A stretch of DNA of 64,000 nucleotides from Sergeia podlipaevii. Taxonomy: Eukaryota > Euglenozoa > Kinetoplastea > Trypanosomatida > Trypanosomatidae. The translations under genes were made by a program, and so were the position numbers. Positions 1 through 64,000 of this stretch are shown one piece after another. How positions within the stretch are numbered: position 1 is the first letter of the stretch; every line of letters begins with the position of its first letter. Where the stretch lies: NCBI GenBank assembly GCA_030849805.1, contig JASANZ010002234.1, forward strand, positions 1 to 64,000. The letters run 5' to 3'. The notes under the pieces are model-generated. The model saw only the letters and a list, made by a program, of their open reading frames with translations, did no database searches and was not told the origin of the DNA.

Positions 1-705
1 TCCCCCAACACGGGGTACTAGTCCCTGATACCACGAAGAGGTGGCCGGCATCATCAGGGTGCTCACGGATGCGCACCCCGTTAAACGCAAAATTTCAAGA
101 GCTGTACACCCCGCCAGTGGTGTAAGATCCGCCACAGCTGTGCCCTCAAGATTGAGAAGCTTCAAGGATGTAAGATTTGATAGGTCAGCCCAGTTCTTCA
201 CAGAGTAGCACGAACCAAGGTTCAGTTGCTTAAGTGCTACGCATTTTCCCAAAAGCGTTAAATCTGCAACTTTAGTTCCTGACAGATCCAATACTCTTAC
301 ATTCAAAAATGTGGGTGTCAAGGGTGTGAGATCCGTAATTTTACATCCCCTGAGCCCCAGCTGCGCCACGTTAGGCAAATTGTTGATCCACTTAAAGGTA
401 TCACAGTCTTTTGATACTTTCAGCCTAATCGGCATTTTGTCCCTTTCAAGCCACCACCTCATTACATTCATGGCATCTTCCGTAGTTTCTACCTCTCTGA
501 TAATACTGTCCGCCTTCATGTATTCACAAATACCATTACGTGAAATCAAAGTGACTTTAGCCTCTGGAATGACGTACCCAGCTTTGCATTGCTCTGTGGA
601 GTACCGTGTGTATGGGTGAGCACAAGAAAACGCCAAGGAGATAGTCCTCCAGCTCCCATATTCGTTTGCCCCGTATTGAGCAATGGATTGAATAACAAAT
701 GTCAT
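1..705 (-). CDS. Leucine-rich repeat protein, 3' end cut by window edge
   Basis: An open frame runs from an ATG at 705 off the left edge, giving 235 residues with no stop; an in-frame TAA lies just upstream of the ATG. Residues 1-110 show no repeats. From about residue 115 there are cysteine-type leucine-rich repeats of about 23 residues, with units such as LGLRGCKITDLTPL, VLDLSGTKVADLTLLG, LKQLNLGSCYSVKNW and LKLLNLEGTAVADLTPL. No signal peptide or membrane segment is visible in this part. Such repeats bind proteins, and large LRR families of this kind occur in trypanosomatids, some of them surface or expression-site associated. The role here is unknown. The last residues visible are repeated at 6875-6926 (52 bp), which suggests the gene belongs to a local duplicated family. 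Confidence 0.75.
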   Translation of the reverse strand, partial: MTFVIQSIAQYGANEYGSWRTISLAFSCAHPYTRYSTEQCKAGYVIPEAKVTLISRNGICEYMKADSIIREVETTEDAMNVMRWWLERDKMPIRLKVSKDCDTFKWINNLPNVAQLGLRGCKITDLTPLTPTFLNVRVLDLSGTKVADLTLLGKCVALKQLNLGSCYSVKNWADLSNLTSLKLLNLEGTAVADLTPLAGCTALEILRLTGCASVSTLMMPATSSWYQGLVPRVGG

Positions 706-2865
706 TTATGCAAAATGGCAGTTAAGGATACTAAGGCATACAGCTAAGAATGAAACACAGAGGAAAGGAAAAAAGGAAAGCGTTTTCGCTGCTTGCATGT
801 AACACACCTCCAACAATAGAGTCTGATTTCTTTTTTTGATTTCTTTCATTTTGAATTCAATTTCAGTACAATTAGGCGCAATCATACAAAGTGCAAAGAA
901 ACCCCCGACCTCCTCCACTACTGTAAAATCCAAGGGCCGCTATCGAAACAAGCCCGGTGGTGGGTGGGATGGATTTGAATCAGCAATAGGTCAATTCTTT
1001 TGCATATTTTTGTAAAGAAAAAAATGGAAAATCCAAAGCAATAAATCAATAAATAAGAGAAAACAAAATAAATGTTAGGAATATATCCTGTGCCGTGTAT
1101 ACCAAAGATCTCCTCCAACGCCAAGCAATGCTCTCTCTCTCACCGCCTGGTCTTCATACACCTCGCAAGTTCTTCAAAAGTATGAGCTCTTAATTAGAGC
1201 GCGTCTCGCTATGAAGTGAGCCATTGAGTAGTACTGATGCTGCTAGGGTTTGTCTGCCACACTGCTTTCCATGTGCCTCCCTGAGTCCTTAAAGTATCTA
1301 TAATTCCGTACAGACTGCGTTGAGAGGAAACAGGCATCTATGTTTAATGCAATGAGGAGCAGGCAGTTGTGAGTCCAGTTCACCCGTTCAATCCAAGCGC
1401 CAACACGCACCTCACGATCACGTCTTCTGGCTGCACCGAGATGATTGCTGCAACACTGCAATTTGCAAAAGACGGTGCCTTCACATTGGCTTTCTTCAGG
1501 CATCAACCGTATATCAGCGGCCTTCATCGCCTCTGCGCCACTCCAAACGTATCCGTTTACGTTGCTGCCTAGTGCCATCGCACAACACAGGATAGTGCCA
1601 TTATAGAATGAATTAGCGCTGCTATCGAGTGCTTAGTGATCAGTACGCCTCCTTCAATGAGAGTATCAATGCATGAGAAAAAGTGCTGCATAGTCGATGA
1701 AAACACTTCCCTTGAACAAGTGCATTTAATGTTGAAGTAGTCAGCGCTCTACACTACAGTAGAATGTGCATCATAAATATAAAAAAAAAAATGCTTGAAA
1801 AGTTTTTGAAAAGAAAAAAGATTAGTTATCGCAGAAGATAAAGAAAAATAATTGTACCACACATAATAAAGCAATACAAAGGCTGATATTATGTACCCAT
1901 AGCAATCCAGGAGTCCCTCCTGCAGGATCACACCTTCTAGAGGTTATCTTGACAAAAATAGATAGTACCAACATTCAATGCTGGTCTAGCTGTCTCGAGC
2001 TGTTATGATTGTTGTATTTAAAAAAGGTAGAAAGAGGATCACAATGCAAGCTGTTCTTATCGTTAAACCTGAGAGGCCACTGTCTTTAGAAATACCGCAA
2101 GCAAAATTAGCAAATTAAATTTAAAAAAATTGCAAAGTCAGTATATATTGGAAAAGGAGGCAAATAAATGAATAATGGCCAAAAAAAAAAAAACGCTTCA
2201 TTTAGACAAATCAGTATAATATGCATCTAGGTTTTAAATAGATACACTGTTGCTGAACATTCATTACGATCTTTATAGAATCTCAAGAATAACATCTTCC
2301 ACAACTATCTAATGTCGAATCCTGAAAGAGAAAATAGAAAAGTAAGCTAGATGACTGTATAGCTGTCTAATAGCCATCATTGAAAGTAATCTAAACCGTG
2401 TGTAGTAGAGATCCCTTTCATTGATCCTCCGGCTGTGTTGAGTACCATAAAAATTTCTGAAAACTACAAGAACTGTTCATTGCTTTTTTAAGAATCATCT
2501 CTTGCAATGTGTAAAATAACTCCCCGCATGCATACTTTTGAAGTGAACTATTGGTTCTTGCCAGGGGGGTTCCTTGAGTAAGACAGTTAAATATACGTTT
2601 TTTAAAAAAAAAATTAGGTTAAGACTTGCGCTACAGTCTTATCTATATGTATATAAATACTGGAACTTTTCGTGCACAGATTTTACAAAATAGCGACAAA
2701 ATACAATGTCAACGGTATTCTTGACAGCGCATAGCTCCTTAAAATAAAAATAATAACACCATTCAGCAATCTTGTTTTCTTCTCCTGTAGCTGCTCCCCT
2801 CAAGAGAGAAAAAAAGAAACCCAGTCGCTCTTGTATATTGCAGCACAGCAGGCATACCCTCACAC
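706..2865. other. Long AT-rich spacer with one GC-richer patch
   Basis: No convincing gene. The stretch 1900-2860 is AT-rich with several A-runs. A GC-richer patch at about 1240-1580 has short open frames on both strands and is listed separately. The spacer is unusually long for this window, consistent with decay of former sequence between the LRR gene and the next intact gene. Confidence 0.5.
1243..1578 (-). CDS. Doubtful small ORF, 111 residues
   Basis: An ATG-initiated frame lies in a patch whose base composition is closer to coding than the flanks. The product is cysteine-, arginine- and tryptophan-rich with no motif I recognise, no signal peptide and no clear membrane segment. The opposite strand is also open over 1369-1572, so the open frame may be chance or a relic of an older gene or retroelement. 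It is listed only because the patch stands out from the AT-rich surroundings. Confidence 0.2.
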   Translation of the reverse strand: MALGSNVNGYVWSGAEAMKAADIRLMPEESQCEGTVFCKLQCCSNHLGAARRRDREVRVGAWIERVNWTHNCLLLIALNIDACFLSTQSVRNYRYFKDSGRHMESSVADKP

Positions 2866-4389
2866 TCATATTATAATGTTGACTTTACGCAAGGACTCTG
2901 CACACATCTTGCGATACAACACACGACTGTGACTCGTTGACGACCACAGCTGCATATGGCTCCCGGACAGAAAATCCTGGGTCTCACGGCGGGAGTCATC
3001 GTTGAACATCATCGGCAAGTACCACTGAACAAATGGAAGTGCGTCTCTCACACGCTGCACTTTTCGAGCGCCGGCCATGTGCGCAATCATGGGAAACACA
3101 CGATGCGTGACACCCTCTACAATATCCACGCCATCACGCGGCTGCACGGACAGAAGCGACGGGGCAATGTCAATCACACCACTGCCCCCATGCACGCGGC
3201 GCTTGGTAAAACTCGCAGGGCCACCGGACTGCTGGTACACTTCACGGATATACTTGTCATCAATCAGATAGTTATACTCGTAGTACATCCCGCTGTTCGG
3301 CCTAGAGTCGGACTCGTTCCGTATAAAGGAAAAATTATAGGTGAGTACTCCATTCGTTTTAGCAGCGGGCCATCTTTCGTTAGTCAGCTGATAATGCATC
3401 TGAGCATCGTAAATAGGCAGAGCGCTGAACTCCTGAAGTTCGTCCAACTGTATTATCCCTGCGCGCAACCCATTTGGCGAGCGCATGTCTTGCCAGTGAG
3501 TGCGATCGCCTGCAATCAACGCGCCAATGTCCATCTCCCAGTGCCGGTGGCCCTTGCACAGATGGGCCAGAACACTCTGATCGCATACACATGCGTCATC
3601 TATAACTGGGGTGTCCGTTCTCGTGTGTTCCACAATGGCTTGGTACACCTCACGCAGTGCCCACACGCGCGCAACAACAGTGCCGCTGTTCAAGTAGCGC
3701 ATATTGTTAAGATGCGACCTCACTCGTGGTGCCAGCTCCATCCCGTGTTCCTCCGCGTATGTCTTCGACGCATTTATCATCGTGCCATAATCTACTGCGC
3801 AAGAACTTGGTCCAGTATAAAATTGTGGAGAATAGCAATTGCTTTCCGCTGAAACCACAAACGGTGCCAACTTGCGTCCCTCGCGCACCGCACGTGGATC
3901 CACTTCGCGCGGACTGGCAGCCGACTCGGCGATGAAGCGATCAATATACGGGAGCGGGTCCATCCCAGTGAAGAAGGAGTGAGAGTCAGTGAAGATCAGC
4001 ACATCCTCGTCAGACAGACTGGACTCAGCAAGAGTATTAAGTACAATATCAATTTTACGTAAAAGCCAAAAGTCTTGATAATTATATCCAATGACAACTG
4101 TCGGCAGCCCGCTCATATACGCAGAGGCAACGTTGACGCACAGCTCATCGGTGATGTGTGGGCTGACAACAACTGCCATCACACGCACCTCGCCACCCCT
4201 GCCGTCCGGGCGGCGCAGGTATACCTCCTCCTCATTGGGAAGTGAGGGTTTTAGGGATTGAGGTTCGCTGGAAGAAAAAAGCCACCAAAACAGCATGACC
4301 TGAAGCACAATGAGCAAACACACGGCAGCGAACAAAGCCCTCTTCATGCGTTTGGGCAACCTGCGCTTAACTTCCCATTTACTGGTCAT
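2866..4389 (-). CDS. Type II membrane glycosyltransferase-like protein (PLOD/GT-A-like)
   Basis: 507 residues from an ATG at 4389. Residues 1-18 are basic and about 19-40 form one hydrophobic anchor (type II, probably Golgi lumenal). The lumenal part resembles the glucosyltransferase half of lysyl hydroxylases and procollagen galactosyltransferases: a VMAVVVSPHITDE strand, a PTVVIGYNYQ turn, then LIFTDSHSFFTG where the family has a metal-binding ADSYD-type motif, followed by YLNSGTVVARVWALREV and an acidic DDACVCDQSVLAHL segment matching family blocks YLNSG and DDDQ. The usual second Asp of the D-x-x-D metal site is Ser here, so activity or metal use may differ. Many cysteines and N-glycosylation sequons fit a secretory location. 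The donor and acceptor cannot be read from sequence. Confidence 0.55.
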   Translation of the reverse strand: MTSKWEVKRRLPKRMKRALFAAVCLLIVLQVMLFWWLFSSSEPQSLKPSLPNEEEVYLRRPDGRGGEVRVMAVVVSPHITDELCVNVASAYMSGLPTVVIGYNYQDFWLLRKIDIVLNTLAESSLSDEDVLIFTDSHSFFTGMDPLPYIDRFIAESAASPREVDPRAVREGRKLAPFVVSAESNCYSPQFYTGPSSCAVDYGTMINASKTYAEEHGMELAPRVRSHLNNMRYLNSGTVVARVWALREVYQAIVEHTRTDTPVIDDACVCDQSVLAHLCKGHRHWEMDIGALIAGDRTHWQDMRSPNGLRAGIIQLDELQEFSALPIYDAQMHYQLTNERWPAAKTNGVLTYNFSFIRNESDSRPNSGMYYEYNYLIDDKYIREVYQQSGGPASFTKRRVHGGSGVIDIAPSLLSVQPRDGVDIVEGVTHRVFPMIAHMAGARKVQRVRDALPFVQWYLPMMFNDDSRRETQDFLSGSHMQLWSSTSHSRVLYRKMCAESLRKVNIII

Positions 4390-4501
4390 GAGTGCGATTG
4401 CAGGTCAAAAGGTTCTGATGTGATAGAGAATTGACACTGAAAAATGCCACGCTGTGCACAGATGAAAGTCCGCTGTGTAGACGCTGACAAAAGGTATTTA
4501 A

Positions 4502-4530
4502 CTATCAAAAAAAAAAAAAAGCAAGAGAGA
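4502..4530 (-). promoter_or_regulatory. Candidate trans-splice acceptor for the glycosyltransferase-like gene
   Basis: On the minus strand a pyrimidine stretch (T14 plus TCTCTCTTG-type bases, 4507-4530) is followed by the first AG at 4503-4502, about 112 nt before the ATG at 4389. This matches the polypyrimidine-then-AG signal used for spliced-leader addition in trypanosomatids. Confidence 0.4.
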
Positions 4531-4867
4531 TATAGAAGGTATAGCATTGCCACGCGGTACAAGTAAAAAAAAAGATATGACAAAAGTAGAGTATTATACA
4601 AGTTTAACAGACAGCTAGTGTCTGAAGTCACCTTGAATGGTGGTCAGTTCGATAGTATGTTGCCATCACCACCGAGTAGAAGGACTAGAACAACCTCTTT
4701 ATTCCTACGACATGGGAAGTTCCGTACCACACTTCCAACATCCACAGTTGTAATGAGTCTCAGTAAGAGGCTTTACATTAGCATTAGCTGTGGGATCACA
4801 GCGTATTTATACTTGATACAATGAAAAAAAAAGGCAAAGAAGAAAGCTGCAAAGTAGTGATACGCAT

Positions 4868-5096
4868 AACGCAACGTCGAATAACATACGCAGCAGCTCA
4901 CTACAGCTAGCTAGTACGTGCCAGCTATGAATGAAGCAAAAAAAAAAGTCACAATGTATCTGTGCTCAAAATGGAAAAAGGGAAAATCCACCAAGCAACA
5001 TAATAAAACCTCCTCATCTTTACAACAAAAACAATATTACTGCCACAAAATGACAAAGTCCCATAACACAACTGAGGTCCTTTAAAAAAAAAAATG
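4868..5096. repeat. 260-bp tandem non-coding repeat, copy 1
   Basis: The block beginning AACGCAACGTCG is repeated with a 260-bp offset at 5128. Both copies contain AGCAGCTCACTACAGCTAGC and the segment from CAATGTATCTGTGCTCAAAA onward, with scattered substitutions and different A-run lengths. Frames inside are not conserved between copies, so it is probably spacer or UTR sequence. Confidence 0.85.
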
Positions 5097-5114
5097 GAGA
5101 GCTAAAAAGATATT

Positions 5115-5115
5115 N
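5115..5115. other. Ambiguous base N
   Basis: A single undetermined base lies between the two copies of the 260-bp repeat, a place where assembly is likely to be uncertain; repeat copy number may be collapsed. Confidence 0.95.
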
Positions 5116-5127
5116 AGTGAAATCCAC

Positions 5128-5352
5128 AACGCAACGTCGGATAACATACGCAGCAGCTCACTACAGCTAGCTGGTACGTGCCAGCTATGAATGAAGCAAG
5201 AAAACTGTCACAATGTATCTGTGCTCAAAATGGAAAAAGGGAAAGCCACCAAGCAACATAAGAAAACCCCATCATCTTTACAGCAAAAGCAATACTACTG
5301 TCACAAAAATAACAAAAACCCATAACAAAACCGCAGTTCGAAAAAAAATGGG
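5128..5352. repeat. 260-bp tandem non-coding repeat, copy 2
   Basis: Second copy of the block at 4868. Differences include GTCGG for GTCGA, CTGGTACG for CTAGTACG, and loss of the A10 run after GAAGCAA. The divergence suggests an old duplication rather than a recent assembly artefact. Confidence 0.85.
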
Positions 5353-5829
5353 AGCAAAATACATTACTAAATACTTCTCTACCTCTGGAGCATTTTACAA
5401 AAAAAAAAAACGGGTACGCTCAGCACACGCAAGTAGAGCTGTAGATAGGCGGGTTAATACAAGCAAGTACCTGTCGGCACAACTGGTAACTCTTTGAAAT
5501 TAGAATGGAGAAAGAGTTCAAAGGAATAAGAAATAAAAATTGTATATATAAAGAAATTGTTGCCTACTTTAAAAGAAACGCAGCGAGATAACGTGAGCAC
5601 CATTGATATTGCATTGTCGCCGTAAGAGCACAGCCAACTCTCTTTACCATAATGGCGCACCTTAAACGAAGCTCCATCAAGCACATCCCAGCAAGTGATC
5701 TTCATTTTTATTTTTCTTCGTAAACACCTATTTCCAGGTCTGCTCCGGCGCGCCAGTCACCATTCCAAATACCCCCTTACTAACAATCGCCTAGAGCTCC
5801 ATATGCGCGAAGACGTGGAGACCAGTCCC

Positions 5830-6753
5830 TCAATCGGAGGGCGGTGCGGGGCTCAGGCTAGATCGGTTGCTCGATGTGGATCGATATCGCTTTCTGGGCT
5901 TCACCTCACCCTTTTCATTCATCCTTGTGTGCAAGGCCAAAGCGGGGAGGAGAGGGGATACAGGCAGCTCGGGAGCGGAGACAGCGACGGCCTCTTCACT
6001 CATCTCCGGGGAGTCGATAAGAGCCGGAGCAGGTATCTTGAAGACTTCGGCCAAGTACATGGCAAGTTTCATTCTGTTGAAAAGTTTGTCTCGTTTTATC
6101 TCCTGTAGGTTGTACTTGTTTCGGATAGTTACCAGAGCTGGGCAGATGAGAAAGTGAGCCGAAGTTTCCATACACCTCGTGTGTCGGAACCATGGGTCTC
6201 TCTTTACCCTGTACTGAGCATCGTTGTAGTACCTGTCTAAGTGTAATGCGAGGGAGGAATCATTGGCAAATGTCTTACTGCACTGAGGGCAGAGGAGTCT
6301 AGTAGAGGGGTTCTGAACAGTAACACGCACGTCCTTCTTCGCAGCAACCGTGTACTGTCGCACCTCAGGGTGCTTAGTACGCATATGGTAAGCAAGGCCG
6401 GCCGTGGAGGTGTAGAGCCGTTTGCAGAAGCTACACGGATGCGGCACGGGGTCTTTCACGTTGGCTTCTGGTGTGCTAGAGTCTCCGACCTTATGCATCT
6501 TGTACACGTGCACGTGCATATTGCCCCTGTACATGTACTCGTTCGGGCAGTACGGACACTTGAAGCTCAAAATCGTAACGGACTCCGTCCTCGGCTTGCG
6601 GCGTGGTGGCAGCTCGTTATCTGGTCTTTCGAAGAGTTTCTCATCAGGATGATACCACCGTATGTGCTTTTTGACAGCGGTAGTGAATAATAAATAACAA
6701 GGCGCATTGTGCAAATGACGGCGCTGCCTGCCCGCGCCGGCAGCTGTGTGGCG
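5830..6753 (-). pseudogene. C2H2/CP-type zinc-finger frame, probable retroelement C-terminal remnant
   Basis: The frame is open from just after a TAA at 6754-6756 to the stop at 5830 but has no ATG near its beginning; the first in-frame ATG comes after the first finger's CPYC pair. It carries three C2H2-type units: CPYCPNEYMYRGNMHVH, CSFCKRLYTSTAGLAYH and CPQCSKTFANDSSLALH. These are followed by a C-x-E-T-S-x-H-F-L-I-C-P pattern (RCMETSAHFLICP), which resembles the Cys-His tail found after RNase H in ingi/L1-like non-LTR elements. The end is Ser/Pro/Arg-rich. Upstream, another frame reads YRPGVDPSLRELG before stopping, suggesting an older frameshift. No reverse transcriptase or endonuclease was seen nearby. 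It may instead be a domesticated zinc-finger protein starting at an internal ATG. Confidence 0.5.
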
Positions 6754-6829
6754 TTACGAGCGTACTGTGTGCCCCAGTTCTCTCAGAGATGGATCTACCC
6801 CAGGCCTGTATGCGGAAGTCACGAACCCA

Positions 6830-6930
6830 CTAACGCTCACAAGTTACATTAACCCGCTCCTGGCTTCTCCCAGCACCGAGTACTAGTCGCTGATACCACG
6901 AAGCTCTGGCCGGCATCATCAAGGGATATC
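6830..6930 (-). pseudogene. 3' remnant of a second LRR gene
   Basis: Bases 6875-6926 match 10-61 (same orientation, offset 6865), and the minus-strand reading is conserved: LMMPAxxSWYQxLV in both. Here the frame runs on for about 17 codons to a TAG at 6830-6832. Upstream, the match to the LRR gene is lost and stops appear, so only the C-terminal coding end survives. It suggests an LRR gene once stood here or that its tail was copied with the neighbouring retroelement-like sequence. Confidence 0.6.
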
Positions 6931-7565
6931 TACGCCTGCATCTTCTCAAAGGAAATTTAAGAAAGCACACAAGATGGAAATGTGTGGATATGATTAAATT
7001 AAGTGATACTACGCTTCTGTTTACTAGGAAAATAAAATAAATATTGTAGAAAAGCATTTACAAAAGTGTAGTTAAAATAAGAATGGTACATCGGGAAAAA
7101 GGTAAGCCAACTTTCTTTTTTTGTAAAGACAACAATTGTCGACATTCCGTATTGCTGTAGGATTCTTACACTGATTGTAGAAGAGTGGCAGAGGAGAAGG
7201 CTCCAGCGATTCCCCTCTATATAGACCGATGATCGTACAACCATTAGTCATATGCCGGCCACAGACAAGCGCGTTAGAAAAAAATTGAATGAAACAATAA
7301 AAACTGCCAGACAGTACCTGCCCCGTCTTCGTTTCTTTCATAAACAGATGGCACATTTCTTCATAATAAAATGTTGGTTGATATGAAGGGGGTAATGCCG
7401 CTGAGTAGCATCAATTTGTGTACTTCCGGTTCCATCCCCCCCCCCACCCAAATTCAAAAATCACAATAATTGTAAATCATTTGGTCATATAAACGTTTAC
7501 ACACGCATACTTCCTCACGGGGAAATGAATGCAGGCTCCTTCTGGCAGCGCCTTTTCTTGCCGAG
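6931..7565. other. AT-rich spacer with a C-run
   Basis: No supported gene. It contains oligo(A) runs and a C-run near 7435-7446 that reads as a G-run on the transcribed strand, in the presumed 3' UTR of the MIF-like gene. Confidence 0.5.
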
Positions 7566-7907
7566 TTAAAAGTTACCTCCATTCCATCCCATATGCTGTG
7601 CGCTGTAGTAGCACACAAAAATACGCTCTCCGTCAACGCCGCAAACTGACGTTATCAACGCACACACCTCTTTTGTTGTGCAATCTGCTTTCTCAGCGGA
7701 CACCTCACCAAAGATGCGTAGGTTGACAAACGCACAAGGGCTCTCTGTACCGCGAAAATGGTGAGAGACATTGTCTTCAAACGCCGTCATTACCCATTCC
7801 TTCGGCTTTCCCAAAACATCAGACATGATGGCTTCGAAACCCGCAGCAATCCTCCTTTTCTGGTCTGCGGTGAGAGCACTGGAAATAGTAAGTGAAATGT
7901 ACGGCAT
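7566..7907 (-). CDS. MIF: Macrophage migration inhibitory factor-like tautomerase
   Basis: 113 residues from an ATG at 7907, the usual length for MIF/D-dopachrome tautomerase proteins. The invariant Pro2 (catalytic base after Met removal) is present, Lys34 sits in DVLGKPKEWV as in the family active site, and the C-terminal GWNGGNF matches the family GWNxxxF end. The human CxxC oxidoreductase motif is not conserved (CAFV here). There is no signal peptide; MIF proteins leave cells by non-classical routes. In Leishmania MIF orthologues are described as tautomerases that can modulate host macrophages. In this organism, host unknown, the enzyme may simply be a keto-enol tautomerase of unknown substrate. 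Confidence 0.85.
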   Translation of the reverse strand: MPYISLTISSALTADQKRRIAAGFEAIMSDVLGKPKEWVMTAFEDNVSHHFRGTESPCAFVNLRIFGEVSAEKADCTTKEVCALITSVCGVDGERIFVCYYSAQHMGWNGGNF

Positions 7908-8238
7908 GTTGAGAGTATCGGAAGAGCAGCGTAGCGATATGATAGTATGTGATGATAGTGATTAATTCTGTCCTTCATTTTCAAAAAAAAGTGTATTTTA
8001 AAAAAAGGGGAAAAATACAGTAGCAAAAATGAAAAGCAAAGCATTTCTTTCTTCCCTCTTTGCCCGTATGAAAAACATTGCTGCCATAATATATATATAC
8101 GCTTCAAACGCCATTATCTTCTATATATGCTTTAAGATGATGAATAAAACTTCACGCCACACCTCAGCACATATATATGTATGAACGTTTCGACCTTCTT
8201 CCTGACAAGTATATTTTCTCCCTATTGTAGTGGCGAAG
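7908..8238. other. Spacer upstream of the MIF-like gene
   Basis: Contains pyrimidine-rich minus-strand tracts at 7983-7990 and 8000-8013, with a nearest downstream AG at about 7974, 66 nt before the MIF ATG: a plausible trans-splice acceptor. An AT repeat lies at about 8090-8098. No gene seen. Confidence 0.4.
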
Positions 8239-10911
8239 CTATGCAATCTGTAGCGTCGGGTGTAGCGGGACACTTGCACGTGGACGCCCTTCCACGAGAA
8301 GGCGGGAAACACTTTGTTCAATACACTGGCGTGGAAGACTAGCCCTTTTTAGACTCCTCGCAATTCGCTGTCTCTGCGGCTGAGATGAAATGCGTAGTGC
8401 GGCCTGCTCCAACAAGGGTATGGCAACTTCTGCAGTCCGCAGAAGACGATGAAACATTGGAGCGCTAAACAACGCTGATAACGCTACATCGTCAAGCAGC
8501 TTGGAGTATTTTGAGACATGCTCCATGAGATGAGTCAAAAGTAGCTCGTTGCTGCATCGAAGGCTCTGCAAAGATCGAATCGCAGTCACTGCGTCAGTAG
8601 GAGATAAAAAGCGGCAGCATATTTCCAAACGTTCGCAAATACGCGGTATTACTTTTGGCTCCTGGACGGATAGCTTTGAGAGCGCACTGAGAAGCTGCAC
8701 CAGCGGCACTGCCTCCATATCGTTCCACTGCTCCTGTGAAATCTCTCTAAGAAAATCCTTCACTGTTTTTGAATATCCAAAGCGTAATACGGAAAGACTG
8801 TATAAAATAGCCGCAACGCTTGTTCCTGAGAGATTCCGCACAATTCCAGAGCGAGTTAGGTGCTCCAGCGCCGTCTTCAGAATGTGGTCTTCCTTTAGTA
8901 TTTTGTCCTCAAAGGTACCAAAAAAGTACTTGATGTCATCTGGACGTGCAGTTGCCAGCAACTCAATGTACTGCTCTGCCAAGGCTGAGAGTTGCTCTAC
9001 GTCATAAGACGGCGTTGCTACCATCTTCACTATTATTGACCAACTATGCTGTTGCTCCTCAGTTAGCGGCATGAAGCTATTGGCTGGATCGTTAATATTC
9101 ATCCATTGCGTAGGAATTAGCTCCTCTTTCGTTTCTGCACCATCAGCCTTTACGGCCTCAAGAAACTCGTGTACTTTCGGATACGAAGAGAGCACAGTCT
9201 CGCAAAATGCAGCACTAGCAAGAAGACGTGTGCCAGTCGCTGCTGAATGGTCAATGGCACGCAACGTTATGATTTTTGTGTTCAAGTACGCGGCGGCATC
9301 AGCGAAAAAGTCCGCGTCTGTGCAGCCAAGAAGCTCAAGACTCTCAAGTAGAGATAAAACGCACGTAGCTGGGACCCCGCCGGCGACAAACAATCCATGA
9401 CTAACCTCAGTGCAAAAGCGTAAAAACACTTCTGGCTCTTCTGTGTCTATCTTGCCAGTCGCTGCGCCTTGCGTGACTCGCACATTATGGTGATCATCAC
9501 TCTTGCTGTAGTCACCAAGAACGACGAAACAGCGAAGAGCGGTGCAGAACTGAACTGCCGGAATACTGTTCGCTGTTTTTGCAAATTGATCTTTCAAATA
9601 CCTGAATACCTGCTCGTCGCGCACACCATTATCACCAAGAGCCAGAAGAAGTCGAAAGGTTTGAAGGGCAGGGACTGGCACTCGCTGTGCTGCCATCTCT
9701 TGCAACAGCTGAAGGGCATTTTGTCGCGCAACGTCGCTGGATGAATTTAAAAAAGTGATAATAAGTTCGTATGGAGGCATGGAACTGCTCACAATATCCT
9801 CGTGACGCGCAGCGCATGCTATGGAACAGTTGGACACTGTATTTGCTAGTACATCTCGTGAGATGGTTGGAACATCGGACATTCTTTCAGTATAGCGAAG
9901 AAAAACAGATATGGCGTGATGAAGTACTTCAACCGATTGACAGTCCAATAAACCACCTTCATTCTCTGAAACAGTCAGAAGCTCCTCCATCTCACTGGAA
10001 AGAAACCCCGCCACATCCAAGAGTTCCTGCTGTAGAGAAAGTCGAGTCGCTGTAGGAAGGGAAGAAAGTGAACGACAAATGACAATGAACGTCTCAACGT
10101 CGATGTGATCTTCACCAACCATGCGCTCAAACAGCCATTGCAGAGACTCCACGCTAATAAACTTCTGCTCATGTCGACAGATAAATCCAATTGCTTGAAC
10201 AATGGTGAAGCGGTCTCCTTGCTCTGCCACTCTATGTGCTTCTTCTTGTAACGCCACCGCGAGTGCAGTGTGGGTATACTGGACACTATTGAATTGACTC
10301 ACGATGTGGCCCAGAGCGGATGGTGAAATCTGATCAGCTATGGTAGCCGCACGGCTAGCGACAACGTCCAGCAGTTTCTCTTGGCGCAGTTCCACCACAG
10401 ACGCCACAATAGAAGCAAGAGCAGATAGCTCTTCCTCATTGGATTCATGGACTCGCTTCTCCACCAACGCAGCCAACTGATTTATCAGTGCCGCGCGATC
10501 ACACTCTGAGCAGCGCAATACACTGCCCGAAATGGCCTGTAGGTCAACTGCAGGCCATACATTACTGCGAAGTGCCGCACTAAGTTTATCCGATACGAGT
10601 TTCCAACTTTGGGAATACTCTGCACTGCACGGTGCAGGCATGGCACGCGCAAGAAGGCGGAGACGGGATGCATGTGCTGCATCGGATGGAGAAATGACGG
10701 TAGTGTTAAGTGCTGAAATAATAACATCTGGATGTGTACGGCCAACCTTCTTTAATCCACTGCGAACATCGCCCAGTTTTCTCCTCTCAAAGTAGCTAGA
10801 AAGCTCTGCCATCGCACAGACGGCAAGCTCCAGGTCTCCTTTATTGCGAAAAATTGGTCTTTGAGCGCGCAATATAAGAGAGCCTAGAGCCGAATGAAGC
10901 GGGTGCGTCAT
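8239..10911 (-). CDS. Large helical-repeat protein, probably mitochondrial
   Basis: 890 residues from the ATG at 10911; the frame extends seven codons further to a TTG that is not a credible start. The N-terminus (MTHPLHSALGSLILRAQRPIFRN) is rich in Arg/Ser/Leu without acids and looks like a mitochondrial presequence. The rest is almost entirely alpha-helical, with repeated 30-40 residue units of the type LxxLLSALSKL or LIxFLNSSSDVARQNALQLL. This resembles the FASTK/OPR/PPR-like helical RNA-binding proteins that abound in trypanosomatid mitochondria (mitoribosome assembly, RNA editing and processing). No catalytic motif and no clear RAP domain at the end. Function unassigned. Confidence 0.7.
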   Translation of the reverse strand: MTHPLHSALGSLILRAQRPIFRNKGDLELAVCAMAELSSYFERRKLGDVRSGLKKVGRTHPDVIISALNTTVISPSDAAHASRLRLLARAMPAPCSAEYSQSWKLVSDKLSAALRSNVWPAVDLQAISGSVLRCSECDRAALINQLAALVEKRVHESNEEELSALASIVASVVELRQEKLLDVVASRAATIADQISPSALGHIVSQFNSVQYTHTALAVALQEEAHRVAEQGDRFTIVQAIGFICRHEQKFISVESLQWLFERMVGEDHIDVETFIVICRSLSSLPTATRLSLQQELLDVAGFLSSEMEELLTVSENEGGLLDCQSVEVLHHAISVFLRYTERMSDVPTISRDVLANTVSNCSIACAARHEDIVSSSMPPYELIITFLNSSSDVARQNALQLLQEMAAQRVPVPALQTFRLLLALGDNGVRDEQVFRYLKDQFAKTANSIPAVQFCTALRCFVVLGDYSKSDDHHNVRVTQGAATGKIDTEEPEVFLRFCTEVSHGLFVAGGVPATCVLSLLESLELLGCTDADFFADAAAYLNTKIITLRAIDHSAATGTRLLASAAFCETVLSSYPKVHEFLEAVKADGAETKEELIPTQWMNINDPANSFMPLTEEQQHSWSIIVKMVATPSYDVEQLSALAEQYIELLATARPDDIKYFFGTFEDKILKEDHILKTALEHLTRSGIVRNLSGTSVAAILYSLSVLRFGYSKTVKDFLREISQEQWNDMEAVPLVQLLSALSKLSVQEPKVIPRICERLEICCRFLSPTDAVTAIRSLQSLRCSNELLLTHLMEHVSKYSKLLDDVALSALFSAPMFHRLLRTAEVAIPLLEQAALRISSQPQRQRIARSLKRASLPRQCIEQSVSRLLVEGRPRASVPLHPTLQIA

Positions 10912-11352
10912 TACCAAAATAAATGGTTTCAACTAGTCTCTTTCTAGAATTGGAACTAAAAACTCCTACTGCTGCCGTTGTTATTCTGATCAAAGAGTTT
11001 CAAGGTCTCTGCAAAGATATGACTACGCTAAAGAAAAAAAAAAAAGAATGAAGAGTAAAATGAGGAGAAGAGGAACATAGCATAAAGGAAGAAGAGCCCA
11101 CCAATGGATCTCGTAGCACATACCACAATTTTCCTTTTTTACGAAAAGTAGTACTCCTTTTTTTTTGGATGCTATTCTGCGTATGAACCAATGTGGTGAA
11201 CGACAAAAAGAAAAAGAACATATTGCTGCGGCGTAGAGAAACGCAAGGTAATAAAACACATGGAACCGTAAACACAAGCAGACTACAACGCAGACATACA
11301 TACATGAAGGCAGCATACACATAAATACTGCACCCACTCGCTTCTAATGTAT
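10912..11352. other. Spacer with A-runs
   Basis: Purine-rich plus strand (A12 at about 11034-11045), i.e. a pyrimidine tract on the transcribed strand upstream of the helical-repeat gene, and one of the few T-runs of the window at about 11158-11167. No gene seen. Confidence 0.4.
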
Positions 11353-12600
11353 CTAAAATGGAAGAAGGTTCACAATGCTCTGTACATCATTGGATTGACC
11401 CATGAGTGCCGCCTGAGTCAACACTACATTCCTAATTACAGTATTTCCTCGCGCAATGCCGATGCTGATACGTGCAATGTCCACAGTGTCGGCGTTGTTG
11501 GCCTCTCCGCCAACGCGATACGCGTGCTCATAGTAGAAGAGTGCATGCTGATGGTCGTTGATAAGGGAATACACCTCACCCAAAAGCAATAGACATACAG
11601 CAGCACCACTTTTGTCGCCAGCGACGCTGCATCGTTCAAGGCACTGCTCCAGACTTGTTTGCGCAACACGCATATTACCGACGCGAAGAGCGACAATTCC
11701 AATGTTGCCAAGCGCAATCGTCTCCAGCATGCCATCGCTGCACTCGCGTGCATTGGTAAGAGCATCATCAAACGCCTGCGACGCAAACTCCAACTCACCA
11801 AGTGCAGCATAGTTGACTCCCATATTGATCTCCGCTACAGCCTTGGCGTACAGCCCCCCAAGCGCCTCTTGTTTCTTATGATGTACCAGAGACACTTTGT
11901 ACTCGCCAAGGCGAAAGTGGCAAACGCCAGTAATGTTGTGGCAGTAGGCGACACCTTTGATACTGTGAACAGCTTCAAAGGCAAGAAGAGCCTTATTGAA
12001 AGAACTTATTGCCAGCTCAATGTTACCGTAATTGTAGTGAAGAGTACCCATAAGGCACAACAGACGAGCTGCACGCTCTTTGTCCCCGGCACGCAGCGCA
12101 GCTTGTGCGCGTGTGTCTGCGTCGTTGAGAGCAGTTACCTGTGCGGTCGCCGTATCAGAGACAGTAGTTACTTTGCGAGACCACGTCATCGGAACGGATT
12201 CAGCCCCCTTCAACAGAGCAGCTACGCGCCGTGCAAGCGGTACACGACTCGGGGGGTCTTCAAAAGGTGGAATGTGGTACTCTTCTGGAACCACAAACCG
12301 AAGAGGCATGTCAAGAGCGCTTTCCTTTGGATGAATTGGACTCACTGACATCTTTAGTACATCATCACCACTCTCAGGAATACGCTCAAACGGAAGGGAA
12401 GGAATATTCCGCGATGGAATACGAGCCGCTTCGCTTTTGTGCGATACTGATGTAGTATCTACAAAGCGATTAATGTTTCGTAGCTCATCATGAGTGAGTA
12501 GAGTCTTTGTGGAGGAAGATACCAGCGCATACTTCTTTCTTGTCGATGAAGTAAGTGTCCTACTTGCACGCTTTTCTTCTCCATCAGTATTGGCAATCAT
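11353..12600 (-). CDS. Tetratricopeptide-repeat protein, possibly TTC29-like
   Basis: 415 residues from an ATG at 12600. Residues 1-160 are low-complexity and basic/Ser-rich; about 165-385 hold at least five TPR units (for example LCLMGTLHYNYGNIELAISSF, NMGVNYAALGELEFASQAF, NIGIVALRVGNMRVAQTSL, LLGEVYSLINDHQHALFYY). Arrangement and the C-terminal IARISIGIARGNTVIRNVV segment recall TTC29, an axonemal protein needed for flagellar beating in trypanosomes and sperm. The TPR family is degenerate, so this identification is tentative; a generic scaffold is the alternative. No membrane segments. Confidence 0.6.
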   Translation of the reverse strand: MIANTDGEEKRASRTLTSSTRKKYALVSSSTKTLLTHDELRNINRFVDTTSVSHKSEAARIPSRNIPSLPFERIPESGDDVLKMSVSPIHPKESALDMPLRFVVPEEYHIPPFEDPPSRVPLARRVAALLKGAESVPMTWSRKVTTVSDTATAQVTALNDADTRAQAALRAGDKERAARLLCLMGTLHYNYGNIELAISSFNKALLAFEAVHSIKGVAYCHNITGVCHFRLGEYKVSLVHHKKQEALGGLYAKAVAEINMGVNYAALGELEFASQAFDDALTNARECSDGMLETIALGNIGIVALRVGNMRVAQTSLEQCLERCSVAGDKSGAAVCLLLLGEVYSLINDHQHALFYYEHAYRVGGEANNADTVDIARISIGIARGNTVIRNVVLTQAALMGQSNDVQSIVNLLPF

Positions 12601-13821
12601 TTCTTTGCCAAATCTCTAAAAGTTGCGTCTCTTGATTCTTCCCTTTTCTCAGGAAAAATGCATATAAGAATAGAATGCTCTTGTACCAACTATTTCAGCG
12701 AAGGATTTGTAGACCAGAAATATATATATAAACAAAAATGAAAGCAAAGGTGAACAAGTGCAGATGATAACAGAATAAGAATGCATATTAAACATATGCA
12801 GGAGCTTTCAATATAGTTCCATAAAGACTCAAATTTAGCGTTTACACGGCAGCATAAAAGCTCGATATACAAAACAGGGAAAAAAAAAATCACCTACCTT
12901 TCGTTTTTTGATAAACCTTTTAGCTCTCAACAAAAAAAAAAATGCTTCTCTTGATATTTCAAAAACGCCGCAAAACAGATCCGTTATGCATTACACGAGA
13001 AAGCTCAGCAAAACACCACACTAACATCTACGCGATAAAGCAACACACGTACACATGAAAAGCCAGTAGCTGCCCATTTAGATGAACAAGTTTATATATC
13101 ATTGGGTGGCAGTCACAATTGGTGATCATTTCTTCGTTAAAGTTTTGCGATTGATGCCACAAAGGGAAAGTGCTCATTTATATGTATAAAACAATAATTG
13201 GAAGTCAACGTAGAAAAGTATGGAACCATTTTGACGGAAACAACAACAAAAAGATTCACCCGCAACTAGAAAGAATATGGAGCGTTCGCACTGCGCAGTG
13301 TCGATCCCTGCAACAGCATCAAAGGTACAATAAAATACAGGAAAAAAACAGTGAAACATAGACAAATAATAATAATAATAATAATAAGCATCAACAAAAT
13401 ATATGGTGTACTCCTCCTACAAAATGATAGCAAAAAAAAAAAACTTTGTCATCAACTACTACAACTGCATGTCGCCCATATTCCCGTAAAATGGCTAAAC
13501 AGAATAAATGCAACAAAAAAAAAAGTAAGAGGCACAACCACGCATACTCGCAACATAAATGAAAGAAGGAACGGCTGATATATACCGCATTCATTTTCTA
13601 CAAAACAAAAAGGAAAAATAGAAAATTTCAGCAACGAAACATCGCCTTCGCTAGCAAAGCGTACGATAGTAAGATGCTTATGTCAAGATAAGACTACCCT
13701 GTTCCTATATAAAAAAAAATTCATGAACTGGCTACATGCTCATCACATAGATATACATTGATTACAGCAACCCTTCCTCCCCCCCCCCTCCCTCCTCTCC
13801 TTTCAGTATATAAGAAGATGC
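12601..13821. other. 1.2-kb spacer with microsatellite and G-rich 3' UTR segment
   Basis: No gene supported on either strand. An AAT microsatellite occupies 13366-13387, several A-runs lie at 12888, 12933, 13431 and 13514, and a pure pyrimidine block at about 13772-13804 lies directly after the kinase stop (G-rich in the mRNA). Confidence 0.5.
13366..13387. repeat. AAT trinucleotide microsatellite
   Basis: About seven tandem AAT units in an intergenic spacer. Confidence 0.9.
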
Positions 13822-15702
13822 TTACATCAGCTCAGGTTCACCCCTCACGGCAGTATCCTCCTCACACTTAAGCAACTCATTCTTCATGACACGGCGCAAC
13901 TTTAGAAACCAGTTATGATACTCAGTTGTCTTGCCTTTGATACGGTACGACATCACCTTTGTATAACCTGGGGCCGCAGCAAGCAAGCGCACACCAACCT
14001 CAAGCACCTTCTTTCCATCCACCAAATAAGTGCCGTACAAGAAACCGGCAACGTCGCCCTCCTCAAAAATAGAGTCTAGAGCATCTTGCTTTGCAATCAA
14101 GTGGGCCTTGATCATCTCACGCATACCTGCAACGGTGTATCCAGTGTTGAGGTAGCTCTTAAACGACGTGTGTTCTGTGATCTCAAAAAAGTTCTCCAGT
14201 CTCCGAAGGCGAATAGCTAGCGGGTGCTTCTTGAGCAAATCATACTTGAGACAGAGATCCACAAAATTCTCAAATGTCATCGATGACATTCCCTTGTGTG
14301 AAGGATCGACGGCGTCAAAGAGCGTTTGGATGTCGGCATCTGTTAGGCCGAGGCCAAGCGTTTTCATGTTTTGCTTCGTAATAATCCCCGAGTGCTCCGT
14401 GTCAATTGAGTCAAACGCCTTTCGCAGATCTGCTAAGAATTCCTTCTCCAAATCGTAGTGGAACAGATCGGCCATGCGTCCCAGATTATACTTCTTGCCT
14501 AAAGCGTTTTGATGGCGTGACCAACCAATGACAAATTCCTCCTCAGTAATAAGTCCATCGCTATCAAGTTGGAAGTTGCTCATAAAGTCGTTCACCTCCT
14601 TGTCGCTAACTTCCAGGCCGTTATTAAGCTTAATGAGAGCATCCCGCACTTCTTCTCTATGCAAGTAGCCATCTCCAGTAATGTTTACATTGAGAAAAGC
14701 TTGATGAATTTCGTTGATCTTCTCCACTGTAGGCGAGGCGGGATTTTTGATAGCCGCTGCCGCTGCTGGTCCCTCTTGGGGCGTGATGGCACGCTGGATA
14801 AACTCTCCAGAGTACGGGCTTTGCGGAGAGGCCTGCACACTCTCGTTTGGAAACAACGATACGTCCAGGTCAACCTGAAACCACGGGTGGTGTAACACAT
14901 CGGTAGTGCTGTACCGTTTCTTGGGATCGCGCTCAAGTAAATGCTGAATAACATCAGAAGCCTCAGATGAAAGGTAGCGGTTGGTCTTGTTGTACTGGCA
15001 GCTCAAAATGCGCTTTCTCGTCAAACCGTCTGAACGATCTGTAAAAGGGAGATAGCCGCATAACATAAAAAACAAAATGCATCCACAACTCCAGAGGTCA
15101 CAAGCGCTGCCTTCATATCCGCACTCCTTTAAGACTTCTGGGGCTTGATAGTCTATGCTCCCAGCGAGTGAGGTAAATAGGACTTTGTTATCGCTGAAGG
15201 TGCCTTCTTTGGTATAGCGGGAAAGCCCAAAGTCACAAACTTTCAAGACGTTGTTCTCACCCAGTAATAGATTTTCAGCCTTTAGATCACGATGTACAAT
15301 ATTCATTTTGTGGCAATAGTGTACTGCACTGATGAGTTGCTGGAAATAGTTGCGCGCCACTGCTTCTGTGAAACGCTGCGAATCAACAATTTTATCAAAT
15401 AGTTCACCGTTCGTGGCGAGCTCCATGACAAGATTATACGCTTTAGACGTTTCAATAGCTTCCAGTAGACGCACCACATGCGGACACTTGATCTTGCGCA
15501 TCATCTCTATCTCACGCTCCACGTACGCCTGGATGCCATCATTCTTGACCAGTACTTTGTCAATCATTTTCACCGCAACATTCATCTTTTTGATCGTGTC
15601 ATACGCGAAGTAGACCTTCCCAAACCCACCAGACCCCACTACATGGCCTAACTCGATATGTCCTCCAATAACGGTCTTGCTTTTTCCTGAAGCAGACGCC
15701 AT
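13822..15702 (-). CDS. CAMK-family Ser/Thr kinase with C-terminal EF-hand-like repeats (CDPK-like)
   Basis: 626 residues from the ATG at 15702 (the frame extends 23 codons to a GTG, not used). The kinase domain (about 15-280) is complete: GSGGFGKVY loop, VAVKMI lysine, HRDLKAENLL catalytic loop, CDFGLS, APE (QAPEVLKE) and a CAMK-type DLWSCGCILFFMLCGYLPF. After a Pro/Ala linker, about 335-500 holds four EF-hand-like units, but all are degenerate: NITGDGYLHREE, QLDSDGLITEEE, DTEHSGIITKQN and DPSHKGMSSMTF lack several calcium ligands. The last 120 residues form an unrecognised domain (VAGFLYGTYLVDGKKVLEVG). The layout is that of calcium-dependent protein kinases, but calcium control is doubtful. 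No myristoylation signal (Met-Ala start). Confidence 0.85.
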   Translation of the reverse strand: MASASGKSKTVIGGHIELGHVVGSGGFGKVYFAYDTIKKMNVAVKMIDKVLVKNDGIQAYVEREIEMMRKIKCPHVVRLLEAIETSKAYNLVMELATNGELFDKIVDSQRFTEAVARNYFQQLISAVHYCHKMNIVHRDLKAENLLLGENNVLKVCDFGLSRYTKEGTFSDNKVLFTSLAGSIDYQAPEVLKECGYEGSACDLWSCGCILFFMLCGYLPFTDRSDGLTRKRILSCQYNKTNRYLSSEASDVIQHLLERDPKKRYSTTDVLHHPWFQVDLDVSLFPNESVQASPQSPYSGEFIQRAITPQEGPAAAAAIKNPASPTVEKINEIHQAFLNVNITGDGYLHREEVRDALIKLNNGLEVSDKEVNDFMSNFQLDSDGLITEEEFVIGWSRHQNALGKKYNLGRMADLFHYDLEKEFLADLRKAFDSIDTEHSGIITKQNMKTLGLGLTDADIQTLFDAVDPSHKGMSSMTFENFVDLCLKYDLLKKHPLAIRLRRLENFFEITEHTSFKSYLNTGYTVAGMREMIKAHLIAKQDALDSIFEEGDVAGFLYGTYLVDGKKVLEVGVRLLAAAPGYTKVMSYRIKGKTTEYHNWFLKLRRVMKNELLKCEEDTAVRGEPELM

Positions 15703-16489
15703 CTTCCAGACACACAGTGAAAATGATGAAGCAAACAATACTTTTCTGATGTCAATCTCTTTGCTCTTCACGTGTATTCTAACGATTTGTACGTAACCCG
15801 CCTTCTTTTAATTATTCCTTTCTGCCTTACCGGTGAAGTTTTCTCCTTTCAAAAAGAAAAAAAAGATCCAAATCTTATTTGCCTTCCGCGTATGTTAACG
15901 GTGTACGTATATTCTTTTAAAGCAAAAGAAAATGACAGTAAACTGTGTAGAACACACTAACGGGCTCACAGATCCGAAATAATTTGTGCAAAATCGTACA
16001 ATTTAACACTATATTTTTTTTGATATATTTTTTGGTATATTTTTTTTGCACTGACAAAACTGAGGTGCTTTTGCTTTATTTTATCGGTCCCAATGTAATA
16101 TGTATACTTTTTTTTGGAAAAAGCGCCACTTCGGCACTAAAAAAAAAAAAAAATTGATCGAAAAAAAAAAATGACGAGACTAAGGAAACGCTACAAAGTG
16201 TAAGTAAAAAACTAAGCAGATATACTAATTAAAACTTTAAAAAAGAAAAGATCAAAATGAGAAAGAAAGAAAAAGAAATTGTTTGTTTGGATTAGGGTCA
16301 GAAAAGTATCCACACCTCGCAAAAAGGAGTAGAGACAGGGAGAGGGGGGGGGGGGGNGGGGGGGGGGGATGACAGCGCTTCGCAAAGCAGTATCCTCAAT
16401 AAATAGTATTTGTTAAGTGACTCCTCCACAGCAGACGCTTTATAGGCCATGATGATGTCATCTGATAATAATAATAAAACGTTCCCCAA
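15703..16489. other. Spacer with A/T runs and a G homopolymer
   Basis: Holds A-runs at 16140 and 16160, T-rich repeats near 16010-16050, and a G homopolymer with an N at 16344-16368 just after the ISWI stop (C-rich in the mRNA). No gene supported. Confidence 0.5.
16344..16368. repeat. G homopolymer containing an N
   Basis: About 24 G with one undetermined base at 16357. Length is unreliable; on the transcribed strand it is a C-run in the ISWI 3' UTR. Confidence 0.9.
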
Positions 16490-19400
16490 TTAGTCTAGAC
16501 GACGGCGCCTACTTGGCGCCTCCATGTCATCCTGTGGCTTTTCCCACTCTCGCTTTACTGATCGCATTAAGCCATCAAGTCGGCGATCAAAAAACTCCTC
16601 GGGCCTTGACTGACACCAAACATTGAACCTATACTCGGGGAGTGACTGTACCTGCGTACCAATTGTGTCATGTTTAAATCCACTATCATATCCAAGAAGA
16701 AATAATCTGCGATCAAGCAATGCATTGCCCTTAGTTTTAAACACCAATTGCGACTCGGGACAATCGTAACTCTCAACTTTCCACTTTGCCGCGCGCAGCA
16801 TGTCTTCCTTAGACTTATGCTTCTCCTGAGCCTTATTTATTCGACTCTCAATCCCAGAAAAATTCTTGATGCACTGCTCGCCGCGCTCCAGTAGCGCAGT
16901 TACGTAGTCGCGAACCTCTCCGACCGTTTTTGTACCGCCCTCAATCGCGCTTGTCAGTCTTTCATAGTTCGTGATGGCAACACCGCCCGCTGTTAGTGCA
17001 TTCACTAGGCACCTGTACTCATAGTAGCTCCAACTCTCGAAGCCCTCATTGAGTAAACGCTCGCGCTCCTCCTGCTCGACTGCCGTGAGCGTCTCTTCTT
17101 CATCGTCATCGTCAGCGTTGGTCACCCCATCTGTCTCCTCAGCGTCTGGACCAGAACGAGACTCGTTACCTTCATAACGATTTGCCTTCATTCCAGCTTC
17201 CAGCTCCTCGTCACGGTCGCGGTTGGGGCCTTTGCCACTTTGCTCGTGCTTCCTCTTCCAGTTGCGTACCATGAGAGCCACCTCAGTGTTGTGCAATTCC
17301 ATGAGCCGCTTCATGTTGTAGAGTTGATGTGGAGGGAACTTTGGTGCTTTTGGCAGTTTAATCGCCGGCGCTTTAACCGCTCTGCTCTGCATATTCTGCA
17401 CCTCCTCTTCCGAGTAAAACTTGATGGACTCCCGAACGCGATGGCCACGTCCAAGCTTCTCTCCCGCCCCAAGGCATTCTGAAATCATTTCACTGGTGAC
17501 AACAGTCTGTGAATCCTTGCTAGCAAAAGTGGATTCGTAAGGAATGTTTGACTTGGCTTCAATGGCACCGCTGGTAGACCGAAAGTATACAAGAGCCTCC
17601 TTAAGATTGGGGTGAAGCACCGCTTTAATGACCTCACCGTACTTGGAGCACTCTGCCTGCAAATCGTTTCGTGAGATGGGAACTGGTAGTTTGACGTGTA
17701 GCATGCGTGTCTCAACACCACTGCGATAGCTCATACCTTCAAAATCGTAGATGTTCGCCTCCTCGGCGCCAAGTTGAAAGCTAGCAAGGGACATCTGGAC
17801 TTGGCCCTTGGCCTCATTTGTCAGTTCGCTCGACATCTTCTCGCCTTCGTCGAGCAACCGATCAATGTCGGCCTCGGTGATGTCGTCATGCCGTGACTTG
17901 AATATCTCCTCAGCGCCAAACTTGATCATCGACATCATTTCTTCCTTGGACACTTGATTGGAAGCTTTGGACTGCAATCGACCCTGCTGCACAACCACTG
18001 CATCCAGGTAGAGTTTCTTGAGGGCACGACGATATATTTTCTCCTCTGCTGTGCCGTCAGTGACGAAACGATACACACGCACGCTTCTCTTCTGTCCAAT
18101 GCGATGCGCTCGATCCTGTGCCTGAAGATCCATCTGTGGGTTCCAGTCCGAATCATATATAATGACGTGGTTGGCTGCCTGCAGGTTTATACCCAGGCCT
18201 CCCGCCCGTGTGGATAGAAGAAACACAAAGTGCTCACTGCTGGGTGAGTTGAACGATGCCATCTGCGAATCACGATCGTACCCGCTTGTGTTGCCGTCAA
18301 TGCGGCAGTACTTAATTTTCCGCATGTTGCAGTAGTCCTCCAAGATGTTAAGCATCGACGTAAATTGTGAAAAGATAAGCACCTTGTGTTTGCCCTCCGC
18401 ATCTCCTCTGAGTCGATGCAGCAACTTATCAAGAATAACCATCTTCCCACTCACTTTCACCAGTTTCTCATCAGTTACAAATGGAGGACCATCCTCAGCG
18501 CCATCCATGAGGTATGGGTGATTGATGACCTTGCGCAGCTGCATCAGTACGTTTGACAGTGTGGCTGCGCTTCCGGTGCCTTTGTTGAGTGCCTCGGAAT
18601 CTTTTGCAAGGACGTGCATGTACCACTCGCGTTGTTTCTTTGTCATTGAGCAGGACACGTATATCTCCTTCTTGGGTGGAATACCAGTACTGACGTCTGA
18701 TTTCAGACGCCGTATCATGAGCGGGGAAAGAACCTTGTGCAAATTCGACATCACGCTCTTGTCCTGCTGCCCAGATGTGGTGTCGAACCACGACTCAAAG
18801 GACTCTCCGTCGCTGAAAAGACGGGGTGCTAGAAAGTGAAGGAGTGCCCAGAGCTCCTTCAGGTTGTTTTGCAGCGGTGTGCCGGTGATAATGAGACGGT
18901 GGGAGGTGCGCAGCGAATCAAGTGCCAAATGGGCTCTTCCTTCTTCATTCTTGAGCTTGTGCGCTTCATCAACAATGAGATACTGCCACGCAATCTTCTT
19001 GAACGTGTTGATCTCATCCAGCACCATCTCAAAAGTCGTCACAATGACATCGTACTTGAGGTGGTCAACTGGCTGTAGATGTGTCTTGATTATGCTCGGC
19101 CGAATGCTGCTGGATGCGTGAAATTTATACACGGACAAAGCAGGGCACCACTGCTTGAACTCTCGGTACCAGTTTCCCATAACGGACTTGGGGCAAACAA
19201 CAAGATGCGGTCCTGGCACTCCTACCGTAAACTTCAGATACGCTATCGTAGCGATTGTCTGAAAAGTTTTCCCGAGGCCCATTTCGTCCGCAAGAATTCC
19301 ATTCACACCGTGTGAAAACAGCCCAAGCAGCCAGTTGACACCCTCAATCTGATATGGGCGTAGTTTACCGCGAATGTACGACGGCGTTTCAGTTAAATGC

Positions 19401-19891
19401 ATCATATCAAAACCGTTGGAGTCCTCGCAGGCTGCCTCCGATGCAGCACCACTACGGTATAGTCGGCTTCCTCCCTTCCCGTTGCGGCGCGAATTGTCCG
19501 CCTCTTCGCCGCCACGCCATTCACGCACGCCTGTGTAGTACTCCGTCTCCCTGAGAAGACGATCAAAAGCGGGCAACTGCTGGTGTGTCGGAGAGGAGCG
19601 AAGGGTTTTGATGATATCCTCGCGTTCTTTTAAGATATCCTGCAGAGCTTCTCTATGTTCTCGTGCTCGTTTGGCGCCTCTGACAGGATCAAATGATGGC
19701 TCCACATACCCTTCATATTCCATCACAACAGCCTTTGCATTTGGATCCATGGCGCTACGTGTACAGTCCAGTAAGATCTGCTCATAAAGGTCCTCCGCGG
19801 CAAGATCATTCATGTCACGTTCAAATGTGGCCACGCTATGCAGATCCTGGCGCTCGCGAGTGCGCCTCAACCCTGGTGGACTATCGTACAT
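16490..19891 (-). CDS. ISWI: ISWI-type SNF2 chromatin-remodelling ATPase with RRM-like insert
   Basis: 1133 residues from an ATG at 19891. SNF2 ATPase: RPYQIEGVNWLLGL, Walker A DEMGLGKT (202-209), DEAH box (308-311), ITGTPLQNN; helicase C with STRAGGLGINLQAA and QAQDRAHRIGQ (about 560-600). After the ATPase comes the ISWI-typical NIYDFEGMSYR (about 713-723), then at about 729-785 a segment resembling an RNA-recognition motif (RMLHVKLPV, YGEVIKAVLHP, KEALVYF), then HAND-, SANT- (about 965-1025) and SLIDE-like regions. ISWI slides nucleosomes; in Trypanosoma brucei it helps silence surface-antigen expression sites. The RRM-like insert is not part of animal or yeast ISWI. An acidic stretch follows at about 920. 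Confidence 0.92.
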   Translation of the reverse strand: MYDSPPGLRRTRERQDLHSVATFERDMNDLAAEDLYEQILLDCTRSAMDPNAKAVVMEYEGYVEPSFDPVRGAKRAREHREALQDILKEREDIIKTLRSSPTHQQLPAFDRLLRETEYYTGVREWRGGEEADNSRRNGKGGSRLYRSGAASEAACEDSNGFDMMHLTETPSYIRGKLRPYQIEGVNWLLGLFSHGVNGILADEMGLGKTFQTIATIAYLKFTVGVPGPHLVVCPKSVMGNWYREFKQWCPALSVYKFHASSSIRPSIIKTHLQPVDHLKYDVIVTTFEMVLDEINTFKKIAWQYLIVDEAHKLKNEEGRAHLALDSLRTSHRLIITGTPLQNNLKELWALLHFLAPRLFSDGESFESWFDTTSGQQDKSVMSNLHKVLSPLMIRRLKSDVSTGIPPKKEIYVSCSMTKKQREWYMHVLAKDSEALNKGTGSAATLSNVLMQLRKVINHPYLMDGAEDGPPFVTDEKLVKVSGKMVILDKLLHRLRGDAEGKHKVLIFSQFTSMLNILEDYCNMRKIKYCRIDGNTSGYDRDSQMASFNSPSSEHFVFLLSTRAGGLGINLQAANHVIIYDSDWNPQMDLQAQDRAHRIGQKRSVRVYRFVTDGTAEEKIYRRALKKLYLDAVVVQQGRLQSKASNQVSKEEMMSMIKFGAEEIFKSRHDDITEADIDRLLDEGEKMSSELTNEAKGQVQMSLASFQLGAEEANIYDFEGMSYRSGVETRMLHVKLPVPISRNDLQAECSKYGEVIKAVLHPNLKEALVYFRSTSGAIEAKSNIPYESTFASKDSQTVVTSEMISECLGAGEKLGRGHRVRESIKFYSEEEVQNMQSRAVKAPAIKLPKAPKFPPHQLYNMKRLMELHNTEVALMVRNWKRKHEQSGKGPNRDRDEELEAGMKANRYEGNESRSGPDAEETDGVTNADDDDEEETLTAVEQEERERLLNEGFESWSYYEYRCLVNALTAGGVAITNYERLTSAIEGGTKTVGEVRDYVTALLERGEQCIKNFSGIESRINKAQEKHKSKEDMLRAAKWKVESYDCPESQLVFKTKGNALLDRRLFLLGYDSGFKHDTIGTQVQSLPEYRFNVWCQSRPEEFFDRRLDGLMRSVKREWEKPQDDMEAPSRRRRLD

Positions 19892-20598
19892 GATGTCTTG
19901 TTTTTTCTTTTTTTCTATAAATCAGCTTTGGATATTTTAAACGTATATCTATGACTTTTGGAGCAAAAGTGTGTGTACCTAAACTCTAATTCTACACGCA
20001 GGTTTCACGATGCGTCAACAAGAAACAAAAAAAAAACAATTGGTTCTTCGTTATAATTTTTGTATCTATGCTCTACACGGTATATAGATACCCGAAAAAA
20101 AAAAAAACTTATTGGAAATGTGAGTCAACGTAAAATTGTAAAATAGAAAAAAAAAAACTCGCGATGGAAAGGGAGAGGGGGCATTGAGTACACACAGCAA
20201 CAACTCGGCACATACAAACGAAACAATGTTTATTCCTAAAGAAATGCGTAATGATAATATATGGATAACCAAGAAATTGCATGTATATGTAGTACACATA
20301 TCGCCATTGAATAATAACAAAAAGTAATCGTTGAAGCAAAAATGATTACTCAAGATGCAATGAAATAGTAAACAAAAAAAAGTGTATCGTGGTAAAGGAT
20401 GCCTACAGTACCATTCTTTTGGGTAGTGACAAACGGGGAAATAAATATAATGATTCTCTCTATGTATATTTAATCTATGACAACGTGTAGTAGACAAAGG
20501 AGAGAAAAACCGACAACTCACGTAGGTAGAGACCAAAAAATGTCACTTTTAAGTTTTAAAATGAAATCTCGCTATCTTGTAGTCGTGTAAATCACAAT
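19892..20598. other. Spacer
   Basis: AT-rich with A-runs at about 20030, 20097 and 20150; all open frames start at non-ATG codons or are low complexity. No gene supported. Confidence 0.45.
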
Positions 20599-23500
20599 TT
20601 ACCAATCCTCTACTACCCCAAACCGATCCAGCAGCGTTTGCTGCTCCTGTAGATCCTTTTGAACCTTTTTGCGCATGTAGAACACTGGACAGTCTCTACT
20701 GGAGCAAATCACCTCTTGGTTGAGTGAACCCTGGCATTGCTGGCACTGTGTCCACACTTGAGAATAGATGGCCTCATAATGATTTCGCTTGGCAATGATT
20801 TTGCCATACACTTCCGGTGCCTTCTCACTGCACTTGTCGCACAATGCCCCCTCCTTGATAACTGCCCTGCAAGAGATGCACTGAAGTTGTATTTTGACGA
20901 ACTTCATCAAGCCGCCAGCATTTTTGCTTGGTGCGGAAATCGCAATGTGCCGTGTATGGTCACCTTTTATCAAAACACTTGGATCGTCTAGCACACCTTC
21001 AAAGACACGTAGAATTGGCGGGGCTAGCTGATGTTCAAGATAGTATTGAGTATCAATGGGAATATTGTTCTCCAAAACATAAATGGGGTCCTCGCTGCGT
21101 TCGTACGCCTTCGCTCCTTTCGCTGCCTTAATGATCACGTAAGCAACTCGGTCGCCAATAGTCGGCGCCGACGCAGGATCGCGCTGGCGCATCCGCTCAA
21201 CTAGTGCAATGTGTGCTTGCTGTCCGACGTACTCATCCTCCGCCTTTGAAAACGCCTTGGTGATCACTAGGTTCGAGATATCTAGCCGGTTCAGCAGCAA
21301 GTCGCTAATTGTTCCTTTGACGAAGTCGACCGCACTTTCAACTGAACGATGGATTAAGATGCGGTTGAGTACACCTGACACCATGCGGGAAACCAGAGGG
21401 CAGTTATCACGTCGCACTGTTTCAATGCCCTTCGCATCCAACTTATCAAATTTGTCAGTGTTCGTCCACAGAAGTCCGGCATATCGCTTCTTGTTCATCA
21501 AAAGATAAGGGAAGTATACCTTTTCAAACTCAAGCTTAATTGGCTTCATAAAGTGCTCCGAAACGCGAGCTGCAGCCTCCTTGCCAAAATTCATAGCACA
21601 CTGCAGACGATCCTTGTCGGAGGAAGACTCATCCGTCAAGCACTTGATCATAACTGAATCTGTATCGCCGTACAACACTTTCGCACCTGGGTAGAGATCT
21701 TCAACAAGGTTTTTCGTCGTCTCTATCATTTGTCGTCCATACGCGGTCGTTGAAGCACTGATTTCAAGGCAGGGCAGTTTACCCACCATTGCACCAGTAA
21801 ATCCGTATACTGAGTTGGCACTAACTTTGAGTGCTAGTTGCCTACCATTCAGCACCTTGTACTCCAGTGAGTGCATGGGTACATCCTTCATCATCGCCCG
21901 AGCGTACTTTCGCGCGGCAAGTAAGTCCTGCAGCACCTCGGGCAAGATTCCTGGCGAAAGTTCCTTCTTCACAAACGTGTCGCCAGTGGGGGTACGATTG
22001 AGCATTTCAGGAGGATACTTCGACACATCCATGGGTCGCACAAGCGTAGAGTAGCACAAGTTGTGCGCAATCATAATGGAGGGGTATAGTGACGCAAAAT
22101 CGAGCGTTGTAACTGGGCAGTTATAAAAGCCTTTAATCGGTTCAATAACCGTGGCGCCTTCGTACCCTCGGTCGGAGCCACCAGAGTACTCAATTGTTGG
22201 CACGACAAGATTGCTTTTCCGCGCCTTTCTCAAAAGCATAGAAAACACCTTGATTTGCTGGCCGCGCTCAAGTAGCCACCCAACAGGAACCCCGGTGACA
22301 CGTGCCATCTCTACATTGTTGACGATACACATGAGACGATCAAGCAGCTTGATCGGAAGGTATGCATCCTTCAGACAGTACACAGCAAGGCGGCGGCGTG
22401 TTTCATCATTCTCTTGCTGAAGGTCGGCAATAATGGAGTGATGCACATCTTCTTTCTGCTCACCAAGGAAGTTTTGCGAGACGGCGTTAAGCGAGTAGGA
22501 GCGCAGCTTGAAGTCACGCTGGATGATTACCATTGCGTCCATGATGATTCGCCCTTCCATAGTCACTTCAGTGTATTCACGGTTGCCCATCTGCTTCGAC
22601 TGAAATTTCTTGTCCTTGGGCACGGTCCTTTCGTGGATTTGGCGGCCCCAGTAGTGGAACGCATCGTTCACCTTGAGTGCTGCAGCGCGATTTAGTAAAT
22701 ACGGAAAGTCAAAGTTGCAGATGTTGTAGCCTGTAAAAATGTCGGGATCTAGCGTCTTCATGAAACTGACCCAAGCTAACAGCAGCTCTTCCTCTGTATC
22801 ATACGAATATACCTGGGCTCCAGCGATTGGTGCGCAACTTTTAAGCGTAAAGATGGCCTTGGCGAGGGGCTCAGACTCGTTCCCGTATTGAACACAATGA
22901 TTGGCGATTTGAATCACTGGGTCATGTTCAGGCTCCGGAAAAAGGCCCTTTCTTCCCTGGCACTCGATGTCAATAGAGAGGATCCTGAATGGCGCGATTG
23001 CAAGATAGTCGCCAATGGGATCGTGATTGTGCACATCCTCAAAGGAGCACGCGACCTCAATTTGGCAGGTGGAGGTCCTGTTGCGGTATGAAACAAACTT
23101 CCCGTACTGAAGCGTCGCCCAGTTGCAGCCGCCAATGTTGCTGTCAACAAGGAACCGCATAGGAAAGATAACGTTGCTCTCGCTGGTGGGGAACACACGA
23201 ACTCCTTCCCACGCACTCGCACACGTGACACCGCGATCGGTCAGTACGCTGCGCAGCTTGGGGATGTGTTGGGGCAGCTGCACTACTATCTTCAGGTGTG
23301 CACTGTTGTGTCCGCCTTTAAAATGCACGAGGCTGCGCCGCTGATGTGTCTCAATACGCACTACTGTGTCTTCCAGTCGTGTTTGTCCGCTCAGCTGACT
23401 ATTCAGCTCCCGCATGAGTGTTTGTGAATGCACAGGCAACCAGTTGGGAGGTGCTTCAATCCACAGATATGGTTCGAAATTGTAGCAATGAACTAGAACG

Positions 23501-23706
23501 CTAAAACCTTCTGCAGTGACGCCATATAACCGAACAATGGGTACCTCGAGATGCTTCACTGTGGACACTGAGTCGTGTGGCATCCCCTTCGTCTGGCAGC
23601 AATCAAGCACTTGAAAGCAGAGATCCTTGTGCTGGTATGTTGTTGGCACCGGAGAGCGTCCAATAGGTCCCCACTGCTGTGAAGGAGGCATGGCAAACCT
23701 ACTCAT
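20599..23706 (-). CDS. POLD1: DNA polymerase delta catalytic subunit
   Basis: 1035 residues from the ATG at 23706 (a second ATG five codons on is possible). Family B polymerase with intact proofreading exonuclease: ExoI RILSIDIE (about 244-248), ExoII GYNICNFDFPYL and ExoIII YCLKDAYLP. Polymerase motifs are complete: DFASLYPS (about 536-543), KVSANSVYGFTG and YGDTDSVMI (about 679). The C-terminal CysA (CISC..CDKC) and CysB (CQQC..CSSRDC) clusters are present; CysB binds the iron-sulfur cluster that docks the B subunit. This is the lagging-strand replicative polymerase acting in the nucleus. Length is close to the family norm (about 1030-1110). Confidence 0.97.
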   Translation of the reverse strand: MSRFAMPPSQQWGPIGRSPVPTTYQHKDLCFQVLDCCQTKGMPHDSVSTVKHLEVPIVRLYGVTAEGFSVLVHCYNFEPYLWIEAPPNWLPVHSQTLMRELNSQLSGQTRLEDTVVRIETHQRRSLVHFKGGHNSAHLKIVVQLPQHIPKLRSVLTDRGVTCASAWEGVRVFPTSESNVIFPMRFLVDSNIGGCNWATLQYGKFVSYRNRTSTCQIEVACSFEDVHNHDPIGDYLAIAPFRILSIDIECQGRKGLFPEPEHDPVIQIANHCVQYGNESEPLAKAIFTLKSCAPIAGAQVYSYDTEEELLLAWVSFMKTLDPDIFTGYNICNFDFPYLLNRAAALKVNDAFHYWGRQIHERTVPKDKKFQSKQMGNREYTEVTMEGRIIMDAMVIIQRDFKLRSYSLNAVSQNFLGEQKEDVHHSIIADLQQENDETRRRLAVYCLKDAYLPIKLLDRLMCIVNNVEMARVTGVPVGWLLERGQQIKVFSMLLRKARKSNLVVPTIEYSGGSDRGYEGATVIEPIKGFYNCPVTTLDFASLYPSIMIAHNLCYSTLVRPMDVSKYPPEMLNRTPTGDTFVKKELSPGILPEVLQDLLAARKYARAMMKDVPMHSLEYKVLNGRQLALKVSANSVYGFTGAMVGKLPCLEISASTTAYGRQMIETTKNLVEDLYPGAKVLYGDTDSVMIKCLTDESSSDKDRLQCAMNFGKEAAARVSEHFMKPIKLEFEKVYFPYLLMNKKRYAGLLWTNTDKFDKLDAKGIETVRRDNCPLVSRMVSGVLNRILIHRSVESAVDFVKGTISDLLLNRLDISNLVITKAFSKAEDEYVGQQAHIALVERMRQRDPASAPTIGDRVAYVIIKAAKGAKAYERSEDPIYVLENNIPIDTQYYLEHQLAPPILRVFEGVLDDPSVLIKGDHTRHIAISAPSKNAGGLMKFVKIQLQCISCRAVIKEGALCDKCSEKAPEVYGKIIAKRNHYEAIYSQVWTQCQQCQGSLNQEVICSSRDCPVFYMRKKVQKDLQEQQTLLDRFGVVEDW

Positions 23707-24158
23707 CACGCACAAAGAATAATAAAGAATGTATCTATGATTGCAAGCGGTATATTTTCGTTGTGAAGGAAATGGTTGTAAATGCTAGCAGCAGAAAAAA
23801 TAATGGTAAAGAGATTTGATAAAACTCAGTAGTGGAACTATTTACTGAAAGTTCGTCAAGTAAAAAAAAAAAAAAAAGAGGCTTGGAAATACAAAACAAA
23901 ACTTGAGTTCCATAATTCAAACTATCACGCATTGCAATTAGCAGAAAAGAGAAGTAAACAAAAACGATCGAATATTAAGTAGCTTTATCACATACTTGAA
24001 TAAATGCAAAAATAAGTTAGATGTTTGTGAATAACAGCAAGAATATATACGCAACAGCAGCAACTTCTCTCAAAAACTATACTCATTTTCCTGTTCCTCC
24101 ACATCAACGCAAATTGAGAAAAATATGTTTGACAGCAGATGAAAAGAAAAACAGCAGA
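23707..24158. other. Spacer
   Basis: AT-rich, with an A16 run at about 23862 (pyrimidine tract on the transcribed strand). No gene seen. Confidence 0.4.
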
Positions 24159-24503
24159 CTAGTGTTGAGGTGGCCGCTTCCCCATAATAGAAGATAGAAC
24201 TAAATGTGCTGCCCTTTTACTCGCCTCATTCTCTGGAGTGTTTCTCTCCACAATGCGCCATATATTGTCGTCAAAGCGCAGGGCTCTACTCTTCAGATGT
24301 GGGCTAGCAAGTACCTGCAGTGCTCGTGACCACCCGCCTGGTGCTGCTGCCAGCTTTTGCAGCACCAATAGGAGTGAATCCTTGTCTACAATGCCTTGAC
24401 GGCACGCATTTGATAGGCACTTGTCGAGCTGTGCGCCGCTAATGGACGCACCACTAATACTTTTACACAGGCGGTTGATTTCACGAAATGCAATTGGTTT
24501 CAT
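24159..24503 (-). CDS. Small helical protein, PPR-like, possibly mitochondrial
   Basis: 114 residues from the ATG at 24503 (the frame runs four codons further to a GTG). The product is basic and helical. The segment APGGWSRALQVLASPHLKSR resembles the W-x-x-A-L-x-x-L signature of trypanosomatid pentatricopeptide proteins, but there is room for only two or three units. No catalytic motif. Could be a small mitochondrial RNA-binding or mitoribosomal protein. Identification is weak, but base composition, ATG start and spacing support a real gene. Confidence 0.55.
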   Translation of the reverse strand: MKPIAFREINRLCKSISGASISGAQLDKCLSNACRQGIVDKDSLLLVLQKLAAAPGGWSRALQVLASPHLKSRALRFDDNIWRIVERNTPENEASKRAAHLVLSSIMGKRPPQH

Positions 24504-25340
24504 ATGAGGTACCACCTTCCTTGTCTGTAATCTTTGAGATCCTTTGCCCCTTGTCTTCGCCTTGTCACTAGTGCTTTTGTAATTTCACAAGAAGTTACTG
24601 CTTGTTGGCGATTATTGCTCTTCGATTACGTACGTCTGTGCGCTTATGTGTGCTGGTTTCAAATACACAGTGTACCCTTTAAATAGAAAAAAAAGCATTT
24701 TATAAAAATAAACAGCGAACGCAAGAATAGAAAAACTTGTAGTGAAAAACATTAAAGAAAATCGCTTTATCTCAGTGAAAGTGCGCAAAGTTCCGTATTA
24801 CCCAGGCTCTTTGAAGAAAGATAAAAATGACAATAGAAGTCGCTTTAGACGTTCGAAGAGAAACGAAGACAAACACACGTATTCAAAAAAAAAAAAAAGA
24901 TTGCATTAGATGTTTCACAGCCCTCGTCAGATAGGTTGAAACGTCCACTTTCTTTTCTCACACTCTGTATTTGTCTCATGAATCTTGTGGTACTCCATTT
25001 TTTAGTGCTTATTAAATTTATTTTATTTAGGAAAAAAAGAACTGTACTTTAAGAATGCCCTCTTTATCACATAAGAAACTCTCAGTCTTCCTGTCAGAAA
25101 AGCATGCTACGCACTTATATATAAAAAGCAGGGATTGAACTGCTCGAATATTTTTTTTTTGCATTTAAGCACACATATGAAAAGTAATAGTAGCAAGGCT
25201 CATGTACAGCAGAACGCAGAAAGAAAATCTCCATCCCACACTTCGCCCTCCTCATTAAAGAACACAAATAAGCAAGAACATTCACTACATTTCTCAACTT
25301 CTACCAAAGATTCCTGTGCATTCCCCTAAAAGAATATATG
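24504..25340. other. Spacer
   Basis: AT-rich, A-runs at 24688 and 24887 and a T11 run at about 25150. No gene supported on either strand. Confidence 0.45.
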
Positions 25341-27710
25341 CTAGTGTCTGGCGCCACCAATCACCGCCCTGAGCGCTGACACAACCTGATCCGCCTCATT
25401 CACAGTGGCAAAAGAATCCCAGCTGATACGGATAGAACGGGTAGGAGCAGGGGGCTTCCCAAGAGTGTCGTACACAGTGGTGTTTTCCTCGTTCGTTTTG
25501 CAAGCGGAGCCGGTTCCAATCTCAACGTGGTACTTGGTGGATAGCTTGGCTACAACTTCGGTGTTGTTTAGACCCTCTGGTAGCGTCGCGTGCACGACAT
25601 ACCCGCTGGTTTCGCCACGGCTGTTAATGTCGCAGCCGAGCGCCATCAACTCCTCAATCATTAATGATTCAATCTCTCGATGGATAGAGTGGCTACGATC
25701 AATCTTGAGTGCCTCACCAAAGCCAACAATCGCTGGTACATTCTCAGTACCTGGGCGAATGCCCTTTTCTTGTGAGCCACCGCCATACAGTTTGTGACAC
25801 TCGAGATTGCGCAGATACACTGCCGCGCAGCCAACGGGGCCGTTGATTTTATGAGCGGTGACAGTCATTGAATCAACTTCGCTCAAGTCGAGTGTGCTGA
25901 AGTCAATCTTCGTGAGCGCCTGGCTCGCGTCCACGTGGAGACGGCCACCAGGAGGGCGTTTAAGCTCGCGGTTAATGCTGCCAGTTTCATGGTTCACCAG
26001 GTCTATCACCTTCACCACGTGCGCATCATCCCTCACGGCAGGTGACCCACTCGTGGACGCGTGAGACCATGCGTCTCGCACGACCTTGTACCCGTTGAGA
26101 GCAATGTTGTTCGACTCTGTGCCGCCACTGGTGAATATAATGTCAGTCGCTGGAATCCCAAGGACACGAGCTAGCTGGCTGCGGACAGCCTCTACCGCCA
26201 TGCGCGCCTCCCGACCGCTTTGGTGCATACTATTTGGATTTCCTTCTGGAGCGTTCATCATAGCTCGTTTCACTCCCTCCGTCATCTTGGTGCCCGCAGC
26301 CGCGTCAAAGTAGATCAAGTCGCTGGTGCTCTCGCTGTGCGTTCCATCGTGGGGATTAACGATGGCAGTGTCCTCAGTGCTGCGCAACCCAGACTCTGGA
26401 GCAAACATGTAATTGGACGACTCACACAACTTCCCGCCACGGTATATTTCTCGCAGAACTGGAAGTTCACTGAAGACAAGACGGCGCACACACGCAAAAA
26501 GCGTCCGCCGCCCCATGTACAGATTTGCACCTGTCTTGCACATCATGTACTGACAGCAGTCAGCTCCTTCCTGAATTGAGTACTCAAACGTGCCAATCTT
26601 CCGTGCCTCGTCAACGATATAGTTTTTGTCCATGCCAATCAGCGGTGAAATTATAGCCTTCTTAATGGAAGGGTACAAAGTGCTGAGGTTTGCAACTGTC
26701 TGCGACGCTACCTGCCCGGCAGAATCGCCAGTAACAATAAAGCGTGCGTCATCAAATCCTGCAGCGAGAGAGAGCATCACCCACTTGTATATGAGCGTAC
26801 GGTTGTGGTTGGGAACCTGCGCTACAATCTGCGATTGAAGCTTGCTAATATCCACGTAATGCATGTCGAAGCGACCCTGCACAAGAGACAACTTCTCACA
26901 AATTCGTCGGTTCTTCTCAATAACAGCTGCAGTGTCGTTGGTGCTGTTAAGAAAATGAACACCGCTGACAAAGCAACCGCGAGTCATCATGCGGTACGCC
27001 GCCACAGGACTGTCAATACCACCGCTGAGTAGAGTAAGCGCTGGCTGGTCAGGAATAATCGGGATGCCACCGGCACCATCCATGAGAAACTTACCACGTG
27101 GATCACCAGATAGCTCAGTTTTCTTGCTTTCATATATCTTTGCAATGCCCGGAACGAGAGAAAGCAGCTTCAGTTGCTCAGAAGTAGGCACCTTCTTGCG
27201 GGCTTCGAGCATGCAATTGCCATTTCGAAAAACTTGCGGATTTTCGAGTACGCGACGTACGGCGTCAATAAGAAGACGTATGAGACGCTTCTGATGAAGC
27301 GCACTTTTCAGATATAGCTCAGCCACTGTCAGCACCAGTGTGGCTTTCTCCGCGGGCGGCTCCGCATGACGCTTCCCAAAAAAGTACTCCGAGCGATTGT
27401 TGATGTTACCAAGGCATACGTACGGCTCACCATCCGTAGTGCTGGCGCAAGTCTTTTTTTGTATTTCATACCCAGACTTGTCCGTGGCGTACCAGCGTCT
27501 TCCAGGGACGCGCATTTCCTCCTCTAACTGATCCACAGACACTCGCTTCGGTTCCGACATGTACCAAAGATAGTTTTTAGTCACATCCGGCTCCTTTTCC
27601 ATAAAATGAAAATTGCCGTTCTTCGCCTTGAGAATAAACTTGGGGGTCTTATCTTGCGGGTAAAAACGAGGATTGGTGCTCAACCGCTCCTTTTGGGGTT
27701 GTTCCGCCAT
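25341..27710 (-). CDS. Fusion of ThiI-type tRNA thiouridine synthetase and cysteine desulfurase
   Basis: 789 residues from an ATG at 27710, one uninterrupted frame. Residues 1-120 are unrecognised. About 123-200 match the ThiI N-terminal ferredoxin-like domain (LVLTVAELYLKSALHQKRL; LVPGIAKI). The THUMP domain that should follow is essentially missing. About 218-420 is the adenylating PP-loop domain: SGGIDSPVAAY (229-239), VTGDSAGQVASQT, and a CC pair (385-386) at the position of the catalytic cysteine of bacterial ThiI. About 464-789 is a class V cysteine desulfurase: SGGTES, HVDASQ, PLP lysine K621 in TAHK, GIRPGTENV, active cysteine C737 in GSACKT and Arg761. It lacks about 35 residues that normally hold the PLP-stacking His. 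Expected role: take sulfur from cysteine and place it on tRNA (or another acceptor). No targeting signal. Confidence 0.9.
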   Translation of the reverse strand: MAEQPQKERLSTNPRFYPQDKTPKFILKAKNGNFHFMEKEPDVTKNYLWYMSEPKRVSVDQLEEEMRVPGRRWYATDKSGYEIQKKTCASTTDGEPYVCLGNINNRSEYFFGKRHAEPPAEKATLVLTVAELYLKSALHQKRLIRLLIDAVRRVLENPQVFRNGNCMLEARKKVPTSEQLKLLSLVPGIAKIYESKKTELSGDPRGKFLMDGAGGIPIIPDQPALTLLSGGIDSPVAAYRMMTRGCFVSGVHFLNSTNDTAAVIEKNRRICEKLSLVQGRFDMHYVDISKLQSQIVAQVPNHNRTLIYKWVMLSLAAGFDDARFIVTGDSAGQVASQTVANLSTLYPSIKKAIISPLIGMDKNYIVDEARKIGTFEYSIQEGADCCQYMMCKTGANLYMGRRTLFACVRRLVFSELPVLREIYRGGKLCESSNYMFAPESGLRSTEDTAIVNPHDGTHSESTSDLIYFDAAAGTKMTEGVKRAMMNAPEGNPNSMHQSGREARMAVEAVRSQLARVLGIPATDIIFTSGGTESNNIALNGYKVVRDAWSHASTSGSPAVRDDAHVVKVIDLVNHETGSINRELKRPPGGRLHVDASQALTKIDFSTLDLSEVDSMTVTAHKINGPVGCAAVYLRNLECHKLYGGGSQEKGIRPGTENVPAIVGFGEALKIDRSHSIHREIESLMIEELMALGCDINSRGETSGYVVHATLPEGLNNTEVVAKLSTKYHVEIGTGSACKTNEENTTVYDTLGKPPAPTRSIRISWDSFATVNEADQVVSALRAVIGGARH

Positions 27711-27726
27711 GGCTGTTATCTATTTT

Positions 27727-27758
27727 CTAGCACCGGAAAAAGTAAGGAGAAGAAAAAT
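27727..27758 (-). promoter_or_regulatory. Candidate trans-splice acceptor for the ThiI/desulfurase gene
   Basis: On the minus strand a pyrimidine tract (27735-27758, CTTCTCCTTACTTTTTCC type) is followed by AG at 27728-27727, only about 16 nt before the ATG at 27710. This supports that ATG as the start. Confidence 0.5.
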
Positions 27759-28253
27759 GACCATTAATAAACAAGGAAAATACATACATGAACTGAAGTG
27801 TTCGCAGCACTTTGCATCTTTAAGTGGCACGTGTATTCCTAGCAAGGGCGTATGTACGTAAAAATAAGCGCACGCACACACACACAAAAAAAAGTCATTG
27901 TTTTCTTTTATGTTGTTGTTGAATTAAGAAAGCAATTAAACCTGATAAACGTGTCCGCTGATCCACGACGATATGACCATTCACACCTTCAACAAGCAAA
28001 TAGTGATGATACCAACATCAGCCACTACCTTCCCCTCCGCACCTCTGTCAAAAATCACAAGTAACAGAAGCCGAAAGTAGAACACTATACAGAAACCCAC
28101 ATACAAAAACGCACACAGAAGAAAAAAAAAACGTAAACTAGGCGGGAGGAGAGAGGACATGCCGTAATGAGGACAGCTTGCCTCGGCGAGATTCATAGAA
28201 AGTTACTGAGACTTTCTTCTTTGCCTAAGAATTTCCTTGTTGTACTCAACACG
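27759..28253. other. Spacer
   Basis: Short CA repeat near 27877 and A-run at 28120. No gene supported. Confidence 0.4.
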
Positions 28254-29621
28254 TCACGTTGAGGAATCTGTCGTCATCAGTTTTTCCTTGTTGCGCAAGT
28301 ACAACTCCATCGGGAAGTCAGGTGCAATGTCAATATTCGATTCGGGGTACCAGTACTCTAATAGTTGCAGAACAAACCAGTCCGCAACACACAAAAGCCA
28401 GCAAACAAGCCCAAATAGCGGTCCAACTGATGCGTAGCTCATGAGACGCTCGTAAAGAGACAAGACACGTTGCTCCATAATTCGGTCGTATACACGCTCA
28501 GTGCGCTCCGCAACCCAGTCCCAGCTGTAAAAGCGGCGGCAGCTCTCGTGAAGTTCCCAAGGAGAGAGGTATGGTACTCGAGCGATGGCGTCCTCAAGGG
28601 CGGCAATGATGGACTGAGGATCGGGTTCAGCAAGAAGCAGCATATTTGTCGGAAGAACCTCCGGGACGCCGCCAACGCGAGTAGAAACCCCCAAAAGCCC
28701 GCAGGACGCCGCCTCAATCAATGCAATGCAAAAAGCTTCCGTAAGACTACAATTCAAAAAGATTTGGCCTTCATTAAGAACACTACGCACCTCCGTGTGC
28801 TTCAACGCACCAAGCATCTTGACTCGGTCCATCAAATCACAACGCTCAATCATCTGCTCCAGTTGGGAGCGCCGTGGGCCGTCTCCTCCTATGATCCACT
28901 TAATCTCCGGATGCCGCCGGCAAATCTCTGGGATTACATCCACAAACAGATCAGAGCCTTTGCGGTAGACAAGGCGCGTGATGACAACGATGGTGAGACC
29001 GTCTTTATCAATTTTTGATGCCCACGACTTGTATTTCATATCTTCCGGTGGCGTAAAGACGGACGTGTCGGTTGCGTTTGGGATGACACTCGCTCGCTCC
29101 GGAGCTATCTTGGCTCGCAACACAGTGTTCTCTCTAGATGTATTGCTCACACAGATAACCTGGTCAACAGTGCGCAGACTCCACTCTAGAACCTTGTTAA
29201 TGTGAATCGATGCTGCGTCCGCAAAGCCAAACAACGAGTGGTCAGTAAAGCAGGTTTTAATCCCCATAGTACCAGCGTGAAACATTGCTTCGTGACACAA
29301 GTTAGATGTCGTTTGATGGCCATGCACCACTGTAATTCTCTCTCTAATGAAAATTGTACGCACAAGTGGAAACGCCGTTAGCCACGTGGGGAGTGTAACT
29401 GACCCCGGTGGTAACTTTGCAGCAAGCATTGGCAAGTAGTACACCTTCATCCCATTGGTGTAGTATCGAACGCCAACGCGGTCTCCGTATGCCCTCGTAA
29501 TAATAATTACTTTGTGCCCCCGTTTCATCAAACATTGTGCGACATTATAAATATGCACTTCGACACCGCCAAATCCAGGGAAAAAAAAGTCAGATACCAA
29601 TGCAACACGATGACGGCCCAT
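28254..29621 (-). CDS. PIGA: GPI anchor N-acetylglucosaminyltransferase catalytic subunit (PIG-A/GPI3)
   Basis: 455 residues from the ATG at 29621 (longer frame starts at GTG). GT4 glycosyltransferase: N-terminal RVALVSDFFFPGFGGVEVHIYNVAQCL, the hallmark start of PIG-A; HGHQTTSNLCHEAM and CFTDHSLFGFADA; C-terminal nucleotide-sugar site with FCIALIEAASCGLLGVSTRVGGVPEVLP. A hydrophobic segment near the C-terminus (GPLFGLVCWLLCVADWFVLQLL) anchors it to the ER, facing the cytosol. It transfers GlcNAc from UDP-GlcNAc to phosphatidylinositol, the first step of GPI synthesis, which trypanosomatids need for surface glycoproteins. Length and motif order are normal. Confidence 0.95.
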   Translation of the reverse strand: MGRHRVALVSDFFFPGFGGVEVHIYNVAQCLMKRGHKVIIITRAYGDRVGVRYYTNGMKVYYLPMLAAKLPPGSVTLPTWLTAFPLVRTIFIRERITVVHGHQTTSNLCHEAMFHAGTMGIKTCFTDHSLFGFADAASIHINKVLEWSLRTVDQVICVSNTSRENTVLRAKIAPERASVIPNATDTSVFTPPEDMKYKSWASKIDKDGLTIVVITRLVYRKGSDLFVDVIPEICRRHPEIKWIIGGDGPRRSQLEQMIERCDLMDRVKMLGALKHTEVRSVLNEGQIFLNCSLTEAFCIALIEAASCGLLGVSTRVGGVPEVLPTNMLLLAEPDPQSIIAALEDAIARVPYLSPWELHESCRRFYSWDWVAERTERVYDRIMEQRVLSLYERLMSYASVGPLFGLVCWLLCVADWFVLQLLEYWYPESNIDIAPDFPMELYLRNKEKLMTTDSST

Positions 29622-30069
29622 CGTGCGTTCACCTAGATTAGTATAGCCGAGTGCCTGTATAAACAACTCTACACAGTGCACCGAGAAACACTAGTTTAAG
29701 TTGCAGTTTTTTTTTTTCGAATGCGTCTAGCAAAGATTTAGTGCTTAATTTGTATGATAGACCAAAGGAAGTGCGTAGGAATTATACGATTCCAATGAAA
29801 AGAGTAGATGGAAAAAAATACAGAAACTACGCATGCTAACATTCTAGCAAACAAGTAAGAGACGAAAGGAAAAAAAAAATTGAAGTAACCATCAGTCACA
29901 AGATAAAATTCACTTCCATTTCGAGCGGTATAAAATACATGAACAACAATGTCAATTCGCCACGTACAAACAAAAAAATATTCCAAACATTGGTTACAAT
30001 TTATTTTGAACGAGGTGTTTGCTTATCTTCTAGGAGCAAGTATGCAGTAGGACACCATCAGGGTCGTCC
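29622..30069. other. Spacer
   Basis: T12 run at about 29707 and A-runs at 29810-29880. No gene seen. Confidence 0.4.
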
Positions 30070-30654
30070 TTACGGAGCGTTACGTTTTGCTAGTGAAAAG
30101 TCATTCCTATCACTGTAGGATATTTTTTTTGCCCAAGAAGGGTATTGTCTTTCGAAACTTTGGCGGAAATCATCCGCAGCCTCCTCGCTGTCAAATTGCA
30201 TAAATAGTCGACCACCCTCTCTATCATCCTTATACGATTCAGTTACTACCCCTCGGCATATGTCCTCCGTGTTGCTTCTCTCCGCTTGAGAAAGTGAGCC
30301 CCAAAAGAGCACCAAGTACCCGCTGCGGTCCTCCTCTGGCATCCACTTCCTCTTCACGTATGACCTCTTCGCCACTTCCCCCGCAAATTGCTCGGGAGCC
30401 CACGCAACATCTTTTACCCCTGAACGACTGTCAGTGGCCATAAGGCGGAGTGAGTTGTAGCATTCTTCACAATTTGGAGCATCTTCGAAGTAAACCAGTG
30501 TAAGTAGTTCATTGTTTGTCAAAACGTAACTGCTATAAGAATTTATTTTTCCATATAGTGCTACAGCGCTCTCAATTCGTAGAGGGTTCAACCCCTGTCC
30601 ATGACGGATTGCAACGCCGTGGTTTTGAGCTAGCATACTACTAAATGATTGCAT
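30070..30654 (-). CDS. RRM-like RNA-binding protein, unassigned
   Basis: 194 residues from an ATG at 30654. Two segments have the strand-helix pattern of an RNA-recognition motif: LTLVYFEDAPNCEECYNSLRL (about 50-70) and GRLFMQFDSEEAADDFRQSF (about 150-170), the second with an RNP1-like aromatic core. A basic stretch (KRSYVKRKWMPEEDR) lies between. No membrane segment or clear targeting signal. Possibly one split or two degenerate RRMs; trypanosomatids rely heavily on RRM proteins to control mRNA fate. Not recognised as any named protein. Confidence 0.65.
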   Translation of the reverse strand: MQSFSSMLAQNHGVAIRHGQGLNPLRIESAVALYGKINSYSSYVLTNNELLTLVYFEDAPNCEECYNSLRLMATDSRSGVKDVAWAPEQFAGEVAKRSYVKRKWMPEEDRSGYLVLFWGSLSQAERSNTEDICRGVVTESYKDDREGGRLFMQFDSEEAADDFRQSFERQYPSWAKKISYSDRNDFSLAKRNAP

Positions 30655-31001
30655 TTGTTATGTTATTGTTGTTGCTTCCGCTACGGTGGCATTGAAAACA
30701 AACCAAAAAAAGAAAGGAAGAATAAATAATGTGCATCTCTAAAAAAAAAAAAAAAAAAAGCAGTCAAGCAAGAGTGACAACACTTTTAAAAGACAGAGGC
30801 TATTTGGTAATATATATATCTCGTGCGAAGCAACCGTTTTTCACGTCTACATTTATCCTTTCCCCTCTTTTTTAATGAAAGATCGCAACCAAGTACAAGT
30901 GACGGAGTGCTACTAAGCACCACATATAAAGAAAAAAAAAATGGAGAGAGCACGGAGTGAGGTGCTGTGTGACAATCGTAATGATAGTAAGAAAGTTATC
31001 G
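30655..31001. other. Spacer
   Basis: A19 run at about 30741 (a T19 tract upstream of the RRM-like gene on the transcribed strand) and a second A-run at 30932. No gene seen. Confidence 0.4.
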
Positions 31002-31802
31002 CTATGCGGAACAAAAAAAGATATTGGCACTACGTTCTCCGTGTGTTGTGGCCCACCTGAGGGAAAGAAGAGCCAAGCCGCCTTGCCCAAAGGAGAGAGT
31101 GACCTTCTGGGTATTGCCAGACAGAGACCCGCACAACGCGGCGAACGAAGATAAGTCACTGCAACGAGCAGATGCCTCCCTGTTACCTGCGCCACAAGAA
31201 AGAGAGCATCCCGCGAGTCTCATCGAGGTTGCAACAGTGCTAGTGGTTATGACAAGAGCGCACGTACCATCATACTCACGCTGCAAAACAACATCACACA
31301 CATCCTCATCGGAGACGGACACTTGACGGACTAACTGCCTGAAGCCCGGCACGTCATCCACCACAAACTCGTCATCGCTGCTGTGACACACCACTAAATT
31401 CTGGCCAAGGTTGAACATGACACCAATCTGTGCAACCCGCGTTGCGCCGCTTTCTTCGTTCCTTTGATAAAAATATAATGTGTTCAAGGTGTCGCCTAAC
31501 TCCATCGTAAGTGGCTCTTGGAGTTCAAAGGTCCCTAGCACGCGCATCAAAAAAACGCAATCAACCTCCCACGTGTGCTTGACTTCTTCTGTAGCTACTC
31601 GCTTGGCGGACCGCTCATGCTGATTATCGTACACCACATCTGTAAAGCAGAATGGCGGAACATGGACAATGGACAATCTCAAGGACCGTGATGAAGACCC
31701 TCTCCCTCCCTCTAAAACAAACACAATCGTATCATCAAAACCACTCAAATATTTAACCGCGTACTGCAACTCGCCGGCCGATGAGAAATTAAAAGCAGGC
31801 AT
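31002..31802 (-). CDS. Rad1-like subunit of the 9-1-1 checkpoint clamp
   Basis: 266 residues from the ATG at 31802, close to the 280 of animal Rad1. The overall pattern of a PCNA-fold clamp is visible. The central CVFLMRVLGTF aligns with the Rad1 TVLLDCLSIFG strand-helix. GFRQLVRQVSVSDEDVCDVVL resembles GLREAFSELDMTSEVLQITM, with the interdomain connector before it. The end QKVTLSFGQGGLALLSLRW parallels Rad1 KVSIRTDNRGFLSLQYMI. Rad9-Rad1-Hus1 loads at damaged DNA and signals replication stress; the complex is known in Leishmania. Sequence similarity is low, and a Hus1-like identity cannot be excluded. Confidence 0.55.
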   Translation of the reverse strand: MPAFNFSSAGELQYAVKYLSGFDDTIVFVLEGGRGSSSRSLRLSIVHVPPFCFTDVVYDNQHERSAKRVATEEVKHTWEVDCVFLMRVLGTFELQEPLTMELGDTLNTLYFYQRNEESGATRVAQIGVMFNLGQNLVVCHSSDDEFVVDDVPGFRQLVRQVSVSDEDVCDVVLQREYDGTCALVITTSTVATSMRLAGCSLSCGAGNREASARCSDLSSFAALCGSLSGNTQKVTLSFGQGGLALLSLRWATTHGERSANIFFCSA

Positions 31803-32307
31803 TACTACTGACACTACTCAACGGTAACACTAACAATAGCAATAGTAGTGAAAAACTAAACAATAGGAGCCTCCCTCCTCTAGCAGCACCACAAACGCGA
31901 TTTGTGTAGCAGCGCGCTAATGTTAGCAACGGTATGTAAAAAAAAAAAAGAAAGAAAGAAAAAGCAGTAGAGCAATAATACGAGAAAAGAAAGCTTGTGA
32001 ACGCAAATCTCTTGTTAAATATATATATCACAAACAAAAGCATCCTCTTGAATGACAGCAGCATGAACACTCTCAGTTGTTCTCCTTTCGCACATTATTG
32101 TAAAAATATATATATAGAAACTGCGCATTTGTTGATTGTTAAGAATCAGAATACTTTGTAAAGATACAAGTTTACCCGGTAGCAAAGTTCCTTCTGCTCG
32201 GTAAAAAAAAACAAAAATGCAAACATTTTACCGCGTCGGTTGAAGTATTGAAAGTGAAGATTTCATCATTTAGAACCAAATAGCACAAGCAATGACACAT
32301 GATACAG
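31803..32307. other. Spacer
   Basis: A-run at 31939 followed by purine-rich bases, AT repeats near 32020 and 32105. No gene supported. Confidence 0.4.
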
Positions 32308-32724
32308 TTATGCATCTTCTCCTATTGGTTTCAGAGTAAAACCACGGTTGAGGTGTGCCAGCGCACTGTCAGGCCCCTCGAGTTCGGCAAGCTCGGCAAC
32401 CTTTTCCTTGAGGTTGTCACGAGCCAATTCGCTATGTTCAGCAGTCTTCTGAATGTTCCAGTCCAGATAGCGCAGTGTCTCAGCATGCCGCAGATCACAC
32501 TTCACAAACGTGGACCCACTACAGAGAAGCCAAACATCATCAGTTGGTCGATGCTTCTCAATCGCGCGCTTCGCCTCGCGGTACTGATGCTGTCTTCTAT
32601 CTAATTCAACCAAGAAATGCTTCGCCTCCGTAATTTGTTCTGCAATAATCTCCCTTTCGGATCTGCTTCGTATGTCATCCTCCATGATCAAGTGTTCCCT
32701 ACTTTGTCCTCTTTTTATGGACAT
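32308..32724 (-). CDS. Prefoldin-like protein related to PDRG1
   Basis: 138 residues from the ATG at 32724; an ATG at 32685 (EDDIRSRS) is an alternative. Two long helices (about 15-55 and 85-115) flank a short beta hairpin, as in beta-type prefoldins. Specific resemblance to PDRG1: VELDRRQHQYREAKRAIEK, the GSTFVKC hairpin (FIKM in PDRG1), and the C-terminal NRGFTLKPI (GFNLNPL in PDRG1). PDRG1 is a subunit of the prefoldin-like module of the R2TP/PAQosome chaperone, which assembles RNA polymerases, PIKK kinases and snoRNPs, and in cilia contributes to dynein preassembly. Cytosolic. Confidence 0.7.
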   Translation of the reverse strand: MSIKRGQSREHLIMEDDIRSRSEREIIAEQITEAKHFLVELDRRQHQYREAKRAIEKHRPTDDVWLLCSGSTFVKCDLRHAETLRYLDWNIQKTAEHSELARDNLKEKVAELAELEGPDSALAHLNRGFTLKPIGEDA

Positions 32725-33192
32725 GTGCAAGTGAAAAAATATATATCAAAAGACAAGACAAAAGAAAGGAAGAGATGTCGAAGACAAAAAAAGTGACTGT
32801 TTTTAAATACATACAGCTGAGGATACTCAATTCAAAGTTCCTCTGCTTCCTTTATCTTTTTCCCCAATCCGCCTTCTCCTTGTTCTGCACAGCTGCGAAA
32901 AAAAAAAAAAAAAAGCGAGGGAGAGAGCCTGCAAAGACAAACACGTATATACTTTGAGAATTCCAATCGTGAAACAGAGGAATAGAAAAAAAAAAAAGAC
33001 AAACGGTAAAATGCGAATATAGAGGAGAAAATGCCGTAGGTTTGCTGCAGATAAGCACACGAAAGTCGAAAGCATCATCATAAGCCTATTTGACAATCAT
33101 AACACCTCCAAATATATGTATATATATATATAGCCTGCTACTTACGGTGCTACTCTCATGTAGTCCTTCCTTTTCTTTCTAGTGGCTGTGAA
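32725..33192. other. Spacer with AT repeat
   Basis: A-runs at 32897 and 32985, and an AT repeat at 33111-33132 just beyond the 3' end of the first cyclophilin. No gene supported. Confidence 0.45.
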
Positions 33193-33786
33193 TTATTCAG
33201 TCTTGATCTCACCGCAGTCGGTGATGGTTATTGGTTGGCGCGTGGCACCGGAGCGGCTGCCCTGGGTCTCCGCCTGCTCAATCACATCGTAGCCCTTAGT
33301 TACCTGACCAAAAACAACGTGCATACCGTCAAGCCACTGAGTGGGAGCAGTGCAAATAAAGAACTGGGAGCCGTTGGTGTCCTTACCGGCGTTGGCCATG
33401 GAAAGGGTACCGGGGCCAAAGTGCTTGCCAGCGCGACCAGCAAAGCTCTCGTCGGGAAACTTATGACCATAGATGGACTCGCCACCGGTACCGTTTCCGG
33501 CAGTGAAGTCGCCACCCTGGCACATGAACTGGGGAATCACGCGGTGGAACTTGCTGCCCTTATAGGAGAGGGGCTTGCCGGAACGGCCGACGCCCTTCTC
33601 GCCAGTGCACAGAGCACGGAAGTTCTCAGCGGTCTTGGGGACGACGTCCTTGAAGAGCTCCATCTCGATGCGACCAGCAGGCTTTGTGCCGATTGCAATA
33701 TCAAAGAACACCTGGGGGTTCTTGGGATTCACCGGATAGAACGGAATTTTGCGGGCAGCGAAAAACAAAGCGGTGCGGTTGAGCAT
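33193..33786 (-). CDS. Cyclophilin (peptidyl-prolyl isomerase), N-terminally extended paralogue
   Basis: 197 residues from an ATG at 33786. Complete cyclophilin A-type domain: [16 protein letters not shown] with the catalytic Arg, [17 protein letters not shown] with the cyclosporin-contacting Trp, and GESIYG. Compared with the next gene it starts with [13 protein letters not shown] instead of MAK, an amphipathic acid-free leader that may target mitochondria. Otherwise the two proteins are nearly identical from IPFYPV onward, so this is a tandem duplication with altered N-terminus. It catalyses cis-trans isomerisation of prolyl bonds. Confidence 0.93.
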
Positions 33787-33791
33787 GATGA

Positions 33792-33840
33792 CTGAATATT
33801 AGGTGTGTGTGTGTGTGTGAGAAAGAGAAAAGAAGTAAGG
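33792..33840 (-). promoter_or_regulatory. Candidate trans-splice acceptor with CA repeat, first cyclophilin
   Basis: On the minus strand a pyrimidine tract (about 33820-33840) runs into a CA repeat (33802-33819), and the first AG after it is at 33793-33792, five nt before the ATG. This would give a very short 5' UTR. Confidence 0.45.
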
Positions 33841-34419
33841 ATTGGCTTCTGTTATTTGTTGATAGCAAAAGATGGAAAAAAAAGGGAAATGTGGTGAGCA
33901 AAAGAAATATGATAATCCAGAGGAAGCAAAATACATATATCTGCAAACAACACTATAAGATGCGACATAAACGCATCAATGAATAAGGTGAAACAGCAAA
34001 AGGGAGCAATGCCACAGTTCTAACACAACCGCAAACCCCCTTTTTTCTTTTGCTTCGTAACACCAGTACACGTACCAGTAAACCACAGAAGATGACACAT
34101 TAATAGCTTCGTATATCTAATAGAGGAATGTCAACAAGTTGAACCACCGCTATCATCCTTTATATAACTTCTTTAGTCAGGGGCCGCTATGAGAACTGCG
34201 TACTCTCGTAATCCAGCGGGATACATAGGAATTTGATGAAGCACTGGCAATAGTTGACAATTTCACAGGTTCCTACACCCCATTTGAGAAGAACTGAAAA
34301 ATAAAATGAAATCAAAAACGAATAATAGATAGAAAAAAAAAAAACATTTATCCTTTTCAAAATAATAAAAGAGCTTTTTTTTCTTTGCCAACATTGACAA
34401 CGATGAAATAGTCATCAAG
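33841..34419. other. Spacer between cyclophilin genes
   Basis: AT-rich with an A-run at 34333. Unlike the coding regions it shows no obvious duplication of the other cyclophilin flank. No gene seen. Confidence 0.4.
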
Positions 34420-34980
34420 TTAAGCCTTGATCTCACCGCAGTCGGTGATCACAATAGGAACGCGGGTAGCACCGGAGCTGCTGCCCTGGGTCTCCACCTG
34501 CTGAATAACGTTGTAGCCCTTAGTTACCTGACCAAAAACGACGTGCTTCCCGTCAAGCCACTGAGTGGGAGCAGTGCAGAGGAAGAACTGGGAGCCGTTG
34601 GTGTCCTTACCGGCGTTGGCCATGGAAAGGGTACCGGGGCCAAAGTGCTTGCCAGCGCGACCAGCAAAGCTCTCATCAGCGAACTTCTGGCCGTAGATGG
34701 ACTCGCCGCCGGTACCGTTTCCGGCAGTGAAGTCGCCACCCTGGCACATGAACTGGGGAATCACGCGGTGGAACTTGCTGCCCTTATAGGAGAGGGGCTT
34801 GCCAGAACGGCCGACGCCCTTCTCGCCAGTGCACAGAGCACGGAAGTTCTCAGCGGTCTTGGGGACGACGTCCTTGAAGAGCTCCATCTCGACGCGGCCA
34901 GCGGGAGCGCCGCCAATGCTGATGTCAAAGAACACCTGGGGGTTGCCAGGGGTGACGGGATAAAAGGGGATCTTGGCCAT
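34420..34980 (-). CDS. Cyclophilin A (peptidyl-prolyl cis-trans isomerase), cytosolic form
   Basis: 186 residues from the ATG at 34980 (MAKIPFYP). The frame extends 31 codons to a TTG through pyrimidine-rich leader sequence and should not be annotated that long. Canonical cyclophilin A with [34 protein letters not shown] and QWLDG motifs. Shares long identical nucleotide stretches with the gene at 33193-33786 (for example the region encoding [17 protein letters not shown]), pointing to recent duplication or gene conversion. Expected to be abundant and cyclosporin-sensitive. Confidence 0.97.
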
Positions 34981-35023
34981 TTTGGAGATGAAGTGTAACT
35001 TGAGTGAAAACGGTATAGCGATA

Positions 35024-35110
35024 CTAAAAGATGTGTGTGCGTGTATTTGTGTGATGGTTTGTGAAAGAGGCAACAGGGAAAAAAAAGGAAGGAAGGAAGA
35101 AAGGAAGAAG
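35024..35110 (-). promoter_or_regulatory. Polypyrimidine tract and splice acceptor, second cyclophilin
   Basis: Minus-strand pyrimidines are uninterrupted over 36 nt (35075-35110, repeated TTCC units and T8); the first AG after it is at 35025-35024, 44 nt before the ATG. This is a textbook trans-splicing signal and argues against the longer TTG-initiated frame. Confidence 0.6.
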
Positions 35111-35585
35111 CATGCAGCACAAAAAATTCATAGTTTTTTTTCCTTCAGTTGCAAGGAAAAAAAAACCATAACTGTTCTCCATGTAGACTGATGTATAACT
35201 GTTTCCAGTTCCTTAACGCTGCAGGTACACCCCAAAGAACAAACGGGCTCCTTGCTAGTTCTTTGTAAACATACTATTACCTCACAAAGATATATGTTTC
35301 AATGCGCAAAGGAAAATATCAAGAACGGCTCTCTTCAAGTTGAAACCTAAGCATCATGAACACTCATGCACGGAGTGGCGTAGAAAGTGCTGCTCATTAG
35401 CTATAAACATAAGAAATGCAAACTGACAAAAACACGCACAAAAAAGAAGTTCTCGTGTTTGTTCTTCCGTGTGCGCGGATGTGTAGCACCCGATTTCAAT
35501 AAAAGATACGTGCCGGGTGTTCTCAAGACAATCTCTCCCGTGCGTGTGTACGCAAGTTAAGTGGACCACGTTCCTGCCTGTTGCG
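35111..35585. other. Spacer
   Basis: No gene supported; short frames on both strands lack motifs. Confidence 0.4.
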
Positions 35586-38321
35586 CTACTGGTGCTGCGA
35601 CGCAATGTGATTCAAAATGGTAGCGCAGTACGTAGGATCTGCGTGCTTTTCCATAGCCGCGCGCACTAAATCAATAACAATATTGGGGGACATGTCACCT
35701 AGCAGCATCAGTGTGTCCATGATAGTAGGGCGGATGCCCAGAACCTCCTCATCGTCATCCATGTAGATAAGCAACTTCTTCACAATTGGCACCATCTGAG
35801 TGCTAACTTCCTTGAGTATTAGCCTATCAACAGTGTCAGCTGGTGCTCGCAGTACTGATAGAAGTCCAGCAATCGATCGCAGCCTTATCCCATCGTTGGC
35901 ATCATCAAATCTTAACAACACAGATTGTATGATCTCGTGGGCCATGCCAGCAGTCAGGGGGAATTGGCATATGGTACCCAGCACCGTCATGCAAACAAGG
36001 CGCATTTCACCATCATCGCTGTCAGACGCGGAGGCCCATAAAGTAAGCAGCTTCGTGGAGAGCGCACAGTCGTTCTCCCGCAAGCCATCTAGCAGGCTGT
36101 CAAGAAAAAAGTGATCAGTGATGGCACAGACACAGTTGATGGCAATCTTACGAAATAAATGCGCTGCATTCCCAGGCTGAAAGGCACCGAGCGGCACAAT
36201 GACCACGCGCAACAACTCCTCCATTTCAGTAGTTGTGAAGCAGATGGACTTGCCCCATAACAGCTGCTCTAAAACGGAAAAGTAGCGCAGCTCGTCAGTC
36301 ACGCGCACCGCAAAATTGATTTCGCTCAGTTTCGAACAGAAAATGTCCACTAAAAGGCTACTTAGCACTTGCTTCTCTGTAGTCCTGAGAACCAGATCGG
36401 CAAACGCAGCAACAGGCAGTGTGTTTCCATACCGCGTGAGAAGCCGAAGTGCGTGCAACGTGTATGTGCCCTCAGGCGTCCTTGTGACCAAAAGCGACAA
36501 GTGCTGGATCGCATTTGTGGCACGTGCGCTGACACAAAGGAGCTCACAGCTCTTTATGCGCAGCAACGCGTACAAAAGTATAGAGTCCAGCGTGCGCTGG
36601 CGAGCGTCACTCAGCACCTCAGCAGGAAGCGGACGCTCGGGCGTGGCGATAAATCCTCGGCGAGCAAAAACTTCAAACAAAATGTCAAGTGTGTCCAGTA
36701 AGGTCAGTAGCAGCGTCTCATTCTCGCTTTCCACGATATCGTTAGAAGTTAGAGTTTGCACCACCTGCGTTGCGTGTGTAGCACTAAGGTGCTCTTCGGA
36801 GCCACGGACAAGATATCCAAGCGCGACTAAAATTGAGCACTTCGTCGTGACTGCGGCGGTTGAAAAGAGAGTTGGAGTGACGGTTGCGCGTTCTTCCGCA
36901 GATGTCAGTAACACCGTCTTGGTACGCGACTTCTGGACAATAGCGGCCTCTTCTTCTTCTTCGCCTTCCGCACTCGCGTTGGCTGGCCTGCGAGCAATAA
37001 GAAACGGCAAATACTGATCTGGCGTCAGAAACTTGCCAAGAATTTCGACACACAGCACCGCCTCTGCCTTGACCTCCTCGTTGTCATCGCGAAGCGCCTT
37101 ATAGAGTGAGCGAAGGATGCTCTCTGTAAACTGCACGGTCGACTTTTCGCAGTGAAGCACCGCCATCCAAAGGATGCGCAACACCACGACGCGCCTGTTG
37201 TTGTTGGAGAAGGGAATTACCCAGTCAATCGCAACCACATCGGAGAGAATGCGCTCAAGGAAGGTTCTTGTGGCCTCCGCAACAGCATACCTGGCGCCAA
37301 GAGTAGGTCGCTGGCGTAGCACGGGATAATTATTGGCGTCTGGTGAAGATAGGATCATATTAGGATAATCATCATCCGCATACCACTCAATGTCTTTCAT
37401 AGAAATGCGACGGTTTGAAAGGTCAATACGGTTGTCCTCATTATCCATCATGTATAGTTTGCCTACTTTTTCAAGCACAGCCACTGCCTCGCATCGCACA
37501 TCGTCGAATGAGTCGGTGGCAAGGAGAAGCAGGTGCGGCATGTACCTGCTGTGCTGCTCCAGTCGCTCCTTCACATCTAATAGTGCGCAAGACAGTACAC
37601 TCAAGACAGCAAGCCGCACGGGTTCGCTGTGATCGTTGCACAGCACAAATAGCTGCGACGCCGTTGTGCGACTCTCCGCTTCGTCCTTTCCATCCGCCAG
37701 CACCTCAACCGCGCCATGTTGAATCAACACTGCAAGCGTGTGAACCGCCTCACAACGCACGGCACTGTGCTTGTGCAGTAGACAAGACGTCTTGAGTGCC
37801 TTGGCCAATGGTGCGCTGATCGACCGCACCTGCTGTGGCTCGATCGTGCAGAGAAGCACAGCGGCCTTGCACGCTTCTTTCTTCAGGTCAGGATATTGGT
37901 CCTTAAAGCAGTTTTCAAGGAGCACTTGAAAGAAGTCAATGTAATTTCGTGGACCAATTTCGTGAGGAAAGAGCTCCATGCACTTGCTTGCCAGCAGAAG
38001 AAGCTTGAGGCGAATCTCTTCGCTCTCCTCAGACACAGGAGCCACGCCTATGCGCGTTACTATTGAGGGCAGCACCCAGTCCAGCGCACTTGCATCCTGC
38101 TGGGGGAGAAGTGCTGTTGTAATAGTGACTGCTTCCTCTCTACATCGCTCCGATCCATCTTCAAACCCGCGCAGACAGGTGCGAATAATATTAAAGCCAT
38201 CCTCTTTTCTCAATGAAATTTGGTCCGAAGTCACCAGTTGCGTCATCTTCTTGTAGGCTGCACAGCGCTTCATCTTGTTAGAGTCTTGCAACTCATTCAA
38301 GTACTTGGGAAGCAAGTCCAT
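35586..38321 (-). CDS. DNAAF5: HEAT-repeat dynein axonemal assembly factor 5 (HEATR2) homologue
   Basis: 911 residues from an ATG at 38321, built of HEAT repeats throughout (for example YPDLKKEACKAAVLLC, SAVRCEAVHTLAVLIQHG, FDDVRCEAVAVLEKVG). The C-terminus KKLLIYMDDDEEVLG..EKHADPTYCATILNHI closely parallels the end of human DNAAF5 (ELLVHLDDPERAIQ..HKHRSATYCEQLLQHV), and the SAVRCEAVHTLAVLIQHG block parallels WKVRVAAIEATGAVIHFG. DNAAF5 works in the cytoplasm to preassemble axonemal dynein arms. An acidic linker (GEEEEEAA) lies at about 455. Length is near the human 855. Confidence 0.8.
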   Translation of the reverse strand: MDLLPKYLNELQDSNKMKRCAAYKKMTQLVTSDQISLRKEDGFNIIRTCLRGFEDGSERCREEAVTITTALLPQQDASALDWVLPSIVTRIGVAPVSEESEEIRLKLLLLASKCMELFPHEIGPRNYIDFFQVLLENCFKDQYPDLKKEACKAAVLLCTIEPQQVRSISAPLAKALKTSCLLHKHSAVRCEAVHTLAVLIQHGAVEVLADGKDEAESRTTASQLFVLCNDHSEPVRLAVLSVLSCALLDVKERLEQHSRYMPHLLLLATDSFDDVRCEAVAVLEKVGKLYMMDNEDNRIDLSNRRISMKDIEWYADDDYPNMILSSPDANNYPVLRQRPTLGARYAVAEATRTFLERILSDVVAIDWVIPFSNNNRRVVVLRILWMAVLHCEKSTVQFTESILRSLYKALRDDNEEVKAEAVLCVEILGKFLTPDQYLPFLIARRPANASAEGEEEEEAAIVQKSRTKTVLLTSAEERATVTPTLFSTAAVTTKCSILVALGYLVRGSEEHLSATHATQVVQTLTSNDIVESENETLLLTLLDTLDILFEVFARRGFIATPERPLPAEVLSDARQRTLDSILLYALLRIKSCELLCVSARATNAIQHLSLLVTRTPEGTYTLHALRLLTRYGNTLPVAAFADLVLRTTEKQVLSSLLVDIFCSKLSEINFAVRVTDELRYFSVLEQLLWGKSICFTTTEMEELLRVVIVPLGAFQPGNAAHLFRKIAINCVCAITDHFFLDSLLDGLRENDCALSTKLLTLWASASDSDDGEMRLVCMTVLGTICQFPLTAGMAHEIIQSVLLRFDDANDGIRLRSIAGLLSVLRAPADTVDRLILKEVSTQMVPIVKKLLIYMDDDEEVLGIRPTIMDTLMLLGDMSPNIVIDLVRAAMEKHADPTYCATILNHIASQHQ

Positions 38322-38791
38322 AGTGCAGCGATTAGTCTATCTTTTTCTTCCTTTCTTCTATATAATAAGTGGGCCTCTAAGGCTCAGTGTGTATGAGAAA
38401 AAAAAAAAAACTGTTATGTGGCAGAAAACAAACGCTTCTTTTTTTTAAAAAGAAAAAGGCTCCAGGTGCCTCTCAAAGAACAAAAGTAAAACTTTCTTTT
38501 AAAATGCTGCACGTACACAATAAAGACACAAGAAAACATAGAAACAAGGAAAAATAGAACAAAGTGAAAATACAATCACCGCTAAGAAATGAAAGTGGAT
38601 GTAAAGAAATACAAAGTGAGTTTTTCTTTAAAACGCATGCACACTCACAAGAGAAAAAAAAAAAAATGACGATGTATCAGTTTAGAAAAATCAAATGCAT
38701 TATTCACTTCGCTCGTTCTTTCTTTCTCTCACTTTCTCTCCTGTATACATACGCGCCGGCACAGAGGCGTTCTCTGTAGCTTTCAAGAAGT
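38322..38791. other. Spacer
   Basis: A13 run at 38399 and A12 at 38655, both pyrimidine tracts on the transcribed strand. No gene seen. Confidence 0.4.
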
Positions 38792-40210
38792 CTACTTCGG
38801 GGTGTGCAAAAAGTGATCAGCAATAATGCGGCACACTGCCAGTGTGAGGCGCTTCGCGTAGCTGATGTGAAGGAACTCATTGGGGCCATGCGCGTTGCTC
38901 TTTGGACCCAAAATACCAGTGACAACGAATTGCGTCTGTGGGTACGTCTGGATAAGCATCGCAATGAAGGGAATGGCGCCACCCATACCTTGTAAAGCAA
39001 ACGTTTTTCCGTAAGCAAGCTGGCTTCCCTCCGAAAGGGCCTTTGATAGCCACGGTGCAAGCTCTGGTGTGGCACAGCCATTTCCAGGCTCCTCGGGCTC
39101 AAACCACACCTTCGCCCCGTACGGTGCATTTGCTGTGAGAATCTTTGCCATAGACTCGGTGGCCGCAGCAGCGTCGGCAAGAGGTGCAACGCGCAGAGAG
39201 ATCTTCACAGAAGTCACAGCGCGAATGACATTCCCAGCAGTCGCGGGAATTGGCAAGTTAGCGCCAGTCACGGTGATGCTTGGCTTCCAGAAGTTACGCG
39301 TGGCAAGTTCGGCATTGTCCCCAGGCAGAGTAGACACACCAGGAAGGGTTGCAAACTGCTCCTTAAAGGGCACCGCCTTCATTGATTCCATTGCCTGAAT
39401 CACATGCGCTGGAATCTCGCAGTGCGCCTCGGGAATCTTCACCTCGCCGGTCTTGGAGTCCTCTACACGGTCCAACAGCTCGCGCACAATGCGAAACGAA
39501 TCGGGCACAACGCCACCAGCCAAGCCACTGTGCATGCCCTCACTTAGCGTTGACACATTGAGCACACCACCCGTTACGCCGCGAAGAGAAGTAGTAAGCC
39601 AGAGCTGATCATAGTTGAGGCACCCACTATCAAGGCAAATCATGAGGTCCACAGTGCCAATGCGCTCCTTGTACTTCTCCATGTAGTGAGGCAAGTCGAA
39701 GCTGCTGGACTCTTCGCAGGCTTCAATCACCACCACAACGCGGCCGTGTGGCACATTGTTGCGCTGAAGTGCAGCGATAGAGCCGATCGCAGTGCATATG
39801 GAGTAGCCATCATCTGCCCCACCGCGGCCATACAACTTGCCATCGCGGATCACTGCCTTGTAAGGGTCAAGTCCCTCATCCCATGGGAGAAGCGGGGGCT
39901 GCTTATCCATGTGGCCGTACATGAGCACTGTGTTCTTGGTTGGGGCAGTTCCAGCAATTTCTACGAAGAGAAATGGTGTACGACCTTCTTCCTGCATGTA
40001 CTCGTAGGTCAGCCCCCTCACGTTCTGCGCTTTCATCCAGTTGATGAGAATATCAAAGGCTTGCTCAATAAGACCATTTGTCTGCCACTCAGGGTCGAAA
40101 TCCGGGCTTTGGTTGGGCACCTCGATGTACGCTGATAGCGTGGGCACAATGGTGATGTCCCATTCATTTTCTACAGTTTTCTGCACCGCCTTCCAGTCCG
40201 CACTGCTCAT
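38792..40210 (-). CDS. M20-family dipeptidase (CNDP2-like metallopeptidase)
   Basis: 472 residues from an ATG at 40210. Two-zinc M20 site complete: YGHMDKQ (His100, Asp102), GRGGADDGY (Asp133/134), EACEESSS (catalytic Glu166, ligand Glu167), CLDSGC (Asp194), and a late His in SNAHGPNEFLHI. The lid/dimerisation domain sits at about 215-380. Closest architecture is cytosolic non-specific dipeptidase/carnosinase, which cleaves dipeptides in the cytosol; in trypanosomatids it may also act on thiol peptides. No signal peptide. Confidence 0.9.
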   Translation of the reverse strand: MSSADWKAVQKTVENEWDITIVPTLSAYIEVPNQSPDFDPEWQTNGLIEQAFDILINWMKAQNVRGLTYEYMQEEGRTPFLFVEIAGTAPTKNTVLMYGHMDKQPPLLPWDEGLDPYKAVIRDGKLYGRGGADDGYSICTAIGSIAALQRNNVPHGRVVVVIEACEESSSFDLPHYMEKYKERIGTVDLMICLDSGCLNYDQLWLTTSLRGVTGGVLNVSTLSEGMHSGLAGGVVPDSFRIVRELLDRVEDSKTGEVKIPEAHCEIPAHVIQAMESMKAVPFKEQFATLPGVSTLPGDNAELATRNFWKPSITVTGANLPIPATAGNVIRAVTSVKISLRVAPLADAAAATESMAKILTANAPYGAKVWFEPEEPGNGCATPELAPWLSKALSEGSQLAYGKTFALQGMGGAIPFIAMLIQTYPQTQFVVTGILGPKSNAHGPNEFLHISYAKRLTLAVCRIIADHFLHTPK

Positions 40211-40724
40211 AATGTTAATTTTGTGAAGATGATAATTTTAAGAAAGAACAGTGTGTTCAAGAGCGCTTTTACGTTTCCTACTTGGTCCTGCTTGTTATAA
40301 TTTAAAAAGGTGAAAAAATGATATAGCTGTCGGCTACCAGCGAAAAGGATATCAAAAGAAAGAAACAGCACATCGTGAACACGTATAAATAAACAAAAAT
40401 ATATAAAAGTAAGGGGGGAGGAAAGACAAGCCGCCTTCGCTTTCCTTCTGTAAAAAAATATTGCTGACAACTAATTGTATCATCTTAGCCCTCTTTGGGG
40501 AGAATTAACCATACTACCTTACTCGTGTGTCCCACATGAACCGCAGCATAGAAACATATTTTTTTTTTGTGTGTGTGTGAAGAGTAGAGCAGCACTAATG
40601 CATGCTGCTTACTTGCGGGTGCAATGCAACAGAAGCAGTGGATGCAGCAGAACACATAAAAAGTTGCACAGATATGCTCCCTTCGTTCATGGCATCCTGG
40701 GGAGGAAAAAAAGACTTACAATGC
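40211..40724. other. Spacer
   Basis: T10 run followed by GT repeat at about 40559-40580. No gene supported. Confidence 0.4.
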
Positions 40725-43391
40725 TCAACGTGGAGGTTGGCCGCCAGAAGCGCCAGTGCTAAAGTCAAGGCCCTCCTTGCTCGCAATGCGAATAGTTCTT
40801 TCGTGCGTTGCCATAGCCAGAAGGTTTCCTGGATATGCCAAATCATCCTCTGGTGACGCTAAGGTACCGCCACTCTCGCTCCAATGTTGTGCATTGAGCG
40901 GAACATTGCTCTCCATCGCACGTTGTGTGACGCTACTGGTGCGACTCGGAGAAACCGCAAAGGTTTCGTTAGACTTAAAAGCTGTGCAGCGGTTCTCGAC
41001 CTGAATAAGCTCGCGCAGACAGGCAGCAAGATATGTGTCAGCCGGAAGTGTCAAGCTGAGCGCCAGGCACCGCGATAGACGCCGTTGAGCTTTAGTCATC
41101 GAAGACGCAGCAAGCAGGCCAGCAGGAAGGCGGTCAGATAGAGCGTGTCCTCGCTTGCCAATTGGCCACACACTGGCGCGCGCGCCGCGTGACAGTTCTG
41201 TGTAGTCCTTCGAATAGCGACGCGCTGTAGGGTCTCTCTGAGTTCCGCCATCACCACAAAGATCGAGATCCGTATGCAGGTGATACAAACCGTCTGCAGA
41301 TGCTTCGCTGGCAAGCACAACAGGTTCGGAAAACTCACGCACCCATGCGCGTTCTGAACGTGGGTGCCCGGTAGCACATGCGAGGAGGCGACGAAAATGG
41401 CATGGATATTTCTCTGAGGAACCTCTACTATCTGAAAACCCCAGTTCCCTAATGACGGCTGCAACTGTGTCACACTTGTGGTTGCGTGGGTCCACGAGAG
41501 GAACGGCAATATCCTTTACACAACGGGCACTTGCTTCACAGTCAGTGAGTATCGCCCGCACGGGAGAACACTCACTAGCCGAAGCTACATCATCGGTACT
41601 GGGAGACATTACACCCACACCGGGCAGAGTAGCCGCTAGTTCCAACTTTGCGGGACCAGCCACGTGGCTTCGACCAGCAGTAAAAACAAAGTCTCCACAA
41701 TCAGGCGTCGCCGTCTGTGTCGCCGACCCAGCGCAGCCACTGGTGCATAGCTCGTGGATGCGGCAGCTAGCCAGCACATTCCACGTCAGATCACGTACCC
41801 CACATTCAAGCCACCTCCGCACGTGTGGTGGAACACACTGCTGCCAGTGCTCTCGCAAAGCAGCTGGGCGGTCCTCACCTCTTATCAAAGTGCACAGTGC
41901 AGGATGTAACCATTCACGACCTGGCACGCCAACCACTGCGGCAGTCATGATGAGCGCCTCCGCGTATAGGCCTTGCTGCAAAGCTGACGATATGTGATAT
42001 GTACGAAATGGGCATCCTACTGGCCCAAAGTGTGTGGGGGAAAAATAGTTGGGAAAGCACGCCGTCCGCGCCTGTGCCAGTGCCTCCGCAAATGTGGCAT
42101 GCTGCCTTACACCCCGCACCAGGAGCGAGTACTGTACATTGCTAGCGGCGCCATTCGATAGATTGCACCCAAAACGACGCCAGTCAAGAAACTGCAAGCT
42201 CAAGCGATGGGGCTGCAGGTTCAGTCGCAATAGACTCTGCGAAACAAGTAAACATCTAGCAGACACTTCAGATGCAGTTGCATCTTTCTCTATACGCACT
42301 CTCACGCTACACGTCTGAACGGTTACTGCACTCTCCTCCAGCACAATGTTAAACTGAATGTCCTCCACACTCACCGTACCGCCACTAACGCTCGCCAGCA
42401 GTCGTATTGCCTCCGCTACGGACATACTCTCCTTGTACAACACCAAGTGAAGAAAAAGTGCACCTTGGCAATACTGCTGCGATGCAGAAGAAACAAGCTC
42501 AGATGTTCTGCTCATGCTGGCAAGCAGCTGCTCTTCAGGCGAAGTGGCATCACCAGGGAGTGTCGCCTCAGTAAACGTGACGATGCGACCGCTAGGCAGG
42601 ACCTCATGCACTTGCATGTCGCTAGGCAACGCCAGAAACCCACCAAGGCGCTGTGATCTACGCGAAGGGGAATTGTACAACCGCGACACAATCCCAGAGG
42701 CTTCTTCAGCAATCTGCAGAGCACTCGTACCAACACAAGCCCCGCCCAAAGTGCTCGCGGCTCGCTCACGCCAAGTCCGCACTGCACGCTGTACCAGCGT
42801 CACGCATTCGTCATACTGTTGCCTGCCACAGACCTTCTCCTTACTATCGCTACCCTCCTCCACGACCAAACGGACCAACTCCCGTGCCAGCGACATTGTC
42901 TCACTGAGGTTCACTCTCGCAGCTACACGCCGGAGAAGCTCTGCGTCCAATGTCGGATTGTACCGCTCGAGAAGTGCGCTCACGTCACCTAAGCCAGTGG
43001 CAGCTCCCTCTGAACGACGAAGGGACTGCAAGTGATGCTCATCAACTGACTGTGCCGCAGGCGCACTGCATACGGCAGTGTTACCTTCTCTATCATCTTG
43101 TGCGACCGCCAACTGGCCAATTAACACTTCAAGCAGCTCAGTAGATGCCGCGTCGCTGTATTGAATGCGTTGTGCCGAAGAGACTTGCTTGGTTGCAAGA
43201 TTGCAAGCCACCTTTTCCAAGGCCGGCAACAAAAACGAAGGCTGCGCGCTGGATAAGTGGCCAGAACGTGCTGCGTTCCCAGTATACTGCTCGCCTACCT
43301 CTGAAGTATGTGTTGTGTCTACAAAAGCGCCACGTCTTGCCCGTCTCATAGCCGCGGCAACTGTCCCACTGCTCAACCTCCTGCATTGCAT
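40725..43391 (-). CDS. Divergent TruD/PUS7-family pseudouridine synthase homologue, probably mitochondrial
   Basis: 888 residues from the ATG at 43391; the TTG further upstream is not used. The N-terminus (MQCRRLSSGTVAAAMRRARRGAF) is a good mitochondrial presequence. Residues about 310-560 follow the TruD fold: LHLVLYKESMSVAEAIRLL (family: YKENxDTxxAI), then ESAVTVQ where the family has GTKDRRAVTVQ, then CFPNYFSPTHFG (NYFGxQRFG) with YHISSALQQGLYAEAL, and LTWNVLASCRI..CGDFVF (family WN..S.RI..GDLV). The catalytic Asp position is Glu352 and the preceding GTK is lost, so it may be inactive or altered. The long N-terminal and C-terminal parts are unassigned. A structural role in mitoribosome assembly is an alternative to catalysis. 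Confidence 0.75.
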   Translation of the reverse strand: MQCRRLSSGTVAAAMRRARRGAFVDTTHTSEVGEQYTGNAARSGHLSSAQPSFLLPALEKVACNLATKQVSSAQRIQYSDAASTELLEVLIGQLAVAQDDREGNTAVCSAPAAQSVDEHHLQSLRRSEGAATGLGDVSALLERYNPTLDAELLRRVAARVNLSETMSLARELVRLVVEEGSDSKEKVCGRQQYDECVTLVQRAVRTWRERAASTLGGACVGTSALQIAEEASGIVSRLYNSPSRRSQRLGGFLALPSDMQVHEVLPSGRIVTFTEATLPGDATSPEEQLLASMSRTSELVSSASQQYCQGALFLHLVLYKESMSVAEAIRLLASVSGGTVSVEDIQFNIVLEESAVTVQTCSVRVRIEKDATASEVSARCLLVSQSLLRLNLQPHRLSLQFLDWRRFGCNLSNGAASNVQYSLLVRGVRQHATFAEALAQARTACFPNYFSPTHFGPVGCPFRTYHISSALQQGLYAEALIMTAAVVGVPGREWLHPALCTLIRGEDRPAALREHWQQCVPPHVRRWLECGVRDLTWNVLASCRIHELCTSGCAGSATQTATPDCGDFVFTAGRSHVAGPAKLELAATLPGVGVMSPSTDDVASASECSPVRAILTDCEASARCVKDIAVPLVDPRNHKCDTVAAVIRELGFSDSRGSSEKYPCHFRRLLACATGHPRSERAWVREFSEPVVLASEASADGLYHLHTDLDLCGDGGTQRDPTARRYSKDYTELSRGARASVWPIGKRGHALSDRLPAGLLAASSMTKAQRRLSRCLALSLTLPADTYLAACLRELIQVENRCTAFKSNETFAVSPSRTSSVTQRAMESNVPLNAQHWSESGGTLASPEDDLAYPGNLLAMATHERTIRIASKEGLDFSTGASGGQPPR

Positions 43392-44119
43392 CCGCACTTT
43401 GTGAGGCCACAAAAGAAAAAGCAGGAAGGTTCCCTTTACTTAATTGACAGTCAAAAGTCGCTCGGCTAAACCGTTTGGCACATCAGCAATAATCACAATT
43501 ATATATTTTTTGTATAAGTTTTAAAAATGATAAAAGAGGAACAAGTATCTTTGTGGAGGCAGAGTACTTCAGGAAGAATAGTCATGATCAAAAATACCAA
43601 TTTCTCAGCACTCACTGGAAAGGGGGATGCAATACAACAGCATCTTGTTCTCGCTTACATAGGTATGAATGATAAAAACAAAAATGTATGTATGCATGTG
43701 TGTGTGTGTTTCTCCTTTAAAGTATCAGTATTTGGACTACATTCATTCAGAAAGTTTCGTCTATGTTTCAGTGAATAGTGGCACCCTCCGCCAGCGAGTT
43801 TCCACTGCACATTACTATCCTCTCACAGGGACTTGCAAAAAGCGAAAACGTATCCCAACTGTCCTTCTGAATATTTGGTCCTAGATCATGACGAAAAGAC
43901 AAACCAGCATCGCACTGATACAAGATATTATTCTGCGTTCGTGCTTCGGCATTCAGGCACGACCAATCATAAAATCCAAATGAATGAACTGCCTCTTTCT
44001 TTATTCTAGCTGTCATTGCTACAAAATAAACATTAGAAATAAGCAAGAAAACAAAACAATAATAAAAATAAAAAAAATGTGTACGGCCCTCAAATAGACA
44101 TGTAAAAAGACGAGTGAAC
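43392..44119. other. Spacer containing a doubtful small ORF
   Basis: AT-rich except for 43768-44016, listed separately. A-run at 44070 lies just after the SDR stop. GT repeat near 43697-43708. Confidence 0.4.
43768..44016 (-). CDS. Doubtful small ORF, 82 residues
   Basis: ATG at 44016 gives a frame of balanced composition in an AT-rich spacer between two supported genes on the same strand. The product has no recognised motif, no membrane segment and four cysteines. It could be a real small gene or chance; conservation in a related genome would decide. Confidence 0.25.
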   Translation of the reverse strand: MTARIKKEAVHSFGFYDWSCLNAEARTQNNILYQCDAGLSFRHDLGPNIQKDSWDTFSLFASPCERIVMCSGNSLAEGATIH

Positions 44120-45106
44120 TTACTCGCCCTTGTTCTTGTTGCGCAGGGTTGATGCCTTGATGAGCTTCTGATGATCGGCATTGAGATAGCCAAAGCGTGT
44201 CACAATCTCAACAAGGAACTGAATGTCAATGATCTTGTTGACAAGACGGAAGCCTGCGTTGGTGGCTCCCTGATCCCAGTGGGTGATGCGGCCAGCGGCG
44301 GCAAATATTTGATTAGCAATATTCATCGGAGACGTAACAGCCTTCTCTGCGGCACGGAGAGAATCCAGCGTGGGGCCCTCGGTCCTGTAAAAGTTGGTGT
44401 TCACAGGAGAGGGATGAATAACCACCACATCGATGCCGGCATCATGATTCTCCGCCGCAATCGTGGCAGCGAAGTTGGTGAGGAAGGCCTTTGTGGAGCC
44501 GTAAAGAGTAGCGGTAGGGCCAGGGATGTAGGCAGCAGTGGATGAAGTAAAGGAGATGAAGCCACGGTCCTTGCGCACAAGCATCTTGCGGAGGAAGTGG
44601 TGTGTGATGGGGAGCACACAGCCAGCATTGCATTCAAAGTTGCCGCGCAAGCGCTCATAATCCGTTTCCGCAAACAGTCCAGTACAGATGTAGCCCGCGT
44701 TGTTAAAGAGCAGCTGCACCTCAATGTCATCGGTTGCCTTGATAATACCGTCCATGTAGGCGTCGTTCTTGTCACCCAGGTTGCTGCCAACCTTCCGGAA
44801 TTGAACGTCCGGGTACTTGGCCGTGAGCTCAGCAAAGGTGTTGGTCAACATGTCATCATCCTTAGCAACGAGCACAACGTTCACCTTCTGCTGGGCCAGC
44901 TTCTCCGTGATGGCCTTGCCAATACCGCTGCTCCCGCCGGTGACAACCGCCCACTTAGCATTGTACTTCTTCTTGAGATCCTGCGGGAAGCGCTGAGCCA
45001 GCAGCTGGAGACCACAGAAAAAGAGGTACGTCAGCAAGCTGATCAGTCCGACCCAGCCTGCAATGTAGCAAAAAGCAGCCCAGATCCACGTGTCAATATA
45101 GAACAT
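44120..45106 (-). CDS. Very-long-chain 3-ketoacyl-CoA reductase (HSD17B12/KAR-type SDR)
   Basis: 328 residues from an ATG at 45106. Membrane segment at about 9-35, then a classical short-chain dehydrogenase: TGGSSGIG cofactor loop (56-63), NNAG (135-138), SFTSSTAAYIPG with the catalytic Ser, and YGSTK (Tyr202, Lys206). Arrangement is that of ER 3-ketoacyl-CoA reductase, which reduces 3-ketoacyl-CoA with NADPH during fatty acid elongation. Trypanosomatids make most fatty acids by ER elongases, so this enzyme would be a core partner. A steroid or other alcohol substrate cannot be excluded. Confidence 0.85.
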   Translation of the reverse strand: MFYIDTWIWAAFCYIAGWVGLISLLTYLFFCGLQLLAQRFPQDLKKKYNAKWAVVTGGSSGIGKAITEKLAQQKVNVVLVAKDDDMLTNTFAELTAKYPDVQFRKVGSNLGDKNDAYMDGIIKATDDIEVQLLFNNAGYICTGLFAETDYERLRGNFECNAGCVLPITHHFLRKMLVRKDRGFISFTSSTAAYIPGPTATLYGSTKAFLTNFAATIAAENHDAGIDVVVIHPSPVNTNFYRTEGPTLDSLRAAEKAVTSPMNIANQIFAAAGRITHWDQGATNAGFRLVNKIIDIQFLVEIVTRFGYLNADHQKLIKASTLRNKNKGE

Positions 45107-45121
45107 GTTGGCGTGGCAAAA

Positions 45122-45148
45122 CTGAAAATAAAAACAAAAGAAAAAAAA
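45122..45148 (-). promoter_or_regulatory. Candidate trans-splice acceptor for the KAR gene
   Basis: On the minus strand a T/C-rich tract (45124-45148) is followed directly by AG at 45123-45122, about 15 nt before the ATG. Strong fit to the consensus. Confidence 0.55.
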
Positions 45149-45584
45149 CTAGTTGCGTAAGTTTACGAGTCAAAGACAACAAGACGAAACACGTTGATAG
45201 TTGATGAAACTAGATAAAATCGATAAATGGAAACTACGGTAACAAAACAAAATTTAAAAAATATATATTAAAAAAAAAATGGTATATATGTTTTGTAAAC
45301 AGAGGTGACATGCATTGGAAGACAACAGCATTGAAATAAATAAAAAACAAGAAACTGAGCTGCAGTATATATAGAGAGTAATCATATATATATATATATT
45401 AAAGTACCCCAAATAGGTGCCAATATATATTGTACAGAGAAAAGCGCAACATCAATCTTTTCATCAACCTAAATATGGCAAATGAAAAGGGCTAATCACC
45501 AACGAAACGTTGCACTGCCATAAAGCAGATAGTGATGATCTCTGACGAAAAAGAAGGCATACTTCAAAGTGCGAGCAGCGCTAT
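45149..45584. other. Spacer with AT microsatellite
   Basis: AT repeat at 45384-45399 and A-run at 45271. No gene seen. Confidence 0.4.
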
Positions 45585-47261
45585 TCACAAAAAAGAAGAA
45601 TCTGCCAGCTGTAGATTGTGAAACTGCGACAGTGTGCATGATATGGAACCCGTGGCTACGGTTGCCGCACTACGACCAGACATGCTCCACTGCAAGCCTC
45701 CGCGTTCGCGCGCAGCTCCATCCCCCCACGTTGTATTCACGTCAAACCGCGCAACTCGCTGTAAAGTGTATCCGTCCACCACTGCGCCTTCCGCCTTGGC
45801 GCTCAGTGATTCTGCCTTGGTACACTGAAGTACGAGAAGGGAACTTTGACGAACGCTCACAGTGGATTCAGGAAACACTGCCCAGAATGAATACGGAAAG
45901 CCCTCTTTGGGTCGAAGCGCCTTGTTGTCAGTTCGCAAGACTTCTTGGCGGTGCGTATCACAGGCGTACAAGTGGATGGTGCCTGAACTCGTAATAAGGG
46001 CGACCATCTCCCTTACAACAGCCACCCCAGCCGTGACGGAGGGCTGCACTTGAGAGATCGAAACAATCGCAAGTGACACACTGTTGTTAACACCTGGAGT
46101 AAAGCCGCGTTCGAGAGTCATGAGTCGCACAATGCGATCGTCATGGCTCAAGTCAGATATAACCACTTTTGTCACACTCTCACTCACTGAAACACCAGTG
46201 GTACCATCCTGTGAGATGGCGACAGCTCGCAGTGCAGAAGAATGCATCTTTGCTGTCGTAAAGCGGAACTCATCGTCCCGCACGGCCGCCAACGTATTTG
46301 TAGTGACAGTACGGGTGCCGGGGCTGAGACGAGCGTTGCTGTTCGCAGCTACGGCTTGCGGTTCTGCCTTTGAAACGCGCCAAAGAGCAAGCCGGCGTAC
46401 CTCACCCTTCGCTGTTCCAGGAATGAGCGCGCGGAAGGAGTGGATTGTACGTCCCCCGATGCTCTTCAGTGACCACATGCAAGCTGTCGCCATCATTTCA
46501 GCGAGGAAGTGGTTGTGTGAAGGAGGGTAAGCATCAAAAATGGCACGCTTGCGCAGGTGACGATCAAACACAAACAGTTTGTGTGAGCACTGTATATCTG
46601 AGTAGCCGCTAACAGCCACTAGCACAAAATGAGGCGTGAACTGTACAGCCATCACATCCGCCGGAAAAGTGGCGGTTGCGACCGTTTCAGGCTCATGGTC
46701 ATAAACTCCATCCGTACCCAGATTCTGTCGATGGACAACAGATGTTTTTATAAAAGTACCATCATTAGTGGAGCTGTTGGATGGTTGAAGCGGGACGCTT
46801 CGTTCCGCACCAACTGGGACGCACTCCCGACTTGCATCGACAATCCGAACAGTAGCTGCTGTACCGCTACGTACTGTGCCTGCAACTGCGACTACGCTGC
46901 ACTGCCCAAACAAGCTGAGAACTCCTACCCCGCCATGAATGGTCCGCCTGCAGACCTCAACAAGTTGACCACCGCGCAGTTCAGTTTCCTCAGCGGCGCC
47001 AGTAAACGTAGTAGAGGAGGAAGAGGCCCAAGCAGAGGGTCCGGCACCGTCATTCTCTACCGTACAATCCACTAGGTCCTCTTGAAGAAGCACCTCGGTG
47101 CTAAACAAAACAAATCCATCCATTGTTCCAAGACCAAGTAGCCGCCCACCTGCCGTCCATGTAACACACGTCACCGAGGCGTGCAACGGTGAGCCTGCAC
47201 AAGCTGGTGCACTATCTGTATCCATGGGACTCGGCGCTGATAAAAGCGCATCAGTTGGCAT
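45585..47261 (-). CDS. Divergent PROPPIN (WIPI/Atg18)-like beta-propeller protein
   Basis: 558 residues from an ATG at 47261. WD-like blades; the order of blocks resembles PROPPINs: HGGVGVLSLFGQCSVVAVAG (family GGIGxxxMLxxxNxxALVGG), and MHSSALRAVAISQDGTTGVSVSESVTKVVISD (family AHxSPLAALxFNxxGTxLATASxxGTxIRVFD). The next block should contain the phosphoinositide-binding FRRG, but reads LMTLERG here. Two Ser/Thr/Ala-rich loops (about 75-95 and 155-185) expand the protein. PROPPINs act in autophagy and endosomal traffic by binding PI3P; with the motif degraded, lipid binding is uncertain. A generic WD40 scaffold is the alternative. Confidence 0.5.
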   Translation of the reverse strand: MPTDALLSAPSPMDTDSAPACAGSPLHASVTCVTWTAGGRLLGLGTMDGFVLFSTEVLLQEDLVDCTVENDGAGPSAWASSSSTTFTGAAEETELRGGQLVEVCRRTIHGGVGVLSLFGQCSVVAVAGTVRSGTAATVRIVDASRECVPVGAERSVPLQPSNSSTNDGTFIKTSVVHRQNLGTDGVYDHEPETVATATFPADVMAVQFTPHFVLVAVSGYSDIQCSHKLFVFDRHLRKRAIFDAYPPSHNHFLAEMMATACMWSLKSIGGRTIHSFRALIPGTAKGEVRRLALWRVSKAEPQAVAANSNARLSPGTRTVTTNTLAAVRDDEFRFTTAKMHSSALRAVAISQDGTTGVSVSESVTKVVISDLSHDDRIVRLMTLERGFTPGVNNSVSLAIVSISQVQPSVTAGVAVVREMVALITSSGTIHLYACDTHRQEVLRTDNKALRPKEGFPYSFWAVFPESTVSVRQSSLLVLQCTKAESLSAKAEGAVVDGYTLQRVARFDVNTTWGDGAARERGGLQWSMSGRSAATVATGSISCTLSQFHNLQLADSSFL

Positions 47262-47785
47262 TCAGCCGCGGAATAGAGAGCAAAATAAAAAATCTATCTT
47301 CACTACAAATAAAGGGTAGAAAAAGTAAAATGTTGATTTACGCCTTCCCTCAGCAATAAAATGTCTAGTTGAATCCTTTGTAAATCTCAGCACAACCAAA
47401 AAAAAAATTTTAAAAAAAAATCAATATGCGCAATGCAGAGCCGACTAAGAAGCGGAGCACTGGATGTCCCCACCCAAGAAAATCCAATGCGTATCGCGCT
47501 CACTTTGAGACCAAAAAAATCTATAAAGATAAGAAAAAAATATTAAGAAAAGTAAAGCTACAGATTGTCAAACAGAAAAAAAATATGAGTCGAAATTGTG
47601 CACGTAAGATGCGCAAAGCATACGGTTCAAATAAAGAATGAAATGTGTGCATAAATTATGCAGCTTTTTGCATTGTTGTTTTAGTGTTTCTATTTTTTTC
47701 TTTTTTTCTTTCTTCACATAACGTGAAAGTGCTTTTCCATTTACAAGGCCACCCCGTCTCTGCGGCTTGAAAAGGAGACGGCATG
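47262..47785. other. Spacer
   Basis: AT-rich. A Lys/Arg-rich plus-strand frame at 47426-47641 was judged spurious. No gene supported. Confidence 0.4.
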
Positions 47786-49033
47786 TTAGTGCTGGGAATA
47801 CGATTGACGAATGTTTTCCTCTCTGACTGTCATTTTGCGAACCATCTCTCCGCATCCCTTGAACGCCTCTTGGTGCACACCCTTGCGACCAACATGTGGC
47901 GGGTCATCAGATTGACTTTCGCCTGCGACTGATTTGACTTGCACACGATCCGATACGGCACGAATATCGAGAAATCTGAAATCTGCCTGCTCCTTGGGGT
48001 CCGCTATCACACACACTGAAGAAGACAGGGCAGGGGTGCCCTCGCTTCTCTCGCAAGGAGATGCGAAAAGCGCCGCCACGTGCGCAATATAGCTAAGACG
48101 TGAAGAAACACTCTCGCATAAACTATTGAGGCGCAGATATACAGGAACCGCCGCTTCAATCGATCCCTCTTTAGACTCTGGGCACATGCGCCGCTTCAGC
48201 GATGGGAGCTGCATCAGTGCATCAAATTCATCGGTGGGGGGCAGCACTGCGATTGACACCCTTAATGCTCCAACTTTGGTGGCACTCCCATTCTCTGGGC
48301 CTGATGATCCATTGCTGCCGCGCACAGCATCATCAACGTCTGCCTGCAGTTGCAACACTTGATGAATAGACTGCAGCAACGCCTGACGTGCCTGCCGCTC
48401 CTGAAGAGACAAAGAAGCAGTCGCTGAGCTAAGTACTGGCGGTGCGTGTAGACGCTGATGAGCCTCACGCTTTATCTCGTAGAGAGAAGTGAAGGGAATA
48501 ACTGCACGACACGCATCCGCGGGCATTGGCGGAGAGCTTTGGCGATTAACTGGTGCGCATGACTGCCGAAGCAGGCTGATCCACCGAGATATACAGTATC
48601 CCCCAAGTATGGGTTCCGCCAAAAACGAAGGGGTAAAAATCTCGTAGAGAACTGGGGCGTCGTGATGTTGCGCAGAGGAATGGAGAGGATCGCGCCGTAT
48701 TGAAGCAAGGGGCATCGTCCGGTCCGCACACGCGTACCACCACGCGGTCTCCTTTGCAGCTGGAACGCCCCCATCTGTAGCGCACTCTCCTTCGTGCAGT
48801 AGTACTTGGTTCCATCGGCGTGCGCAAAGACTGCTTAGTAATGACGCATTCAAACACCTTTTTGCCACAGCGATATCTTCTGCGCCAGCGCCGCTATCAC
48901 GCAACTGCTGCACCCAGCGCACATATAGTTCAAACCATTGGCTGTAGGGAACATGGGTAATGTCACGGTGAGGCAGTAACTTTATCTTCGCCGTAAACGT
49001 GCTCACTAGGCCTTTAATCGGTTGTGACTTCAT
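47786..49033 (-). CDS. Unassigned protein, 415 residues
   Basis: ATG at 49033 (a TTG lies three codons upstream). GC content and lack of stops support a real gene. The N-terminal third (VSTFTAKIKLLPHRDITHVPYSQWFELYVRWVQQLRDSGAG) looks globular and helical; a helical segment (LQERQARQALLQSIHQVLQLQADVDDAVRG) at about 215-245 could coil; the C-terminal 60 residues are charged and probably disordered. No membrane segments, signal peptide or catalytic motif recognised. Probably a kinetoplastid-specific protein. Confidence 0.7.
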   Translation of the reverse strand: MKSQPIKGLVSTFTAKIKLLPHRDITHVPYSQWFELYVRWVQQLRDSGAGAEDIAVAKRCLNASLLSSLCARRWNQVLLHEGECATDGGVPAAKETAWWYACADRTMPLASIRRDPLHSSAQHHDAPVLYEIFTPSFLAEPILGGYCISRWISLLRQSCAPVNRQSSPPMPADACRAVIPFTSLYEIKREAHQRLHAPPVLSSATASLSLQERQARQALLQSIHQVLQLQADVDDAVRGSNGSSGPENGSATKVGALRVSIAVLPPTDEFDALMQLPSLKRRMCPESKEGSIEAAVPVYLRLNSLCESVSSRLSYIAHVAALFASPCERSEGTPALSSSVCVIADPKEQADFRFLDIRAVSDRVQVKSVAGESQSDDPPHVGRKGVHQEAFKGCGEMVRKMTVREENIRQSYSQH

Positions 49034-49661
49034 GCGCTGCAACGAGCGGCTAAATGCTTTATATTTCTTTTTTTGAGGCTCACGAGATGGTCGACAACGA
49101 TTGTATTTGCCTTTTCAATAATTATTACAATACAGCAATTTCTAGTACTCTTGGAGTGCGAGCAATATGAAGACCACAACAAGGAGGGAGGGTGTGTCAA
49201 TCAAAAACACAATATTGCACCAAAAAGGAGTGCGTCCATATATAGCGAGAAAAGCATACACAGATTTAAAGCCAAAAAAATGCGGCATTCAAAGTGTTTA
49301 AAAACAATATTTTTTTAAAGATATAGAATAGAAATATAATTATCGTATGTTGAATGCACGTATTGGCCCTCATCTGCTGCACTACAGCTAGTCAAAGCAT
49401 AAATAAGAATAAAATGAAAAGTGCCCCCTCCCTCTCCAAAGGTTTGAGGAAACCTTCAGGAACTTTGCTCAGTGTTGCCACTCCGCACGACACACGCATG
49501 TGAGTTAAAGAGATGGCTTTCCGTATCATCTTTATCTGCCTGCTAGCTGGCTGAAAGTTTAGCCATCTTTTGAGCAGTGCCGCTAGAGCACAGTGAAAAA
49601 AAAAAAGAAAGCACAAACAGCCTCCATTTCGTTTTCATGGTCGTGTTAAAGATCATCAAGA
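49034..49661. other. Spacer
   Basis: AT-rich; moderately GC patch at 49420-49560 has no credible ATG-started frame. No gene supported. Confidence 0.4.
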
Positions 49662-50396
49662 TCAAAGATGAGACTGGACCACCTTGCGCAGTCCCTCCGT
49701 GGCAGCCTTGCGATCAGCTGCCTTGAAAACAGAAGTGCCAGCGACAATAACGTTGGCCCCAGCCTCAGCAGCAGCCCCAATTGTCTGCTCGCCAAGCCCA
49801 CCATCCACTTGGATGTTAAGATGAGGATAGGCTTGACGCAGCTCCCTGACCTTGGGCATCATATCCTGCATAAAGGACTGTCCTCCAAAGCCTGGTTCCA
49901 CGGTCATGACGAGAACCATGTCCACCAACTTCTTCTCGATCAACTCCTTCACCTCACTGGTGACCGGAGTCTTGGGCTTCAGCGCCACTCCGCACTGCAT
50001 GCCGGCATCACGGACCAGTTTCGCGACTGCCTTGGCATCCGTAGTAGCTTCAACATGAAAAGTCATCTGAGACGCGCCAGCCTTCGCCATATCTTTGACC
50101 CACTTCTCTGGGTCACTGATCATGCAGTGCACGTCAAGAAACGCCTGTGGCAGACGCTTCCTAAGAGCCTCCACGACGCATGGGCCGATAGAAATATTGG
50201 GCACAAAGTGGCCGTCCATGACATCGACGTGCAGCCACTCCGCTGCTCCTCCCTCGGAAGAAAGGACATTGTTGCACTCATCCAGCAAGCAGCTGAAGTC
50301 AGATGCGAGAATAGAGGGGGCAATAATTGGCCGCAGTGGTGCCGTGGGACGTTCAGTGGTGCTGAGCCACGTGGTGCGATCCTGGTGGTTAAACAT
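49662..50396 (-). CDS. RPE: Ribulose-phosphate 3-epimerase
   Basis: 244 residues from the ATG at 50396 (MFNHQDRTT), the start that gives about the normal length. The frame continues upstream through AT-rich leader that would add an unlikely hydrophobic, Tyr-rich extension. TIM-barrel signature: [25 protein letters not shown] (metal His and Asp), FLDVHCMI (metal His), [11 protein letters not shown] and NIQVDGGL (metal Asp). It interconverts ribulose-5-phosphate and xylulose-5-phosphate in the pentose phosphate pathway. No obvious glycosomal PTS1: the end is VVQSHL, and the SHL tripeptide is a plausible non-canonical PTS1-like ending (S-[HKR]-L), so glycosomal import is possible. Confidence 0.95.
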
Positions 50397-50985
50397 TATC
50401 TCAAAAAAGCGGTAATAACAATAATACACAAGAATCTGAAATAAGTAATTCCACATAACGAATAGAAAAGGGTGAGATACGCAAAAATAAGGGGCAGACA
50501 AAGATTTGAAAATAGAAAAAAAAAATGATCATCAAAAAGCAGCCAAAAAAGAATCAATCGCACCAATGGAGGGGGGATATGCTAAGCAAGCCGCCTAGCA
50601 TAGCAGTGGCATGCGGACACATATAGATGCACAAAACAACAGTACAAATAGGAGTTGCGCGGCGATAGATGGCAAGGAAACCAAGAAAAGAAACCCTTGT
50701 TGGTATTGTGCATCAATCCACATACATGACAAGGTTAAGAAAGATCTATAGACTGGATGCAACTTCCGTACATCAACAAATCTCTCCTCTGGCAAAGATG
50801 TACACAACAAATGATGACCAAACCGATAAGAAGAAAAAAAAAACAGAAGAAGATAAACAAGCGCGCATATTGGTACGCCTACAAAAACGCAGGTACACAT
50901 ATACACGCACATTTGTATTTTCATCTTCAGGCTATCATTGATGATAGTGCAAGCACATCTGCGCATGATATGTGGATCCATCGCT
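50397..50985. other. Spacer
   Basis: A-runs at 50515 and 50834. No gene supported. Confidence 0.4.
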
Positions 50986-52659
50986 TTATGCAGCAGACCG
51001 TGTCTCGGCAAAATCGAGGGCGGTGTGCAAGGAAGCGCTGCTGAGAGACCGTGGGGTTTGTATATCACCCTCTCCCCCCTCGAGGGGTGCCTCAATTGTG
51101 ACATCCACCGCCCTCCCACCAAGCCCGTCTTGGCCCTTCGCACTGGCTATGGAGCTCCTTCTTTGCTGCTGCAACTGCTGATTGTCACTTCTATTACCGC
51201 CCGGCGCGGCATCATCGTCATTGTCTAAGTTTGACCAAGCAAGTCGAGGCCTTTGAGGACGCTGTTGTGCGCTTGACGGCAGCCCCGCACTAGCCCGTTG
51301 GCGCAACGCTGCAATCGACCTCTCCACGCGCGATGTAATTTCCATCTCAGATTCCCGCAAAGCCTCTATAGCTTCATGCCGGTGTGAGTGCTCCCAGTAC
51401 ACTGCACAACACGATATAATGATGACGAGCACCGTAAAGAAGATGAGAACACCAACTGAAATACTCATCGTTGATAAGGCGCCCAGCAGCAGAATGCTGG
51501 CAGTAACGATTCGTATCCCAATAGGTCCCAATATCCGTCCAACGCCCACAGAAACAAAGACACCTGCGTAGCCAAAAATGACAGCGTCCAACAGCAAGGG
51601 AATTTGATCAAAGTGAAAATAGCCGCATCCCATAGCGGTGACAAAGCGTACAACACTGGCTGGAATTGCCTGCGCGTAAAAATTAACGTGAGACACGTAG
51701 TGAGGGAGGTCAAGTAACGTGTCCACGATAACATACGGCGGGAACACTAAGCCAGCCAAAGCGCCTGTGAAACCGGCGACTAAAGAAGCAACTGCCCCAC
51801 TGTAGCACACCATCAATCTCACTTTACCCTCATTGTCCAAACTGCGGTTGACACGCACACGAGTGTACGTCAGCGTGCGCAAGGGGGAGAGCACAGTTGG
51901 TGTGAGCGGGGGTACTACACGCTCGGTCACCACTGGAAGCTTCGCCTCCGCAGCCACGAACACCGCGCCTGTAACAGTGCTCAAGAACGCCTCGTGTGAT
52001 GCCGCCGCATCCGTTGCATCCCCGCTGCCCCGCTCCTCCATTCCCGCTGCGGTCTCTCCAACCTCAGCCCCTGCCGCCGCCCTGCTCTGCTCAACAAGCA
52101 TCCCGTGAAGCCGGAAGGAAGACCCGGAAAGCATGTTGCGGCTGCGTGAAAGACGCACCTCATCGGTGACGGCGTCCGCTTCTCTAATAAAAGTCCAACT
52201 ATCCTTCTCCATGCGAGCAACCTTCATCCGTTCAAGAAGTTCTCTCCCGGCGCACACCACCACATATATGCCAAAAAAAACAGCGCAGCTGATACCCAGT
52301 CCTAGAGATCGTGCTGTGTCAGGAAGCGGCGAAAACACCAGCACCCCAATCACTGTAGCCACACAGTTTGGCGCTGTCATGAACATCGTAAATGTTGTTG
52401 AGAACACGCCAGTGTTCTTCGTAAGGAGGAGCTCCAATGGAAGGATAAGTAAAAGACGAGCATATATGAGCACCGTCACCGCGAGCGTCGGGTCCGTACC
52501 AAGTGGTGTGGTCGTGAAGTAGGATGGGGCGATCATACAAGCAACACGCCACAGCACATGCAAGCAAATAGTATCGCCAATGCCTGTGAAGCTCTGAACT
52601 ACACTGGAAAAGAAACTAAATATTGCAAGCGTAAAGAAGACCACAGCGCTGGTAATCAT
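50986..52659 (-). CDS. TauE/SafE-family membrane transporter, copy 1
   Basis: 557 residues from an ATG at 52659. Two hydrophobic halves, each of three to four helices: about 1-125 (with the QSFTGIGDTICLHVLW motif) and about 275-425 (with SLVAGFTGALAGLVFPPYVI), the duplicated pattern of the TauE/SafE anion exporter family (sulfite, sulfonates and related organic anions). Between them is a large loop of about 130 residues ending in LRTLTYTRVRVNRSLDNEGK. The C-terminal 110 residues are Arg/Gln/Ser-rich and cytosolic. Homologous to the gene at 54697-56475. Substrate unknown. Membrane location (plasma or internal) cannot be told. Confidence 0.8.
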   Translation of the reverse strand: MITSAVVFFTLAIFSFFSSVVQSFTGIGDTICLHVLWRVACMIAPSYFTTTPLGTDPTLAVTVLIYARLLLILPLELLLTKNTGVFSTTFTMFMTAPNCVATVIGVLVFSPLPDTARSLGLGISCAVFFGIYVVVCAGRELLERMKVARMEKDSWTFIREADAVTDEVRLSRSRNMLSGSSFRLHGMLVEQSRAAAGAEVGETAAGMEERGSGDATDAAASHEAFLSTVTGAVFVAAEAKLPVVTERVVPPLTPTVLSPLRTLTYTRVRVNRSLDNEGKVRLMVCYSGAVASLVAGFTGALAGLVFPPYVIVDTLLDLPHYVSHVNFYAQAIPASVVRFVTAMGCGYFHFDQIPLLLDAVIFGYAGVFVSVGVGRILGPIGIRIVTASILLLGALSTMSISVGVLIFFTVLVIIISCCAVYWEHSHRHEAIEALRESEMEITSRVERSIAALRQRASAGLPSSAQQRPQRPRLAWSNLDNDDDAAPGGNRSDNQQLQQQRRSSIASAKGQDGLGGRAVDVTIEAPLEGGEGDIQTPRSLSSASLHTALDFAETRSAA

Positions 52660-53064
52660 GGCTACTCTGTTGAGCTATAGTGTCGGTGCGTTCTCTTGAA
52701 TAATAAGCGCTGCACGTACAAGAGGGCAAACCCTACGCGTGCACTCTTTCTACAATTATTTTTCTTTTGATAGTTGTGCAAAAATTCATTTTACGCACAT
52801 CCAATGTTAAACAGAAATATTTTAACAAAGAGAAAAAAGAAATGTTTGAGTATGGAACAGTACACATGCAAACATACCAATGAGTACGGGGCAGTGCTTG
52901 TGCTTAATGGAAAAAAAAAAGCGCAACTGTGCACGGAAAGGAAGCCAATATCATTCTTACTTTTGAAGTTACTTTTATCAAAGCATACTCTTTAGAAGTT
53001 ACAGCAGAAGCGCATATGCACGCGCATAAGAAGAAAAATCAAAAACGCTACCATCGTAGTGTAG
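52660..53064. other. Spacer
   Basis: A-run at about 52911. No gene seen. Confidence 0.4.
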
Positions 53065-54087
53065 CTACGTAGAAGCAAGAAGAATATACGCGTCATCCGT
53101 GAAAAGTGCGGCCATACACTTATCCCATTGTTCATTTATGAAAGAGGGCAAGCTTCCCAATGCTTCTTGGAGAGAAAGTTGAGGGTACCGCATAGATAAC
53201 AGCAGCGAATTCGGCAACTCCGATGAAGGGGGACTTGTGGAGAGAATAGCTTGCTGCTCTCGCCCAATCACTTCTGAAAGTGATGCTGCGTGCGTGACGC
53301 AAAAGCTGCTGGAGGCACACTCCATCAATACATCTTTCCGAAGAGCAAGTACGCACTCTTGAAGGATACTGCCAACCTTGATGAGAACCGCGAGTATGCT
53401 GTGAGCAGCAGACAAGAGCGCTGCAGCTGAATGAAGACCAGTACTCCGAAAAAGCCTCTCCGATCGGGCATTAGTGGAGCACTGCGAGACTGAAGATGGC
53501 ACGGCAATGGACTTGCTGGATTGTGACCCATAAAGGCTCTCCATAGCTGCGGCTGCGGCAGCTTTCCTGGATGCCGCCGAAGTGCTTGATGTGACCACAG
53601 ATTTTGCCAAGGGTCGTCCAGAGATGGTTGAAGTGTCAAGAGCCTCGACCAAAGACTTAGCACGTTGAGTTCGCGATGCCCATGTGTTCTGAGCAAGTGA
53701 TACAGCACGAATGAGGTGCGCTTGGTCTTCCTGGTGCTGAGATACGAGCAGCTCTGCCGTGCTAGAAGGGAGTGCAGAGAGGACGCCTAGAGGAGGAGTG
53801 GCCGTGACTACACGCATCACGCTCCCTCCCACTCCCCTTCCTTGCTCCACCCGTCGCAATGCGCCTTCAAGAACATTTTTTTGGTGGTTAATATTCTGAA
53901 GAGCCGCCAGATTCGCTTTGATAGTAGGCAGCATATTGCGGCATTCTCTAAACAGCTGCATCACCATTTCCACATCCTGGACATCTAAGCTAGCAGAGGC
54001 ACACATCGGTAATAGTGGAAGACAAGAAAAAGCAAGAGAGGAAAAAGAACTGGGAAAAATGGGGAGAGAAAAATTAATGGGAGACAT
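53065..54087 (-). CDS. Unassigned helical protein between the two TauE/SafE genes
   Basis: The frame starts with an ATG at 54087 (340 residues); an internal ATG at 54006 (MCASASLDVQDVEMVM, 313 residues) is also plausible. With the upstream start the first 27 residues (Ser/Pro/Phe/Leu-rich) could act as a signal or be untranslated leader. The body is mostly helical, with a likely coiled coil at about 35-85 (LFRECRNMLPTIKANLAALQNI) and a second helical region at about 225-260; the middle is Ser/Ala-rich. No motif recognised. Position between two related transporters may be incidental. Confidence 0.65.
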   Translation of the reverse strand: MSPINFSLPIFPSSFSSLAFSCLPLLPMCASASLDVQDVEMVMQLFRECRNMLPTIKANLAALQNINHQKNVLEGALRRVEQGRGVGGSVMRVVTATPPLGVLSALPSSTAELLVSQHQEDQAHLIRAVSLAQNTWASRTQRAKSLVEALDTSTISGRPLAKSVVTSSTSAASRKAAAAAAMESLYGSQSSKSIAVPSSVSQCSTNARSERLFRSTGLHSAAALLSAAHSILAVLIKVGSILQECVLALRKDVLMECASSSFCVTHAASLSEVIGREQQAILSTSPPSSELPNSLLLSMRYPQLSLQEALGSLPSFINEQWDKCMAALFTDDAYILLAST

Positions 54088-54214
54088 AGAGCACAGCGGA
54101 AACAGCGCATTTGGTATTCTTCACACATATTGTATGGCGTGATGTTGGAATTTCACCTCAAAAGGCAAGCTGCAATGATTTCGGCAAAGCACCAAGTGAC
54201 ATTTATTGTTCACC

Positions 54215-54250
<36 letters not shown>

Positions 54251-54696
54251 GTGTGTACGCATTTGAAGATATTGATTGTTCACATGATTATTAAGTAAAG
54301 ACTGTATGAGTGTGTAAAGACATCACACTGATATCAGAAAGAAAGCAAAGCGATAAAAATGAACTGTTAGCGTTTAGAAGTGTTGAAGTGCTACGAATGG
54401 TGTGACTAAGATCACTAATTCGTTTTGGTTGTTGATCTGCATCGTATTCGCTCGTAGGAAAAAAAATAGATTCAAAGGTGTCTGAAATTAGAGCGGAAAA
54501 ATTCACTGCCGCAAGTTAGTTTCCGGGCCCCCTATCTTCATTATATCTTCTCTAATTCAATTTTCATTTCTCAAAATCCCCTCGACTCTGTTTTGGCAAA
54601 TTGACTAGAAAATGACACGCGTATGCGCATTGCGTGTCCGCCGCATGTTTTGCGGTTGGCCAAAATGCCAAGTGAATTGTTACTTGCACATGTATG
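54088..54696. other. Spacer with compound AT/GT microsatellite
   Basis: Microsatellite at 54215-54256. The rest is AT-rich; no gene supported. Confidence 0.45.
54215..54256. repeat. Compound (AT)n(GT)n microsatellite
   Basis: About ten AT units followed by about ten GT units in an intergenic spacer. Confidence 0.95.
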
Positions 54697-56475
54697 TTAA
54701 AAGTCCAATTCATCATCACATCCTGTCACACGATCCTGAACCCCTTCACCCTCTAAATTGCAATGGATACACCGCATTGCCTGTTTGGACCTAGCAGTGA
54801 CGGCAGCGCGATTACAACCCAGTGACGCTAATCTCTCAGCACGATCAACCTCCGCAAAGATAGAAGGAGGGCGATGAAGATCGGCTTTTCTGATACGCGT
54901 GGAGGAGCGGCAGGTAGATAGGCTGGCCATACTTGCCGTATCATCAATAACTATAAGCTCCTGTTCTGACACAGAATGTATTCTGCGTGGTTGCTCTTCG
55001 TGTAGAGCGACCACAGCAGCAGCTGAAAAATTCTTTGGTCCTGCAAAACTGCGATGCCAACCAAAACTCTGCTGCCACGATGACGTGCGCGTAGTGGAGA
55101 AACTAGTGGAGCGAGTATTGTCCCCGCCCTGCACAGCAAGGCTCGCAGCCTCTGACGCAACCGTAGCCGCTCTGTATGTAGACTCAATCTCCACCTCCAT
55201 CGCTAGCTGTGTGTTGACCGCCTCTGATGCGCTTGACCGCTCGCACCAGCCGGCAATAATCGTAAGTGCGCCTAAACTGCCAAGAAGAAAAAGCAGTAGC
55301 TCAACGTTCGCAGTGATCATCGTGGCGGATGAAAGTAGCAAAACTGACAAAACACACAAGTTGTAACTTCTAGGTCCAAGCAACTTTCCCAGCCACACTC
55401 CAGCAAATATGCCCCCGTACGACACAAGCACGGATGTCACAAAAATCGGGATCATGTCCACGTGGAAAAGCGGGCCTGTACAGGCGACGACAAAGCGAAG
55501 CGCAGCACTCAGAAGCGATTGTGTGCAGAAGTTTCCGCGCATAATGTAGCCTGGGATGTCAAAGGCCAAAATAAAAATAATCTGCGGTGGTGCTGACACA
55601 CCAGTCATGGAACCGAGCAGCCCGGAAACGCCTGCGGCGACTGTGCCCATTATCTTTGCTGAGAGCTTTATTTTGCCCTTTGAGTTCAAATTGCGGTTCA
55701 CACGCACGCGTGTATACGTGAGTGTGCGCGTAGGTGTGAGCATTCGCGTGGTCGGCGGTGTCACCTGCTCCACGCCGTTCTCCATGATAGGACGGTACAT
55801 GGCCTCGCGCAGCGTGTACGGAGCGCCACTTGCAGTTGCCAAAATGACTCTGTCCCCGGCGGGGTCGTCACCAAAGATATCGATAAACTCCTCCGGTGGT
55901 CGTTCGGCAGGTGGACTAACAAGCGACCGCCGAGAAAAGCTTGTATTGGCACTGTGTGAGAACTGCTGCGCCACGACCTCGACCTCCTCTACAAGTTCCT
56001 TCTCCGGCGTTGGAGTGCCAACAAGCGCCTTGACAAAGCGGTGGTTCATGACTGTGCGGCCAATAAGCAAGAGGGCGTAGATAACAGCAAACCCGAGATT
56101 AGAGAACCCCAACACTAGTTTTAATACTCGATCATTAACTTTGGAGAAAACAACCATCCCAGCTAGAGACGTAATGCACGACGCTACTGCCATACTCGAA
56201 ATCATCGTTTTTGAAAATATACTGTCTCGGTAGCACAAAAAAATGACTAGCGGAGTGGTGAAAACTGCCTTTACATACATGACGAGGGTGATAGCATGTA
56301 CAGGTTCAGCGCCAAGTGGGGTTGTATTAAACGTACTGGGTGCCATCACAGTGACGGTATACCACAAAATCTGCAATATTATTGCATCGCCAAAGCCCGT
56401 TACACCCTGAACAATACTAGCAAGAAAATTAATCAATGCTACGGTAAAATAAACAATGAACGCACGATCAGCCAT
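54697..56475 (-). CDS. TauE/SafE-family membrane transporter, copy 2
   Basis: 592 residues from the ATG at 56475, whose N-terminus aligns with that of copy 1 (VQGVTGFGDAIILQILW against VQSFTGIGDTICLHVLW; MAPSTFNTTPLGAEP against IAPSYFTTTPLGTDP). The frame extends 39 codons to a TTG, not used. Same two-half membrane layout and a long central loop ending TRTLTYTRVRVNRNLNSKGK, almost identical to copy 1 at that point. The second half contains GLLGSMTGVSAPPQII. The C-terminal 165 residues are Ser/Thr/Arg-rich. The two copies are clearly diverged (old duplication). Likely anion exporter; substrate unknown. Confidence 0.8.
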   Translation of the reverse strand: MADRAFIVYFTVALINFLASIVQGVTGFGDAIILQILWYTVTVMAPSTFNTTPLGAEPVHAITLVMYVKAVFTTPLVIFLCYRDSIFSKTMISSMAVASCITSLAGMVVFSKVNDRVLKLVLGFSNLGFAVIYALLLIGRTVMNHRFVKALVGTPTPEKELVEEVEVVAQQFSHSANTSFSRRSLVSPPAERPPEEFIDIFGDDPAGDRVILATASGAPYTLREAMYRPIMENGVEQVTPPTTRMLTPTRTLTYTRVRVNRNLNSKGKIKLSAKIMGTVAAGVSGLLGSMTGVSAPPQIIFILAFDIPGYIMRGNFCTQSLLSAALRFVVACTGPLFHVDMIPIFVTSVLVSYGGIFAGVWLGKLLGPRSYNLCVLSVLLLSSATMITANVELLLFLLGSLGALTIIAGWCERSSASEAVNTQLAMEVEIESTYRAATVASEAASLAVQGGDNTRSTSFSTTRTSSWQQSFGWHRSFAGPKNFSAAAVVALHEEQPRRIHSVSEQELIVIDDTASMASLSTCRSSTRIRKADLHRPPSIFAEVDRAERLASLGCNRAAVTARSKQAMRCIHCNLEGEGVQDRVTGCDDELDF

Positions 56476-57533
56476 CTGCGTGTTGAATAAAACAATGAAC
56501 GCAAGGGAGAAAAGGAATAAGCATATAAAATGAAAGACTGTGAATGATGTAAGGCTTGTGTATGTAGGAAAAGTTCCAACCAGTGCATTCAAAAAAAAAA
56601 AAAAAAAGTTAGCAAATATCTCAACGTGAGATATATGCTCACTTTAATCTAATTCTTCAAAACAATGTTCTGTGATTTCTTCCGCCTTAAAAAGCGCAAT
56701 GTCCACAATAAAAAAATAGAAAACCTTCAATGTAAGCGCCACTTCAAAATCTATAAAGGGGAAAATACATCAACACGGCATTCAACACTAGAGCAAGCAC
56801 ATAATTGGATAACACGTATGTCCAGCACAAACAAACAGAAAGAAAAAAATGATAGGTAATACAGAGGGAGATAAAACTGAAGAAAACGAGTCCATAATAG
56901 GCAACGCTTTCTAATGGATTCATAGAAGTAAAATAATCGCTATGTATTTGGAATTGAAGGAGATGTTTCCTTAAGAGACAGTTTCTTCAAAATTTTCTTT
57001 TTTTTTTCTTTCCCCAAAAGGGACAATTGTAAAATTATAGGGGGAAAACAACGATGAGAAGATGCCGAAAAGAATGGGCGCGGCCTTGAGAAAAGTGTAC
57101 AAATATGTATATATAAGGAAGATATAGAAAGATATAGCACCTTGATAGCGCAAGTGCAAACACAACTCTCACCATCAAGAGGCGCGCTTGTTATGCTGAT
57201 TTTTGTTCTTTTCTGTTGGTGGTGGAAAAGACGCAGAAAAAAAATTTTAGGTTCTACTAAATGTGAGAGACGCTCCTCTACACACAAGTCAACAGGGCAT
57301 GAACGACCGATGACAGAAATGCACACAGGCAAAAAAAAAAAGGGAACCAAGCAAGAGAAAAAAAAAAAAGTGTAACCGCTGAATAAAACGCCCAGCCATC
57401 CATACACGCTCATTATTACAAAGCGCTCCGCTGCTTCTTCACAGCATAGTGTCTGCTTGTGGAGCGCGTGACCCACATGCACCCTCCCTCTCACTCAGGC
57501 ACGCACACTGACCTACTGTCTCTCTCTCTCTCT
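56476..57533. other. 1.1-kb spacer
   Basis: A17 run at about 56591, purine-rich stretch at 57330-57372 and a CT repeat at 57519-57535 abutting the GST stop. Long open frames here begin at non-ATG codons and encode low-complexity Phe/Lys-rich sequence. No gene supported. Confidence 0.5.
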
Positions 57534-57535
57534 CT
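57519..57535. repeat. CT dinucleotide repeat touching a stop codon
   Basis: About eight CT units; on the transcribed strand a GA repeat begins immediately after the GST-domain gene stop (57534-57536). Confidence 0.85.
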
Positions 57536-58199
57536 ACGACCGCAAGGGGCCAATAGTAGCTCCCTCCTTCACCAGCACACTTCGAATCTTTGGGTTACGC
57601 ATAATAGTGTTGTAGTGACGGTACACAGCGCGGTACTTCTTGGCCAAGGAATCGCCATTCTTGGCATTGCAGCGGTACACCCACTGCACAGAGAAGGCAA
57701 CCGCGACATCCGCAATCGACATGCGTTCGCCAACAAGAAAGGTTCGAATGCTTAGTACCTCCTCAAGCGCAGCAAGAACAGTTTCAACTGCAGTCAGCGC
57801 GGAACCCGGTACTGCGCTGCCCTTCTTCTCAAACTTGGCCTCGATGTAGGGCATGTTCGCAGCATCAATTTCAGTGGTGGCAAAGTCAACCCACATGTCA
57901 ACCTGGCTGGACTCGAAAGGGGTGCGCCCGTACACGTGCAGGGCATCCTTCTTTTCAAAGCGCGCGATATAGCGCACTATCGCGTTGGACTCAAACAAGT
58001 TAACCCCACTTCCATCTTCGAGCTGGAGAACAGGGTACATGCCGCAAGGGTCATATTCTTCGCGAAAGCCAGCATCCATGTTCACTCGCTTGTTAGGTTC
58101 AATAGAGCCCACCTCAAGAGTAACGTTGGCAAGCGCAGCCGTTGCTAATATCTTCTGAGCATCGGCGTTCTCAGGATCCTTTACGTATAACAAACGCAT
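57534..58199 (-). CDS. Lone eEF1B-gamma-type glutathione S-transferase domain protein
   Basis: 221 residues from an ATG at 58199. Thioredoxin-fold half (about 1-80) ends with LFESNAIVRYIARF, and the all-helical half has SQVDMWVDFATTEID and FLVGERMSIADVAVAFSVQW, matching the N-terminal GST module of translation elongation factor 1B gamma better than ordinary detoxifying GSTs. The C-terminal EF1G domain is absent: the frame stops and only repeats follow. It could be a stand-alone paralogue that binds eEF1B subunits or aminoacyl-tRNA synthetase complexes, or a true GST. No clear catalytic Tyr/Ser/Cys is evident at the N-terminus. Confidence 0.8.
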   Translation of the reverse strand: MRLLYVKDPENADAQKILATAALANVTLEVGSIEPNKRVNMDAGFREEYDPCGMYPVLQLEDGSGVNLFESNAIVRYIARFEKKDALHVYGRTPFESSQVDMWVDFATTEIDAANMPYIEAKFEKKGSAVPGSALTAVETVLAALEEVLSIRTFLVGERMSIADVAVAFSVQWVYRCNAKNGDSLAKKYRAVYRHYNTIMRNPKIRSVLVKEGATIGPLRS

Positions 58200-59068
58200 T
58201 GTTCTTTACTTTCCTTCAAAAAAAAAAAAAATAGAAAAACCACTCTATCTTTCTCTCTAGTTTCCTGCTATGACAGAAAAAAACTTGGTATCGATAAAAT
58301 AGAAAGCAATATCGCAACAACAACAAAAGCAAATGCGTGTAGATTAAATTTATATTTATATGTACGTATTCTGTAAAAAAAAAAAAAAAAAAAACATAAG
58401 AGGGGCAAAAAAAAAAAAAAAAAGAGAATAGAAGTGAGTACACGGTTTATCTAAGCAGAGCGTAAATTGCAACTAAGTCTTGAATTTTCGTTTAAAAGAA
58501 AAAAAAGATAAACTGGGCTGTATGTAGTATTATAACTTATATGGTTAGAAAAAGAAATGCAGGTAGTGAAACACAATACAACCAATAATAGAAAAACAAA
58601 TTTCAGCAAAGGAACACAAAAATTTACTGCAACCAATACTTTCCCTTTCACACATGTGAAAAACTTCGCGAACCGACAATACAGTCACACTCAGATACAG
58701 GGACTCATCAGTTAAATAAATAGAGATTCTCTAGTAGCTTAACACAAGATCAGTAAAGGAAAAGAGAAGGAATACAAAATATTCATGAACAAACACACTC
58801 GCTTATCTACGCGTCTCCCTCTGACTAATTTTTTTAAAAAAGTACGTCACTTGTCACTGAAAAAAAAAGGAAACGAGGGAAGAAGGCGGGGTAACTTGGA
58901 TACGTATATTAAAACAGCTTGTGCAACTATCATGAGAGCATTGGTTGCGTAGAAAGCGCTGTACCCCTGGTGCGCCACTGCTGCACAGAGTGGGAACTGT
59001 GAATTGAAAAACAAAAAGAAAACCTCCTTGCAAAATACAAAAGAAAAAAACTGACCAAAAGCACACCT
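58200..59068. other. Spacer rich in A-runs
   Basis: A-runs at 58218, 58376, 58407 and 58860; the first, followed by AG on the minus strand, is a plausible splice signal for the GST-domain gene. No gene supported. Confidence 0.45.
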
Positions 59069-59743
59069 TCAGGCAAACTCAAAGACGCTATCCTCCAGCG
59101 CAGGTCGGCGGAACGAGGCGTGGATGCTAGAAACACCAACAGAAGTTAGCACAAGCCAAAATATAGCGGAGCTGCCGCTTGTGATCCAAAAACTCAAGCC
59201 CGCAAAGATGATTAACACAACGTACAGCTGCGTAGAGGAAAAGCCGCGCTCGCCAAAATAAATGAGCCCATCCCCCTCCAACGCCTGCGCTGCTTTTTTC
59301 TTTATATACCCATACGCCAGCGCTGAAAGGGTCATACAGATAAAGAACGGAAGATTGATCAAAACAATATAAGATGAGCACACCAAAGAGAGAATGATGT
59401 AGTTCGAGTAAAAGTATGACCCATTACGGCTGAGGCGTCCGAGTACATCAGAAGTCCCGGCAGGGGACACGAAGTAGCTACGATCAAAAAACTCCCCCCA
59501 TGGGCGAACCGTCGCAAACTGATTCTGAATATGCTGCTTGCTCACAGAATAAACCTGTTGTACCTTCCACGGAATAGACTCCTCGGTAGATATGATACTG
59601 GAATAGCTAGGAAGGCCATCCCCGTTCATACCGTCGAGTGACGCAGGGATCCGACGCTCCATCGTTGTATCAGCACTCTGAACAAACGCATCCGCTGGAG
59701 CTGCGTCAACAAATTCGACTGGCTTAGGAGAAGTTGGCAACAT
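59069..59743 (-). CDS. PRA1-family (prenylated Rab acceptor) membrane protein, copy 1
   Basis: 224 residues from an ATG at 59743. A hydrophilic N-terminal 75 residues are followed by the PRA1 signature: TVRPWGEFFDRSYF, RLSRNGSYFYSNYIIL, then two hydrophobic hairpins at about 113-145 and 170-205. PRA1/Yip3 proteins sit in Golgi/ER membranes and help load prenylated Rab GTPases. The next upstream gene is a diverged relative. Confidence 0.85.
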   Translation of the reverse strand: MLPTSPKPVEFVDAAPADAFVQSADTTMERRIPASLDGMNGDGLPSYSSIISTEESIPWKVQQVYSVSKQHIQNQFATVRPWGEFFDRSYFVSPAGTSDVLGRLSRNGSYFYSNYIILSLVCSSYIVLINLPFFICMTLSALAYGYIKKKAAQALEGDGLIYFGERGFSSTQLYVVLIIFAGLSFWITSGSSAIFWLVLTSVGVSSIHASFRRPALEDSVFEFA

Positions 59744-60193
59744 ATGTATATATATATATATCTAATACGTATATAAATAAATACAGATGTAAATGTTGAA
59801 GAAAGAAAAGCAAAATACACTAGATGCTACTACAAAGATAAAAAAAGGGAACTTTGCTCTACTACAAAAGTGCAAAAAAAAATAAAAAAAATGAATGAAT
59901 ACATAATTTGGCTATTCGTGTACATAAAGAGATCACACAAAAACTACTTGGCGTTACGCAATCAACAAAGAGCATTCATGCCCTCAAGAAAACAATATAA
60001 CATGAAAACTTATGTTCCATTCTTTAAAGTAAAAAATGTCATGAGGCAGCAAGAGGGAAAGCATCACAAGACTCTTCTGTCATTTTTTTGTTGCTCCCTT
60101 TTTTCCCCAAGTCTCTCTACATAAAGATATCCAGTATAGAAGAGGGTATGCGCCAATAGGCGAATAAAGAGAATATATCACAATATATTATGC
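59744..60193. other. Spacer
   Basis: AT repeat at 59746-59761 lies immediately upstream of the PRA1 copy 1 ATG; the A-run region near 59875-59890 may be its pyrimidine tract. No gene supported. Confidence 0.4.
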
Positions 60194-61153
60194 TCACAGT
60201 CCATCGGCGGCTAAAGTCAAGGAATCATCCCTTAAAAAGGAACTACCGTCAGGCATCTCGTCTTCCTGCCCTCCCTCAAGATACGAAAGAGCCATAAAAA
60301 GTAAAACCAGTACATACTGCACCAACTTCGGTCTACACTTCTCAAGCTCCTCATCGTCAAAGTAGGTCGGCTTACGCCACAGCGCGTGTGGTATGACGAT
60401 GAGTGCGTTAACAACCAGCACCCAGAGAGTTGTTTTCATCCCATCGAAAAACACAAACAATACAATTGTAGAACCTAGTAAGATGTGGCCGAGCATGTGA
60501 TAAGAAATGCTCTTCCCTAAAATGCGGGTTGAGGCACCGTAGCGGAGCTGCTCGCGCTTCCGCACAGCGATGGAGTGCGCTAGAAGAGATGAAACAAGCA
60601 CAACGATGCAGAAGGGCAGGTTGTAGATGAACAGGAAAGGTAGTGTTACGCAATAAAAGATTTCCAGATAGTTGGAGGAATAATAAGGAATGTTCAAGTT
60701 GAGTCTACCAACAACCTCCTTGACCTTTCTGGGAAACCTCATCTTCTGAGGATCAGCAAAGTCAGTAAGCCACGGAAGCCGCTCCTCCTCGATGCCAGTC
60801 CACATGCACGTCACGTGATCTGCAAAGCAGTTCCATTCATTGCGTAGTGAAAAGCCGCGGGTATTGTCGGGATGAAAATAAGAAATGAAATCGCTGCGCT
60901 GCATGCGCGTGGAAGTAGGGGCATGGTGGCGATGCCGGCGACGCCGCGGCGAACTCCCCGAGAAAGGGCTCCCAGCATCGCTGTCATCGCTTTCAAGCTC
61001 ATCATAGAGGGCATCGTGTCTCTCAAAGGACTCTTCTGACGACAACGACGATGAGCTGAGTGACGCCGCATCATCGAGCTGCGTGGGCTCCATCTGGGTC
61101 ACTTTAAAAGGCTCGAGCTTTGCCACGGCAGGCTCAGAGAGAGCAGAGGACAT
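60194..61153 (-). CDS. PRA1-family membrane protein, copy 2 (long acidic N-terminus)
   Basis: 319 residues from an ATG at 61153. Residues 25-75 are Ser/Asp/Glu-rich (SLSSSSLSSEESFERHD; ESDDSDAGSPFSGS), followed by an RRRRHRHH cluster. The PRA1 core follows: FPRKVKEVVGRLNLNIPYYSSNYLEIFYC, with hydrophobic hairpins at about 165-200 and 217-250 and a further hydrophobic stretch near 275-290. Much less similar to the family than copy 1 and about 100 residues longer. The acidic Ser cluster looks like a casein kinase 2 substrate. Confidence 0.75.
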   Translation of the reverse strand: MSSALSEPAVAKLEPFKVTQMEPTQLDDAASLSSSSLSSEESFERHDALYDELESDDSDAGSPFSGSSPRRRRHRHHAPTSTRMQRSDFISYFHPDNTRGFSLRNEWNCFADHVTCMWTGIEEERLPWLTDFADPQKMRFPRKVKEVVGRLNLNIPYYSSNYLEIFYCVTLPFLFIYNLPFCIVVLVSSLLAHSIAVRKREQLRYGASTRILGKSISYHMLGHILLGSTIVLFVFFDGMKTTLWVLVVNALIVIPHALWRKPTYFDDEELEKCRPKLVQYVLVLLFMALSYLEGGQEDEMPDGSSFLRDDSLTLAADGL

Positions 61154-62181
61154 ATGTGGCTATTCTCCTCTTCTTTGTAGTGAAAAAAAAAAAACTTTTT
61201 TTAAAAAAAAATGCAAGTTGTCCCTAGAAACGTTAAAAAGGAAAAAAAACTGCCATACAGCAATGTAACAAAAAAAATGAAAAAAAAAACTTCAGATGTT
61301 GAAGAAACAAAAGGACAACATGTTACGTATTTATATTGAACTTGACCCCTTCAACTTAAAAAAAAAAGAAAATCGAAGGGCACAATAAAAAAAGGTTAGT
61401 TGTGCTAGCGTGCTAAATGCAATTTTTTCTGTAGTTGATGATTAATACCACATCGATGCAACACGCATACCTGCGTACACGACAATATAGTGTACATTGT
61501 CAAGTGCAAGCGACTTCGATGTAAGATCAATATGCCATATATATTGCTCATGCAACGATTCAGTGCTTCCTCATTCCCTTTATGTCTCCTTCTATATAAA
61601 CAGCGAGTGATCATATTATTCTATCGCTTTTTTTAAAACTTCCCAAATAAATCCACATAAATTGGTTTAGAAAGCTCTGCAAATGTCATCACCTCGTCAG
61701 CACCCTGTGATACGCACAAAACAGGATGACCTCTGGCGTAGACACCATCTATAAGCACTCCATGCACGTTCGCAACCCTTCCACGTACAGATATAACGAT
61801 TGTACGGGTCCCCAACATGACAAGCAACAGAGCAAGGCGGTGTGCTATTGTTATTAGTAGCCCCCCCCCCTCCCAAAAAAAAAAAGAAAAAAAATCTTTA
61901 AAAGAAAAATTGGGAAACCTCTATAAAGAAATGCGAGGAGAGAACCAAGCAACACCAACAAAAACCCGAAGGGCAAAATATTATATAATGCCACTACATC
62001 CTAGTAAAGTGGCACACCATACGGCAACAACGCCAAAGGTTTTCATACATTTGACTATCACACGGGTATACGCAAGCACGCATCCATTCTCATATCTACA
62101 GAGAGGCAATTCTGAGTGCCCCTCATACAAAAAAAGAAAGTGAAAAGATATAAAATTCACCAATCGACTCAACTCTCTTCT
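61154..62181. other. 1-kb spacer containing a doubtful small ORF
   Basis: A-runs at 61182, 61201 and 61279 (splice signal region for PRA1 copy 2), a C-run at about 61861-61871, and a small frame at 61633-61818 listed separately. Confidence 0.45.
61633..61818 (-). CDS. Possible small gene, 61 residues
   Basis: ATG at 61818 gives a frame of balanced, protein-like composition (alternating hydrophobic strands, TIVISVRGRVANVHGVLIDG) in an AT-rich spacer. No motif recognised. Length is small, so chance is not excluded. Confidence 0.35.
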   Translation of the reverse strand: MLGTRTIVISVRGRVANVHGVLIDGVYARGHPVLCVSQGADEVMTFAELSKPIYVDLFGKF

Positions 62182-64000
62182 TTACTCCTGAGACACCTCC
62201 ACTATATCACCGGACTGAAGCTTGTAGTGAGAAATTGGGTGGCGATCTTGAAGCACAGTCACAGCGTGCGTGGTAGAGTTCTTCACACGCAGCACGCAGC
62301 GAGAGAGAGGAATGAGCGTCTTCCTCTGTGCAGCAGAACGCATCTTGAGTACCTTGTCGCTACACAGCATTCTTTCCTGCCATTTCTTGTTCTTGAACAC
62401 GAAGCTGACCAGCAGCGATTCCTCTTGTTCCCTAACCCACACGTCGTGCGCGGTCGACTGCTCCGTTGGTGAGCCTGCCTTTGTGCCTTTAAGCGCGGAC
62501 AACAACCCAAGTGTGGTGCTACCAATGTTTGCCTTAGGGTCAAGCAACTTCTCGCCGTTGACACGCCACTCTTGGCGCGCTGCCTTGATGCCGGTGCTCC
62601 CCTCTAACATAGACATGACGTCTCTCACAGTGTCGTTCACATGTGCTGTGACGCTGAAGCCTTTCTTTGTGTTCTCTACACGCACAACAAATGTGCGCCA
62701 CGCGCTTGCCTCCGCTACAGAGCCGCTCGCGCTGTTGTCCAGCATGCGTGAGCCTCCACTGCTGGCTGCTGTCGCGGTCGTGATGGGAGCAGCTTCACCC
62801 GCCGAGACGGGAGGAACAGTGCTAGTCGGGCCTGCAGCCACTGCTGTTGGGTCAATATAGCGGCCACTAGTACCAGCGCCTTGATCCAGGAGATGATGGC
62901 GGCGCTGCGCGGAGGAAGTGTCCAGGTCAACCATGAGAGGGATGCCGAATGCTCCCCACATGCCATAGTTATGAATAAAAAAGCTACTAAAGTCATCAAA
63001 GGAGATGTTACGTACGTCCCCGAAGATGTCACAGACCCAGCGGCGCAGTTCACTCCGCGGCATATCAACTGTCTTGCCAACCAGAGAGTGAGTTAAGAGA
63101 TAGTGCACCTCTTCTGCCACCACAGCATCCTCCACGTCCCTACGCAGCGCAATAAAAGAGAAGCGTGCCGCGTCCTGCACAGTGAGGCCGCTGGCGTGGA
63201 ACGCGCAGCCAACCATAAACTCTTTCAGATCTGCTGCCGTCAGTTCCGATGGGCCACGGTTAAAGAAGCCAGCCGCCGCGCTAGCAACGCCAGCGTCAAG
63301 CTGTGTGCGGCCCATGAGTACCTCAAAGAGGTGTCGCACATGCTCTGCGGTAGGCTGTGCTTCCAGCAGGCAGTTGAGCTTCCAGCGACGCTCCGTCGCA
63401 AAGGAGATGTGCTCCTCTGACTCCCAGTACATGGGCTGGTACGCTCCATACGGGGCATCTGGCAGTGGCCGCCCGCCAAAGTCATTCACCACGTGAGAGA
63501 ACTCTTCTTGATGAAGAGGATCGTTGATGCTGAGGCACGCTGCGTTGGGACACACTGGCGTGTTGCCCTCTAGAGCGCGCCGTGATAGTCGTAGCGTAGC
63601 CAAAAGCATGCCAAGGTCGTCGCCCTGAGCGGTGCGCACCGCGGCCGTCCAATGTACATCCCTGTCCAGCGTCATTGCCGTTGCCAGTGAGGGCAGGGGG
63701 AGCACCACGGACACGTCGTGTGACGCCTCTGGTTTCACCACATTCTGCACGCAGCAATGAAAAATAGCGCGCTCCAGCTGTGTAGCGGAGCGGATTGTCA
63801 AGAAAAGAGGTTTCCCATTACTGAACACAAAACGGTCGGCACCCCCAAACTCCACTGCGGTAGTGTACTGCGTGCCACGCTGATATGACGACTGCGGCGC
63901 CAGCCACGTGGTCTGCAGCGTCAGACCGAGAGGAAACTGTGGGGGAGACCCGGCCGTCAGCTGGGCTGAGGGTGCGATGAGCACCGCACCGCCGTGTGGC
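62182..64000 (-). CDS. Multidomain protein with EF-hand-like and ubiquitin-like regions, 5' end outside window
   Basis: The frame stays open through the right edge (at least 605 codons); the GTG at 63984 is not the start. The N-terminal part visible resembles a beta-rich (C2- or calpain III-like) domain (FVFSNGKPLFLTIRSATQLERAIFH). The middle, about 235-345, is helical with the pattern of paired EF-hand/calpain penta-EF-hand units (LTAADLKEFMVGCAFHASGL; NISFDDFSSFFIHNYGMWG) without intact calcium loops. After a Ser/Thr/Pro/Ala linker, about 435-505 reads as a ubiquitin-like fold (TFVVRVENTKKGFSVTAHVNDTVRDVMSML; RVNGEKLLDPKANIG). The C-terminus has a final small beta region. Possibly related to calpain-like kinetoplastid proteins; not assigned. 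Confidence 0.65.
   Translation of the reverse strand, partial: PHGGAVLIAPSAQLTAGSPPQFPLGLTLQTTWLAPQSSYQRGTQYTTAVEFGGADRFVFSNGKPLFLTIRSATQLERAIFHCCVQNVVKPEASHDVSVVLPLPSLATAMTLDRDVHWTAAVRTAQGDDLGMLLATLRLSRRALEGNTPVCPNAACLSINDPLHQEEFSHVVNDFGGRPLPDAPYGAYQPMYWESEEHISFATERRWKLNCLLEAQPTAEHVRHLFEVLMGRTQLDAGVASAAAGFFNRGPSELTAADLKEFMVGCAFHASGLTVQDAARFSFIALRRDVEDAVVAEEVHYLLTHSLVGKTVDMPRSELRRWVCDIFGDVRNISFDDFSSFFIHNYGMWGAFGIPLMVDLDTSSAQRRHHLLDQGAGTSGRYIDPTAVAAGPTSTVPPVSAGEAAPITTATAASSGGSRMLDNSASGSVAEASAWRTFVVRVENTKKGFSVTAHVNDTVRDVMSMLEGSTGIKAARQEWRVNGEKLLDPKANIGSTTLGLLSALKGTKAGSPTEQSTAHDVWVREQEESLLVSFVFKNKKWQERMLCSDKVLKMRSAAQRKTLIPLSRCVLRVKNSTTHAVTVLQDRHPISHYKLQSGDIVEVSQE

Follow-up and report, generated by a model that had tools for sequence, protein, structure and literature searches.

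A ThiI-cysteine desulfurase fusion of kinetoplastids, a candidate self-contained RNA thiolation enzyme

The fusion gene and its surroundings

We note that the window, by which we mean the whole 64,000-nucleotide stretch of Sergeia podlipaevii DNA analysed here, holds on its minus strand a gene (Table 1) that runs uninterrupted from ATG to stop and encodes a protein of 789 amino acids; read on the plus strand, the same interval is interrupted by stops. Pfam places a ThiI domain (PF02568) at residues 224-390 (E 2.7e-48) and Aminotran_5 (PF00266) in two stretches, the best at 580-775 (E 6.7e-26), and NCBIfam places ThiI at 211-392 and NifS at 558-788. Sequence matches in the PDB are to ThiI (4kr6, E 6.1e-27), the matched ThiI sequences being those of T. 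maritima and B. anthracis, and to NifS, IscS and NFS1 (E down to 1.2e-29). As sequence comparisons go, both sets of matches are beyond chance, and they bear out the original prediction that a ThiI and a cysteine desulfurase are joined here in a single chain of 789 residues; its numbering of SGGIDSP (229-235), K621 and C737 is likewise correct, and it gave no strand. The NCBIfam equivalog cut-offs were not reached by either half, with 187.9 against 264.5 bits for TIGR00342 (ThiI), 136.6 against 530.75 bits for NifS and 111.1 against 643.2 bits for IscS.

Table 1. Features of the fusion gene, in window coordinates, with residue numbers of the 789-residue protein
Feature	Coordinates	Strand	Basis or remark
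ThiI-cysteine desulfurase fusion gene, entire	25341..27710	-	789 aa, single frame; Pfam; relatives
Pyrimidine-rich tract and AG upstream of the ATG, probable spliced-leader acceptor	27727..27760	-	inspected by eye
N-terminal domain, residues 15-121	27348..27668	-	kept in kinetoplastid copies; without match to bacterial NFLD/THUMP
NFLD, ferredoxin-like RNA-binding domain of ThiI, residues 121-196	27123..27350	-	hhalign, structure match
ThiI PP-loop (adenylating) domain, residues 224-390, SGGIDSP 229-235	26541..27041	-	Pfam, structure, alignment
C385-C386 pair; C386 aligns with Cys344 of T. maritima ThiI	26553..26558	-	alignment
Class I cysteine desulfurase half, residues 462-789	25344..26327	-	Pfam and profile comparison
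H550, invariant; matches the desulfurase active-site histidine in position; shortened segment follows	26061..26063	-	family alignment
H620-K621; K621 predicted PLP lysine	25848..25853	-	family alignment
C737, predicted persulfide cysteine, GSAC loop	25500..25502	-	family alignment

The start context of the gene is GCCATGG and, by eye, an AG sits 16 bases upstream of the ATG after a pyrimidine-rich tract, which is as would be expected for a trans-spliced kinetoplastid mRNA. No mitochondrial targeting stretch is evident at the N-terminus by eye, and we lean towards a cytosolic location. The window has 29 open frames of at least 200 aa, 25 of them on the minus strand. Elsewhere on that strand a single frame at 13822-15771 combines a protein kinase domain with EF-hand pairs and resembles a calcium-dependent protein kinase, and a protein with two DUF7881 domains is encoded at 31002-31814.

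Active sites, lost domains and added domains

The family alignment consisted of the window protein and 37 related clusters (P0001-P0037), giving 38 rows. Identical in all 38 are D329, Q333, K362, D384, C385 and C386 in the ThiI part and, further on, H496, H550, E575, D594, Q597, H620, K621, R652 and C737; eleven key catalytic residues are invariant. These include the group I desulfurase set of K621 (the PLP lysine), H550, D594, Q597 and C737 (the persulfide cysteine). We take H550, D594 and Q597 to pair with His104, Asp180 and Gln183 of E. coli IscS, and H620, K621 and C737 presumably pair with its His205, Lys206 and Cys328. The PP-loop motif SGGxDS is kept in 37 of the 37 rows that cover the region, and the invariant C386 is aligned to the cysteine at the active site of T. 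maritima ThiI, residue 344 (PMC4041423). Less constant are C391 (36/38), C246 (35/38) and, among positions of active-site type, R761 (37/38) and N573 (31/38, with His in the other 7). Judged from the residues kept, both halves look catalytically complete.

The desulfurase half shares catalytic residues and probably the overall fold with IscS, NifS and mitochondrial NFS1 but differs from them in being shortened after the active-site histidine, as it is in most copies, with the active-site residues intact. From H550 to D570 the distance is 18-33 residues in 34 of 38 rows and 50-73 in P0034-P0037, and in the window copy 16 residues span 53 profile positions. That the active-site histidine itself went with the lost segment is ruled out by the invariant H550 of the family alignment.

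On the ThiI side, the NFLD was recovered in the window protein by hhalign (Prob 88, E 2.9e-6), and a predicted model of residues 119-424 could be structurally aligned to 4kr6; Pfam detects the domain (ThiI_fer) in 7 of the 38 aligned sequences, the window's own not being among the 7. The THUMP domain had no Pfam match in any of the 38 fusions (E 0.01), and PF02926 was absent at E 1 from the whole source genome (23.4 Mb, 576 contigs) and matched in 11 of 14 control genomes. Leading up to SGG the window copy has 39 residues (190-228); the same stretch measures 37-50 residues in 33 of 38 rows, with outliers of 33 (P0027), 61 (P0029), 109 (P0035), 112 (P0034) and 0 (the fragment P0033), and T. maritima ThiI has 109 residues from Lys72 to the SGG at 182 (PMC4041423 and our alignment). 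A THUMP hidden in the long stretches of P0034, P0035 and P0121, the last being one more relative from a search with P0037, was rejected, the hhalign comparison giving Prob 4 and covering the NFLD tail only; the THUMP control built from P0038 and P0122 gave Prob 99.7.

The fusions also carry an N-terminal domain (residues 15-121). We considered it as a displaced THUMP and found no link, hhalign against bacterial NFLD plus THUMP giving only Prob 0.8; structure searches with a model that also held the PP-loop domain listed no THUMP protein for it, the lists being filled by PP-loop domain matches. Against the N-terminal parts of a second eukaryote-like set of fusions (P0123 type, below) hhalign gave Prob 0.1. 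In T. maritima ThiI the THUMP binds the CCA end and sets U8 as the target (PMC4041423), so with the domain missing the target position need not be U8: the thiolated position may have shifted, or the THUMP role may now fall to the N-terminal domain. The original prediction overlooked four features, namely the missing THUMP, the retained NFLD, the additional N-terminal domain and the shortened desulfurase.

The C-terminal rhodanese domain of ThiI, which that prediction had described as absent, is indeed not among the Pfam matches of the 789-residue protein or of any of the 38 aligned fusions (E 0.01). The accompanying idea that the desulfurase replaced it is unnecessary, since many bacterial ThiIs have no such domain and NifZ is the only partner that B. 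subtilis ThiI needs (PMC5372745). A fused pair resembling NifZ and ThiI would be the simpler picture, though the fusion has ThiI first and the desulfurase gene leads in the 24 bacterial pairs seen.

The original prediction named no described enzyme of this kind in kinetoplastids. Among the matches listed from open-licence PMC articles the fusion is likewise undescribed, but copies are recorded in databases under 'thiamine biosynthesis-like protein' and similar names. Taken literally, these names would make the fusion a thiamine biosynthesis protein, and ThiI does have a thiazole function in enterobacteria. However, the rhodanese domain that is necessary and sufficient for that function in Salmonella (PMC5372745) was found in 0 of 38 copies, and thiamine pathway genes are reported missing from trypanosomatid genomes (PMC3833962). 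We consider a thiamine role very unlikely and the database label misleading.

Distribution, relatives and origin

A homologue search of 5.8 billion proteins, in which 7998 candidates were scored and the best 120 of 279 matches listed, returned at least 37 further protein clusters with both domains (P0001-P0037, E <=6.5e-98), all in the same ThiI-first order. Names given by the sources include Leptomonas seymouri, several Leishmania, Strigomonas culicis, Angomonas deanei and Bodo saltans, and P0034 carries the taxid of Neobodo designis. Transcript-type names stand on four of the 37 (P0026, P0032, P0034 and P0037), each of which spans parts of both halves. The original prediction had raised an assembly error joining two neighbouring genes. 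We found nothing in favour of one and, with the identical fusion and order recurring in at least 37 other clusters, four of them transcript-like by name, the chance of such an error is negligible.

The presence of the fusion in Neobodo and trypanosomatids makes it at least as old as their split. P0037 comes from clone PhM-4, which has been named Papus ankaliazontas, a free-living prokinetoplastid (PMC7859406); if that label is correct, the fusion would be as old as the known kinetoplastids. The PhM-4 culture had a bodonid as prey, and contaminants were removed from the transcriptome computationally (PMC7052976), which leaves some small chance that P0037 derives from the prey.

No Trypanosoma name appears among the 37 fusions, drawn from the best 120 of 279 matches with 7998 candidates scored and many rows nameless, and rows from nr/UniRef do name Leishmania, Leptomonas, Strigomonas, Angomonas and Bodo. 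This hints, suggestively at most, that Trypanosoma may have lost the fusion, and it makes an involvement of the fusion in T. brucei s2U33 unlikely. As an aside on that nucleoside, a table in PMC5372739 gives s4U33 for trypanosomatid tRNA-Trp and the text of the same article s2U33, probably a slip.

Among bacteria we examined the best 80 of at least 590 ThiI loci. A desulfurase frame lies in the flank (3 kb at most, less where a contig ends) of 24 of these (phmmer E 1e-10), always upstream of ThiI and on the same strand, and at the same threshold none of the 80 has both activities in one frame. Metagenomic P0038 and P0122 are complete fusions with both activities on one chain, as in kinetoplastids, but in the reverse, bacterial order of desulfurase-ThiI, and have NFLD and THUMP by Pfam; P0125, of the same order, P0044 and P0086 carry both activities with the desulfurase part incomplete. 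In the ThiI tree the halves of P0038, P0122 and P0125 cluster with named Bacillota, apart from the kinetoplastids.

A second eukaryote-like set (P0123, P0124 and P0130-P0133) has ThiI first as in kinetoplastids, lengths of 1030-1903 aa, and mostly long inserts and an additional N-terminal region. Pfam finds the NFLD in 5 of these 6 and THUMP in none (at E 0.1 for the first two, at E 1 for P0130-P0133), and the THUMP comparison of the P0133 stretch gave hhalign Prob 7. P0127 and P0129 have the reverse order, desulfurase-ThiI, with a THUMP match of 22.8 bits in P0127. The latter comes from EukProt under a TRINITY name, and inspection by eye shows a Tyr in place of the His expected before the PLP lysine. 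The repeated joining of ThiI to a desulfurase is evidence that the two activities cooperate. Among the other chains returned, P0039 (named Dehalococcoidia), P0048, P0070 and similar ones of about 1030-1150 aa combine PF00384/PF01568, which we take to be molybdopterin oxidoreductase families, with PF00266.

Quick trees addressed the origin of each half, as the original prediction had proposed. The ThiI tree had 84 rows (17 kinetoplastid, 6 P0123-type, 2 P0127-type, 5 bacterial fusions and a bacterial remainder of 16 P-rows drawn at random and 38 of the 80 named loci) and the desulfurase tree 65, one of the 24 bacterial desulfurase frames having been dropped as partial; archaeal loci were deliberately left out of both. 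Kinetoplastids formed one clade for each half, with support of 100 for ThiI, where they adjoin the P0123 type at only 82, and 99 for the desulfurase, which stood apart from the NFS-like gene of the source genome. AU tests of the desulfurase gave p 0.478 for kinetoplastids with the P0123 type and p 0.074 for kinetoplastids with the own NFS-like gene, so that the latter pairing is not firmly rejected. For ThiI they gave p 0.493 for kinetoplastids with P0127/P0129, p 0.484 for kinetoplastids with both the P0123 type and P0127/P0129, and p 0.055 for kinetoplastids with P0038/P0122. These values do not discriminate between one origin of the eukaryotic fusions and several.

Proposed function of the fusion

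Based on the domains and residues kept we propose, with a probability of roughly 0.6, that the fusion is a self-contained cysteine-to-RNA thiouridine synthetase, a covalently joined counterpart of NifZ and ThiI of Bacillus. Bacterial ThiI adenylates U8, which a persulfide then attacks, and in B. subtilis NifZ and ThiI together suffice (PMC5372745). The B. subtilis system likewise has a rhodanese-less ThiI fed directly by a dedicated desulfurase, but it consists of two proteins, its ThiI has NFLD, THUMP and PPase, and the desulfurase gene comes first, whereas the kinetoplastid fusion is a single chain with ThiI first, without THUMP and with an extra N-terminal domain. The ThiIs of T. maritima and B. 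anthracis (4kr6, 2c5s) share with the fusion the NFLD and PP-loop fold, SGGxDS and the cysteine at the place of C386, and differ from it in having a THUMP and no desulfurase. For T. maritima ThiI, with its one active-site cysteine, the authors speculate that this residue forms a closing disulfide with the persulfide cysteine of IscS (PMC4041423).

In the mechanism we envisage, the C-terminal PLP domain would take sulfur from cysteine and store it as a persulfide on C737, the NFLD would hold tRNA (or a tRNA-like acceptor), and the PP-loop domain would adenylate the uridine O4. The C737 persulfide might then pass its sulfur to the activated base, directly or via C385/C386, after which C386 would form a disulfide with C737 (or C385), to be reduced afterwards. 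Cysteine desulfurases of this type are dimers. ThiI is active as a homodimer (PMC4041423) and, both partners being dimeric, the transfer may run within or across subunits. One chain with conserved catalytic residues makes intra-chain (or intra-dimer) transfer the natural reading, and we infer, besides transfer in cis or across the dimer, the RNA acceptor, the 4-thiolation chemistry and the cytosolic location. An RNA acceptor is what the kept NFLD argues for, and the loss of THUMP suggests that the distance from the CCA end to U8 has ceased to act as the ruler. The whole-chain structure model, with a pTM of only 0.52, cannot place the halves or a C737-C386 contact, or tell cis from cross-subunit transfer.

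Against the synthetase reading we counted this pTM, the missing THUMP, the lack of any eukaryotic s4U on record, the missed equivalog cut-offs and the less constant R761 and N573. Alternatively, the fusion might be a small-molecule sulfurtransferase, like LarE or YcfA, whose PP-loop half, being without THUMP, would add sulfur to a nucleotide or cofactor instead of RNA, with its own PLP domain feeding it. We regard this as improbable. A further alternative, to which we give slightly less weight still, is a general cysteine desulfurase that feeds the Urm1 pathway and Fe-S proteins, the ThiI half merely docking or regulating. The desulfurase catalytic residues are complete and IscS supplies several acceptors (PMC8300815), but the PP-loop and active-site cysteines are equally invariant, and further class V matches exist in the source genome (the two best with E 9.9e-85 and 8.6e-43), so that no general need is visible. 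The genome also has a separate MnmA-type gene (contig C493, 5e-31) and no second ThiI domain over the cut-off. A 663-aa frame (contig C564:24923-25075) shows a weak PP-loop match to ThiI and MnmA profiles, under both cut-offs.

Returning to the thiouridine synthetase, we tentatively suggest, at somewhat less than even odds, that kinetoplastids make 4-thiouridine, or a thiouridine placed without the THUMP ruler, by a single enzyme whose persulfide cysteine is both donor and resolving partner. For ThiI homologues in eukaryotes, a review cites Kotera 2010. Such homologues occur in some eukaryotic genomes, yet s4U is described as unreported in eukaryotes (PMC5372739; PMC7694415), in agreement with the original prediction that it is not a usual modification there; among the matches listed from open-licence PMC articles, as titles and abstract beginnings, no paper describing a ThiI-desulfurase fusion was found. 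The main text of a Leishmania mexicana RNA-interactome article (PMC8826732) contained none of four relevant terms. In Leishmania a 'thiamine biosynthesis-like protein (THIL)' coprecipitates with EIF4G3/EIF4G4 (PMC13067578), which would fit a link to RNA without proving one, THIL being equated with the fusion protein by name alone.

The single protein shared by Leishmania, related insect parasites and free-living kinetoplastids thus points to a possible RNA-sulfuring machine that is self-contained, a kind yet to be shown in eukaryotes. The puzzle of the eukaryotic ThiIs would thereby gain a concrete enzyme, which ranges from Leishmania back to a putative prokinetoplastid, brings its own sulfur supply and lacks the domain that fixes the bacterial target. 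What such homologues thiolate can be tested directly in trypanosomatids that grow readily in the laboratory. The fusion also offers a naturally tethered pair for the unsolved final step of s4U formation, namely which cysteine resolves the persulfide. Should the 4-thiouridine reading hold, no eukaryote would have been shown to carry out such a thiolation before, and the trait would be ancestral in the class. A man-made counterpart exists in the engineered B. subtilis MnmA-YrvO fusion of the Plasmodium apicoplast, which differs in being an s2U34 enzyme and in which a thiouridylase joined to its desulfurase is functional in a eukaryote (PMC10219651).
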